Positions 1 through 41,504 of a stretch of DNA of 41,504 bases are shown here, piece after piece. Origin of the DNA: Gammaproteobacteria bacterium (lineage in GTDB: Bacteria; Pseudomonadota; Gammaproteobacteria; GCA-001735895); contig JALSKD010000182.1 in NCBI GenBank assembly GCA_026989015.1, positions 1 to 41,504 of the forward strand, in the 5' to 3' direction. Positions within the stretch are counted from its first letter, which is position 1. The number at the start of each line of letters is the position of its first letter. The translations under genes and the position numbers were made by a program. The notes under the pieces were generated by a model. The model did not search any database. It saw only the letters and a program-made list of their open reading frames with translations, and was not told the origin of the DNA.

Positions 1-1436
1 CCCAGCGCATTGAGTGCGGCGGCGTCATCGGGGTTGGCCTCGAGGATGCGGCGCATGTCGGACTCGAGCATCTCCAGGTCGTTGATACGGGCGGCGGTCA
101 GTCCCCGCGCGTACAGCAGGTCTCTGTTGTTGGGAGCGATCTTGAGCCCCTTGTTGTAGGCGCGAATGGCGTCGCGGTAGCGGCCGGCCTGATTGTAGAT
201 TTCGCCTTCGGCGAGATAGATACGGACCAGGGAACCGTCGGACTGGCTGCCGGCGGCCATGTTTTCGAGGGCGGCGATGGCCTCGTCCAGCTTGCCGTCG
301 CGGGCCATCAGAAAGGCGCTGCGCAGTCGGGCGTCGAAGCGGTATTCGCCGTTGCGTACCTGCCGGTAATACTCGATGGCCTTGCCGTGCTTGCCCTGGC
401 TTTCCTCGATGCGGCCGAGGTAATAGAGGGCCTCGCCACGGCGCTTGCCAAGTTTCAGCAGCTGGTTGAGGTAGCGTCGCGCATCGTCGAATCGCTGGGC
501 TTCCAGCGCCAGCAGGCCGAGGGTGTAGAGCAGATCGGCGTCCTGCGGCGAGCGCTGGAGCAGTTTTTCGAATTCGATGCGCGCCTTGTCGTACTGCTTC
601 ATGTCCACCAGCAGGCGTGCATAGGCCAGCCGCAGCTGTTGATCGCCCGGCTTGCCGAGCACGGCCTTGCGCAGGCTTTGCAGCGCTTCCTGGCGGCGGT
701 TGAGCTTGATCAGCAGTTTGGCGCGCAATGCATGGACATCGGGCAGGTCGCGGATTCGGAGGGCCCGGTCAACGGCTTCCAGAGCCTGGTCGTTTTTGCC
801 CGACTGGGCGGCAAGCACGGCATACAGGTATTGGGCCTGGGCATGGCCGCTGAAGCGGTCGCGAATGCGGCGGGCGACTTCCAGCACGGTGTCGCGATTC
901 TGCTCGCGGAGCAGTATGCCGAGCAGTGCGCGGAATTCCTCGTCGCCGAGGCTGGGTTGTGCCTCGAGCACCTGGATCAGGTAATTGGCGGCCTGTTCGG
1001 GCCGGTTCTGGCGGATGTAGATGACGGCGCCGATCTGGCGGGCTTCCAGCTTGTCCGGCTGCAGCTGGATCCAGCGCTCGGCGGCCTTGCGGGCGGCCTC
1101 CAGATCCTGGGCGTAGATGGCAACACGCACCGCGCGCTCGGCAATTCGCGGATCGTCCAGTTCGTTGGCCAGTTGCAGGTAGTTGCTGACCGCGATGTCG
1201 GCACGGCCACGGCTGATGGCGGTTTCGGCCAGCAACATCTTGTATACCGCATCCTTCTCGGGCGCCGGCTGGGCATCGTCGAGCGGGCGGATTTGTGCAC
1301 GCTCGGCCTCCAGCATCGGCTCGCCGGGGGCGCTGTCGATACCGGGCAGGCTGGCGCAGCCGCCCAGCCACAAGGCCAGCATGGGGAGCAGGAGGAGGTG
1401 AAAGAGGGTCCCTGAATACGTGAACGGATGCAGCAT
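1..1436 (-). CDS. TPR-repeat outer-membrane lipoprotein (3' end outside window)
   Basis: An uninterrupted minus-strand frame starts at ATG 1434-1436 and runs off the left edge, giving at least 478 residues. The N-terminus is a lipoprotein signal: a hydrophobic stretch (LLLLPMLALWL) ending in the lipobox LGGC-AS. The rest is helical tetratricopeptide repeats, with recurrent patterns such as A..YL...L, LLYTLGLLALEAQRFDDA and YNQAGRYRDAIRAYNKGL. TPR lipoproteins of this kind are protein-protein scaffolds in the periplasm or outer membrane. The gene is divergent from hemA; in Pseudomonas and relatives the same TPR gene precedes lolB and ispE, so those genes may follow beyond the edge. No ligand can be assigned from sequence. 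Confidence 0.88.
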   Translation of the reverse strand, partial: MLHPFTYSGTLFHLLLLPMLALWLGGCASLPGIDSAPGEPMLEAERAQIRPLDDAQPAPEKDAVYKMLLAETAISRGRADIAVSNYLQLANELDDPRIAERAVRVAIYAQDLEAARKAAERWIQLQPDKLEARQIGAVIYIRQNRPEQAANYLIQVLEAQPSLGDEEFRALLGILLREQNRDTVLEVARRIRDRFSGHAQAQYLYAVLAAQSGKNDQALEAVDRALRIRDLPDVHALRAKLLIKLNRRQEALQSLRKAVLGKPGDQQLRLAYARLLVDMKQYDKARIEFEKLLQRSPQDADLLYTLGLLALEAQRFDDARRYLNQLLKLGKRRGEALYYLGRIEESQGKHGKAIEYYRQVRNGEYRFDARLRSAFLMARDGKLDEAIAALENMAAGSQSDGSLVRIYLAEGEIYNQAGRYRDAIRAYNKGLKIAPNNRDLLYARGLTAARINDLEMLESDMRRILEANPDDAAALNAL

Positions 1437-1484
1437 GATTTTCCCGGTGGAGTAAACGGCGTGTCCCGTCGTGTGCAGCTGATG

Positions 1485-1513
1485 AGTGTAGCACCCGCCC
1501 GCACGGTCGAGAA
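1485..1513 (-). promoter_or_regulatory. Candidate promoter of the TPR lipoprotein gene
   Basis: Read on the minus strand, the extended -10 TG-C-TACACT lies at 1485-1493. A poor -35 (TTCTCG, 1508-1513) lies 17 bp upstream. The extended TG could compensate for the weak -35. The inferred start of transcription is about 40 nt before the ATG at 1436. This is a sequence match only. Confidence 0.35.
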
Positions 1514-1553
1514 GATGCGGTGCTTAGGATCGGGAAGAACGGCCAAGGTTCCC

Positions 1554-1582
1554 TTGCTATTGGCGGGTCAATGCCGGAAAAT
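1554..1582 (+). promoter_or_regulatory. Weak candidate promoter of hemA
   Basis: TTGCTA (1554-1559), a 17-bp spacer and GAAAAT (1577-1582) each match the sigma70 hexamers at 4 of 6 positions. Transcription from here would begin near 1590. That is compatible with a HemA start at 1613 but not with the upstream in-frame ATG at 1571. The match is weak. Confidence 0.3.
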
Positions 1583-1612
1583 TCCCCGTTTGTTTCCGCC
1601 GTCTCCGCGTCC

Positions 1613-2863
1613 ATGCCCCTACTTGCCCTGGGAATCAACCACCAGACCGCTCCGGTCGAGATCCGCGAGAAGGTGACCTTCACGCCGCCCCAGGTGGACG
1701 AGGCCCTGCGCCAGGCGCGGTCGCTGCCAGGAGTCGATGAGGCGGTGATCGTGTCCACCTGCAACCGTACCGAGCTGTATTGCTCGGTCAGCGAGGATTA
1801 CCCGGACAGCCTGCCGGCCTGGCTGGCCGATTTCCATGGACTGACCGATGCGGATCTGACACCTTATCTATATCAGCACCGTGACCAGGAGGCGGTGCAG
1901 CATCTGTTCCGTGTCGCCAGTGGGCTGGACTCGATGGTGCTCGGCGAGCCACAGATTCTCGGCCAGCTGAAGTCGGCCTTCGACACGGCCTGCTCCGGAG
2001 AGAGCGTCAAGACCGTGCTCGGACGCCTGTTCCAGCACGGCTTCACGGTGGCGAAGAAGGTGCGGACGGATACCGAGATCGGCTCCAATCCGGTATCGGT
2101 GGCCTTCGCCGCGGTGTCCCTTTCGAAGCAGATCTTCGGCGACCTGCAACCCCTGCACGCCTTGATGATCGGCGCAGGCGAGACCATCGAGCTGGCGGCG
2201 CGGCATCTGAAGAGCCAGCAGATCGGCGGCATTACCATTGCCAACCGCACGGTGGAGCGGGCCGAGGCGCTGGCCGCCGAGCTGGGCGGAGAGGCGATCT
2301 CCATCGGTCAGATTCCCGAACATCTGCCCCGCGCCGACATCGTGATCTCTTCCACCGCCAGCCAGTTGCCCATACTCGGCAAGGGCGCCACCGAGACCGC
2401 GCTCAAGCAGCGCCGACATCGCCCCATCTTCATGGTCGATCTGGCGGTGCCGCGGGATATCGAACCCCAGGTCAGCGAGCTGGACGATGTCTATCTCTAC
2501 ACGGTGGACGACCTGAAGGAGGTCATCGACGAGAACCGCCGATCCCGTGAACAGGCGGCGCGGGAGGCGATGGAGATCATCGAGGTCGAGGTGCGCCAGT
2601 TCGAGCACTGGCTGCGTACCCACCAGTCGGCGGACCGCATCCGTGACCTGCGCCAGAGTGCCGAAGCCTTGAAACAAGAGTGCCTGGACCGCGCACTGGC
2701 ACGGCTGAACAAAGGCGAAGATCCGCGTCAGGTGCTGGAATCGCTGGCCGGCAATCTCGGCAACAAGTTCCTGCACGGCCCGACCCTGCGCATGCGGCAG
2801 GCGATCAAGGAAGACGACAACGCCACCGCCGAGCTGCTCCTCGAACTGTTCCGCGGCAAATGA
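1613..2863 (+). CDS. hemA: Glutamyl-tRNA reductase
   Basis: HemA reduces glutamyl-tRNA(Glu) with NADPH to glutamate-1-semialdehyde, the first committed step of C5-pathway tetrapyrrole synthesis in the cytosol. The product is 416 residues, the usual family length. It begins with the typical [19 protein letters not shown] block and carries the nucleophile Cys50 in STCNRTE. A central [12 protein letters not shown] and Rossmann [13 protein letters not shown] precede the C-terminal helical dimerisation region. The frame is open to 1520, with in-frame ATGs at 1520 and 1571. I chose 1613 because it matches the family N-terminus exactly. No strong Shine-Dalgarno precedes it. The stop overlaps the prfA start (ATGA), implying translational coupling. 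The gene is divergent from the TPR lipoprotein gene. Confidence 0.97.
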
Positions 2864-3945
2864 AACCCTCGATACAGAACAAGCTGGAGGCCCTGAGTGC
2901 GCGCCACGAGGAGATCGCCGGCTTGCTTGCCGAGCCCGAGGTCATCAGCGATCAGAACCGTTTTCGCCAACTGTCGATGGAATACGCCCAGCTGGAGGAT
3001 GTGGTGCGCGCCTACGATGCCTATCGAGAGGCGGAGGCGGATCTGGAATCGGCGCGCGAGATGCTGGCCGAGGACGATGCCGAGATGCGCGCCCTGGCAG
3101 AGGATGAAATCGCCGATGCCGGACAGCGCATGGAGGCCCTGGAGCGCGAATTGCAAAAGCTGTTGTTGCCCCGCGATCCCAACGACAACAGCAATGTGTT
3201 TCTGGAAATACGCGCCGGTACCGGCGGTGACGAGGCGGCGATCTTCGCCGGTGACCTGTTCCGCATGTATTCCCGCTATGCGGAGCGCAAGGGCTGGCGC
3301 ATCGAGGTGATGAGCGCCAGCGAGGGCGAGCATGGCGGCTACAAGGAGATCATCGCCCGCGTCATCGGCCAGGGCGTCTATTCCCAGCTCAAGTTCGAGT
3401 CCGGTGCCCACCGCGTGCAGCGGGTGCCGGAAACCGAGTCCCAGGGTCGCGTCCACACCTCGGCGGCGACGGTGGCGATCATTCCCGAGGCCGACGAGGT
3501 CGAGCGCATCGAGATCAACCCGGCGGAGCTGCGCATCGATACCTTTCGCGCCTCCGGGGCGGGCGGCCAGCATGTCAACAAGACCGATTCGGCGATCCGC
3601 ATTACCCACCTGCCCACGGGTCTGGTGGTGGAATGCCAGGACGAACGCTCGCAGCACAAGAACAAGGCCCGGGCGCTGTCCCTGCTGCAGGCGCGGCTCT
3701 ACGATGCCGAGAAGCAGAAACAGCAGCAGGAGCAGGCTGCCGAGCGCAAATCCCTGGTGGGCAGCGGCGACCGCTCCGAACGCATCCGCACCTACAATTT
3801 CCCGCAGGGACGGATCACCGATCACCGCATCAACCTGACACTCTACAAGCTCGACGATGTCATGCAGGGCGACCTCGATCCGGTGATCGAGCCGCTGATC
3901 CAGGAATACCAGGCCGAGCAGCTCGCCAGCCTGTCACAAGACTGA
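2860..3945 (+). CDS. prfA: Peptide chain release factor 1
   Basis: RF1 recognises UAA and UAG stop codons in the ribosomal A site and triggers peptide release. The 361-residue product has the N-terminal coiled helical domain, the codon-recognition PxT motif (PET in [14 protein letters not shown]) and the catalytic GGQ loop ([13 protein letters not shown]). It closes with the usual [19 protein letters not shown] region. The start is the ATG overlapping the hemA stop by 4 bp; an upstream extension of the frame into hemA (from 2680) is not credible. The GGQ glutamine is the substrate of PrmC, encoded directly downstream. hemA-prfA-prmC order is conserved across gammaproteobacteria. Confidence 0.97.
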
Positions 3946-3951
3946 GCCGGC

Positions 3952-4845
3952 GTGACTGCCGAAGCGCGCAGTATCCGTCACTGGCTCGAACAGGCCACCC
4001 GGCGGCTGGACGCGCACAGCGAATCCCCCCGTCTCGATGCCGAACTGTTGCTGGCCCACTGCCTGCAACGCGACCGCAGCTGGCTGATGGCCTGGCCGGA
4101 GCACCCGCTCGAGCCCGAGATGGTGGACTGTTTCCAGGCCTTGCTGCGGCAACGCCTGGAAGGTCAGCCGGTGGCCTACCTGCTGGGAGAACGCGAGTTC
4201 TGGTCGCTGTCGCTGGCGGTCACGCCGGCAACCCTGGTGCCGCGCCCGGAAACCGAGCTGCTGGTGGAAACCGCCCTTGAGTGGCTTGCCGACCGGCCGG
4301 CGCCACGCCTCCTCGAACTGGGCACCGGCAGCGGTGCCATCGCGCTGGCACTGAAAAAGGAACGGGCGGATGCCGACATCACCGCCACCGACATCAGCCC
4401 CCGGGCGCTGGCCGTTGCCGCCGGCAATGCCCGCCGTCACCGCCTCGACATCCGCTTTCTGGTCTCCGACTGGTATGCCGCCATCGACGGCGGCGCGGTC
4501 TTCGATCTGATCCTGTCCAATCCGCCCTATATCGCCGCCGGAGACCCCTTTCTGCAACGCGGAGACCTGCCGGCCGAGCCGCAACAGGCCCTGTGCAGCG
4601 GCCCCGAAGGGCTGGAGGCCCTGCGCCGCATCATTGCCGGTGCCCCCGGCAGGCTGAAGTCTGGCGGCGGGTTGATGCTGGAGCACGGTTATCGGCAGGG
4701 CGATGCGGTCCGTGGGCTGCTGCAAGCCGAGGGTTTTGAGCGGGTGCACAGCCTTGAAGACTTCAGTGGCCTGCCCCGGGTCAGTCTCGGAACAAAACCC
4801 GGCCCGGTGCAGGGCGAAGTTGAAATTCACCGCCCACCGTCGTAG
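3952..4845 (+). CDS. prmC: Release factor glutamine methyltransferase
   Basis: PrmC (HemK) uses S-adenosylmethionine to N5-methylate the GGQ glutamine of RF1 and RF2, which raises termination efficiency. The 297-residue product has the N-terminal helical substrate-binding domain and the linker VPRPETELLVE. The SAM-binding motif LELGTGSGAIALAL and the catalytic NPPY (LILSNPPYIAAGD) follow. The start is a GTG 6 bp after the prfA stop; no in-frame ATG fits the family length. The close spacing to prfA suggests one transcript with its own substrate. The length agrees with typical PrmC (about 275-295). Confidence 0.95.
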   Translation: MTAEARSIRHWLEQATRRLDAHSESPRLDAELLLAHCLQRDRSWLMAWPEHPLEPEMVDCFQALLRQRLEGQPVAYLLGEREFWSLSLAVTPATLVPRPETELLVETALEWLADRPAPRLLELGTGSGAIALALKKERADADITATDISPRALAVAAGNARRHRLDIRFLVSDWYAAIDGGAVFDLILSNPPYIAAGDPFLQRGDLPAEPQQALCSGPEGLEALRRIIAGAPGRLKSGGGLMLEHGYRQGDAVRGLLQAEGFERVHSLEDFSGLPRVSLGTKPGPVQGEVEIHRPPS

Positions 4846-4854
4846 TCTGGGACG

Positions 4855-5238
4855 ATGGAGGAGACCTGCATAAGAACACGAAGGGTCTGCCTGGCGCGCA
4901 ACGAGGATCGACAACAGGCCGCCCGTGCCTGTGCCAGTCTCAACGGCATTCAGGGGGTGATCTCGGCTCGTCCGCTCAACGACCGCCAGCTGATGCTCAG
5001 CTATTCGCTGGAATACCTCAGTTTCGAACTGATCGAAGCGCTGCTGCGCGAACTCGGCTTCTATCTCGACAACTCCCTGCCCGCCATCATCCGACGCACC
5101 GTTTATCAATACCTCGAGGACAATGCCCGTGAGCGCCTGCGCCTGCAACGCGAGGAGCAGCGGCTGGCCTGCTCGGTGGATCCCGATCGTCATTCGGCCA
5201 GCGAGCAGCCCGAGAAGTACTGGAGCGACTACCACTGA
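4855..5238 (+). CDS. Conserved hypothetical small protein, possible ferredoxin-like fold
   Basis: A 127-residue cytoplasmic protein with no signal peptide or membrane segment. I do not recognise a named family. Residues 20-75 follow a pattern of helix (AARACASLNGIQGV), strand (ISARPL), strand (LMLSYSLEYLSFE) and helix (LIEALLRELGFYL). This resembles the beta-alpha-beta-beta-alpha-beta layout of heavy-metal-associated (HMA) domains but lacks their CxxC metal motif. A charged helical C-terminus rich in Arg and Glu follows. The gene begins 9 bp after prmC and probably shares its transcript. The fold resemblance is an inference by eye, and no function can be given. Confidence 0.75.
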   Translation: MEETCIRTRRVCLARNEDRQQAARACASLNGIQGVISARPLNDRQLMLSYSLEYLSFELIEALLRELGFYLDNSLPAIIRRTVYQYLEDNARERLRLQREEQRLACSVDPDRHSASEQPEKYWSDYH

Positions 5239-5647
5239 GTGGCGTTTCCGGCTGTTGCTGGTGCTGTTGCCGCTGCTTGCATCCTGTTCCAGGGTGCTGG
5301 TCAGCGTGCCTGATCAGCCGCAGCGGCTTGTACTGGCACGGGATGCGGTGATACAGCCCTGCCGCGTGAGTGACACCACGCTGAGCACATGGTTCACCGC
5401 CAATACGGCCCTGTGCCTGAGATTCGGGCCGTGGCCGACCGGTGGGGCGGTGTGGCTGCGCCTGCCTGCGGGAAGCCGGTTGCGGGTAGTGGAACGGCGC
5501 GATCTGCGGCTGATCGATGGCGAGGATGTGCTGTACCGACTGCAGCTGCCGAAGGGATATCCACGGCCGCAGCGGCCCGTCTATGTCAACGAGAATCTGA
5601 TGAAGCTGAACCGGGTGCTGCAACAGAAGCCGGCTCCATCCGGGTAA
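5123..5647 (+). CDS. Small putative lipoprotein, start uncertain
   Basis: The frame encodes a hydrophobic segment (RFRLLLVLLPLLASC) ending in a lipobox-like LASC-S, then about 125 residues that look secreted and mostly beta. This suggests a lipoprotein. The start is unclear: the only ATG (5123) lies 115 nt inside the preceding gene, and a GTG sits at 5129. Between there and the hydrophobic stretch there is no ATG or GTG, so the true start may be non-canonical or the long N-terminus may be real. The last 62 nt overlap the end of the convergent GumN-like gene. No family was recognised, and the call rests on the signal-like segment and gene spacing. Confidence 0.5.
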   Translation: MPVSACACNARSSGWPARWIPIVIRPASSPRSTGATTTEWRFRLLLVLLPLLASCSRVLVSVPDQPQRLVLARDAVIQPCRVSDTTLSTWFTANTALCLRFGPWPTGGAVWLRLPAGSRLRVVERRDLRLIDGEDVLYRLQLPKGYPRPQRPVYVNENLMKLNRVLQQKPAPSG

Positions 5648-6500
5648 TCGTCCAGCCCCGCTGTTTGAGGGCAGCGATCAGCCCGTCCGGACCCGCCAGG
5701 TGGGCGCTGCCCACGATGATCAACTCCAGTGGCGCGTCGCGCAGCAGGTCCTCGATCTGTGGCAGCCAGAGGCGATTGCGTTCGACGATCAGGCTGCGGT
5801 AGAGCCCCGGCGCCTGCTGGCGCATTGGCTTCAGCATCAACTGCTCCAGGGCTGTCAGATCGCCTTCCCGCCAGGCCGTCACCATGCGTTGGTATTCGCG
5901 TTCCAGACTGTTCAGTTCGTCCAGGGTCTGCCGGATCAGCGCGTCTTCCTCGCCTTCCCCCATCCGCGCGATGAATTCGATCTGCTGTTGTGGCGTCTCC
6001 AGCCAGCCGATTGGCTTGCCGTCTCGGCGGGCGCGCTGGAACAGGGTCTCGTCCACGCCCGGAGCGTCGACGCCCAGCCGTTGTAGTTCCATCAGGCTCA
6101 GGCTCAGCGCCAGCAGCGCCGGGCGGAAGCCCTCGAAAGCGGCCATGCTGCCACCCATCTGGCGCAGCCGCTGTCGGACACGCTCCAGGGTGTCGGCGGA
6201 CAGCCGGTCGGCAAGGTGCCTGCCCTCGGGCAGGCGCAGTGCCCGCTGCATGGCCGAGGCAAATTCTGCTGTGCGGGTGGCAGCGATGTCGGTTTCGAAG
6301 ATCAGCCGGTCGGCGGCGCGGTAGGCTCGGTCGAAGGCCTCGGGCAGTGGGTAATCCTCCTCCCGCAACAGATGAATGCTGCCAGTCAGGAACAGCCTGT
6401 GACCCTCTCCTTCCACCTGCCACAGCGGTTGGGCATCGGCCGCCGGCCATGCCAGGGCCAGCAGCAGAAACAGCAGTCCGCATGTGACGCCCTGTTTCAT
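5586..6500 (-). CDS. TraB/GumN family protein, secreted
   Basis: A 304-residue protein with a Sec signal peptide (MKQGVTCGLLFLLLALAWPAADA, cleavage after ADA). Two paired GxxH-type motifs typical of the TraB/GumN family are present: GSIHLL near the mature N-terminus and VGSAHLAGPDGL near the C-terminus. The family is distantly related to a putative metal-dependent protease fold; most bacterial members have no proven substrate. I chose ATG 6500 because a signal peptide follows it; the in-frame ATG at 6560 lies inside the upstream gene. The start overlaps the stop of the ATP-grasp gene by 4 bp (ATGA), so the two are probably translated together. Its 3' end overlaps a convergent gene by 62 bp. 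Confidence 0.85.
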   Translation of the reverse strand: MKQGVTCGLLFLLLALAWPAADAQPLWQVEGEGHRLFLTGSIHLLREEDYPLPEAFDRAYRAADRLIFETDIAATRTAEFASAMQRALRLPEGRHLADRLSADTLERVRQRLRQMGGSMAAFEGFRPALLALSLSLMELQRLGVDAPGVDETLFQRARRDGKPIGWLETPQQQIEFIARMGEGEEDALIRQTLDELNSLEREYQRMVTAWREGDLTALEQLMLKPMRQQAPGLYRSLIVERNRLWLPQIEDLLRDAPLELIIVGSAHLAGPDGLIAALKQRGWTITRMEPASVAAPGSASSDSR

Positions 6501-7675
6501 CGCCGCAGGTCCGCGATGTATTGCTTCAGCTCGGCCCAGGCCGGCATCGGGTCGCTCCATCGGTTGACCTCATGGCGCGTGGAAAAGGGGTGGGGTGTGA
6601 AAAAGGCGAGCAGCCGCCGCAGCTTGTCGCCGATTCCGTAGCGGCGGTCACGCAACACCAGGTAGAGGCTGTCCAGGTCACCGAGCAGCCAGCGCAGCCG
6701 CCGCCCGGTGCGGTAGCCGCTCATCTCGGGCAGGGGTTCTCCGCGGGTCGCTCGGTACAGCAGTTGCGGAAAATCCACGCCGGCGTCGATGGCCAGCTGC
6801 AGCGAGCCCCAGAAGCGGGTGTTTACCTCCATCAGCCAGGCCTTGCCCGATTCATCGATGCGAAATTCCACCATCGCCACCCCGTGCCAGCCGGCATCAT
6901 CCAGCAGTTCACGGGCGGCCTGTTGCATCCGGGGATCCGGTACAACGCTCTCGCTGAGCACGCTGACGCCCCCCTGGGGCGGTTTCTCGCGCAAGCGCCG
7001 GTGAGCGAAAAAGCAGACCGCCTGCCCGCGGTTGTAGAGCGCGAACACCCCTCCGCCATGGCCGGGGATGAAGCGCTGAAGCATGAATTCATGATCCTGC
7101 AGCCAGGGGCTGGTGGCGAGGCAGGCTTCCAGTTCCGCGCGGTCGCGCGCGATCTGCACCGAGGTGGTCAGCCAGCGATCGCCGAGCCACAGGTGCGAAC
7201 GGCAAGGCTTGATCACCACCGGATAGTCACCGATGGAGGCGGTATCGACCTCAGCTGCCCGCGCGAAAAGCTGCGATTCCGGCACCGCGATCCCCAGGCG
7301 GCCTGCCCGCTCCACCAGGCGGCCCTTGTCGCCCAGCGACAACAGCCGTTCGGCATCGGCGAAGGGCAGGGACAGGGCGGCCTCAGGATGCCGCTGGTTG
7401 TGCATCAGGATCAGCTGGCTGGTGAATTCGGTCATCGGAAACAGCAGATCGATGCCCTCCCGCTGCTGGCAGTCGGCCAACCAGTCGATGAACGCATCCG
7501 GCGCCTCACGAACCGAGGGATGCTGCGCGTAAGCGCGGCAAAAGCGCGAATGGCCGGCCAGTGCCCACGGCAGACTGTCGGCCGCCAGCAGCTCCAGCCC
7601 GTCCATGCGCCCCAGAGAGCGCATGCAGGCCAGCGCGCTGCGCTGGTTGGCATCGAGGATGAGGATACGCGGCAT
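6497..7675 (-). CDS. ATP-grasp family carboligase-like enzyme
   Basis: A 392-residue cytoplasmic protein with an ATP-grasp architecture. It has an N-terminal Rossmann-like domain (RILILDANQRSALACMRSLG) and an ATP-binding region with YPVVIKPCRSHLW. The catalytic stretch (GVAMVEFRIDESGKAWLMEVNTRFWGSLQLA) carries the metal-binding Glu and Asn of the ExNxR type. ATP-grasp enzymes join a carboxylate to an amine, thiol or other nucleophile through an acyl-phosphate; the substrate here cannot be read from sequence. The gene is divergent from mnmG and overlaps the GumN-like gene by 4 bp. That coupling suggests it modifies something handled in the envelope, but this is inference. Confidence 0.85.
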   Translation of the reverse strand: MPRILILDANQRSALACMRSLGRMDGLELLAADSLPWALAGHSRFCRAYAQHPSVREAPDAFIDWLADCQQREGIDLLFPMTEFTSQLILMHNQRHPEAALSLPFADAERLLSLGDKGRLVERAGRLGIAVPESQLFARAAEVDTASIGDYPVVIKPCRSHLWLGDRWLTTSVQIARDRAELEACLATSPWLQDHEFMLQRFIPGHGGGVFALYNRGQAVCFFAHRRLREKPPQGGVSVLSESVVPDPRMQQAARELLDDAGWHGVAMVEFRIDESGKAWLMEVNTRFWGSLQLAIDAGVDFPQLLYRATRGEPLPEMSGYRTGRRLRWLLGDLDSLYLVLRDRRYGIGDKLRRLLAFFTPHPFSTRHEVNRWSDPMPAWAELKQYIADLRR

Positions 7676-7792
7676 GATTCCCTGCGCTGTTTAGCAAACC
7701 GGGCGAATATGACGCAAAAGAGGCTCCGTGTCTCGCGCCACGGGCGTATAGCGCCGATTGTTTCACAAAGGGCTATCCTTTCGGGCGATCTA

Positions 7793-7822
7793 TTGATTCT
7801 GCCGCCAGTAACCGAGTAAAAT
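7793..7822 (+). promoter_or_regulatory. Candidate sigma70-type promoter of mnmG
   Basis: TTGATT (7793-7798), an 18-bp spacer and TAAAAT (7817-7822) match the sigma70 hexamers at 4 and 5 of 6 positions. The predicted start lies about 20 nt before the mnmG ATG at 7851. The -10 is enclosed by an inverted repeat listed separately. Confidence 0.5.
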
Positions 7823-7833
7823 GCCCGGTTACT
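7807..7833. repeat. 8-bp perfect inverted repeat over the mnmG promoter
   Basis: AGTAACCG (7807-7814) and CGGTTACT (7826-7833) are perfect inverted copies separated by 11 nt. They flank the candidate -10 hexamer. The element could be an operator for a dimeric regulator; if transcription starts further upstream it could be a leader hairpin. The repeat is seen directly; its function is inference. Confidence 0.7.
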
Positions 7834-7850
7834 TTTCATCGAGCAGAATC

Positions 7851-9740
7851 ATGGACTCTTCGCGTCGTTTTGATGTCATCGTGATCGGTGGCGGCCATGC
7901 GGGCACCGAGGCCGCACTGGCCAGCGCGCGCATGGGTGCGCGGACGCTGCTGCTTACCCACAATATCGAGACCCTGGGCCAGATGAGCTGCAACCCGGCC
8001 ATCGGCGGTATCGGCAAGGGGCATCTGGTGAAAGAGATCGACGCCCTGGGCGGGGCGATGGCGCTGGCGGCGGATCGCGCCGGCATCCAGTTCCGGGTGC
8101 TCAACCGGCGCAAGGGGCCGGCGGTGCGCGCCACCCGTGCTCAGGCGGATCGCCAGCTCTACCGCATGGCGATACGCGAAACGCTGGAAAACCAGCCCAA
8201 CCTCTCGCTGTTCCAGCAGCCGGTGACCGACCTGATCGAGCACCAGGGCCGGGTCGAGGGTGTGGTCACCGAGATGGGCCTGAAGTTCCATGCCCCGAAG
8301 GTGGTGCTGACCGTCGGCACCTTCCTTGCCGGCAAGATCCACATTGGCCCGGCGAACTACAGCGGCGGCCGTGCCGGCGATCCGGCCTCCGGCGCGCTGG
8401 CGGCCCGCCTGCGTGAACGGCCCTTCCGTATCGGCCGGCTGAAAACCGGCACTCCGGCGCGCCTGGACCGCAAGACACTGGATTATTCGAAGATGCAGGA
8501 ACAGCCGGGCGACGACCCGCTGCCGGTGTTCTCCTACATGGGATCGCGTGATCTGCATCCGCGCCAGGTCAGCTGCCACATCACCTGGACCACCGAGGAA
8601 ACCCACGACATCATCCGTTCCGGCCTGGATCGCTCGCCGCTGTTCGGCGGACAGATCGAGGGCACCGGCCCGCGCTACTGTCCGTCGATCGAGGACAAGG
8701 TGGTGCGCTTCGCCGACAAGACATCGCATCAGATCTTTGTCGAGCCGGAAGGCCTGAACCTGACCGAAGTCTATCCCAACGGCATCTCCACCAGCCTGCC
8801 CTTCGATATACAGGAACGGCTGATCCACAGCATTCCCGGCTTCGAGCGGGCGCACATCATCCGTCCCGGCTATGCCATCGAATACGATTATTTCGACCCG
8901 CGCGATCTGCGTCCCGACCTGCAGACCCGTTTTTTCGAAGGGCTGTACCTGGCCGGACAGATCAATGGCACCACCGGCTACGAGGAAGCGGCCGCCCAGG
9001 GCCTGCTGGCGGGTGCCAATGCGGCGGCCGCGGTGCTCGGACGCGAACCGCTGACGCTGCGCCGCGACCAGGCCTACATCGGGGTGTTGATCGATGACCT
9101 GATCACCCGCGGCACCTCCGAGCCCTACCGCATGTTCACCAGCCGCGCCGAATACCGTCTGATGCTGCGGGAAGACAATGCCGACCGTCGGCTGACCGCA
9201 ATCGGCCGTGATCTGGGGCTGGTGGACGACGCCCGCTGGTCGGCGTTCAACGACTATCAGGAACGGCTGGAGCGGCTCGAACAGGCGTTGCGCGACCAGT
9301 GGCTGCGGCCGGGCATGGCCGGTGTCGAGGCCATCAATGCACGCCTGGATCGCCCGATCGGCCATGAATACCGCCTCGCCGAGCTGCTGCGCCGCCCGCA
9401 GCTGGGCACCGACGATCTGATGCCCTTTGTTCCCGGTGCCGAAGACTACCCGGAGCGGGTGCGTGAGCAGGCGGAGATCGACGGCAAGTACGCCGGCTAT
9501 CTGTCGCGTCAGCAGGAAGAGATCGAAAAGGCGCGCCGTCACGAGGAAACCGAGCTGCCCGACGACCTGGACTACGACCGGGTCAAGGGCCTGTCCAACG
9601 AGGTGCGGCAGAAGCTGGCCGACATACGGCCGGCCACACTGGGACAGGCGGCGCGCATCTCCGGTGTAACCCCGGCCGCCATCTCGCTGCTGCTGGTGCA
9701 CCTCAAGCGGTTGCAGGCGCCGATCCGCAAGAGCGCCTGA
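7851..9740 (+). CDS. mnmG: tRNA uridine-5-carboxymethylaminomethyl modification enzyme MnmG
   Basis: MnmG (GidA) is the FAD-binding partner of MnmE. Together they install cmnm5 or nm5 groups on U34 of several tRNAs. The 629-residue product equals the Escherichia coli length. It has the N-terminal FAD motif [21 protein letters not shown], the conserved [20 protein letters not shown] block and the catalytic-region cysteine in [13 protein letters not shown]. The C-terminal helical MnmE-binding domain ends with [16 protein letters not shown] chose ATG 7851 over 7821 because it matches the family start. mnmE is not next to it in this window. The stop and the rsmG start overlap by 1 nt (TGATG). Confidence 0.97.
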
Positions 9741-10366
9741 TGCGGGACGCCATCGCGCGCGGCCTGAGCCGAATGGGCATCGACGCCACGGACGGCCAGC
9801 GGGAGGCGCTGGAAGGCTTTCTGCATTTGCTGCAGAAATGGAACCGGGTCTACAACCTGACGGCCATCACCGAGCCTGAGGCGATGGTCAGCCGGCACCT
9901 TCTCGACAGCCTGGCGGTATTGCCCCACCTGCCGCCCGCCGGGCGTTTTCTCGATGTCGGTACCGGTGCCGGCCTGCCTGGCATCCCGCTGGCCATCATG
10001 ATGCCGGATTGCGACTGGGTGCTGCTCGACAGCAACGGCAAGAAGACCCGCTTCGTGCAGCAGGCCATTGCCGAGCTGGGTCTTGCGCGGGCCAAAGTTG
10101 TGCGGGCCCGGGTTCAGGATTATCATGCCGAGGCATTTTTCGATGTGGTGCTGAGCCGGGCCTATGCCTCGCTCGCGGATTTCGTCCAATCGGTCGAGCA
10201 CCTGCGGGGGCCGTCGACCCGCCTGATGACCCTCAAGACCGAGCCGGAAGCGGGGGATCTGCGCGCACTGCGCGAACAGGGCCATCACATCGACATCATC
10301 CGACTGCGGGTGCCCGGCATCGACGCGCCGCGCAGCCTGGTCCTACTCGAGCGAACGGATACATGA
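9740..10366 (+). CDS. rsmG: 16S rRNA (guanine527-N7)-methyltransferase
   Basis: RsmG (GidB) methylates N7 of G527 in 16S rRNA using S-adenosylmethionine; loss is known to give low-level streptomycin resistance. The 208-residue product has the N-terminal helices with KWNRVYNLTAI. The SAM motif FLDVGTGAGLPGIPLAI and the following VLLDSNGKKTRFV acidic loop are both present. The length is normal for the family. The start ATG overlaps the mnmG stop (TGATG), and its own stop overlaps the parA start (ATGA). The unit is probably read as mnmG-rsmG-parA-parB. Confidence 0.96.
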   Translation: MRDAIARGLSRMGIDATDGQREALEGFLHLLQKWNRVYNLTAITEPEAMVSRHLLDSLAVLPHLPPAGRFLDVGTGAGLPGIPLAIMMPDCDWVLLDSNGKKTRFVQQAIAELGLARAKVVRARVQDYHAEAFFDVVLSRAYASLADFVQSVEHLRGPSTRLMTLKTEPEAGDLRALREQGHHIDIIRLRVPGIDAPRSLVLLERTDT

Positions 10367-11148
10367 CCAAGACCATCACCATCGCCAACCAGAAGGGCGG
10401 TGTCGGCAAGACCACCACCTGCGTCAACCTCGCCGCCTCGCTGGCCGCGACAAAGCGCCGGGTGCTGCTCATCGACATGGATCCGCAGGGCAACGCGACC
10501 ATGGGCAGCGGTATCGACAAGAACGCGCTGGAAGCCAGTGTCTGCGACCTGTTGCTCGGCGACCGGACCGCGGAGCAGGTGATCCAGCCGTCCCCGGCCG
10601 GTTACGACATCATGCCGGCCAACGCCGATCTGACCGCCGCCGAGGTCCAGCTGATGAACAAGATCGGGCGCGAGCACCAGCTGCAGCTGGCGCTCAAGCC
10701 GGTGGCCGGCAATTACGACTACATCCTCATCGATTGCCCGCCTTCGCTGAACATGCTTACCGTCAACGCGCTGGTGGCGGCCAACGGCGTGGTGATCCCG
10801 ATGCAGTGCGAATACTACGCACTGGAAGGGCTCAGCGCGCTGCTCGACACCATCGAGCAGATCCGCATCAGCGTCAATCCGGAGATCCAGCTCGAAGGCC
10901 TGTTGCGCACCATGTACGACCCGCGCAACAATCTGGCCAACGATGTGTCCAGCGAACTGATCGAGCATTTCGGCGACCGCGTCTACCGTACCGTGATTCC
11001 ACGCAACATCCGGCTTGCCGAAGCGCCGAGCTATGGCCAGCCGATCCTCCAGTACGACAAGAACTCCCGCGGCTCCATGGCCTACCTGGCCCTGGCCGGC
11101 GAGGTGTTGCGTCGCGACGCCAAGCAGAACCACTACGCAAACGGATAG
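10363..11148 (+). CDS. parA: Chromosome partitioning ATPase ParA/Soj
   Basis: ParA is a deviant Walker-type ATPase that binds DNA non-specifically and moves ParB-parS complexes during chromosome segregation. The 261-residue product begins with the deviant Walker A motif (NQKGGVGKTTTCVNLAASLA). It contains LLIDMDPQGNATMG and the Walker B-like YDYILIDCPPSLNMLTVNAL. The short length without an N-terminal HTH marks a chromosomal (type Ib/Soj-like) ParA. The start overlaps rsmG by 4 bp; parB follows after 2 bp. Confidence 0.96.
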   Translation: MTKTITIANQKGGVGKTTTCVNLAASLAATKRRVLLIDMDPQGNATMGSGIDKNALEASVCDLLLGDRTAEQVIQPSPAGYDIMPANADLTAAEVQLMNKIGREHQLQLALKPVAGNYDYILIDCPPSLNMLTVNALVAANGVVIPMQCEYYALEGLSALLDTIEQIRISVNPEIQLEGLLRTMYDPRNNLANDVSSELIEHFGDRVYRTVIPRNIRLAEAPSYGQPILQYDKNSRGSMAYLALAGEVLRRDAKQNHYANG

Positions 11149-11150
11149 AC

Positions 11151-12020
11151 ATGGCAGCGAAGAAGAAACGGCTGGGCCGCGGGCTTGGTTCCCTGATCGG
11201 CAATGTACAGGAAGTCACCGAACCCAGCGCCCAGGAGCTGGCCAACGGCCTGCAGGAGCTGCCGGTGGACCGAATCCAGCGCGGCGAATACCAGCCACGC
11301 AAGCACTTCGACGAGGCATCCCTCAACGAGCTGGCCGAATCGATCCGTGCCCAGGGCGTGGTGCAGCCCATCGTGGTGCGCCGCGAGGGAGAGCACTATG
11401 AACTGATCGCCGGCGAGCGCCGCTGGCGTGCCGCACAAATCGCCGGACTGCAGTCGATACCGGCGGTCATCAAGGACATCGACAGCCAGGCCGCCGCCGC
11501 CATCGCTCTGATCGAGAACATCCAGCGTGAAGACCTCAATCCTCTGGAAGAAGCCATGGCCCTGCAACGGCTGATCGACGAGTTCGGCCTCACCCACATG
11601 CAGGTCGCCGAATCGGTGGGCCGCTCCCGGGTGGCGGTCACCAATCTGCTGCGGCTGCTGGAGCTGGCGGAGCCGGTCAAGGAGATGGTCAACAAGGGGC
11701 TGCTGAGCATGGGGCATGCGCGGGCGCTGCTGGCTCTGCCGAAAGAGGATCAGCCGGAGCTGGCACGGGTGGTCGTGCACCGCGGTCTGTCGGTGCGCGA
11801 AACCGAGGCGCTGGTGAAGAAGACGCTGGCGCCCAAGCCGCCTGCTGCCGACAAGGCCGTCGATCCGGACATCCAGCGCCTGGAGCAGCGCATCAGCGAA
11901 AGCCTGTGTGCCCAGGTGCGCATCAAGCCGGGCAAGAAAGGCTCGGGCCAGCTGGTCATCCATTTTCACAACAACGATGAACTGGACGGCATACTGCAGC
12001 ACCTGATGGGCGATTCCTGA
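11151..12020 (+). CDS. parB: Chromosome partitioning protein ParB
   Basis: ParB is a CTP-dependent DNA clamp that loads at parS sites and spreads, acting with ParA. The 289-residue product has a basic N-terminal leader with LGRGLGSLIG that contacts ParA. The ParB/Srx domain follows, with QPRKHFDEASLNELAESI and GERRWRAAQIAGL. Next come IENIQREDLNPLEEA, an HTH region (MQVAESVGRSRVAVTNLLRLL) and a C-terminal dimerisation domain. I chose ATG 11151 as the family start; the same frame is open upstream only as an overlap with parA. No complete parS site was seen in the window. Confidence 0.96.
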   Translation: MAAKKKRLGRGLGSLIGNVQEVTEPSAQELANGLQELPVDRIQRGEYQPRKHFDEASLNELAESIRAQGVVQPIVVRREGEHYELIAGERRWRAAQIAGLQSIPAVIKDIDSQAAAAIALIENIQREDLNPLEEAMALQRLIDEFGLTHMQVAESVGRSRVAVTNLLRLLELAEPVKEMVNKGLLSMGHARALLALPKEDQPELARVVVHRGLSVRETEALVKKTLAPKPPAADKAVDPDIQRLEQRISESLCAQVRIKPGKKGSGQLVIHFHNNDELDGILQHLMGDS

Positions 12021-12100
12021 GCGTTGCCCCGTCCTGGCGGTACCGTTCGTCGGCAGGTTGAACACATAAAAATAGCTTGTCGGGTCAATACTAATCGAGG

Positions 12101-12113
12101 CATAAATTTTATG
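12101..12113. promoter_or_regulatory. AT-rich palindrome upstream of the atp promoter
   Basis: CATAAATTTTATG is a palindrome of two 6-bp arms around one base, 9 bp upstream of the predicted -35 of the atp operon. It sits in a short AT-rich island (about 12060-12150) inside GC-rich surroundings. It could be an UP-type element or a regulator site. The sequence is visible; the role is inference. Confidence 0.4.
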
Positions 12114-12122
12114 ATTGCTCGA

Positions 12123-12151
12123 TTGATTCTGATTTAGAGAACTCTTATACT
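12123..12151 (+). promoter_or_regulatory. Sigma70-type promoter of the atp operon
   Basis: TTGATT (12123-12128), an optimal 17-bp spacer and TATACT (12146-12151) form the best sigma70 match I found in the window. It lies in the 165-bp gap between parB and atpI. The predicted transcript start is about 12158, roughly 28 nt before the atpI GTG. Confidence 0.65.
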
Positions 12152-12185
12152 CTGCCGCGCATCGAGTCAGGGCGAGGTTTTCGAC

Positions 12186-12563
12186 GTGAGCGGCCATGAA
12201 ACCGCGCTGAAGGCCCGGATTCTGTGGATACCGGCGCTGCAGGTCGCAGTGCTGGCGGTCTATCTGACGCTGGTCTGGCTGATGCGGTGGGGTGATGCGT
12301 TCTCTGCGCTGACGGGCTGCCTGATCGGCCTTGTCCCACAGCTTTACTTCGGTTTCAGGATGTATCGGCAGGCGGACAACAACGACGCCGCCAACTGGCT
12401 TGGCCATGCCTACCGCGCAAGCTTCGGCAAGTGGCTGATGACGGGGCTGATGTTCTTCATCGCTTTCGCCTCCGACTATTCCTGGGACGCGGTTGTACTG
12501 TTCATCGGCTACCTGCTCATGCAGGTGACCGTTTTTTTTGCACACGTGATAGTGAAAAGGTAG
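12186..12563 (+). CDS. atpI: ATP synthase protein I (c-ring assembly factor)
   Basis: AtpI is a small membrane protein that assists c-ring and Mg2+/Fo assembly but is not part of the finished enzyme. The 125-residue product has four predicted membrane helices. These fall near residues 10-31 (ILWIPALQVAVLAVYLTLVW), 36-54, 81-97 and 100-120. The start is GTG 12186, supported by a GAGG ribosome site 7-8 nt upstream; no suitable in-frame ATG exists nearby. It is the first gene of the atp operon. Family sequence conservation is low, so the call rests on topology, size and position before atpB. Confidence 0.9.
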   Translation: MSGHETALKARILWIPALQVAVLAVYLTLVWLMRWGDAFSALTGCLIGLVPQLYFGFRMYRQADNNDAANWLGHAYRASFGKWLMTGLMFFIAFASDYSWDAVVLFIGYLLMQVTVFFAHVIVKR

Positions 12564-13406
<843 letters not shown>

Positions 13407-13415
13407 TTCCCTAAA

Positions 13416-13676
<261 letters not shown>

Positions 13677-13713
13677 GCACCGCGAGTCACCTACTCAACT
13701 CGAGGACAGCATT

Positions 13714-14184
13714 ATGAATTTCAATGCAACCCTGATCGGGCAGATGATCACCTTCGCGGTGTTCGTCTGGTTCTGCATGAAATACGTCTGGCCGCCGCTG
13801 ATGGCCGCGCTCGAGGAGCGCAAGACCCGCATCGCCGACGGGCTCGCCGCCGCCGAGCGGGGCAAGAAGGATCTGGAGCTGGCCAAGTCCCGCGCCAGCG
13901 AGGATCTGAAGGAAGCCAAGCAGCAGGCTCAGGAGATCATTGCCCAAGCGCAGAAGCGTGCCAGCGAGATTGTCGACGATGCCAAGGGCAAGGCCGAGCA
14001 GGAGGCAGAGAAGATCAAGACCGCCGCCAGCGCCGATATCGAGCAGGAGATCAACGCCGCGCGCGAGCAGTTGCGCAAGCAGGTGGCGGCCATTGCCGTT
14101 GCCGGTGCCGAAAAGATCATCGAGCGCGAAATCGATGCCGAGGCGCACAGCAAGGTGCTCGAAGAGCTGGCCACGCAGATCTAG
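13714..14184 (+). CDS. atpF: F0F1 ATP synthase subunit b
   Basis: Subunit b is the peripheral stalk. The 156-residue product has one N-terminal membrane helix ([20 protein letters not shown]) followed by [23 protein letters not shown] long charged coiled coil rich in Ala, Glu and Lys reaches to the C-terminus, as expected for the dimeric stator. It is the same length as the E. coli protein (156). Only one b-type gene is present, so the stalk should be a homodimer. Confidence 0.96.
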
Positions 14185-14193
14185 GAATGACCC

Positions 14194-14745
14194 ATGTCTG
14201 ATTTTGAAACCGTGGCCCGCCCCTACGCGCGTGCGCTGTTCGACCTGGCCCGCGAGGAAGACCGCATGGGCTGGTGGTCGGATCTGCTGGGCGCCGCCGC
14301 ACAGGTGGTGGCCAATGACGATCTGCAGCAGCTGATTGCCTCGCCGGCCATGGAAGAGCGCGAGATCGCCGATCTGCTGGTTACCCTGCTCGGCGCGCTG
14401 GACGGCGTGCCCGAGCCGACCCAGGAGCTGCGCAACCTGTTTGCGCTGATGGCCGAGAACGGCCGTCTGGCCGTGCTGCCCGCGGTGGCCGAACGCTTCG
14501 AGCAGCTCAAGCACGAAGCGGAGGGGGTCGTCGATGTGCAGGTGCGCAGCGCGCGCAAGCTGACCGCCAAGCAGAAGAAGGAGCTGGAGCAGAAGCTGGA
14601 GCAGCGCTTCGGCAAGGCGGTGGAGCTCAGCGTCGAGATCGACAAGTCACTGCTCGCCGGAGTGGTCATCAAGGCCGGTGATCTGGTCATCGACGGCTCC
14701 ACCCGCGGACGCCTCGACAAGCTGACCTCTCTGTTGAACAAATAA
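14194..14745 (+). CDS. atpH: F0F1 ATP synthase subunit delta
   Basis: Subunit delta links the peripheral stalk b to the top of the alpha3-beta3 head. The 183-residue product begins with the family signature ARPYARALFDLARE. It contains the helical N-terminal domain, followed by EGVVDVQVRSARKLTAKQKKEL. It ends with the conserved LLAGVVIKAGDLVIDGSTRGRLDKL segment split across the C-terminal domain. It starts 9 bp after atpF in the operon. Confidence 0.96.
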   Translation: MSDFETVARPYARALFDLAREEDRMGWWSDLLGAAAQVVANDDLQQLIASPAMEEREIADLLVTLLGALDGVPEPTQELRNLFALMAENGRLAVLPAVAERFEQLKHEAEGVVDVQVRSARKLTAKQKKELEQKLEQRFGKAVELSVEIDKSLLAGVVIKAGDLVIDGSTRGRLDKLTSLLNK

Positions 14746-14772
14746 CTGAATTACTTTTTACGGGATACCGAC

Positions 14773-16314
14773 ATGCAACTCAATCCGTCAGAAATTAGCG
14801 AACTGATCAAAGAGCGCATCAAGAACTTCGAGAGCGCGGCCGAAGCACGGACCGAAGGCACCATCGTCAGCCTGACCGACGGCATCGCGCGCATTCACGG
14901 TCTGGCGGATGTCATGTCCGGCGAGATGATCGAGTTCCCCGGCGACACCTACGGCATGGCGCTGAACCTGGAACGCGACTCGGTCGGTGCGGTGATCCTC
15001 GGTGCCTACGAGCACCTGTCCGAGGGCGATACCGTCAAGTGTACCGGACGCATCCTCGAGGTGCCGGTGGGCGAGGCCCTGCTCGGCCGAGTGGTGAACT
15101 CGCTGGGCGAGCCGATCGACGGCAAGGGCCCGATCGAGACCCAGGTGTTCTCTCCGATCGAAAAGGTCGCTCCGGGCGTCATTGAACGCAAATCCGTCGA
15201 TCAGCCGGTCCAGAGCGGCCTCAAGGCGATCGACGCCATGGTTCCGGTTGGCCGTGGACAGCGCGAACTGATCATCGGTGACCGCCAGACCGGCAAGTCC
15301 GCGGTCGCCATCGATGCCATCATCAATCAGAAGGGTACAGGCATCAAGTGCATCTATGTCGCCGTGGGCCAGAAGGCGTCCACCGTGGCCAATGTGGTGC
15401 GCAAGCTGGAAGAACATGGCGCCATGGAACACACCATCGTGGTTGCCGCCACCGCATCCGATTCCGCCGCCATGCAGTACATCGCGCCCTACGCCGGCTG
15501 CTCCATGGGCGAGTATTTCCGCGATCGCGGTGAAGACGCCCTGATCGTCTACGATGACCTCACCAAGCAGGCCTGGGCCTACCGCCAGGTGTCGCTGCTG
15601 CTGCGCCGTCCGCCGGGACGCGAGGCCTATCCCGGTGATGTGTTCTACCTGCACTCGCGCCTGCTGGAGCGCGCCGCGCGCGTCAACGAGGCCTTTGTCG
15701 AGAAACACACCAACGGCGAGGTCAAGGGCAAGACCGGCTCGCTCACCGCACTGCCGATCATCGAAACCCAGGGTGGCGACGTCTCGGCCTTCGTACCGAC
15801 CAATGTCATCTCCATCACCGATGGCCAGATCTTCCTCGAGTCGGACCTGTTCAACGCCGGCATCCGCCCGGCGATCAACGCCGGCCTGTCGGTCTCCCGC
15901 GTGGGCGGTGCCGCGCAGACCAAGATCATCAAGAAGCTGGGCGGCGGTGTGCGCCTGGCCCTGGCCCAGTACCGTGAGCTGGCGGCTTTCTCGCAGTTCG
16001 CTTCGGACCTCGACGAAGCCACCCGCAAGCAGCTGGAGCGCGGCCAGCGCGTCACCGAGCTGATGAAGCAGCCGCAGTACACGCCGCTGTCGGTGGCCGA
16101 GATGGCGATTTCCCTGTATGCCGCCAACGAAGGCTATCTGGACGATGTCGAGGTCAACAAGATCGTCGATTTCGAGGCCGCGCTGCACGATCATGTGAAA
16201 TCCAGGTTCCCGCAGCTGCTCGACACGATCAATGCTACCGGCGACTACAACGACGAGATCGCTTCCGAGCTGAAAAAGGCCATCGAGGACTTCAAGTCCA
16301 ACGGCGTTTACTGA
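14773..16314 (+). CDS. atpA: F0F1 ATP synthase subunit alpha
   Basis: Subunit alpha is the non-catalytic nucleotide-binding subunit of the F1 head. The 513-residue product matches the E. coli length. It carries the Walker A motif [15 protein letters not shown], the [16 protein letters not shown] lead-in and the Walker B-like [19 protein letters not shown]. The alpha arginine finger lies in the [19 protein letters not shown] region. An adjacent N-terminal helix ([16 protein letters not shown]) contacts delta. It sits between atpH and atpG as expected. Confidence 0.98.
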
Positions 16315-16348
16315 GCAATGAACCGGACCAGCGGCGAGAGAAGAGACT

Positions 16349-17209
16349 ATGGCAGGCGCTAAAGAGATACGCGGCAAGATCAAGAGTGTCCAGAACACGG
16401 CCAAGATCACCAAGGCGATGGAAATGGTCGCGGCCAGCAAGATGCGCCGTGCCCAGGACCGGATGGAAGCCGCACGCCCCTATGCCGACAAGATCAAGGC
16501 GGTGGTCGGGCATCTGGCCAATGCCCATCCGGAATACCGGCATCCGTTCCTGGTCGAGCGACCGGCGAAACGGGTTGGTCTGATCGTCATCACCACCGAT
16601 CGCGGTCTATGCGGCGGGCTCAACATCAACCTGTTCAAGCGGGTGCTCAACCGCCTCTCCGACTGGCAGGACAACACCATCGCCTTCGATGTGGTCACCT
16701 TCGGCGGCAAGGGGCTGGGCTTTTTCAAGCGCCTCGGCGCCAACATCGTGGCCGAAGCGAGCCATCTGGGCGATCGGCCGGAGATCAACGACATCATCGG
16801 CCCGGTGCAGGTGCTGCTCAAGGCCTACGAGGCCGGCGAGATCGACGAGATCCACCTCGCCTACAACGACTTCGTCAATACCATGACCCAGCAGCCGGAG
16901 ATCACCCGACTGGTACCGGTCGAGCCGGCCGAGGACGACGAGCTCAAGCACTACTGGGACTACATCTACGAGCCGGACGCGAAGGAGGTTCTCGATGGGC
17001 TGCTCAACCGTTACATCGAGTCACTGGTGTACAAGGCCGTGGTGGAGAATGTGGCCTGCGAGATGGCGGCACGGATGATCGCGATGAAGAGCGCCACCGA
17101 CAATGCCGGCGAGCTCATCAAGGAACTCCAGTTGATCTACAACAAGGAGCGCCAGGCCGCGATCACCCAGGAGATCAGCGAAATCGTCAGTGGCGCGGCC
17201 GCGGTGTGA
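16349..17209 (+). CDS. atpG: F0F1 ATP synthase subunit gamma
   Basis: Gamma is the central rotor shaft. The 286-residue product has the N-terminal helix [20 protein letters not shown] followed by [18 protein letters not shown]. The central Rossmann-like domain contains [16 protein letters not shown]. The long C-terminal helix includes [20 protein letters not shown] and [19 protein letters not shown], which enters the alpha-beta ring. Length and motifs are standard. It lies 34 bp downstream of atpA. Confidence 0.97.
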
Positions 17210-17255
17210 CCGCCGGCGCGTCTTCAAGAATCCAAGCAAGACACTTTTAGTTTAA

Positions 17256-18647
<1,392 letters not shown>

Positions 18648-18662
18648 AGCGGAGAGCCTCTG

Positions 18663-19082
18663 ATGGCCATGACCATTCATGTCGATATCGTCAGTGCGGA
18701 GGAAGCAATCTACTCCGGGCCGGCGGAAATGGTGTTTGCGCCGGCGGTGATGGGCGAGATCGGCATCGCGCCGCGGCACACGCCGCTGATCTCCCCGCTC
18801 AAGCCGGGTGAAGTGCGCCTCGACCTGGGCGGCGGCAAGGAAGAGTTCTTCTTCATCTCCGGCGGCATCATCGAGGTGCAGCCCCATGTGGTGACCGTGC
18901 TCTCCGATACCGCGATCCGCGCCAAGGATCTGGACGAGGCGGCCGCGATGGAGGCCAAGAAACGTGCCGAGGCGGCGCTGGAAGGCCAGCGCAGCGATCT
19001 GGAGATCGCCAAGGCCAAGGCCGAACTGGCGGCCGCCGCGGCGCAGCTGGCGGCGATCAAGAAGCTCAAGGTCAAGGGCTGA
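18663..19082 (+). CDS. atpC: F0F1 ATP synthase subunit epsilon
   Basis: Epsilon is part of the rotor foot and inhibits ATP hydrolysis through its C-terminal helices. The 139-residue product has the N-terminal beta-sandwich ([62 protein letters not shown]). A two-helix C-terminal arm rich in Ala, Glu and Lys follows, so the inhibitory arm is present. An alternative ATG at 18669 would remove two residues. It is the last gene of the operon and is followed by an intrinsic terminator. Confidence 0.96.
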
Positions 19083-19110
19083 CGCAAATCAGTTCACAAT
19101 TCCTTCGATC

Positions 19111-19136
19111 AAGGGGAGCTTCGGCTCCCTTTTTTT
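19111..19136 (+). terminator. Intrinsic terminator after atpC
   Basis: GGGAGC (19114-19119), a TTCG tetraloop and GCTCCC (19124-19129) form a stable hairpin that can extend by wobble and A-T pairs. A run of seven T (19130-19136) follows. It lies 28 nt after the atpC stop and ends the atp operon. It is the clearest terminator in the window. Any read-through would enter glmU. Confidence 0.92.
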
Positions 19137-19194
19137 GTATCATGCGGGCATCGACGGCGCGGGAAGCGCCGAAGCCACCAATGAGAGACCACAG

Positions 19195-20562
19195 ATGCCC
19201 CTGAGTATCGTCATCCTCGCTGCCGGCAAGGGCAGCCGCATGAAGTCGCGCCGACCCAAGGTGATCCACCCGCTGGCCGGCAAGCCCCTGCTGCAGCATG
19301 TCATCGACACCACGCGCCAGCTCGCACCGCAACAGACGGTGATCGTGGTTGGCCACGAGGCCGATCAGGTACGGCAGGCGCTGGCCGGTCAGGACTGTGA
19401 TTTCGTCGAACAGCTGGAGCAGCTGGGCACCGGGCATGCGGTGCAGCAGGCCCTGAAGGCGGTGACGCCGGGTAACGACCTGCTGGTGCTCTATGGCGAT
19501 GTGCCGCTGATCCGCGCCGAAACCCTGCTGCACCTGCAGCAACAGTTCGAGGAGCACGGCAGCAGCGTCTGCCTGCTCAGCTTCGTCGCCGACGATCCGA
19601 CCGGCTATGGCCGCATCGTCCGTGACGAGACCGGCAGCGTGATCGCCATCGTCGAAGAGAAGGATGCCGATGCCGAGACCCGCGCCATCCGCGAGTCCAA
19701 TTCCGGTATCCTGATGCTGCGCGGTGGCGATGCCGCCGATCTGCTCGGTCGTCTCGACAACGACAACGCCCAGGGCGAGTACTATCTGACCGACACCGTC
19801 AAGCACGCGGTAGCGACCCAGCGTCCGGTGCATGCGGTGATCTGCGAAGACGAAGACGAGCTGCTCGGAGTCAACAATCAGCGACAGCTGGCAGGTCTGG
19901 AAGCGATACTGCGCGCGCGACGCGCCGAAGCGCTGATGGATCGAGGCGTCAAGCTGGTGGACCCGGGGCGGATCGACATCCGTGGGGAAGTGGCGGTTGG
20001 CAGCGATGTGGAAATCGACATCAACTGCGTGCTCGAAGGCGAGGTGGAACTGGGCGACGGCGTGCGTATCGGACCCGGCTGCGTGCTCAGCAACTGCCGC
20101 ATCGGTGCCGGCACGACCCTGCTGGCCCATTGCGTGGTCGAGGAGGCTGAACTGGGTGCGTCCAATACCGTCGGGCCCTTCGCGCGCATTCGGCCGGGTA
20201 CCGAAACGGCATCGGACGTCAAGGTGGGCAATTTCGTCGAGATCAAGAAATCGCACATCGGTGTCGGCAGCAAGATCAACCATCTGGCCTATGTCGGCGA
20301 CACCGAGATGGGCGCGCGGGTCAATGTCGGTGCCGGCGCCATCACCTGCAATTACGATGGTGCCTACAAACACCGCACGGTGATTGGCGACGACGTGTTC
20401 GTCGGCTCCGATGTGCAGCTGGTGGCTCCGGTGGAGATCGGCGCCGGTGCCACCATCGGCGCCGGTGCCACCATCACCAGGGACGCGCCCGCCGGGGAAC
20501 TGACCCTGTCGCGCGCGAAACAGATCACCATTCCCGGCTGGAAACGGCCGAGCAAGAACTGA
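19195..20562 (+). CDS. glmU: Bifunctional GlcNAc-1-phosphate uridyltransferase / GlcN-1-phosphate acetyltransferase
   Basis: GlmU acetylates glucosamine-1-phosphate and then uridylylates it to UDP-GlcNAc for peptidoglycan and lipopolysaccharide. The 455-residue product has the N-terminal nucleotidyltransferase motif (LAAGKGSRMKSRRPKVIHPL) and LYGDVPLI. The C-terminal left-handed beta-helix has hexapeptide repeats (IGPGCVLSNCRIGAGTTLLA) and the acetyltransferase region NFVEIKKSHIGVGSKINHL. I chose ATG 19195 because the family begins there; upstream codons in the frame cross the terminator. It lies 12 bp before glmS. Confidence 0.97.
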   Translation: MPLSIVILAAGKGSRMKSRRPKVIHPLAGKPLLQHVIDTTRQLAPQQTVIVVGHEADQVRQALAGQDCDFVEQLEQLGTGHAVQQALKAVTPGNDLLVLYGDVPLIRAETLLHLQQQFEEHGSSVCLLSFVADDPTGYGRIVRDETGSVIAIVEEKDADAETRAIRESNSGILMLRGGDAADLLGRLDNDNAQGEYYLTDTVKHAVATQRPVHAVICEDEDELLGVNNQRQLAGLEAILRARRAEALMDRGVKLVDPGRIDIRGEVAVGSDVEIDINCVLEGEVELGDGVRIGPGCVLSNCRIGAGTTLLAHCVVEEAELGASNTVGPFARIRPGTETASDVKVGNFVEIKKSHIGVGSKINHLAYVGDTEMGARVNVGAGAITCNYDGAYKHRTVIGDDVFVGSDVQLVAPVEIGAGATIGAGATITRDAPAGELTLSRAKQITIPGWKRPSKN

Positions 20563-20574
20563 GGATACAGCATC

Positions 20575-22392
<1,818 letters not shown>

Positions 22393-22476
22393 AGCGGGCC
22401 GGGTTGCGGCCGGGTGCTTGATCAGGCCGCGTGAAACCCGGATCATCGCGGTTCGCTCAATGACAGGAATGCACTG

Positions 22477-23646
22477 ATGTCTTCGGATACCCATTCAGGC
22501 CGTCAATGGCTGTGGCTGCTGATCGGCGGCCTGACGCTGGTCGCCGCCGGCAATGTTCTGGTCCCCGACGAGGGCTGGCTGCAGGCGATCCTGCTCGGCG
22601 TTGGCGGCCTGATGGTGGTGTTCGCCTCGTCGGAGATGATGATCAAGGCGGTGGACGGCTATGCGCGGCGCAAGAAGATGAACGCCTTCGTTGCCGGCAC
22701 CATGGCCGGACTGTCGAGCAACATACCGGAGCTGGTGATGCTGGCCTTTGTGCTTCTGGCCACGCCGCGGATCGGCTTTATCGTCACGGTGCTGACCCTG
22801 CATGTCGGTGCGGCCGCCTTCGGCCTCTACTGCGGCGCCCTGCCGCGCGATGTGGAAGGCAATGCCCAGATGCCCAGGCCGCTGGTCGGCTTGAGCACGG
22901 ACCTCTACGCGGCCGCCGCCGGGGTGTTCTTCAGCCTGGGCGTGATCATGCTGCTGATGAAGGCCTTTGCGGTGCGCGAGGGCACGGCCGCGCTGAATGT
23001 GACCGACCTGTATGTGTTCGGGGTGATCCTGCTGGCCATCCAGGCGGTGGCGGTGACCCGTCTGGTCAAACGCTTCTCCGGTGAACATGTGCCGGCGTCG
23101 GCAGAGGATGTGCCGGTCGGCGATGAGGAAACCCGGCTCATGGCCTGGGGTACGATTGCCGCCTTCGGACTGGCCGGGCTGGTCGTGTCCGTGATCGGCG
23201 GGCACGCCGTGGGCGAGTTCGCCGGCATACTGGTGCACAAGCTGGAGCAGGCCGGCTACTCGGAGATGTTTGGCGCGATCATTCTGAGCCTGTTCTCGGC
23301 CTCTGGCGCCTTCATCATGATCGGTACGGCTCATCTGCAGAAGAAATACAGCATTGCCATGGCCAATGCTTCCGGCGCCATCACCCAGGTGCCGTTCCTG
23401 GTATTGCCAATCGCAATGATTCTGCTGGCGGCCTTCACCCAGAGCGGCCTGATTCCGGCCATCGACGGTACGGCAGGTGTGATACCCATCGACATCCATA
23501 CCACCAGCGCCATTCTGCTGGGCTTCCCGTCGATGCTGGTGTTGTGGAAGGCGGTGCAGGACGACGGCAAGGTGAACTGGGTGGAAACCAGCACCATGGT
23601 CGGCATCTTCCTGCTGGTCATCTACCTGCTGGTGGCCCACGGCTGA
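22477..23646 (+). CDS. Multi-pass membrane protein of the cation/Ca2+ exchanger (CaCA/CAX) type
   Basis: A 389-residue protein with about ten membrane helices. The first half contains MAGLSSNIPELVMLAFVLLA, which resembles the CAX alpha-1 signature (GNxPELI). The second half has MANASGAITQVPFLVLPIAM, resembling the end of the alpha-2 repeat (GSxxQxxLFVxPxxVL). The acidic residue normally found in alpha-2 (GNAAEH in CAX) is not seen at the matching place, where the sequence reads SASGAFIMIGTAH. It is therefore probably a diverged Ca2+/H+ or Na+/Ca2+ antiporter, with ion and direction unknown. It lies 84 bp after glmS, which has no obvious functional link. Confidence 0.7.
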   Translation: MSSDTHSGRQWLWLLIGGLTLVAAGNVLVPDEGWLQAILLGVGGLMVVFASSEMMIKAVDGYARRKKMNAFVAGTMAGLSSNIPELVMLAFVLLATPRIGFIVTVLTLHVGAAAFGLYCGALPRDVEGNAQMPRPLVGLSTDLYAAAAGVFFSLGVIMLLMKAFAVREGTAALNVTDLYVFGVILLAIQAVAVTRLVKRFSGEHVPASAEDVPVGDEETRLMAWGTIAAFGLAGLVVSVIGGHAVGEFAGILVHKLEQAGYSEMFGAIILSLFSASGAFIMIGTAHLQKKYSIAMANASGAITQVPFLVLPIAMILLAAFTQSGLIPAIDGTAGVIPIDIHTTSAILLGFPSMLVLWKAVQDDGKVNWVETSTMVGIFLLVIYLLVAHG

Positions 23647-23768
23647 GCGTCTTGCCCATGCCCTTCCGGCAAGTGTCACGGAGCTTGCCTCGATGGGGCA
23701 GGCGGGTTTATCGTGGCGTGCTAACGCCAGCCCTGCCGGCTCGGCCGCAGCCCCGAACGAGCGGAACC

Positions 23769-24209
23769 ATGACCGAAGTATCCAACGAAAACCGTTTTGC
23801 CCGCCGTCTGGACGGGCGTTTCGAAGGCATCCTGCGCTGGCAGGATCTGGATGCCCTGTGGGCGCGTATCCGTGACAGCGACCGGCCCTGGTATTTCTAT
23901 CAGGTGGGCAGCGCCCTGCCGGATCAGGCGATAGAGGGCAATTCCCTGAATGAGGCCCTGGCCGAACTGGATGCGCTGCTGCACCAGGACCATGATCACG
24001 ACTACTGCGGTATCGTGTATGCCGATGATCCGGCGCGGCCGACCCTGGTCAAGGTGTATGACCCCAACAACCTCGGCTCATCCTGCGGCAGCAGCGGACA
24101 GCGGATCCCGCCGCGCTGGATCCTCAGCCTGGAAGCGCCCGAGGAAGTGGTTGACGAGGCACCGATGCCCGGCAATCGCCGCCGCTGGTGGCAGAAGCTG
24201 TTCGGGTGA
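23769..24209 (+). CDS. Conserved hypothetical protein beside the SigZ gene
   Basis: A 146-residue soluble protein without signal peptide or membrane helix. I do not recognise the family. It contains WYFYQVGSALPD, a histidine/aspartate patch followed by a cysteine (LLHQDHDHDYCGIVYADD), and VYDPNNLGSSCGSSG. It ends in a basic-aromatic tail (RRRWWQKLFG). The translation start is ATG 23769; the frame is open further upstream only as a shadow of the preceding gene. It is followed after 4 bp by a sigma-factor gene, so it is likely part of the same operon. The His/Asp/Cys patch might bind a metal, but that is only an inference. Confidence 0.7.
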   Translation: MTEVSNENRFARRLDGRFEGILRWQDLDALWARIRDSDRPWYFYQVGSALPDQAIEGNSLNEALAELDALLHQDHDHDYCGIVYADDPARPTLVKVYDPNNLGSSCGSSGQRIPPRWILSLEAPEEVVDEAPMPGNRRRWWQKLFG

Positions 24210-24213
24210 AGCG

Positions 24214-24738
24214 ATGAATTGCGTGGTCGACGCCTGGCAGCAGCACGAGGCCGAATTGCGCGGCTTCATACGCCAGCAGGTCGGAGATGCGGCCTTGGCC
24301 GAGGATCTGCTGCAGGATGTATTCGTCAAGGCTGTGGCCCAGGGCAGCCGGTTCTGTACGCTGGAGAATGTACGGGCCTGGCTGTTTCGCGTGACCCGCA
24401 ACCGCATTGTCGATTGGCGGCGCAGTCAGCGTGCCCATGATCCGGTTACGGAGCAGATCGCACAGCCCGAGGCGTACGAGGAGCCGGTGGTGAGCCTCTC
24501 CCAGTGTCTGCCCAGGGCGTTGGAGCGGCTGTCTCCCGCCGATCGGGAGATCCTCGAGCAGTGCGACCTCGAAGGGCTGCCACAGGCCGAGTATGCGGCC
24601 CGGCACGGACTCAGCCTTCCCGCCGCCAAATCACGCATCCAGCGGGCGCGCCGTCGCCTCAAGTCCGAGCTGGATCGTGCCTGTCATGTGAAACTCGACG
24701 AACAGGGTCGGGTGTGCTGTTTCAAGACGTCTTGCTGA
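24214..24738 (+). CDS. ECF sigma factor, SigZ-like, with Cys-rich C-terminal tail
   Basis: A 174-residue RNA polymerase sigma factor with region 2 (LAEDLLQDVFVKAVAQG, VRAWLFRVTRNRIVDWRR) and region 4 (LERLSPADREILEQCDLEGL, SLPAAKSRIQRARRRLKSEL). The last 18 residues (157-174) are CHVKLDEQGRVCCFKTSC. This places Cys157, His158, Cys168, Cys169 and Cys174 in one short tail. No anti-sigma gene lies next to it, so the tail may itself sense metal or redox state, as in other sigma factors with Cys-rich extensions. It begins 4 bp after the hypothetical gene and precedes a permease. The SigZ assignment comes from the domain layout and the C-x-VKLD-x-x-GxV tail shape. Confidence 0.88.
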   Translation: MNCVVDAWQQHEAELRGFIRQQVGDAALAEDLLQDVFVKAVAQGSRFCTLENVRAWLFRVTRNRIVDWRRSQRAHDPVTEQIAQPEAYEEPVVSLSQCLPRALERLSPADREILEQCDLEGLPQAEYAARHGLSLPAAKSRIQRARRRLKSELDRACHVKLDEQGRVCCFKTSC

Positions 24739-24775
24739 TGCTCGGCGAGGTGCATCCTTTTGCCCACTGATCCGT

Positions 24776-24807
24776 CTTCCCGGGTAACACACATTTTCCA
24801 TGGGAAG
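24776..24807. repeat. Inverted repeat upstream of the permease gene
   Basis: CTTCCC (24776-24781) and GGGAAG (24802-24807) are perfect 6-bp inverted arms 20 nt apart. They lie in the 74-bp gap between the sigma-factor and permease genes, just before the permease ATG (24813). The right arm includes the purine-rich stretch that probably serves as ribosome site, so pairing could limit translation. Short arms make chance likely. Confidence 0.3.
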
Positions 24808-24812
24808 CACAG

Positions 24813-25892
24813 ATGAACGAAATCAGTATCCGGAGCGACGCCGCAGGCACGCAGCAAAACGATGACCCGCGCCAGTTGACGAGCTGGCTGATTCGTATAG
24901 CCGTGGCGGTGCCGCTGTGGTTCTGGGTCTATGGGCAGCTCGATGGCTGGTCCAATTGGCTGGTGGAATGGATGGGGCTGAGCCGTGATACCCGGCTCGG
25001 CGAGTCCCTGCACTTCTTTTTTTACGACATGCCCAAGGTCATGCTGTTGCTGGCCGGAGTGGTTTTCTTCATGGGCATCGTCCAGACCTTTTTCACGCCG
25101 GAGCGGACGCGCGCGCTGCTGGCCGGCAAGCGGCTCGGCATCGGCAATACCCTGGCGGCGCTGCTGGGCATTGTCACCCCCTTCTGCTCCTGCTCGGCGG
25201 TGCCGCTGTTCATCGGCTTTCTCTCCGCCGGCGTGCCGCTGGGCGTGACCTTTTCCTTCCTGATCTCGGCACCGATGATCAATGAAATCGCGTTGATCCT
25301 GCTGTTCGGCCTGTTCGGCTGGAAAGTGGCCGCCCTGTATGTGGTCACCGGTCTGGGCATCGCCATCGTGGCCGGTCTGGTGATCGGCAAGCTGGGCATG
25401 GAGCGCTATCTCGAAGACTGGGTGCGCAAGATCCAGATGGGCGAAACCCCGCAGGCGTTGAAGGATCATCGCGGCTGGGTCAGCCGATTCCAGGCCGGAT
25501 GGGCCCATGTGCGCGAGATCGTCGGCAAGGTCTGGCCCTATGTGATGGCCGGTATTGCCATCGGTGCGCTGATTCACGGCTTCGTGCCACAGGATTTCAT
25601 GGCCTCGATCATGGGCCGCGATGCCTGGTGGTCGGTGCCGGCGGCGGTGGTGCTGGGCGTGCCCATGTACACCAATGCGGCCGGTGTGGTCCCGGTGGTG
25701 CAGGCGCTGATCGGCAAGGGCGCGGCGCTGGGTACCACCCTGGCCTTCATGATGAGCGTGATCGCCCTGTCCGCGCCGGAAATGATGATTCTGCGCAAGG
25801 TGCTCAAGCCTCGGCTTATCGCGACCTTCGTCGGCGTGGTCGCCAGCGGGATACTGCTGGTCGGCTTCCTGTTCAACGCGGTGCTGGGCTGA
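24813..25892 (+). CDS. Permease of the COG0701 (ArsP/YraQ-like) family
   Basis: A 359-residue inner-membrane protein with about eight helices. It has the family hallmark VTPFCSCSAVPLFIGFLSAGVPL (Cys125-Ser-Cys127), then FLISAPMINEIALILLF. In the second half it has VPMYTNAAGVVPVVQAL and LAFMMSVIALSAPEMMILRKVL. COG0701 members include ArsP, which exports trivalent organoarsenicals, and many uncharacterised relatives linked to small thioredoxin-like proteins. Substrate cannot be told from sequence. The neighbours, two small proteins with CC-ending tails and a sigma factor with a Cys tail, point to a thiophilic metal, metalloid or thiol compound. Confidence 0.88.
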   Translation: MNEISIRSDAAGTQQNDDPRQLTSWLIRIAVAVPLWFWVYGQLDGWSNWLVEWMGLSRDTRLGESLHFFFYDMPKVMLLLAGVVFFMGIVQTFFTPERTRALLAGKRLGIGNTLAALLGIVTPFCSCSAVPLFIGFLSAGVPLGVTFSFLISAPMINEIALILLFGLFGWKVAALYVVTGLGIAIVAGLVIGKLGMERYLEDWVRKIQMGETPQALKDHRGWVSRFQAGWAHVREIVGKVWPYVMAGIAIGALIHGFVPQDFMASIMGRDAWWSVPAAVVLGVPMYTNAAGVVPVVQALIGKGAALGTTLAFMMSVIALSAPEMMILRKVLKPRLIATFVGVVASGILLVGFLFNAVLG

Positions 25893-25917
25893 GCCGGACC
25901 CATTCGGAGCAATGAAC

Positions 25918-26217
25918 ATGTCAGATCAACCGGAATTGCATCCGTCCATTGTCGCGCTGGTCTCGCTAGCGGCCAACATCGCGTCCAACCATCCCAAACA
26001 GGGCTTGTGTCAGCTGGAGCGCCTGCGAGGGATGGGGGTGCCGCAGCACCAGATCGATGCGGTGGTGGAGATTGCCCGCCACATCCGCGACGAGGCCGGT
26101 CAGGCACTGGATCTGCGCTTCGATGAACAGTCCCGGGGCGGCCCGGCCGTCGATGCCTCCGAGGCCAGCGGCGAGGCCTGCTGTACGCCGACGGCAAGCG
26201 GACGGTCCTGCTGCTGA
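25918..26217 (+). CDS. Small AhpD/CMD-like helical protein with double-cysteine tail
   Basis: A 99-residue protein. Residues 10-60 have the helical pattern LVSLAANIASNHPKQGL, LERLRGMGVPQHQIDAVVEIARHIRDEAG, which recalls the carboxymuconolactone decarboxylase/AhpD core but lacks its catalytic CxxC. The C-terminus is EACCTPTASGRSCC, giving Cys88, Cys89, Cys98 and Cys99. I chose ATG 25918: the GGAG at 25906-25909 is 8 nt from it but only 2 nt from the in-frame ATG at 25912. The tail looks like a metal or metalloid ligand site, which is inference. It lies between the permease and thioredoxin-like genes in one direction. Confidence 0.72.
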   Translation: MSDQPELHPSIVALVSLAANIASNHPKQGLCQLERLRGMGVPQHQIDAVVEIARHIRDEAGQALDLRFDEQSRGGPAVDASEASGEACCTPTASGRSCC

Positions 26218-26250
26218 CGACCCCAATATTCAATCCACAGGAGTAAACTC

Positions 26251-26541
26251 ATGAAGCACATCAAGGTACTGGGCACGGGTTGTGCCAACTGCGAAAGCAC
26301 CCGCCAGCGCATCGAGGAGGCGGCACGCCGGCTGGGCGTCGAGGTCGAGGTGGAGAAGGTGGAGGATCTGGCCGAGATCATGAGCCACGGCGTGATGTCC
26401 ACGCCGGGCGTGATCGTGGACGGCACGCTGGTGCATGCCGGCGGCGTGCCGGATACGGTGGCCATCGAAGGCTGGCTCAAGGGCGGCGACAGCCCTTGCT
26501 GCAGCGGCAGCGAAAGCGCCGGTTCGGGCTGCTGCGGCTGA
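26251..26541 (+). CDS. Small thioredoxin-fold protein (redox-active disulfide type)
   Basis: A 96-residue protein with a thioredoxin-like fold: MKHIKVLGTGCANCESTRQ (active-site Cys11 and Cys14) and a cis-Pro segment (VMSTPGVIVDG). This fits the small thioredoxin family (TIGR00412-like redox-active disulfide proteins) that often accompanies COG0701 permeases. The tail SPCCSGSESAGSGCCG adds Cys83, Cys84, Cys94 and Cys95, which the core family does not need. An AGGAG ribosome site precedes the ATG. It probably reduces or carries a cargo for the adjacent permease. It ends 2 bp from the convergent yajL-like gene. Confidence 0.9.
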   Translation: MKHIKVLGTGCANCESTRQRIEEAARRLGVEVEVEKVEDLAEIMSHGVMSTPGVIVDGTLVHAGGVPDTVAIEGWLKGGDSPCCSGSESAGSGCCG

Positions 26542-26543
26542 GC

Positions 26544-27095
26544 CTATCCGCGGACCAGGCCTTCCTCGACCTGATCGCGCAGGGCCTGGCCGCCGAGGCG
26601 CTCGATCAGGGTGAGGGCGAAATCCATTGCCGTTCCGGGGCCGCGTGAGGTGACCACCGACCCGTCGATTTCCACCGCGGCGCCGGTATTGCGGTAGTCG
26701 CCGGGGCTGTCGTTCAGCGCGCCGGGATAACTGGTAAGGGTGCGGCCCTCGACCACACCGGCGGCGACCAGTGCCTTGGGTGCGGCGCAGATGGCGGCCA
26801 GAGTGCCGCCGCGCTCGTTCTGACGGCGCAGGATGCGCTGCACGCGCTCATCGTCACGAAGATGGTCCGCGCCGGGCAAGCCTCCGGGCAGCACCACCAG
26901 GTCGAAATCCCGGTCTTCCACCGCATCGATGGTGGTGTCGGCCAGGTGGCGGGTGCCGCGGCTGGCCTCGATCGGCCCATCGTGCAGCCCGGCGGTGACG
27001 ACCTCGAAGCCGGCACGGCGCAACAGGTCAATGACCGTTATGGCCTCGAGTTCTTCGAAGCCATCGGCAAGCGGGACAAGTACTGTCTTGGCCAT
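26544..27095 (-). CDS. yajL: DJ-1/PfpI family protein, YajL-like
   Basis: A 183-residue cytoplasmic protein of the DJ-1/ThiJ family. It opens MAKTVLVPLADGFEELEAIT, with the conserved Glu near residue 15. The nucleophile elbow is GGTLAAICAAPKAL with Cys103, and LVVLPGGLPGADHL and TSRGPGTAMDFALTLIERLGG follow. YajL-type proteins protect against oxidative stress and are reported to act as chaperone or deglycase; the activity is debated. The start overlaps the 3' end of the upstream yibQ-like gene by 58 bp in another frame. It is convergent with the thioredoxin-like gene. Confidence 0.9.
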   Translation of the reverse strand: MAKTVLVPLADGFEELEAITVIDLLRRAGFEVVTAGLHDGPIEASRGTRHLADTTIDAVEDRDFDLVVLPGGLPGADHLRDDERVQRILRRQNERGGTLAAICAAPKALVAAGVVEGRTLTSYPGALNDSPGDYRNTGAAVEIDGSVVTSRGPGTAMDFALTLIERLGGQALRDQVEEGLVRG

Positions 27096-27847
27096 TTCGT
27101 TTTCTCCGGTGTCATCAGCTGGATCAGTTCGGATAGCGTAACCATGCGGAAGTCCCGCTGCAACGGGGGCAGGGCCTGTTGCAGATAGTCCAGGGTGGAC
27201 GGATGGGGGTGGGCGATGGCCACCGCCCAGCCGCGTTTGCGCGCCTTTCGGGTCCAGCGGCGAATCTGGGCGGCGATGGCCTCGGGTTGCGGTTCATTGT
27301 CGAGGAAGACATCGCGCTGCAGCGCCGGCAGACCGGTGAGCAGCGCCTGCAGGTAGGCCTGGCTGCGGCCGGTGGTTTTGCTGTCGAGAAAATACAGGGC
27401 AGGGTTGCGCCGGCGGATGGTTTCCATCACCGGACGCATGATGTAGCCCTCGGCGGTGAGGAGGCTGCCCATGTGGTTGTTGATGCCGCGTACCTGCGGC
27501 AGGCGGTCGAGCATGCGCTGCACGCCGGCAGTGAGCTGACCCTCGTCCATCCCGTCGTTGAGGGTTGAAGGCTCCAGCGCCAGGCTGCTGGACGATTGCA
27601 TGGGCATGTGCAGCAGCAGTTCGCGGTTCATGCGTTCGCCCAGTTTCGCGATGCGCCGGTCGTAGAGGGTGTCGGGAATGATCGCGTAGCTGATGGCGCC
27701 CGGCAGTTGCAGGGCCTGACGCGCCTGGTTGAAGGAATAACCCAGATCGTCGATGACCAGCGCCAGCAGTGGCCGGTTGTCGGGTGCCGCCGCCTGACCC
27801 GGCCCGCCGAGGGCCAGGAGCAGGGCGGCGATCAGCAGGCGGGCCAT
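27038..27847 (-). CDS. Divergent polysaccharide deacetylase family protein (YibQ-like)
   Basis: A 269-residue exported protein with a signal peptide (MARLLIAALLLALGGPGQAAA). The divergent polysaccharide deacetylase 2 fold shows LALVIDDLGYSF, ELLLHMPMQ, GINNHMGSLLT, LYFLDSKTTGRSQAY and WAVAIAHPHPSTLDYL. The Asp/His pattern resembles carbohydrate esterases, but the substrate of this family is unknown. It lies 13 bp after ctpA and downstream of envC, as in E. coli and Pseudomonas, which supports a role in cell-envelope maintenance. Its last 58 nt overlap the start of the yajL-like gene. Confidence 0.88.
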   Translation of the reverse strand: MARLLIAALLLALGGPGQAAAPDNRPLLALVIDDLGYSFNQARQALQLPGAISYAIIPDTLYDRRIAKLGERMNRELLLHMPMQSSSSLALEPSTLNDGMDEGQLTAGVQRMLDRLPQVRGINNHMGSLLTAEGYIMRPVMETIRRRNPALYFLDSKTTGRSQAYLQALLTGLPALQRDVFLDNEPQPEAIAAQIRRWTRKARKRGWAVAIAHPHPSTLDYLQQALPPLQRDFRMVTLSELIQLMTPEKTKWPRQYLSRLPMASKNSRP

Positions 27848-27860
27848 GATCCGCTGGCGG

Positions 27861-29204
27861 TCAGGGATTGAGCAGGCGGGCGATGGACAGACCCTTGAGC
27901 AGGGTCAGCGCTTCGTAGAGCTGGTAGTCCTTCTTCGACAGCTGTTCCTCGATGCGGTCGATCTCTTCGGCCTTTTTCTTGTCGGCCTGTTCTCGGGTCT
28001 CGGCCGTGTTTTCCGCATCATCGCCGTTGGGGTTGGACAGGTGGCGTTCCAGGTCTTTCTCCTTCAGGGCCTTGGGACCGGATGTGTCGATTTCGGCCAG
28101 CTTGAGGGCGCGCAGCTTGATGTCGGGCTCGATGCCCTGGGCCTGTATCGAGCGGCCGCTGGGCGTGAAGTAGCGCGCGGTGGTCAGCTTGACGGCGCCG
28201 CCGTTGCGCAATTCCTGGATGGTCTGTACCGAGCCCTTGCCGAAGGTCTTGCGGCCCATGATGATGGCGCGGCGATGGTCCTGCAGGGCGCCGGCGACGA
28301 TCTCGGAGGCGGAGGCGGAGCCGCCGTTGACCAGCACCACCAGCGGCAGGCCGTTGAGGGCGTCACCGGGGGTGGCGGTGTACTTCATGTCGGAGTCGGG
28401 AATGCGGCCTTCGGTATAGACGATCAGACCGTCGTCGAGGAAGGCGTCGGAGACGCCGACCGCGCCGTTGAGCACGCCCCCCGGATTGTTGCGCAGATCC
28501 AGCACCAGACCCTTGAGGTCTTCCTTGTCCTGCAGTTCACTGATCGCCTTGAGCAGGTCGGTGGTGGTGCGGGACTGGAAGCTGGAGATGCGTACATAAC
28601 CGTAACCCGGCTCCAGCACGCGGCTCTTGACGCTCTTGGTGCGGATGATCTCGCGGGTGATGGTCAGCTCGAGGGTTTCCGCCTCGCCCTCGCGGACGAT
28701 GGTGAGCTTGATGTCGGTGCCCGGCTTGCCGCGCATCAACTTGACCGCGTCATTGAGGGTCAGGCCCTTGACCGGCTTGTCATCGATACGCACGATCAGG
28801 TCGCCTGCCTGGATGCCGGCGCGCGCCGCCGGGGTATCGTCGATCGGCGCGACCACCTTGACCAGGCCGCCTTCCATCGTCACCTCTATGCCGAGACCGC
28901 CGAACTGGCCGGTGGTGCCGATGCGCAGTTCCTTGAATTCGTCGGGGCTGAGGTAGGCGGAGTGGGGATCGAGGCCGGACAGCATGCCGCGGATGCCGTC
29001 TTCGAGCAGCTTCTTGTCTTCCACCGGCTCGACATAGTCCTGCTTGATGCGCGACATGACGTCGGTAAAGGTCTGCAGCTCCTCGTAGGGGATGCTGCGG
29101 GCCTGTTCGTCCTTCAGCGCGAACACGCTGTGACCGATGGCCAGGGTCAGGCCGATCAGCATGCCGGTGATGAACAGGGTGGATGATCTCAGATGCGTGG
29201 GCAT
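27861..29204 (-). CDS. ctpA: S41 carboxy-terminal processing peptidase
   Basis: A 447-residue periplasmic serine peptidase with a signal-anchor (STLFITGMLIGLTLAIGHSVFA). A PDZ domain (GGLGIEVTMEGGLVKVVAPI, RAGIQAGDLIVRIDD) is followed by the S41 catalytic domain. The nucleophile Ser is in NGGSASASEIVAGALQDHRR and the general base Lys in GRKTFGKGSVQ. In Pseudomonas CtpA degrades peptidoglycan cross-link hydrolases; the substrate here is inferred. A basic, Lys/Glu-rich linker precedes the C-terminus. GGAG lies 7-10 nt before the ATG. The gene sits between envC and the yibQ-like gene. Confidence 0.95.
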   Translation of the reverse strand: MPTHLRSSTLFITGMLIGLTLAIGHSVFALKDEQARSIPYEELQTFTDVMSRIKQDYVEPVEDKKLLEDGIRGMLSGLDPHSAYLSPDEFKELRIGTTGQFGGLGIEVTMEGGLVKVVAPIDDTPAARAGIQAGDLIVRIDDKPVKGLTLNDAVKLMRGKPGTDIKLTIVREGEAETLELTITREIIRTKSVKSRVLEPGYGYVRISSFQSRTTTDLLKAISELQDKEDLKGLVLDLRNNPGGVLNGAVGVSDAFLDDGLIVYTEGRIPDSDMKYTATPGDALNGLPLVVLVNGGSASASEIVAGALQDHRRAIIMGRKTFGKGSVQTIQELRNGGAVKLTTARYFTPSGRSIQAQGIEPDIKLRALKLAEIDTSGPKALKEKDLERHLSNPNGDDAENTAETREQADKKKAEEIDRIEEQLSKKDYQLYEALTLLKGLSIARLLNP

Positions 29205-29232
29205 GTAATTCTCCTTGTCATATCAGTGGGCC

Positions 29233-29261
29233 ATTGTAGCCCAAACGGATGATTTTGACCG
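29233..29261 (-). promoter_or_regulatory. Candidate promoter of ctpA
   Basis: On the minus strand the -10 TACAAT (29233-29238) matches 5 of 6 positions. A weaker -35 CGGTCA (29256-29261) lies 17 bp upstream. Transcription would start about 22 nt before the ctpA ATG at 29204. It sits in the 85-bp gap after envC, so ctpA may have its own start as well as read-through. Confidence 0.42.
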
Positions 29262-29289
29262 CTTTCGGCGGCGATTGTTCGATACGGTC

Positions 29290-30456
29290 TCAGGGCAGGC
29301 TGCGGAACCAGTTCTTGCTGCTGGCCCAACGGGCCGGATTCAGCGGCTTGCCCTTGCGCCGGATCTCGAAATACAGGGCCGGCGAGCTGCGTCCGCCGCT
29401 GTCGCCGATGCTGCCGATGATCTCGCCCGGCTCGACCCATTCCCCGGTCTGCTTGAACAACGCCTCATTGTGGCCGTAGAGCGAGAGGTAGCCGTCGCCA
29501 TGGTCGAGAATGATCAGGTTGCCATAGCCCCGCAGCCAGTCGGCGAAGGCGACCCGGCCACGGGCGATGGCGCGTACATTGTTGCCGGCCGGCGCTTCGA
29601 TCATCACCCCCTGCCAGCGCAGGCTGGACGGTGGCTTGCGCTTGCCGAACAGCTTGCGCACCCGGCCCTTGACCGGCCAGGAGAGCTTGCCGCGCAGCTT
29701 GGCGAATTTCTGTTGAGGGCGGGTTTCCGCCGGAGACCGTTCCAGCAGCCGGCCGAGGGAATCGATCAGCTGGCGAAGGTTGCGGGCGTTCTCCTCCAGC
29801 TGCGCCAGCTTGCGTCCCTTGCGGCCGAGCTCCTTGTCCAGTTCGGCCAGGATCCGCTGCCGCTCGCTGCGGTCGCGGTCCAGCCGCGCCTTCTGCCTGC
29901 GCTGGCGTTCCAGCGTCTGCTCCAGGGCCTGCCGGGCCTCGAGCACGCGCTGCTCGTGGGCAGCCAGTTGCTCGAAATCGGCCCGTGATGCGTCGAGCAG
30001 CCGCTGCCGCTGACGACCAAGATAGCGGTAGTAGGTAAGGTTGCGCTGCAGCCGCGACGGATCCTGCTGCGAGAACAGCAGACGCAGCGGTTCATTGGGA
30101 CCCTGGCGGTAGGCGTCACGCAGCTGCTCAGCCAGTTGCCGACGGTGGGTTTCCATGCGCTGTTCCAGCGCCTGCTGCTGGTCGCGCAAGCGCGCGAGCT
30201 TGCGCTGCTGCTTGCGGATGCGGTTGCGGGTGTCGCGCATCTCGCGGGCGAGGTCGGCGATCCGTTTCTCGATCCGGCGCAGCTTGCGGGTCTGGGCCGA
30301 CTTGCTGTTCTGGCGCTGTTCCATCTCCCTGCGCAGGCCGTCGATGCGCTGGATCAGCTGTTTGAGCTCGTGCTCCTTGCGCGCGCGTTCGTTGCTCGCC
30401 GCCAGTGCCGGCTGGCACAGGAAAAGGACGATCAGGAGCAGTGGAAAAAGGCGCAT
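29290..30456 (-). CDS. envC: Murein hydrolase activator EnvC
   Basis: EnvC activates the amidases AmiA/AmiB at the septum during cell division. The 388-residue product has a signal peptide (MRLFPLLLIVLFLCQPALA). A long coiled coil of two segments rich in Arg, Gln and Glu follows, then a C-terminal LytM (M23) domain. That domain is degenerate: RWQGVMIEAPAG lacks the metal-binding His/Asp of HxxxD, and SPALYFEIRRKGKPLNP lacks the first His of HxH. This is the EnvC condition, an activator rather than an enzyme. I chose ATG 30456 because a signal peptide follows it; the frame is open to 30525. In many relatives gpmI stands upstream, but not here. Confidence 0.92.
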   Translation of the reverse strand: MRLFPLLLIVLFLCQPALAASNERARKEHELKQLIQRIDGLRREMEQRQNSKSAQTRKLRRIEKRIADLAREMRDTRNRIRKQQRKLARLRDQQQALEQRMETHRRQLAEQLRDAYRQGPNEPLRLLFSQQDPSRLQRNLTYYRYLGRQRQRLLDASRADFEQLAAHEQRVLEARQALEQTLERQRRQKARLDRDRSERQRILAELDKELGRKGRKLAQLEENARNLRQLIDSLGRLLERSPAETRPQQKFAKLRGKLSWPVKGRVRKLFGKRKPPSSLRWQGVMIEAPAGNNVRAIARGRVAFADWLRGYGNLIILDHGDGYLSLYGHNEALFKQTGEWVEPGEIIGSIGDSGGRSSPALYFEIRRKGKPLNPARWASSKNWFRSLP

Positions 30457-30606
30457 GGAGCGGGTCTGCGGGCAGGTGAAATCGGTAGACGCGGCGGTGG
30501 ACGGCCGCAGCCGGATCATACTCAAATCGGCCTGCCAAGGCGACCCGGAGGAATGTGAAGGGTTTCAATACGAAACGGCTTCAGCTTGCTAGACAAAGCA
30601 AAATGA

Positions 30607-30634
30607 TTGCACCATAATGGTTGCCTAATATAAG
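30607..30634 (+). promoter_or_regulatory. Candidate promoter of the arsR-rhodanese-grxC unit
   Basis: TTGCAC (30607-30612), a 16-bp spacer and TATAAG (30629-30634) match the sigma70 hexamers at 5 of 6 positions each. The region 30585-30650 is much richer in A and T than its surroundings. Both palindromes listed next lie on or beside this promoter. Confidence 0.55.
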
Positions 30635-30648
30635 TAATTGATTAAATA
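30611..30648. promoter_or_regulatory. Two palindromes forming a likely ArsR-type operator region
   Basis: ACCATAATGGT (30611-30621) is a perfect 5-bp palindrome between the -35 and -10. TAAGTAATTGATTAAATA (30631-30648) is an imperfect palindrome whose core TAAT-TG-ATTA is perfect, lying from the -10 to the start codon. ArsR-family repressors bind AT-rich dyads in just this position, often in their own promoter, so autorepression is likely. The sequence is direct; the binding is inferred. Confidence 0.5.
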
Positions 30649-30654
30649 GTGACA

Positions 30655-30984
30655 ATGAAGCTCGATAGCGTACTCCCCGGCGAAACGCCGCAGCTGCTGA
30701 CCCGCGAAGAGGACATCGAACGCGCCTCCCGCTCGCTGAAGGCGATGTCGCATCCGCTGCGTCTGAAGATCCTCTGCACCCTGGGCGACCAGGAAGTCAG
30801 CGTGCAGGGCATCGTCGAAAGTGTCGGCACCTCGCAGAGCAATATCTCCCAGCACCTGGCCATTCTTCGCGACAAGGGCATCCTGTCCTCGCGCAAGGAC
30901 GCCAACCGTGTCTACTACCGGGTCGGTGACGCCCGCACGCTGCGCCTGATCAGCATGATGCAAGAAGTTTTCTGCACCAACTGA
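30655..30984 (+). CDS. ArsR-family repressor, BigR/SqrR-like persulfide sensor
   Basis: A 109-residue winged-helix repressor. It has the ArsR helix SLKAMSHPLRLKILCTLGDQE, the recognition helix SQSNISQHLAILRDKGIL and the wing RKDANRVYYRV. Counted from ATG 30655 it has only two cysteines: Cys41, in the helix before the HTH, and Cys107, three residues from the end. In BigR, SqrR and HlyU proteins this pair forms the polysulfide bridge that senses reactive sulfur species. The metal-binding ELCVCDL motif of arsenic sensors is absent. A GTG at 30649 would add two residues. The gene overlaps the rhodanese start by 1 nt, which fits control of sulfur handling. Confidence 0.9.
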   Translation: MKLDSVLPGETPQLLTREEDIERASRSLKAMSHPLRLKILCTLGDQEVSVQGIVESVGTSQSNISQHLAILRDKGILSSRKDANRVYYRVGDARTLRLISMMQEVFCTN

Positions 30985-31442
30985 TGCTGTCGCAGATCCT
31001 CGAGTTCATTTCCAACCATGCGTTGCTGTCGCTGGCCTTCGTGCTGGCGCTGGCGGCCGTGCTGTTCAACGAATACCGTAACCTGACCGCCGGCTTCAAG
31101 GCGGTCGGGCCGCTGATCGCCACCCGCATCATCAATGACCAGGATCCGCTGATCCTCGATGTGCGCGAGACTTCGGAGATCAAGGACGGCATCATCACCG
31201 ATGCCCTGCACATTCCGCTGGGTGAACTGCCGAAACGGATGGCGGAACTGGAGGTTCACCGCCAGCGTCCGGTGCTCGTCTACTGCCGCAGCGGCAGCCG
31301 CTCGGCCAGCGCCGCCCGGCGCCTGCGCCGGGCCGGTTTCGAAACCGTCTACAACCTGGCCGGCGGCATCATGGCCTGGGTCGATCAGCATCTGCCGGTG
31401 GTTCGCCCCGGCGGCCGCAAAAACAAGCGCAAGAAGAAATAG
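30984..31442 (+). CDS. Membrane-anchored rhodanese-like sulfurtransferase
   Basis: A 152-residue protein with one N-terminal membrane helix (ALLSLAFVLALAAVLF), then a single rhodanese domain with LILDVRETSEIKDG and the active-site loop VYCRSGSRSAS. The end is very basic (GGRKNKRKKK). Rhodaneses carry a persulfide on the active-site cysteine and move sulfane sulfur to acceptors. The domain is likely cytoplasmic, given the short N-terminus and basic end. Its ATG overlaps the stop of the ArsR gene (TGATG), so the two are coupled. grxC follows after 2 bp. In Pseudomonas a similar rhodanese sits next to grx and secB. Confidence 0.92.
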   Translation: MLSQILEFISNHALLSLAFVLALAAVLFNEYRNLTAGFKAVGPLIATRIINDQDPLILDVRETSEIKDGIITDALHIPLGELPKRMAELEVHRQRPVLVYCRSGSRSASAARRLRRAGFETVYNLAGGIMAWVDQHLPVVRPGGRKNKRKKK

Positions 31443-31444
31443 CC

Positions 31445-31702
31445 ATGCCCGAGATCGTCATCTACTGCAGTGCCTTCTGCCCCTATTGCAACTGGGCCAA
31501 ACGCTTGCTCGATTCCAAGAACGCCAGCTACACCGAAATTCGCATCGATCAGGTCGAAGGCGCCCGCGACGAGATGCTGCAGCGCAGCAACGGCCGGATG
31601 ACGGTACCGCAGATCTTTATCGGCGACCTCCATGTCGGCGGCTTCGACGACCTGCAGGCGATGGACCGTGCCGGCAAGCTGGACCCGTTGCTGGCGGGCT
31701 GA
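31445..31702 (+). CDS. grxC: Glutaredoxin 3
   Basis: An 85-residue dithiol glutaredoxin that uses glutathione to reduce protein disulfides and mixed disulfides in the cytosol. It has the active site CPYC (Cys12, Cys15) after MPEIVIYCSAF, the cis-Pro TVPQIFIGDLHVGGFDDL with the glutathione-binding GG, and a short C-terminal helix. Length and motifs are those of GrxC. It lies 2 bp after the rhodanese gene and before secB, the usual gammaproteobacterial order. Confidence 0.95.
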   Translation: MPEIVIYCSAFCPYCNWAKRLLDSKNASYTEIRIDQVEGARDEMLQRSNGRMTVPQIFIGDLHVGGFDDLQAMDRAGKLDPLLAG

Positions 31703-31739
31703 CAGCGTTTGGCGGTTTCTGGTACCCTTGGCGCGTTTC

Positions 31740-31756
31740 GGCGCCGTTGCGGCGCC
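31740..31756 (+). other. GC-rich stem-loop in the grxC-secB gap
   Basis: GGCGCC, a 5-nt loop GTTGC and GGCGCC form a perfect self-complementary stem in the 85-bp gap before secB. No T-run follows, so it is not a typical intrinsic terminator. It may stabilise or partly attenuate the transcript. The arms are short and GC-rich. Confidence 0.35.
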
Positions 31757-31787
31757 TCCGTGAATCATCAACCCGACGCAGGTAACC

Positions 31788-32270
31788 ATGACCGACCAAG
31801 CCGCCCCCGAAAACCAGTTCTCCATCCAGAAGCTCTACATCAAGGATGTCTCCTTCGAGTCACCGGATACCCCGTCGGTCTTCGCCTTCGACAGCTGGGA
31901 GCCGCAGATCGAGCTGAACCTCAACAATGCCAGCAAGCAGGTCACCGAAGGCGTCTACGAGGTGATCATGAGCATCACCGCCACGGTCAAGAACAACGAC
32001 AAGACGGCCTTCCTGGTCGAGGTCCAGCAGGCCGGGCTGTTCAACATCAGCGGATTCAACGAGCAGGACACCCGCTACATCCTCGGTGCCCAGTGCATGA
32101 ACATCCTGTTCCCCTATGCGCGTGAAGTGGTTTCCGACCTCACCAACCGCGGCGGATTCCCGCCGTTGCTGCTCAACCCGGTCAATTTCGATGCGCTCTA
32201 TGCCCAAGCGATGCAGAAACAGCAGGCCGAAGCGGGTGCCGAGGGCGACGAGTCGCAGACCCAGCACTGA
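31788..32270 (+). CDS. secB: Preprotein translocase chaperone SecB
   Basis: SecB is a homotetrameric chaperone that keeps exported proteins unfolded and hands them to SecA. The 160-residue product has the family core FSIQKLYIKDVSFESPDTP, followed by LNLNNASKQVTEGVYEVIMSITAT. It also has the acidic QDTRYILGAQCMNILFPYAREVV and the conserved NRGGFPPLLLNPVNFDALYAQ. The C-terminus is acidic, which contacts SecA in known SecB. The position between grxC and gpsA is conserved in gammaproteobacteria. Confidence 0.97.
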   Translation: MTDQAAPENQFSIQKLYIKDVSFESPDTPSVFAFDSWEPQIELNLNNASKQVTEGVYEVIMSITATVKNNDKTAFLVEVQQAGLFNISGFNEQDTRYILGAQCMNILFPYAREVVSDLTNRGGFPPLLLNPVNFDALYAQAMQKQQAEAGAEGDESQTQH

Positions 32271-32275
32271 GCGGC

Positions 32276-33277
32276 ATGAGCCGGCGCGAAACCATCGCGG
32301 TACTCGGCGCCGGGTCCTGGGGTACGGCGCTGGCCCTGCAGCTGGCCCGCAACGGCCATGCGGTACGCCTGTGGGGACATGAACCCGGACACATCGAACG
32401 CTTGCGCCGCGAGCGTGAAAACCGCGCCTTTCTGCCCGGCATCGCACTGCCCGAGGCCATCGAGCCGATCGCCGACCTGGGCGCGGCCGTGGACGGTTTG
32501 CGGCATCTGCTGATCGTCATCCCGAGCAAGGCCTATCGCGACTTCCTGCGTCGGCTCAAGCCGCTGATCGATGAGCGGGTGCGGGTCTTCTGGGCCAGCA
32601 AGGGCTTCGAGATCGAGACCGGAAAGTTTCTTCATGAACTGGTGGAGGAAGAGCTGGGCAGCAGCTGTTACGGCGTCATCTCCGGCCCCACTTTTGCTAC
32701 CGAGGTGGCGCGTGGCTTGCCGTCCTCGGTGACCTGCGCCGGCAACCGCGCCGACGCCACCCGCTCCTTCGCCGAACTGCTGCACGGCGGTCATTTTCGC
32801 TGTTACACCTCGGACGACATCATCGGTGTCGAGATAGGCGGCGCGTTGAAGAATGTCCTCGCCATCGCCGTCGGTGCCGCCGATGGCCTCGGCTTCGGCG
32901 CCAATACCCGCGCCGCGCTGATCACCCGAGGGCTGGCCGAGGTGATGCGTTTCGGTGCCGCTTTCGGCGCCCGCGAGAAAACGCTGATGGGGCTGTCCGG
33001 TCTGGGTGACCTGATCCTCACCTGCACCGATGACCAGAGCCGCAACCGCCGCTTCGGGCTGGCCATCGGTCGCGGCCTGGGGATTGAGCAGGCGATCGAG
33101 GACATTGGCCAGACCGTCGAAGGCTATCGCGCGGCGCGGGCCGTCTATGAGATGGCCGGCAACAAGGCTGTGCAGATCCCGATCATGGAGCAGGTCTACA
33201 AGGTGCTCTACGAGGACAAGTCGCCGGCCGAGGCGGTCAGCGATCTCGAAGGTCGGGATCTGAAATCCGAATCCTGA
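32276..33277 (+). CDS. gpsA: Glycerol-3-phosphate dehydrogenase [NAD(P)+]
   Basis: GpsA reduces dihydroxyacetone phosphate to sn-glycerol-3-phosphate, the backbone of membrane phospholipids. The 333-residue product has the Rossmann motif IAVLGAGSWGTALALQLARNG. The region SKGFEIETG...VISGPTFATEVARGLPS follows, then EIGGALKNVLAIAVGAADGLGFGAN and TLMGLSGLGDLILTCTDDQSRNRRFG, which are family hallmarks. It starts 5 bp after secB and is convergent with trmL. Confidence 0.97.
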   Translation: MSRRETIAVLGAGSWGTALALQLARNGHAVRLWGHEPGHIERLRRERENRAFLPGIALPEAIEPIADLGAAVDGLRHLLIVIPSKAYRDFLRRLKPLIDERVRVFWASKGFEIETGKFLHELVEEELGSSCYGVISGPTFATEVARGLPSSVTCAGNRADATRSFAELLHGGHFRCYTSDDIIGVEIGGALKNVLAIAVGAADGLGFGANTRAALITRGLAEVMRFGAAFGAREKTLMGLSGLGDLILTCTDDQSRNRRFGLAIGRGLGIEQAIEDIGQTVEGYRAARAVYEMAGNKAVQIPIMEQVYKVLYEDKSPAEAVSDLEGRDLKSES

Positions 33278-33281
33278 TGCG

Positions 33282-33746
33282 TCACAGGCCTCCCGCAAAA
33301 CCCTGCTGGCGCCAGGCCTCATACACCACCACCGCCACGCAGTTGGACAGGTTCATGCTGCGCGAGCGAGGCTGCATTGGCAGCCGAAGCAGGTGGCCTT
33401 TGGGCAGGGACTGACGCATTCTTTCGGGCAGGCCACGGGTTTCGGGGCCGAACAGCAGGCCGTCGCCCGGCCGGTAGGTCACCGAGCAGTGATCGGCCCT
33501 GCCCCGCGTGCTGTAGCCAAAGATCCGTCGGCAGGGTGCCCGCTGCAACAGGTCCTCGAAATCGCGGTAGCGCTCGACTTCCGCCCATTCCCGGTAATCC
33601 AGCCCCGCGCGGCGCAGCCGTTTCTCGTCCATTGAGAACCCCAGCGGTTCGACCAGGTGCAAGCGGCAACCGGTATTGGCGGCCAGGCGGATGATGTTGC
33701 CCGTGTTGGGCGGGATCTCGGGTTCGAGCAGAATGATGTGGAACAT
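33282..33746 (-). CDS. trmL: tRNA (cytidine/uridine-34-2'-O)-methyltransferase TrmL
   Basis: TrmL 2'-O-methylates position 34 of leucine tRNAs using S-adenosylmethionine. The 154-residue product is a minimal SPOUT methyltransferase. It has EPEIPPNTGNIIRLAANTGC, LLFGPETRGLPERM and the trefoil-knot end MQPRSRSMNLSNCVAVVVYEAWRQ. Length is typical. It is 4 bp from the convergent gpsA gene. The same gpsA/trmL neighbourhood occurs in Pseudomonas. Confidence 0.96.
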   Translation of the reverse strand: MFHIILLEPEIPPNTGNIIRLAANTGCRLHLVEPLGFSMDEKRLRRAGLDYREWAEVERYRDFEDLLQRAPCRRIFGYSTRGRADHCSVTYRPGDGLLFGPETRGLPERMRQSLPKGHLLRLPMQPRSRSMNLSNCVAVVVYEAWRQQGFAGGL

Positions 33747-33772
33747 GAACCGCCTCGTTCAAAAACACTTGA

Positions 33773-33801
33773 AATATATCTTTTCTCGTCTAGCCTTCCA
33801 A
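33773..33801 (-). promoter_or_regulatory. Sigma70-type promoter of trmL
   Basis: On the minus strand TTGGAA (33796-33801), a 17-bp spacer and TATATT (33773-33778) give a good sigma70 match. The inferred transcript starts about 20 nt before the trmL ATG at 33746. It lies in the 184-bp gap that also holds the leader of the msh operon on the other strand, where I found no convincing promoter. Confidence 0.55.
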
Positions 33802-33930
33802 TAACAACAACGAGTTACGGCTCATTTCTCAAGCACTACATGAGCAGAGTGGCGCAGAGGACGGCATTTCGGGCGCACGGTTTGCGCAATAACGACTATA
33901 ACAACGGCGAAACCCGGCACAAATGTGAAG

Positions 33931-34857
33931 ATGAATCTGCGCTTCTCCCTGACCGCAGCCAACAGCATCGTTGGCGTCGATTTTCTGCCCACCGGCGTGG
34001 CCGTGGCGGAGTTGCCCGCGCGTGGACGCGAGGCTGGCCGTATCCGGCGCTGGGCGTTTCTTCCGGCCAGCGGCGAAGCGGCGCAACAGGAGGCGCTGGG
34101 CCAGTGGGTGGAGGAGCATCGGCTGGGCAAGGCACGCTGCCATTGCCTGATGGCGCGTCATGATGTGCAGATCCTGCAACTGGAACGACCGCCAGTGGAA
34201 GACGACGAATTGATCGAAGCCGTGAAGTGGAAGATCAAGGATCTGATCGGTTTCGATGTCGATCAGGCGGTGATCGAGGTCTTTGAATTGCCGCCGACAC
34301 CGAAAAATCCGCGCCAGCAGATCAATGCCATCGTCTCCAGCGAGCCGGTAGTGCGCCGCTACATCGAGCGCATCGCGCACAGCGGTCTCGATCTGCAGGT
34401 GCTGGACGTGCAGGAGCTGGTGCTGCGCAACCTGCGCCGGGTGATGGCTTTTGATGAGGGACGATCACTGGCGCTGCTGGATTTTCTCGATCACGACGGT
34501 CTGCTGACCCTGTATCACGGTCAGGATCTGCATGTGGCGCGGGATTTCAAGATCGGCCTGCGCGACATCGAAACCGCGGGTGAAGACAGTGAGAGCCTCT
34601 ATGACCAGGTATTGCTGGAACTGCAGCGGTCGATGGATTATTTCGAATCCACCTACGATCTGCCCCTGCCGCGTCGCCTGCTGATGTTCCCGCAGACCGC
34701 CGCCACCGAGCGCATGGCCAAGTACCTGCAGAATTTCGTCGGTTTCGATGTGGATTTCATTGCCCTGCAACGGGTGGGCGGCGAGGCGGCCGCTGATCTC
34801 GATCCCCAGCCCTTCCCGGCCTATTGCGCCGCGCTGCGCGGGGTGCAGAAGCCGTGA
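33931..34857 (+). CDS. mshI: MSHA biogenesis protein MshI (PilM-like)
   Basis: A 308-residue cytoplasmic protein with an actin-like ATPase fold, the PilM equivalent of the MSHA pilus. It has the ATP-binding opening NSIVGVDFLPTGVAVAEL, CHCLMARHDVQILQLERPPVED and AVKWKIKDLIGFDVDQAVIEVF. The later LALLDFLDHDGLLTLYHGQDL and RSMDYFESTYDLPLPRRLLMF also fit. PilM-type proteins anchor PilN to the motor at the inner membrane. I use ATG 33931; GTG 33925 would add two residues. It begins the msh operon, and its stop overlaps the next start (GTGA). Confidence 0.88.
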   Translation: MNLRFSLTAANSIVGVDFLPTGVAVAELPARGREAGRIRRWAFLPASGEAAQQEALGQWVEEHRLGKARCHCLMARHDVQILQLERPPVEDDELIEAVKWKIKDLIGFDVDQAVIEVFELPPTPKNPRQQINAIVSSEPVVRRYIERIAHSGLDLQVLDVQELVLRNLRRVMAFDEGRSLALLDFLDHDGLLTLYHGQDLHVARDFKIGLRDIETAGEDSESLYDQVLLELQRSMDYFESTYDLPLPRRLLMFPQTAATERMAKYLQNFVGFDVDFIALQRVGGEAAADLDPQPFPAYCAALRGVQKP

Positions 34858-35453
34858 AGCAGGACATCAATCTCTATCAGGCCCGTTTCCGGCCGCAGCG
34901 TCAGTGGCTTTCGGCCCGTCAGCTGGGCGTGTTGCTGCTGGTGCTTGTCGGGGTTCTGCTGCTGCTGACGCTGCACATGTACCGCGCGCGTGATGCGGCG
35001 CAGGCTCAGTCCGGGCAACTGAAGCAGCAGCAACAGGCACTGCAGCAGGAACTGGGTGCGCTGCAGCAGCAGCTCGATGCCCGAATGGCGGATGACCGCT
35101 GGACCCGGCGCGAGGCCGCCCTCAGGCAATCGGTGAACGACTACCGGACGCTCATCGATCAGGTTGCCGAACGCCGATTTGGCGGCGGAGAGGGCTTCTC
35201 CGGTCCACTGGCGGCGCTGACCGAACTCGGCAGTGACCGCGTGTGGCTGGAACGGATCCTGCTGTCGCAGCGGGACATCGAGCTGCAGGGCGCCGCGCTG
35301 GATGCGGCCTCGGTGCCCCAATACTTCGAGCGACTCAAGCAATTGCGGGTGTTTGCCGATCATGCCTTCGAGCGCTTCGAGATACGGCGCTCGACCCGTT
35401 ACGACTGGAAACTGGAATTCATCATGGCCACCCGGGAGCAAAGCAATGACTGA
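34854..35453 (+). CDS. PilN-like fimbrial assembly protein of the MSHA operon (MshI2)
   Basis: A 199-residue bitopic protein of the PilN class. It opens with a short cytoplasmic leader containing the PilM-binding INLYQARF motif, then one membrane helix (LGVLLLVLVGVLLLLTLHMY). A coiled coil rich in Gln and Ala and a periplasmic ferredoxin-like domain (DRVWLERILLSQRDIELQGAALDAAS) follow. The start is GTG 34854, overlapping the mshI stop (GTGA); the family INLYQ motif fixes this start. Named mshI2 or mshI1 in other genomes. It forms the inner-membrane platform with MshI and MshJ. Confidence 0.88.
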   Translation: MKQDINLYQARFRPQRQWLSARQLGVLLLVLVGVLLLLTLHMYRARDAAQAQSGQLKQQQQALQQELGALQQQLDARMADDRWTRREAALRQSVNDYRTLIDQVAERRFGGGEGFSGPLAALTELGSDRVWLERILLSQRDIELQGAALDAASVPQYFERLKQLRVFADHAFERFEIRRSTRYDWKLEFIMATREQSND

Positions 35454-36144
35454 ACGCGGCCGCGCACTGATGGGGCGTTTCGATGCGCTGAGCCTGCGCG
35501 AACGGGGGTTGATTGCCCTGACGCTGGTGGTGCTGATGCTGTTTCTGTGGTGGGTGCTGGTCTACGAAGCACTGGCCCCCGAAACCGCTCGGCTGCAGCA
35601 GGCCAACCGACAACTGAGCGGGGAAATGACCGCGATGCAGGCGGTGCGTGACGGCATCCAGCAGAAGATGGAAGACGGCGTGCACCGTGAAAGTCGGCAA
35701 CGGGTGGAGGCGCTGCAGCGGGAACTGGATCAACTGCGCCAGCGGCTGGAGCAGGACACCGGGGAACTGGTCTCGCCTCGGCACATGTTTGCGCTGATGC
35801 GCCAGATGATCGATGCAGCGCCACGGCTGGAGCTGGTCGAACTGCGCCGCAGCGCCGTCGAACCCCTGATGGAACAGGATCGGAAGGGCACCGGACAAGA
35901 TGGCCAAAGCACGGGTGAGACGGAAGACCGGCCCGATGCCGGCCCCTCCCTGTACCGGCATGTGATGCAGGTGCGGTTGCGCGGTCGTTATGCCGACATC
36001 CTGTCCTGGCTGCAGCAGCTCGAGCGCCTGCCCTGGCAACTGATGTGGAACCGGGTGGAGCTGAAGGCGGGGGATTACCCGTCCATCGAAGTGGCGTTGA
36101 GCCTGTCCACGGTCAGCGGCAGCCGCGCCTGGGTGGGGCTGTAG
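35446..36144 (+). CDS. mshJ: MSHA biogenesis protein MshJ (PilO-like)
   Basis: A 232-residue bitopic protein of the GspM/PilO class. It has a short cytoplasmic start (MTERGRALMGRFDALSLRERG), one membrane helix (LIALTLVVLMLFLWWVLVY), then a coiled coil. A C-terminal ferredoxin-like domain (YRHVMQVRLRGRYADILSWL, MWNRVELKAGDYPSIEVALSLSTV) ends the protein. Between them an acidic, low-complexity linker (about residues 145-166) is present. The start overlaps the previous gene by 8 bp. It pairs with the PilN-like protein in the MSHA platform. Confidence 0.88.
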   Translation: MTERGRALMGRFDALSLRERGLIALTLVVLMLFLWWVLVYEALAPETARLQQANRQLSGEMTAMQAVRDGIQQKMEDGVHRESRQRVEALQRELDQLRQRLEQDTGELVSPRHMFALMRQMIDAAPRLELVELRRSAVEPLMEQDRKGTGQDGQSTGETEDRPDAGPSLYRHVMQVRLRGRYADILSWLQQLERLPWQLMWNRVELKAGDYPSIEVALSLSTVSGSRAWVGL

Positions 36145-36146
36145 CC

Positions 36147-36575
36147 GTGCTGCGCGGGTTGCCACTGCTGATACTGCTGTCTGCCGTGCTGCCGGCACAG
36201 GCCGCGCTGTCCACGGCCGAAATCCCCGGTGACAGCGCGCGCTCCCGACCGGCCACGGTCATGGACCCGATGCGACCGCCACCCTTCGCATTGCGCCAGT
36301 ACCGTCTGGAGAAGCAGAAAAAACAGGCGGTCACGGCCGCGCCGAAGCCGAGCCGGAAATCCGCGACCCGATGGGTATTGAATTCGATTCTCTACGCCCC
36401 CGGGCGCCAGCGCGCCATCGTCAACGGCCGCCAGCTGGCGGTGGGTGAACGCATCGGCGGCGCCCACCTGGTGGCGATCGAGCGCGACCGGGTACGCCTC
36501 AGACTGCAGGACCGCGTCATCACCCTCAAGCTCGGGACCGCGCGACTCGACCTGAAAAAAAACCGAAAACGGTAA
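36147..36575 (+). CDS. mshK: MSHA biogenesis protein MshK
   Basis: A 142-residue exported protein. A signal peptide (GLPLLILLSAVLPAQAALS) and a Pro/Lys-rich linker precede a small beta domain. That domain reads VLNSILYAPGRQRAIVNGRQ, LAVGERIGGAHLVAIERDRV and RLRLQDRVITLKL. This is the GspC/PilP-like pattern seen in MshK, which is thought to bridge the inner-membrane platform and the MshL secretin. The start is GTG 36147, 2 bp after the mshJ stop; it directly precedes the signal peptide. The family is short and variable, so the call leans on position. Confidence 0.82.
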   Translation: MLRGLPLLILLSAVLPAQAALSTAEIPGDSARSRPATVMDPMRPPPFALRQYRLEKQKKQAVTAAPKPSRKSATRWVLNSILYAPGRQRAIVNGRQLAVGERIGGAHLVAIERDRVRLRLQDRVITLKLGTARLDLKKNRKR

Positions 36576-36581
36576 ACCATC

Positions 36582-38252
36582 ATGACCAAGAGATTGCAGA
36601 CCCTCCTGCCACCGTTGCTGTTGCTGGCCTTGATGTCGGGCTGTGCCAGCCCGGGAGGCGGCGGCGTCGAACAGACCGGCAGCGCGATCCGCGAGGAACT
36701 GGCCGCCAGCCGTATGCCCCCGGCGCCGGCCCCGCAGGATATCCTCGACGAACTGGTGCCGCCGGCACCGCCGATGGACACGGAGGCCGACGATGCGCCG
36801 CGTTTCGACATCTCGGTGGCCAATGCGCCGGCCGATGTGTTCTTCATGAGCCTGGTGGCCGATACCGGCATCAACATGGTGGTGCATCCCGAGGTCAGCG
36901 GCACCATCAGCCTCGACCTGAAGCAGGTGACCATCGATGAGGTGATGGAACTCGCACGGGAGGTCTACGGCTATGAGTTCCGCCGCAGCGGCAACGGCTA
37001 CATCGTGTTGCCGGCGCGCATCCAGTCGCGCATCTTCTCGGTCAATTACCTGAATGTGAACCGCAGCGGCCAGTCCAGCATGTCGGTCAACTCCGGGCAG
37101 CTGGCCGACAGTGGCAACGGGGATTCGGCCACGGACGACAAGGGCGGCGGCAGGGCGCGCAGCGGCAACAGTGAATCCAGCCGCATCCAGACCCGAAGCC
37201 AGGCCGATTTTTGGTCCGGCCTGCGCGCCACGCTGCACTCGATTATCGGCGGCGGTGAAGGGCGTTCGGTGGTGGTGGATCGCCATGCGGGCCTGGTCGT
37301 GGTGCGCGCCATGCCCGGCGAACTGCGCGATGTGGAAGCCTATCTGCAGCGCGCCCAGAGCAGCATGCAGCGGCAGGTGATCCTCGAAGCCAAGATCATC
37401 GAGGTGCGGCTCAGCGACAGCTTTCAGTCGGGTATCGACTGGGCCGCCCTGTCGCGCAGCGGCGATGAACTGTTTGCCGGGCAGGCCGGCATCATCGACG
37501 GCCAGGCCAGCCTCTACGACGCCAATGGCCAGCTGAGCCGTGCCGCGCTGCTCTCCGGTCAGGCCGCAGGCTTCGGCAACCTGTTCGCCATCGGCGGCGC
37601 CACCGAGGATTTCGGTGCGCTGATCCGGCTGCTGTCCACACAAGGTGAGGTGCAGGTGTTGTCCAGTCCGCGGATTTCGACACTGAACAACCAGAAGGCG
37701 GTGATCAAGGTCGGATCCGATGAATTCTTTGTCACCGACATTTCCTCCACCACCTCGTCGAATGCCTCCTCCACGGTGACGTCTCCGGACATCACCCTGA
37801 CCCCGTTCTTCTCCGGCATCGCGCTGGATGTCACGCCACAGATCAGCGAGACGGGAGAGGTGATCCTGCACATCCACCCCAGTGTCAGCGAAGTGGTGGA
37901 CCAGACCAAGAACATCACCGTATCCGGCCAGAGCCAGCAATTGCCGCTGGCCCTGAGCACGGTGCGCGAATCCGATTCGGTGGTGCGCGCGCGCAGCGGC
38001 CAGGTGGTGGTCATCGGCGGCCTGATGCAGAACCGCAGTGGCAAGGACGATGCCGCGGTGCCCGGTGTCGGCGATGTGCCGCTGTTCGGTGAGTTGTTCA
38101 AGCAGAAGCGCGACAGCAACAGCCGCAGTGAACTGGTGATCCTGCTCAAGCCGCTGGTGGTGGATCGCGACGAGGCATGGAGCGAGTACATCGACGCGAC
38201 CCGAGGCCGCATCGAGCGGCTGCAACGCGAACGCCGTGGAGTACAACCCTGA
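36582..38252 (+). CDS. mshL: MSHA outer-membrane secretin MshL
   Basis: MshL is the outer-membrane secretin pore of the MSHA pilus. The 556-residue product has a lipoprotein signal (LLPPLLLLALMSGCAS, lipobox LMSGC). A Pro/Ala-rich linker and the N-terminal STN/secretin domain (FDISVANAPADVFFMSLVAD) follow. A Gly/Ser/Asp-rich linker at about residues 167-205 comes before the secretin domain (VQVLSSPRISTLNNQKAVIKVG, VVVIGGLMQNR, VPGVGDVPLFGELF, ELVILLKPLVV). The order and length match MshL/PilQ secretins. It starts 6 bp after mshK. Confidence 0.94.
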   Translation: MTKRLQTLLPPLLLLALMSGCASPGGGGVEQTGSAIREELAASRMPPAPAPQDILDELVPPAPPMDTEADDAPRFDISVANAPADVFFMSLVADTGINMVVHPEVSGTISLDLKQVTIDEVMELAREVYGYEFRRSGNGYIVLPARIQSRIFSVNYLNVNRSGQSSMSVNSGQLADSGNGDSATDDKGGGRARSGNSESSRIQTRSQADFWSGLRATLHSIIGGGEGRSVVVDRHAGLVVVRAMPGELRDVEAYLQRAQSSMQRQVILEAKIIEVRLSDSFQSGIDWAALSRSGDELFAGQAGIIDGQASLYDANGQLSRAALLSGQAAGFGNLFAIGGATEDFGALIRLLSTQGEVQVLSSPRISTLNNQKAVIKVGSDEFFVTDISSTTSSNASSTVTSPDITLTPFFSGIALDVTPQISETGEVILHIHPSVSEVVDQTKNITVSGQSQQLPLALSTVRESDSVVRARSGQVVVIGGLMQNRSGKDDAAVPGVGDVPLFGELFKQKRDSNSRSELVILLKPLVVDRDEAWSEYIDATRGRIERLQRERRGVQP

Positions 38253-38261
38253 GCACACGCC

Positions 38262-39077
38262 ATGTATGAAGCCTATTACGGGTTGCGCGAGAAACCCTTC
38301 AGCCTGACACCCGACACCGGATTCTATTTCGACAGCGACAGTCACGGCGCCGCGCTGGAGACGCTGCTGGTGTCGATTCGTGAAGGCGACGGCTTCATCA
38401 AGGTGATCGGCGAAGTCGGTACCGGCAAGACGCTGCTGTGCCGCACCCTGCTGCAGCGGCTGGACGACGCGACCTTCGAGACCCTGTATATCCCCAATCC
38501 GCACATGAGCCGGGCAGCCTTGCTGCAGGCCGTGGCGGAAGAGCTGGGGCTGAAACCGTCCGATGAGCGTGCAGTGATCGGCACCATCAACCGGCGGCTG
38601 CTGGAACTGGCGCGCGAAGGCCGGCGCTGCCTGCTGCTGCTCGACGAAGCCCAGTCGCTGCCGCTGGAGAGCCTGGAGGCGATTCGCCTGCTGTCCAACC
38701 TGGAGACCGAGAAATACAAGCTGATCCAGCTGGTGCTGTTCGGCCAGCCGGAACTGGATGCACGGCTGGCCGAGCATGGCATCCGCCAGCTGCGCCAGCG
38801 GATCGTGCATGCCTGCCGCATCGGCAGGCTGGATGCACAGAGCCTGCCGGCCTATGTGGAACACCGTCTCCACTGCGCCGGTTACCGCGGGCCACGCCTG
38901 TTCCCACCCGAAGTGCTGCGCGAGCTGCAGCGCCTGAGTGGCGGCGTGCCGCGGCTGGTCAACCTGTTGTGCCACAAGGCGCTGCTGCTGGCCTATGGCG
39001 CGTCCAGTTTCCGTGTGACCCGCCGCCAGCTACTGCAGGCCGCGGCGGACTGTGAACAGGTTGGGGTGGCGGCATGA
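38262..39077 (+). CDS. mshM: MSHA biogenesis AAA ATPase MshM (ExeA/GspA-like)
   Basis: A 271-residue AAA-type ATPase of the ExeA/GspA family. It opens MYEAYYGLREKPFSLTPDT, has Walker A GEVGTGKTLLCRTLLQRL and Walker B RRCLLLLDEAQSLPLESLEAI. Downstream come LIQLVLFGQPELDARLAE and the sensor-like GGVPRLVNLLCHKALLLAYG. There is no peptidoglycan-binding domain or membrane helix, as is usual for MshM. ExeA-like proteins help localise and assemble the secretin. The stop overlaps mshN (ATGA). Confidence 0.93.
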   Translation: MYEAYYGLREKPFSLTPDTGFYFDSDSHGAALETLLVSIREGDGFIKVIGEVGTGKTLLCRTLLQRLDDATFETLYIPNPHMSRAALLQAVAEELGLKPSDERAVIGTINRRLLELAREGRRCLLLLDEAQSLPLESLEAIRLLSNLETEKYKLIQLVLFGQPELDARLAEHGIRQLRQRIVHACRIGRLDAQSLPAYVEHRLHCAGYRGPRLFPPEVLRELQRLSGGVPRLVNLLCHKALLLAYGASSFRVTRRQLLQAAADCEQVGVAA

Positions 39078-40246
39078 GCGTGATCAACAACGCCCTGCGT
39101 GATCTCCAGCAACAGCGTCCGTTGCTGCGCGCGGTGGATCCGGATGAACTGCGCGCCCGGCCACCCCGACCGCCGCGGCGCAGACAGCGCACGATCGCCG
39201 TTGCTCTGGCCGCACTGCTGCTGGCGCTGCTTGCGGGTTATGGCCTGAGCCGCCCGGAGTTGCCGCCGGTCGCCACTCCTGTGCAGCGGACGCCCGCCGT
39301 CGCTCTGGAGCCGTCCCAGATACCGGCTCCGGAGCCGGTCACGGTGGCCGAACTCGACGGCGTGCAGCTGCGCGAACAGGCACAACGGTTGTCACTGGAA
39401 TTCCATTTTTCCAGGCCCGCCGGCATTGCGCTGGAGCATCAGCAGGGGCACCGATACCGGTTTCGGGTCAGCGGCGCACGCAGCGCCATCGCCGCCCCCT
39501 TACTGGAAGACAATGTCTGGCTGGCGGCCCTCTCCCTGCGCCCGGCGGGTGACGATCTGCTGATTGAATTGGAAGCGCGCGAGGGCGTGCGGGTGCTGAC
39601 CGAGGTCCGCCGTCCGGGGGACGGCGGCCAGCAGTGGCTGTTGAACCTGGAGCACAGGACGATCCCATCAGTGGAAAAAGCGGATTCCTGGCCGCAGGCA
39701 GTGACCGACCCCGTGGCGGCGCGCACAGAAACGCGGCCCACGCATGATCCGGTTACGACGGGCAAAAGCCGGCCATCGTCCCCGGCCGATGCAGTGGATG
39801 ATCCGGTGCCGAAGACCGGGAAGGCGGCACCGCCACCGCGGGTTGAAATCCGCGCTCGCCCGGCGCCCCGTCCACCGGCCGAGCAGCGACGACGCGAGGC
39901 CCATGCCCTGTTCCGTGCCGGTGAGTATGCCGCCCTGATCCGCCGCTTTGACGGCGACAGCGGGCAGGACGATCTGCGGGCACTGGCTTACCAGCGGCTG
40001 GGGCGGCACGAGCAGGCGCTGAGCCTGTACCGCAGCCTGCTGCAACGCGACGCCACCAATGCACGCTACTGGCTGGGTCTGGGGCTGTCGCTGGAGCAAC
40101 TGGATCAACCGCAGGCCGCTGCGTCGGCCTACCGCCGGGCGCGCGAGCTGGGTGGCCTGTCGGCACGCCTCCAGGCCTTTGTCAGACAGCGTCTGCGGCA
40201 ACCGGGACAGCAATCCGGCGCCGATGGTCACGGCGAGGGGAAATGA
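39074..40246 (+). CDS. mshN: MSHA biogenesis protein MshN (TPR)
   Basis: A 390-residue protein with the GspB-like start MSVINNALRDLQQQRPLLRA. One membrane helix (TIAVALAALLLALLAGYGL) is followed by a Pro-rich periplasmic linker. A central beta region (LSLEFHFSRPAGIALEH, RYRFRVSGARSA) and C-terminal tetratricopeptide repeats (ALAYQRLGRHEQALSLYRSL, RYWLGLGLSLEQLDQPQAAASAYRRA) complete it. MshN proteins are thought to bind other MSHA components through the TPR. The ATG overlaps the mshM stop by 4 bp, and mshE starts 1 bp after its stop. Confidence 0.88.
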   Translation: MSVINNALRDLQQQRPLLRAVDPDELRARPPRPPRRRQRTIAVALAALLLALLAGYGLSRPELPPVATPVQRTPAVALEPSQIPAPEPVTVAELDGVQLREQAQRLSLEFHFSRPAGIALEHQQGHRYRFRVSGARSAIAAPLLEDNVWLAALSLRPAGDDLLIELEAREGVRVLTEVRRPGDGGQQWLLNLEHRTIPSVEKADSWPQAVTDPVAARTETRPTHDPVTTGKSRPSSPADAVDDPVPKTGKAAPPPRVEIRARPAPRPPAEQRRREAHALFRAGEYAALIRRFDGDSGQDDLRALAYQRLGRHEQALSLYRSLLQRDATNARYWLGLGLSLEQLDQPQAAASAYRRARELGGLSARLQAFVRQRLRQPGQQSGADGHGEGK

Positions 40247-40247
40247 G

Positions 40248-41504
40248 ATGACCTTTGCAAAGAAAATACGTCTCGGCGATCTGCTGGTTGAAAGCGGCCT
40301 GATCACCGAGGAACAGCTGGATCTGGCGCTCAAGGAGCAGAAGAAGCTCGGCCGCAAGCTGGGCAGCACACTGATCGAACTGGGCATGATCGACGAGGAC
40401 AGCATCCTCAATCTGCTGTCCAGCCAGCTGGGTATTCCGCTGATCGATCTGACCAATTACAGCTTCGACGAACAGGTGGTGCGCCAGCTCTCCGAGAGCA
40501 TCGCCCGTCGATACCGGGCGATCGTGCTCGAGGACCGCCCGCGCGATTACCTGGTCGGCATGGCCGATCCCACCGATCTGTATGCGCTGGACGAGATTCA
40601 GGCCAAATTGCCGAAGCCGGTCAGCCAGGCCATTGTGCGCGAACGCGATCTGTTGCAGGCCTTCGACCGGGTCTACCGCCGCACCGAGGAGATCAGCGCG
40701 CTGGCCGAGGAACTGGGGCAGGAGCTGTCGTCCGGTGCCGAGGATCTGCGCGACCTGCTGCAGGCGGAGATGACCGATGCACCGGTGGCCAAGCTGCTGC
40801 AATCGATCTTCGAGGATGCAGTGCAGGTGGGCGCATCGGACATCCACATCGAACCGGACAAGGAAGTGATCCGCATTCGCCAGCGCATTGACGGCCTGCT
40901 GCACGAGCAGGAAATGAAGGAAATCCAGATCGCGCCGGCGGTGGTGGTGCGACTGAAGCTGATGGCCGGGTTGAATATCTCCGAGAAACGGCTGCCCCAG
41001 GATGGCCGCTTCAACATGACCGTCAACGGCCGCGAGATCGATGTGCGCATCTCCACCATGCCGGTACAGTACGGCGAATCGGTGGTCATGCGCCTGCTGG
41101 ACCAGACCCGGGGTGCGCTGGACATCGAGCAACTGGGCATGCGTGATGAGCTGTTGCACCATTTCCGCAAGCAGATCCACCAGCCCCACGGCATGGTGCT
41201 GGTCACCGGCCCCACCGGCTCGGGCAAGACCACCACCCTCTATGCCGCACTGAAGCTGCTCAATCAACCGCAGAACAAGATCATCACCGTCGAGGACCCG
41301 GTGGAATACCGCATGGCGCGCATCAACCAGGTGCAGGTGCAGCCAAAGATCGGCCTGAATTTCGCCGCCGTACTGCGTTCCGCGCTGCGTCAGGACCCGG
41401 ATATTATCATGGTCGGCGAGATGCGCGACAGGGAAACGGTGGAGATCGGCGTCAGTGCCGCGATGACCGGTCATCTGGTGCTGTCCACGCTGCATACCAA
41501 CGAT
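40248..41504 (+). CDS. mshE: MSHA pilus extension ATPase MshE (3' end outside window)
   Basis: At least 419 residues of a GspE/PilB-type ATPase that powers pilus extension. The N-terminus has two tandem MshEN motifs (RLGDLLVESGLITEEQL at 8-24 and KLGSTLIELGMIDEDSI at 37-53). In the family each binds half of a c-di-GMP molecule through the RLGxxL...GxI...L...L..Q pattern. The ATPase part shows ASDIHIEPDKEVIRIRQRID, Walker A GPTGSGKTTTLYAAL, the Asp box VEDPVEYRMARINQVQV and Walker B DPDIIMVGEMRDRET. The His box STLHTND is the last thing in the window. The start is ATG 40248. mshG should follow outside. Confidence 0.95.
   Translation, partial: MTFAKKIRLGDLLVESGLITEEQLDLALKEQKKLGRKLGSTLIELGMIDEDSILNLLSSQLGIPLIDLTNYSFDEQVVRQLSESIARRYRAIVLEDRPRDYLVGMADPTDLYALDEIQAKLPKPVSQAIVRERDLLQAFDRVYRRTEEISALAEELGQELSSGAEDLRDLLQAEMTDAPVAKLLQSIFEDAVQVGASDIHIEPDKEVIRIRQRIDGLLHEQEMKEIQIAPAVVVRLKLMAGLNISEKRLPQDGRFNMTVNGREIDVRISTMPVQYGESVVMRLLDQTRGALDIEQLGMRDELLHHFRKQIHQPHGMVLVTGPTGSGKTTTLYAALKLLNQPQNKIITVEDPVEYRMARINQVQVQPKIGLNFAAVLRSALRQDPDIIMVGEMRDRETVEIGVSAAMTGHLVLSTLHTND

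Follow-up and report, generated by a model that had tools for sequence, protein, structure and literature searches.

All known ArsR repressors that sense reactive sulfur species carry cysteines in helices 2 and 5, and sulfurtransferase genes adjoin their own genes (PMC10509353). SqrR, BigR, HlyU and YgaV belong to SSN cluster 4 of these proteins (PMC10509353); the polysulfide link of SqrR is reduced by TrxC, which is its off-switch (PMC10044876), and heme binding has been reported for SqrR and YgaV (PMC9774250). SoxR and sHdrR of the sulfur oxidiser Hyphomicrobium, two-Cys ArsR proteins of the sulfane-sulfur-responsive type, regulate the sox and shdr clusters (PMC12423496). In Escherichia coli, the ygaVP operon encodes the two-Cys ArsR repressor YgaV and, after it, the membrane-bound rhodanese YgaP. 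Another rhodanese of E. coli, YibN, is encoded in the gene order yibN-grxC-secB-gpsA, with gpmM-envC-yibQ in divergent orientation and without an arsR gene. According to the literature, E. coli YibN did not increase cellular sulfane sulfur. What YibN and its rhodanese domain do is acknowledged to be an open question (PMC12282094).

Here, we describe a locus in which a two-Cys ArsR repressor is encoded directly upstream of a YibN-type rhodanese. The window, a DNA stretch of 41,504 nucleotides, is part of a gammaproteobacterial draft genome of 2.9 Mb, in which it lies on contig C182; this genome also carries dsrA (contig C53) and soxB (contig C65). The features of the locus are listed in Table 1. 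The tight spacing of the genes was recognized correctly in the original prediction: the TGA of arsR and the ATG of the rhodanese gene share position 30,984, and the start of grxC is located 2 bp past the rhodanese stop codon. Between grxC and secB, there are 85 bp. An in-frame GTG at 30,649 is an alternative start of arsR. The genes ctpA and yibQ are found upstream of arsR and are encoded, like envC, on the opposite strand. Beyond yibQ-ctpA-envC and around 4 kb from arsR, there is a separate unit on the forward strand (24,214-26,541), which might be mistaken for part of the arsR locus.

Table 1. Positions of genes, protein motifs and promoter elements in the window
Feature	Position	Strand	Basis
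ECF-type sigma factor (separate unit)	24214-24738	+	
ArsP-type permease (separate unit)	24813-25892	+	PF03773
Short Cys-rich ORF (separate unit)	25912-26217	+	
Small Thioredoxin_3/ArsE-like protein (separate unit)	26251-26541	+	
envC, divergent from arsR	29290-30456	-	Beside the locus in most relatives (80 loci)
Sigma-70-like promoter: TAGACA (30590-30595), 17 nt, CATAAT (30613-30618)	30590-30618	+	10/12 consensus match
Candidate operator CATAAT-n6-CTAATATAA-n5-TGATTA	30613-30645	+	Phylogenetic footprint, 26 loci
arsR, two-Cys ArsR/SmtB-family repressor, 109 aa from ATG	30655-30984	+	HTH_5, PDB relatives, fold
Cys41 codon, helix 2	30775-30777	+	Sequence; model helix 34-43
Cys107 codon, directly past helix 5	30973-30975	+	Sequence; model helix 93-106 (low local confidence for residues 107-109)
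YibN-type membrane rhodanese, 152 aa, one N-terminal TM helix	30984-31442	+	Pfam Rhodanese, 73.5 bits
Rhodanese active-site loop C101-R-S-G-S-R (residues 101-106)	Codons 31284-31301	+	Sequence
grxC, glutaredoxin 3, dithiol CPYC	31445-31702	+	TIGR02181, 120 bits (cut-off 90)
secB, ancestral neighbour	31788-32270	+	PF02556, 188 bits; gene order alike in E. coli, without arsR
gpsA, ancestral neighbour	32276-33277	+	NAD_Gly3P_dh domains; E. coli synteny

ArsR contains only two cysteines, Cys41 and Cys107, the positions described for SqrR. The equivalence to BigR, also stated in the original prediction, held in an alignment, in which both columns match the Cys pair of BigR (3pqj), YgaV (3cuo) and HlyU; the match to SqrR (6o8k, 13ct) spans residues 22-108. 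Both cysteines are kept in all 104 orthologues, and 86 of these have no further cysteine in the core. In sub-group g3 (L022, L023, L028, L030 and L031), a third cysteine is present at position 49 (EVCVQ versus EVSVQ) beside the invariant pair. The Pfam domain HTH_5 is found in ArsR with 47.7 bits (cut-off 22), and the best PDB relatives are BigR, YgaV, HlyU, SqrR and NolR with E values of 9e-18 to 3e-14, while the SmtB-type metal sensors trail with 7e-8 or weaker. HlyU, BigR, SqrR and YgaV are also among the top Foldseek matches of the predicted ArsR model, which is of moderate confidence (mean pLDDT 74); the TM-scores are 0.94 for HlyU, 0.84 for BigR and 0.90 for SqrR by target. As judged by family, predicted fold, Cys pair and neighbour, ArsR can be placed among the known reactive-sulfur-sensing ArsR proteins as a new, putative member of this group.

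With SqrR, BigR, HlyU and YgaV, the window ArsR shares the ArsR fold, the cysteines in helices 2 and 5, the absence of a metal site, a rhodanese neighbour and 34-39% sequence identity. It differs from them in that it forms its own orthologue group at the envC/gpmI-yibN locus of Gammaproteobacteria, is far more conserved and has no sqr, pdo or blh gene adjoining. An assignment to the NCBIfam BigR equivalog (NF040642) was rejected, since ArsR reaches 78.5 bits and the curated cut-off is 155, and a single-domain rhodanese gene followed by grxC takes the place of the sulfurtransferase/dioxygenase (Blh) operon. Likewise, the locus is not a ygaVP operon, even though a two-Cys ArsR gene precedes a membrane-bound rhodanese gene in both. 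The YgaP transmembrane domain PF11127 has no match in the window rhodanese or elsewhere in the window, the transmembrane helix of the rhodanese is N-terminal, and grxC and secB follow. The rhodanese is 33% identical to E. coli YibN over 141 amino acids, which is the whole length (E value 9e-30), compared to an E value of 2e-5 for YgaP, and this similarity identifies it as the YibN orthologue. The Hyphomicrobium proteins SoxR and sHdrR are likewise two-Cys ArsR proteins of a sulfur oxidiser; however, their targets are sox and shdr clusters, whereas the window ArsR is located at yibN.

The 80 nearest loci, which are the best ArsR matches in named genomes, come from Thiorhodospira, Ectothiorhodospira, Thiohalophilus, Thiothrix, Thiolinea, Thiohalocapsa, Competibacteraceae and others. 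In 79 of them, arsR is located upstream of the rhodanese gene, and the remaining locus ends at a contig end. Cultured carriers of the gene include Thiohalophilus thiocyanatoxydans DSM 16326 (L074) and Thiothrix fructosivorans (L106). Because these loci had been chosen as best ArsR matches, an evenly spread class sample was used as well, which comprises 140 gammaproteobacterial genomes, nearly all of different families. Orthologues of ArsR (E value below 1e-30) are present in 69 of the 140 genomes, and in 65 of these 69, arsR lies less than 1 kb from a YibN-type rhodanese gene. Among the 96 loci that have both rhodanese and SecB, grxC directly follows the rhodanese gene in 42, and a gene for a zinc-ribbon thioredoxin 2 is found inside the locus in 25. 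A separate YgaP-like transmembrane protein (PF11127) is encoded between arsR and the rhodanese gene in 8 of the 96 loci, and in 11 relatives once loci that end before secB are counted. The one constant partner of arsR is the rhodanese gene. The original prediction had further placed secB under possible sulfur control, which could not be upheld. E. coli shares the order yibN-grxC-secB-gpsA and the divergent envC-yibQ with the window but lacks arsR; the linkage of secB and gpsA is therefore old synteny, which on its own does not put secB under sulfur control, and even the adjacency of grxC and the rhodanese gene is limited to the 42 loci mentioned above.

The distribution of ArsR follows that of sulfur oxidation genes. 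In the class sample, ArsR is present in 49 of the 50 genomes with a dsrA match above the cut-off and in 20 of the 90 genomes without one (Fisher's test, 3e-20). Genomes with dsrA or soxB encode ArsR in 58 of 66 cases, compared to 11 of 74 genomes with neither gene; as these 11 belong to the 69 ArsR-containing genomes, the function of ArsR is not confined to sulfur oxidisers. Since kinship inflates such co-occurrence tests, an RpoB tree of 100 class-sample genomes was built from reading frames chosen by RpoB motifs. It is a "quick" build with many unsupported branches, and 9-14 supported pairs were available for each sign test. The supported branches force at least 10 changes of ArsR presence. 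In 12 independent pairs that differ in dsrA, ArsR changed in the same direction in 7.8 and in the opposite direction in 0.3 pairs on average (median p 0.016); the corresponding values for soxB are 7.4 and 1.1 of 14 pairs (median p 0.07). A second group of two-Cys ArsR proteins, which are 45-60% identical to the window ArsR, occurs in other gammaproteobacterial families (L142, L143, L146, L148, L153 and similar loci). Their genes are often located beside those of a hybrid histidine kinase and a PAS-containing response regulator, and no sulfur gene was seen in the neighbourhoods of these paralogues.

The state of the YibN active site also differs with the presence of ArsR. Three other rhodaneses require the residue at the end of the catalytic loop for sulfur transfer, and the loop-end arginine is essential to this reaction in RDL2 and in a DUF442 rhodanese (PMC8533005). 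A loop was counted as competent if it starts with cysteine and ends with arginine (or threonine/serine), which applies to the window rhodanese; its loop CRSGSR aligns with DGSGMQ of E. coli YibN, whose gene spans 6,585-7,016 of locus L192 and in which aspartate occupies the position of the catalytic cysteine. In the class sample, 48 of 49 ArsR-encoding genomes have the loop CxxGxR, the sole exception ending in phenylalanine, compared to 8 of 61 genomes without ArsR. Three of these eight genomes (G106, G156 and G174) carry soxB, and two of the three (G106 and G174) encode an ArsR paralogue of 52-56% identity. On the RpoB tree, the loop changed in the same direction as ArsR in 7.1 of 9 pairs that differ in ArsR and in the opposite direction in none (median p 0.016); the tree of YibN itself is too poorly resolved for an independence test. 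If loops ending in threonine or serine are also counted as competent, the numbers are 48 of 49 versus 24 of 61, and the tree test weakens to 5.6 of 9 pairs (median p 0.03). In 15 of the 61 YibN loops from genomes without ArsR, the cysteine position has decayed to Asp, Ala, Tyr, Ser, Gly or His. It is conceivable, although we regard this only as a tentative proposal with a little less than even chances, that gammaproteobacterial YibN comes in two states. In lineages that handle sulfur, it would be a competent sulfurtransferase controlled by a dedicated, near-frozen persulfide repressor; the other form would be ungated, with a decayed active site, and would have acquired a different role in the envelope. 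The losses of repressor and active site would then be coupled events that occurred repeatedly.

Two palindromes had been noted in the arsR promoter in the original prediction. They do exist (ACCATAATGGT, 30,611-30,621, and TAATTGATTA, 30,635-30,644); however, they do not exceed chance, as three dyads were observed in the promoter stretch and base shuffles gave a mean of 3.2, with a dyad arm as long or longer in 48% of the shuffles. The palindromes therefore carry no weight alone. An alignment of 26 family upstream regions revealed blocks conserved above chance (TaGACA-17-CATAAT-6-CTAATATtA), in which both promoter hexamers are conserved across the 26 loci, and this footprint is the better operator candidate. 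The candidate operator overlaps the -10 box and extends past it. In more distant relatives, the corresponding stretch is the 27-bp element TATTATTGTATAATGTTTTATTAATAAA, as determined by expectation-maximisation on 89 upstream regions. Coverage of the -10 box and of the expected start site would fit a repressor site, and the element can be regarded as a candidate operator.

Taken together, the cysteine geometry, family, fold, invariant cysteine pair and near-constant rhodanese linkage support the original view that ArsR is of the reactive-sulfur-sensing type and is coupled to a sulfurtransferase, and this view gained further backing from the co-occurrence with Dsr sulfur oxidation and from the intact rhodanese active sites, which are found mainly where ArsR is kept. 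It is probable that the locus functions as an autoregulated sulfane-sulfur switch acting on arsR-rhodanese-grxC, for which we infer the ligand, the DNA binding, the direction of regulation and the reset step. A reduced ArsR dimer would bind to AT-rich DNA over and just downstream of the -10 box of its own promoter and thereby prevent arsR-rhodanese-grxC from being transcribed. Once the level of persulfides or polysulfides increases, as would be expected in this Dsr/Sox sulfur oxidiser, a polysulfide link would bridge Cys41 and Cys107 and the repressor would leave the DNA; this bridge chemistry is assigned to the window ArsR by precedent. The membrane rhodanese and Grx3 would be made once repression ends. 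The rhodanese, located in the inner membrane and equipped with a competent CxxGxR loop, would then take up sulfane sulfur and hand it on, and Grx3, together with thioredoxin 2 in many relatives, would reduce the product persulfides. Grx3 or thioredoxin 2 may also reset the repressor, thereby closing a feedback loop, and such a thiol reset has a direct precedent in the TrxC-SqrR pair.

The two cysteines could also form a disulfide, and a glutaredoxin, or thioredoxin 2 in relatives, is encoded nearby; ArsR might thus be a thiol redox sensor for oxidants such as peroxide or disulfide stress, with the rhodanese and Grx3 used for oxidative-stress repair. This seems unlikely, since the peroxide-sensing ArsR RexT belongs to another cluster and uses two cysteines of helix 3, and HlyU, which has the same cysteine geometry as ArsR, reacts with persulfides but with neither H2O2 nor GSSG (PMC10509353). 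Furthermore, the constant partner is the rhodanese, and GrxC is absent beside it in more than half of the loci. A classical metal or arsenic sensor of the ArsR/SmtB type is suggested by the NCBIfam model "metalloregulator ArsR/SmtB family" (83.5 bits) and by the ArsP-like permease encoded around 4.8 kb upstream of arsR. This function was rejected as extremely improbable because the metal ligands are missing: ArsR has no CxC in helix 3 and no histidine in helix 5, and its only two cysteines are those of the sulfur sensors. Across the 80 loci, arsR is constantly flanked by envelope genes and, at its opposite end, by rhodanese-(grxC)-secB-gpsA, and the permease gene is part of another unit past yibQ-ctpA-envC.

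The linkage and conservation of the locus could simply reflect vertical inheritance of an old gene order that has no functional tie with the rhodanese or with sulfur oxidation, as envC and the order yibN-grxC-secB-gpsA are ancient in Gammaproteobacteria, including E. coli. We consider this improbable, since supported branches of the RpoB tree force repeated changes of ArsR presence, which changes of dsrA and of the rhodanese loop tend to accompany. The conservation of ArsR itself leads to another possibility. Mean pairwise identity over the 80 loci is 88% for the ArsR core, a figure raised by the choice of best ArsR matches, versus 42% for the rhodanese, 54% for GrxC, 53% for SecB and 56% for GpsA; most orthologues of the even sample are still 73-94% identical to the window ArsR, and the recognition helix TSQSNISQHLAILRDKGIL is invariant in an alignment of 15 sequences. 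So strong a constraint is unusual for a repressor that acts locally and has a single visible operator. The near-frozen sequence would be accounted for if ArsR were a global regulator, as has been proposed for YgaV, with many sulfur or respiratory genes as targets and the local operon only one of them. Nevertheless, such a role is rather doubtful: the full 27-bp promoter element (up to 3 mismatches) occurs once per genome and always at arsR in 20 of 20 genomes of distant relatives, in which the reversed-pattern control gave no match, and shorter operator forms are near the level of this control in 10 genomes. The pattern search in the own genome gave seven matches compared to none in the reversed control, and no recognisable sulfur gene adjoins the six loose matches outside arsR, which were found by eye to lie near coq7-, maf- and fmdB-aspS-like genes, a metalloprotease and an AAA ATPase. 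As the regulon was searched by pattern, weaker or half sites would escape. Hidden sites of the weak kind, the binding of heme or an interaction with a protein such as a thioredoxin could possibly explain the constraint on ArsR.

In the literature searched, which lay mostly outside subscription journals, no paper joining an ArsR to yibN was found. A dedicated repressor on YibN, which tracks both Dsr sulfur oxidation and the integrity of the YibN active site, thus looks like a new arrangement. With a single candidate operator per genome, sulfur-dependent control of the locus would be testable in one step. The locus provides one regulator that is common to nearly all sampled Dsr-type gammaproteobacterial sulfur oxidisers. 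The data propose that the original role of YibN was sulfane-sulfur transfer under persulfide control, and they predict which genomes keep this role; if YibN does exist in two states, E. coli YibN would be an example of the ungated form with a decayed active site.
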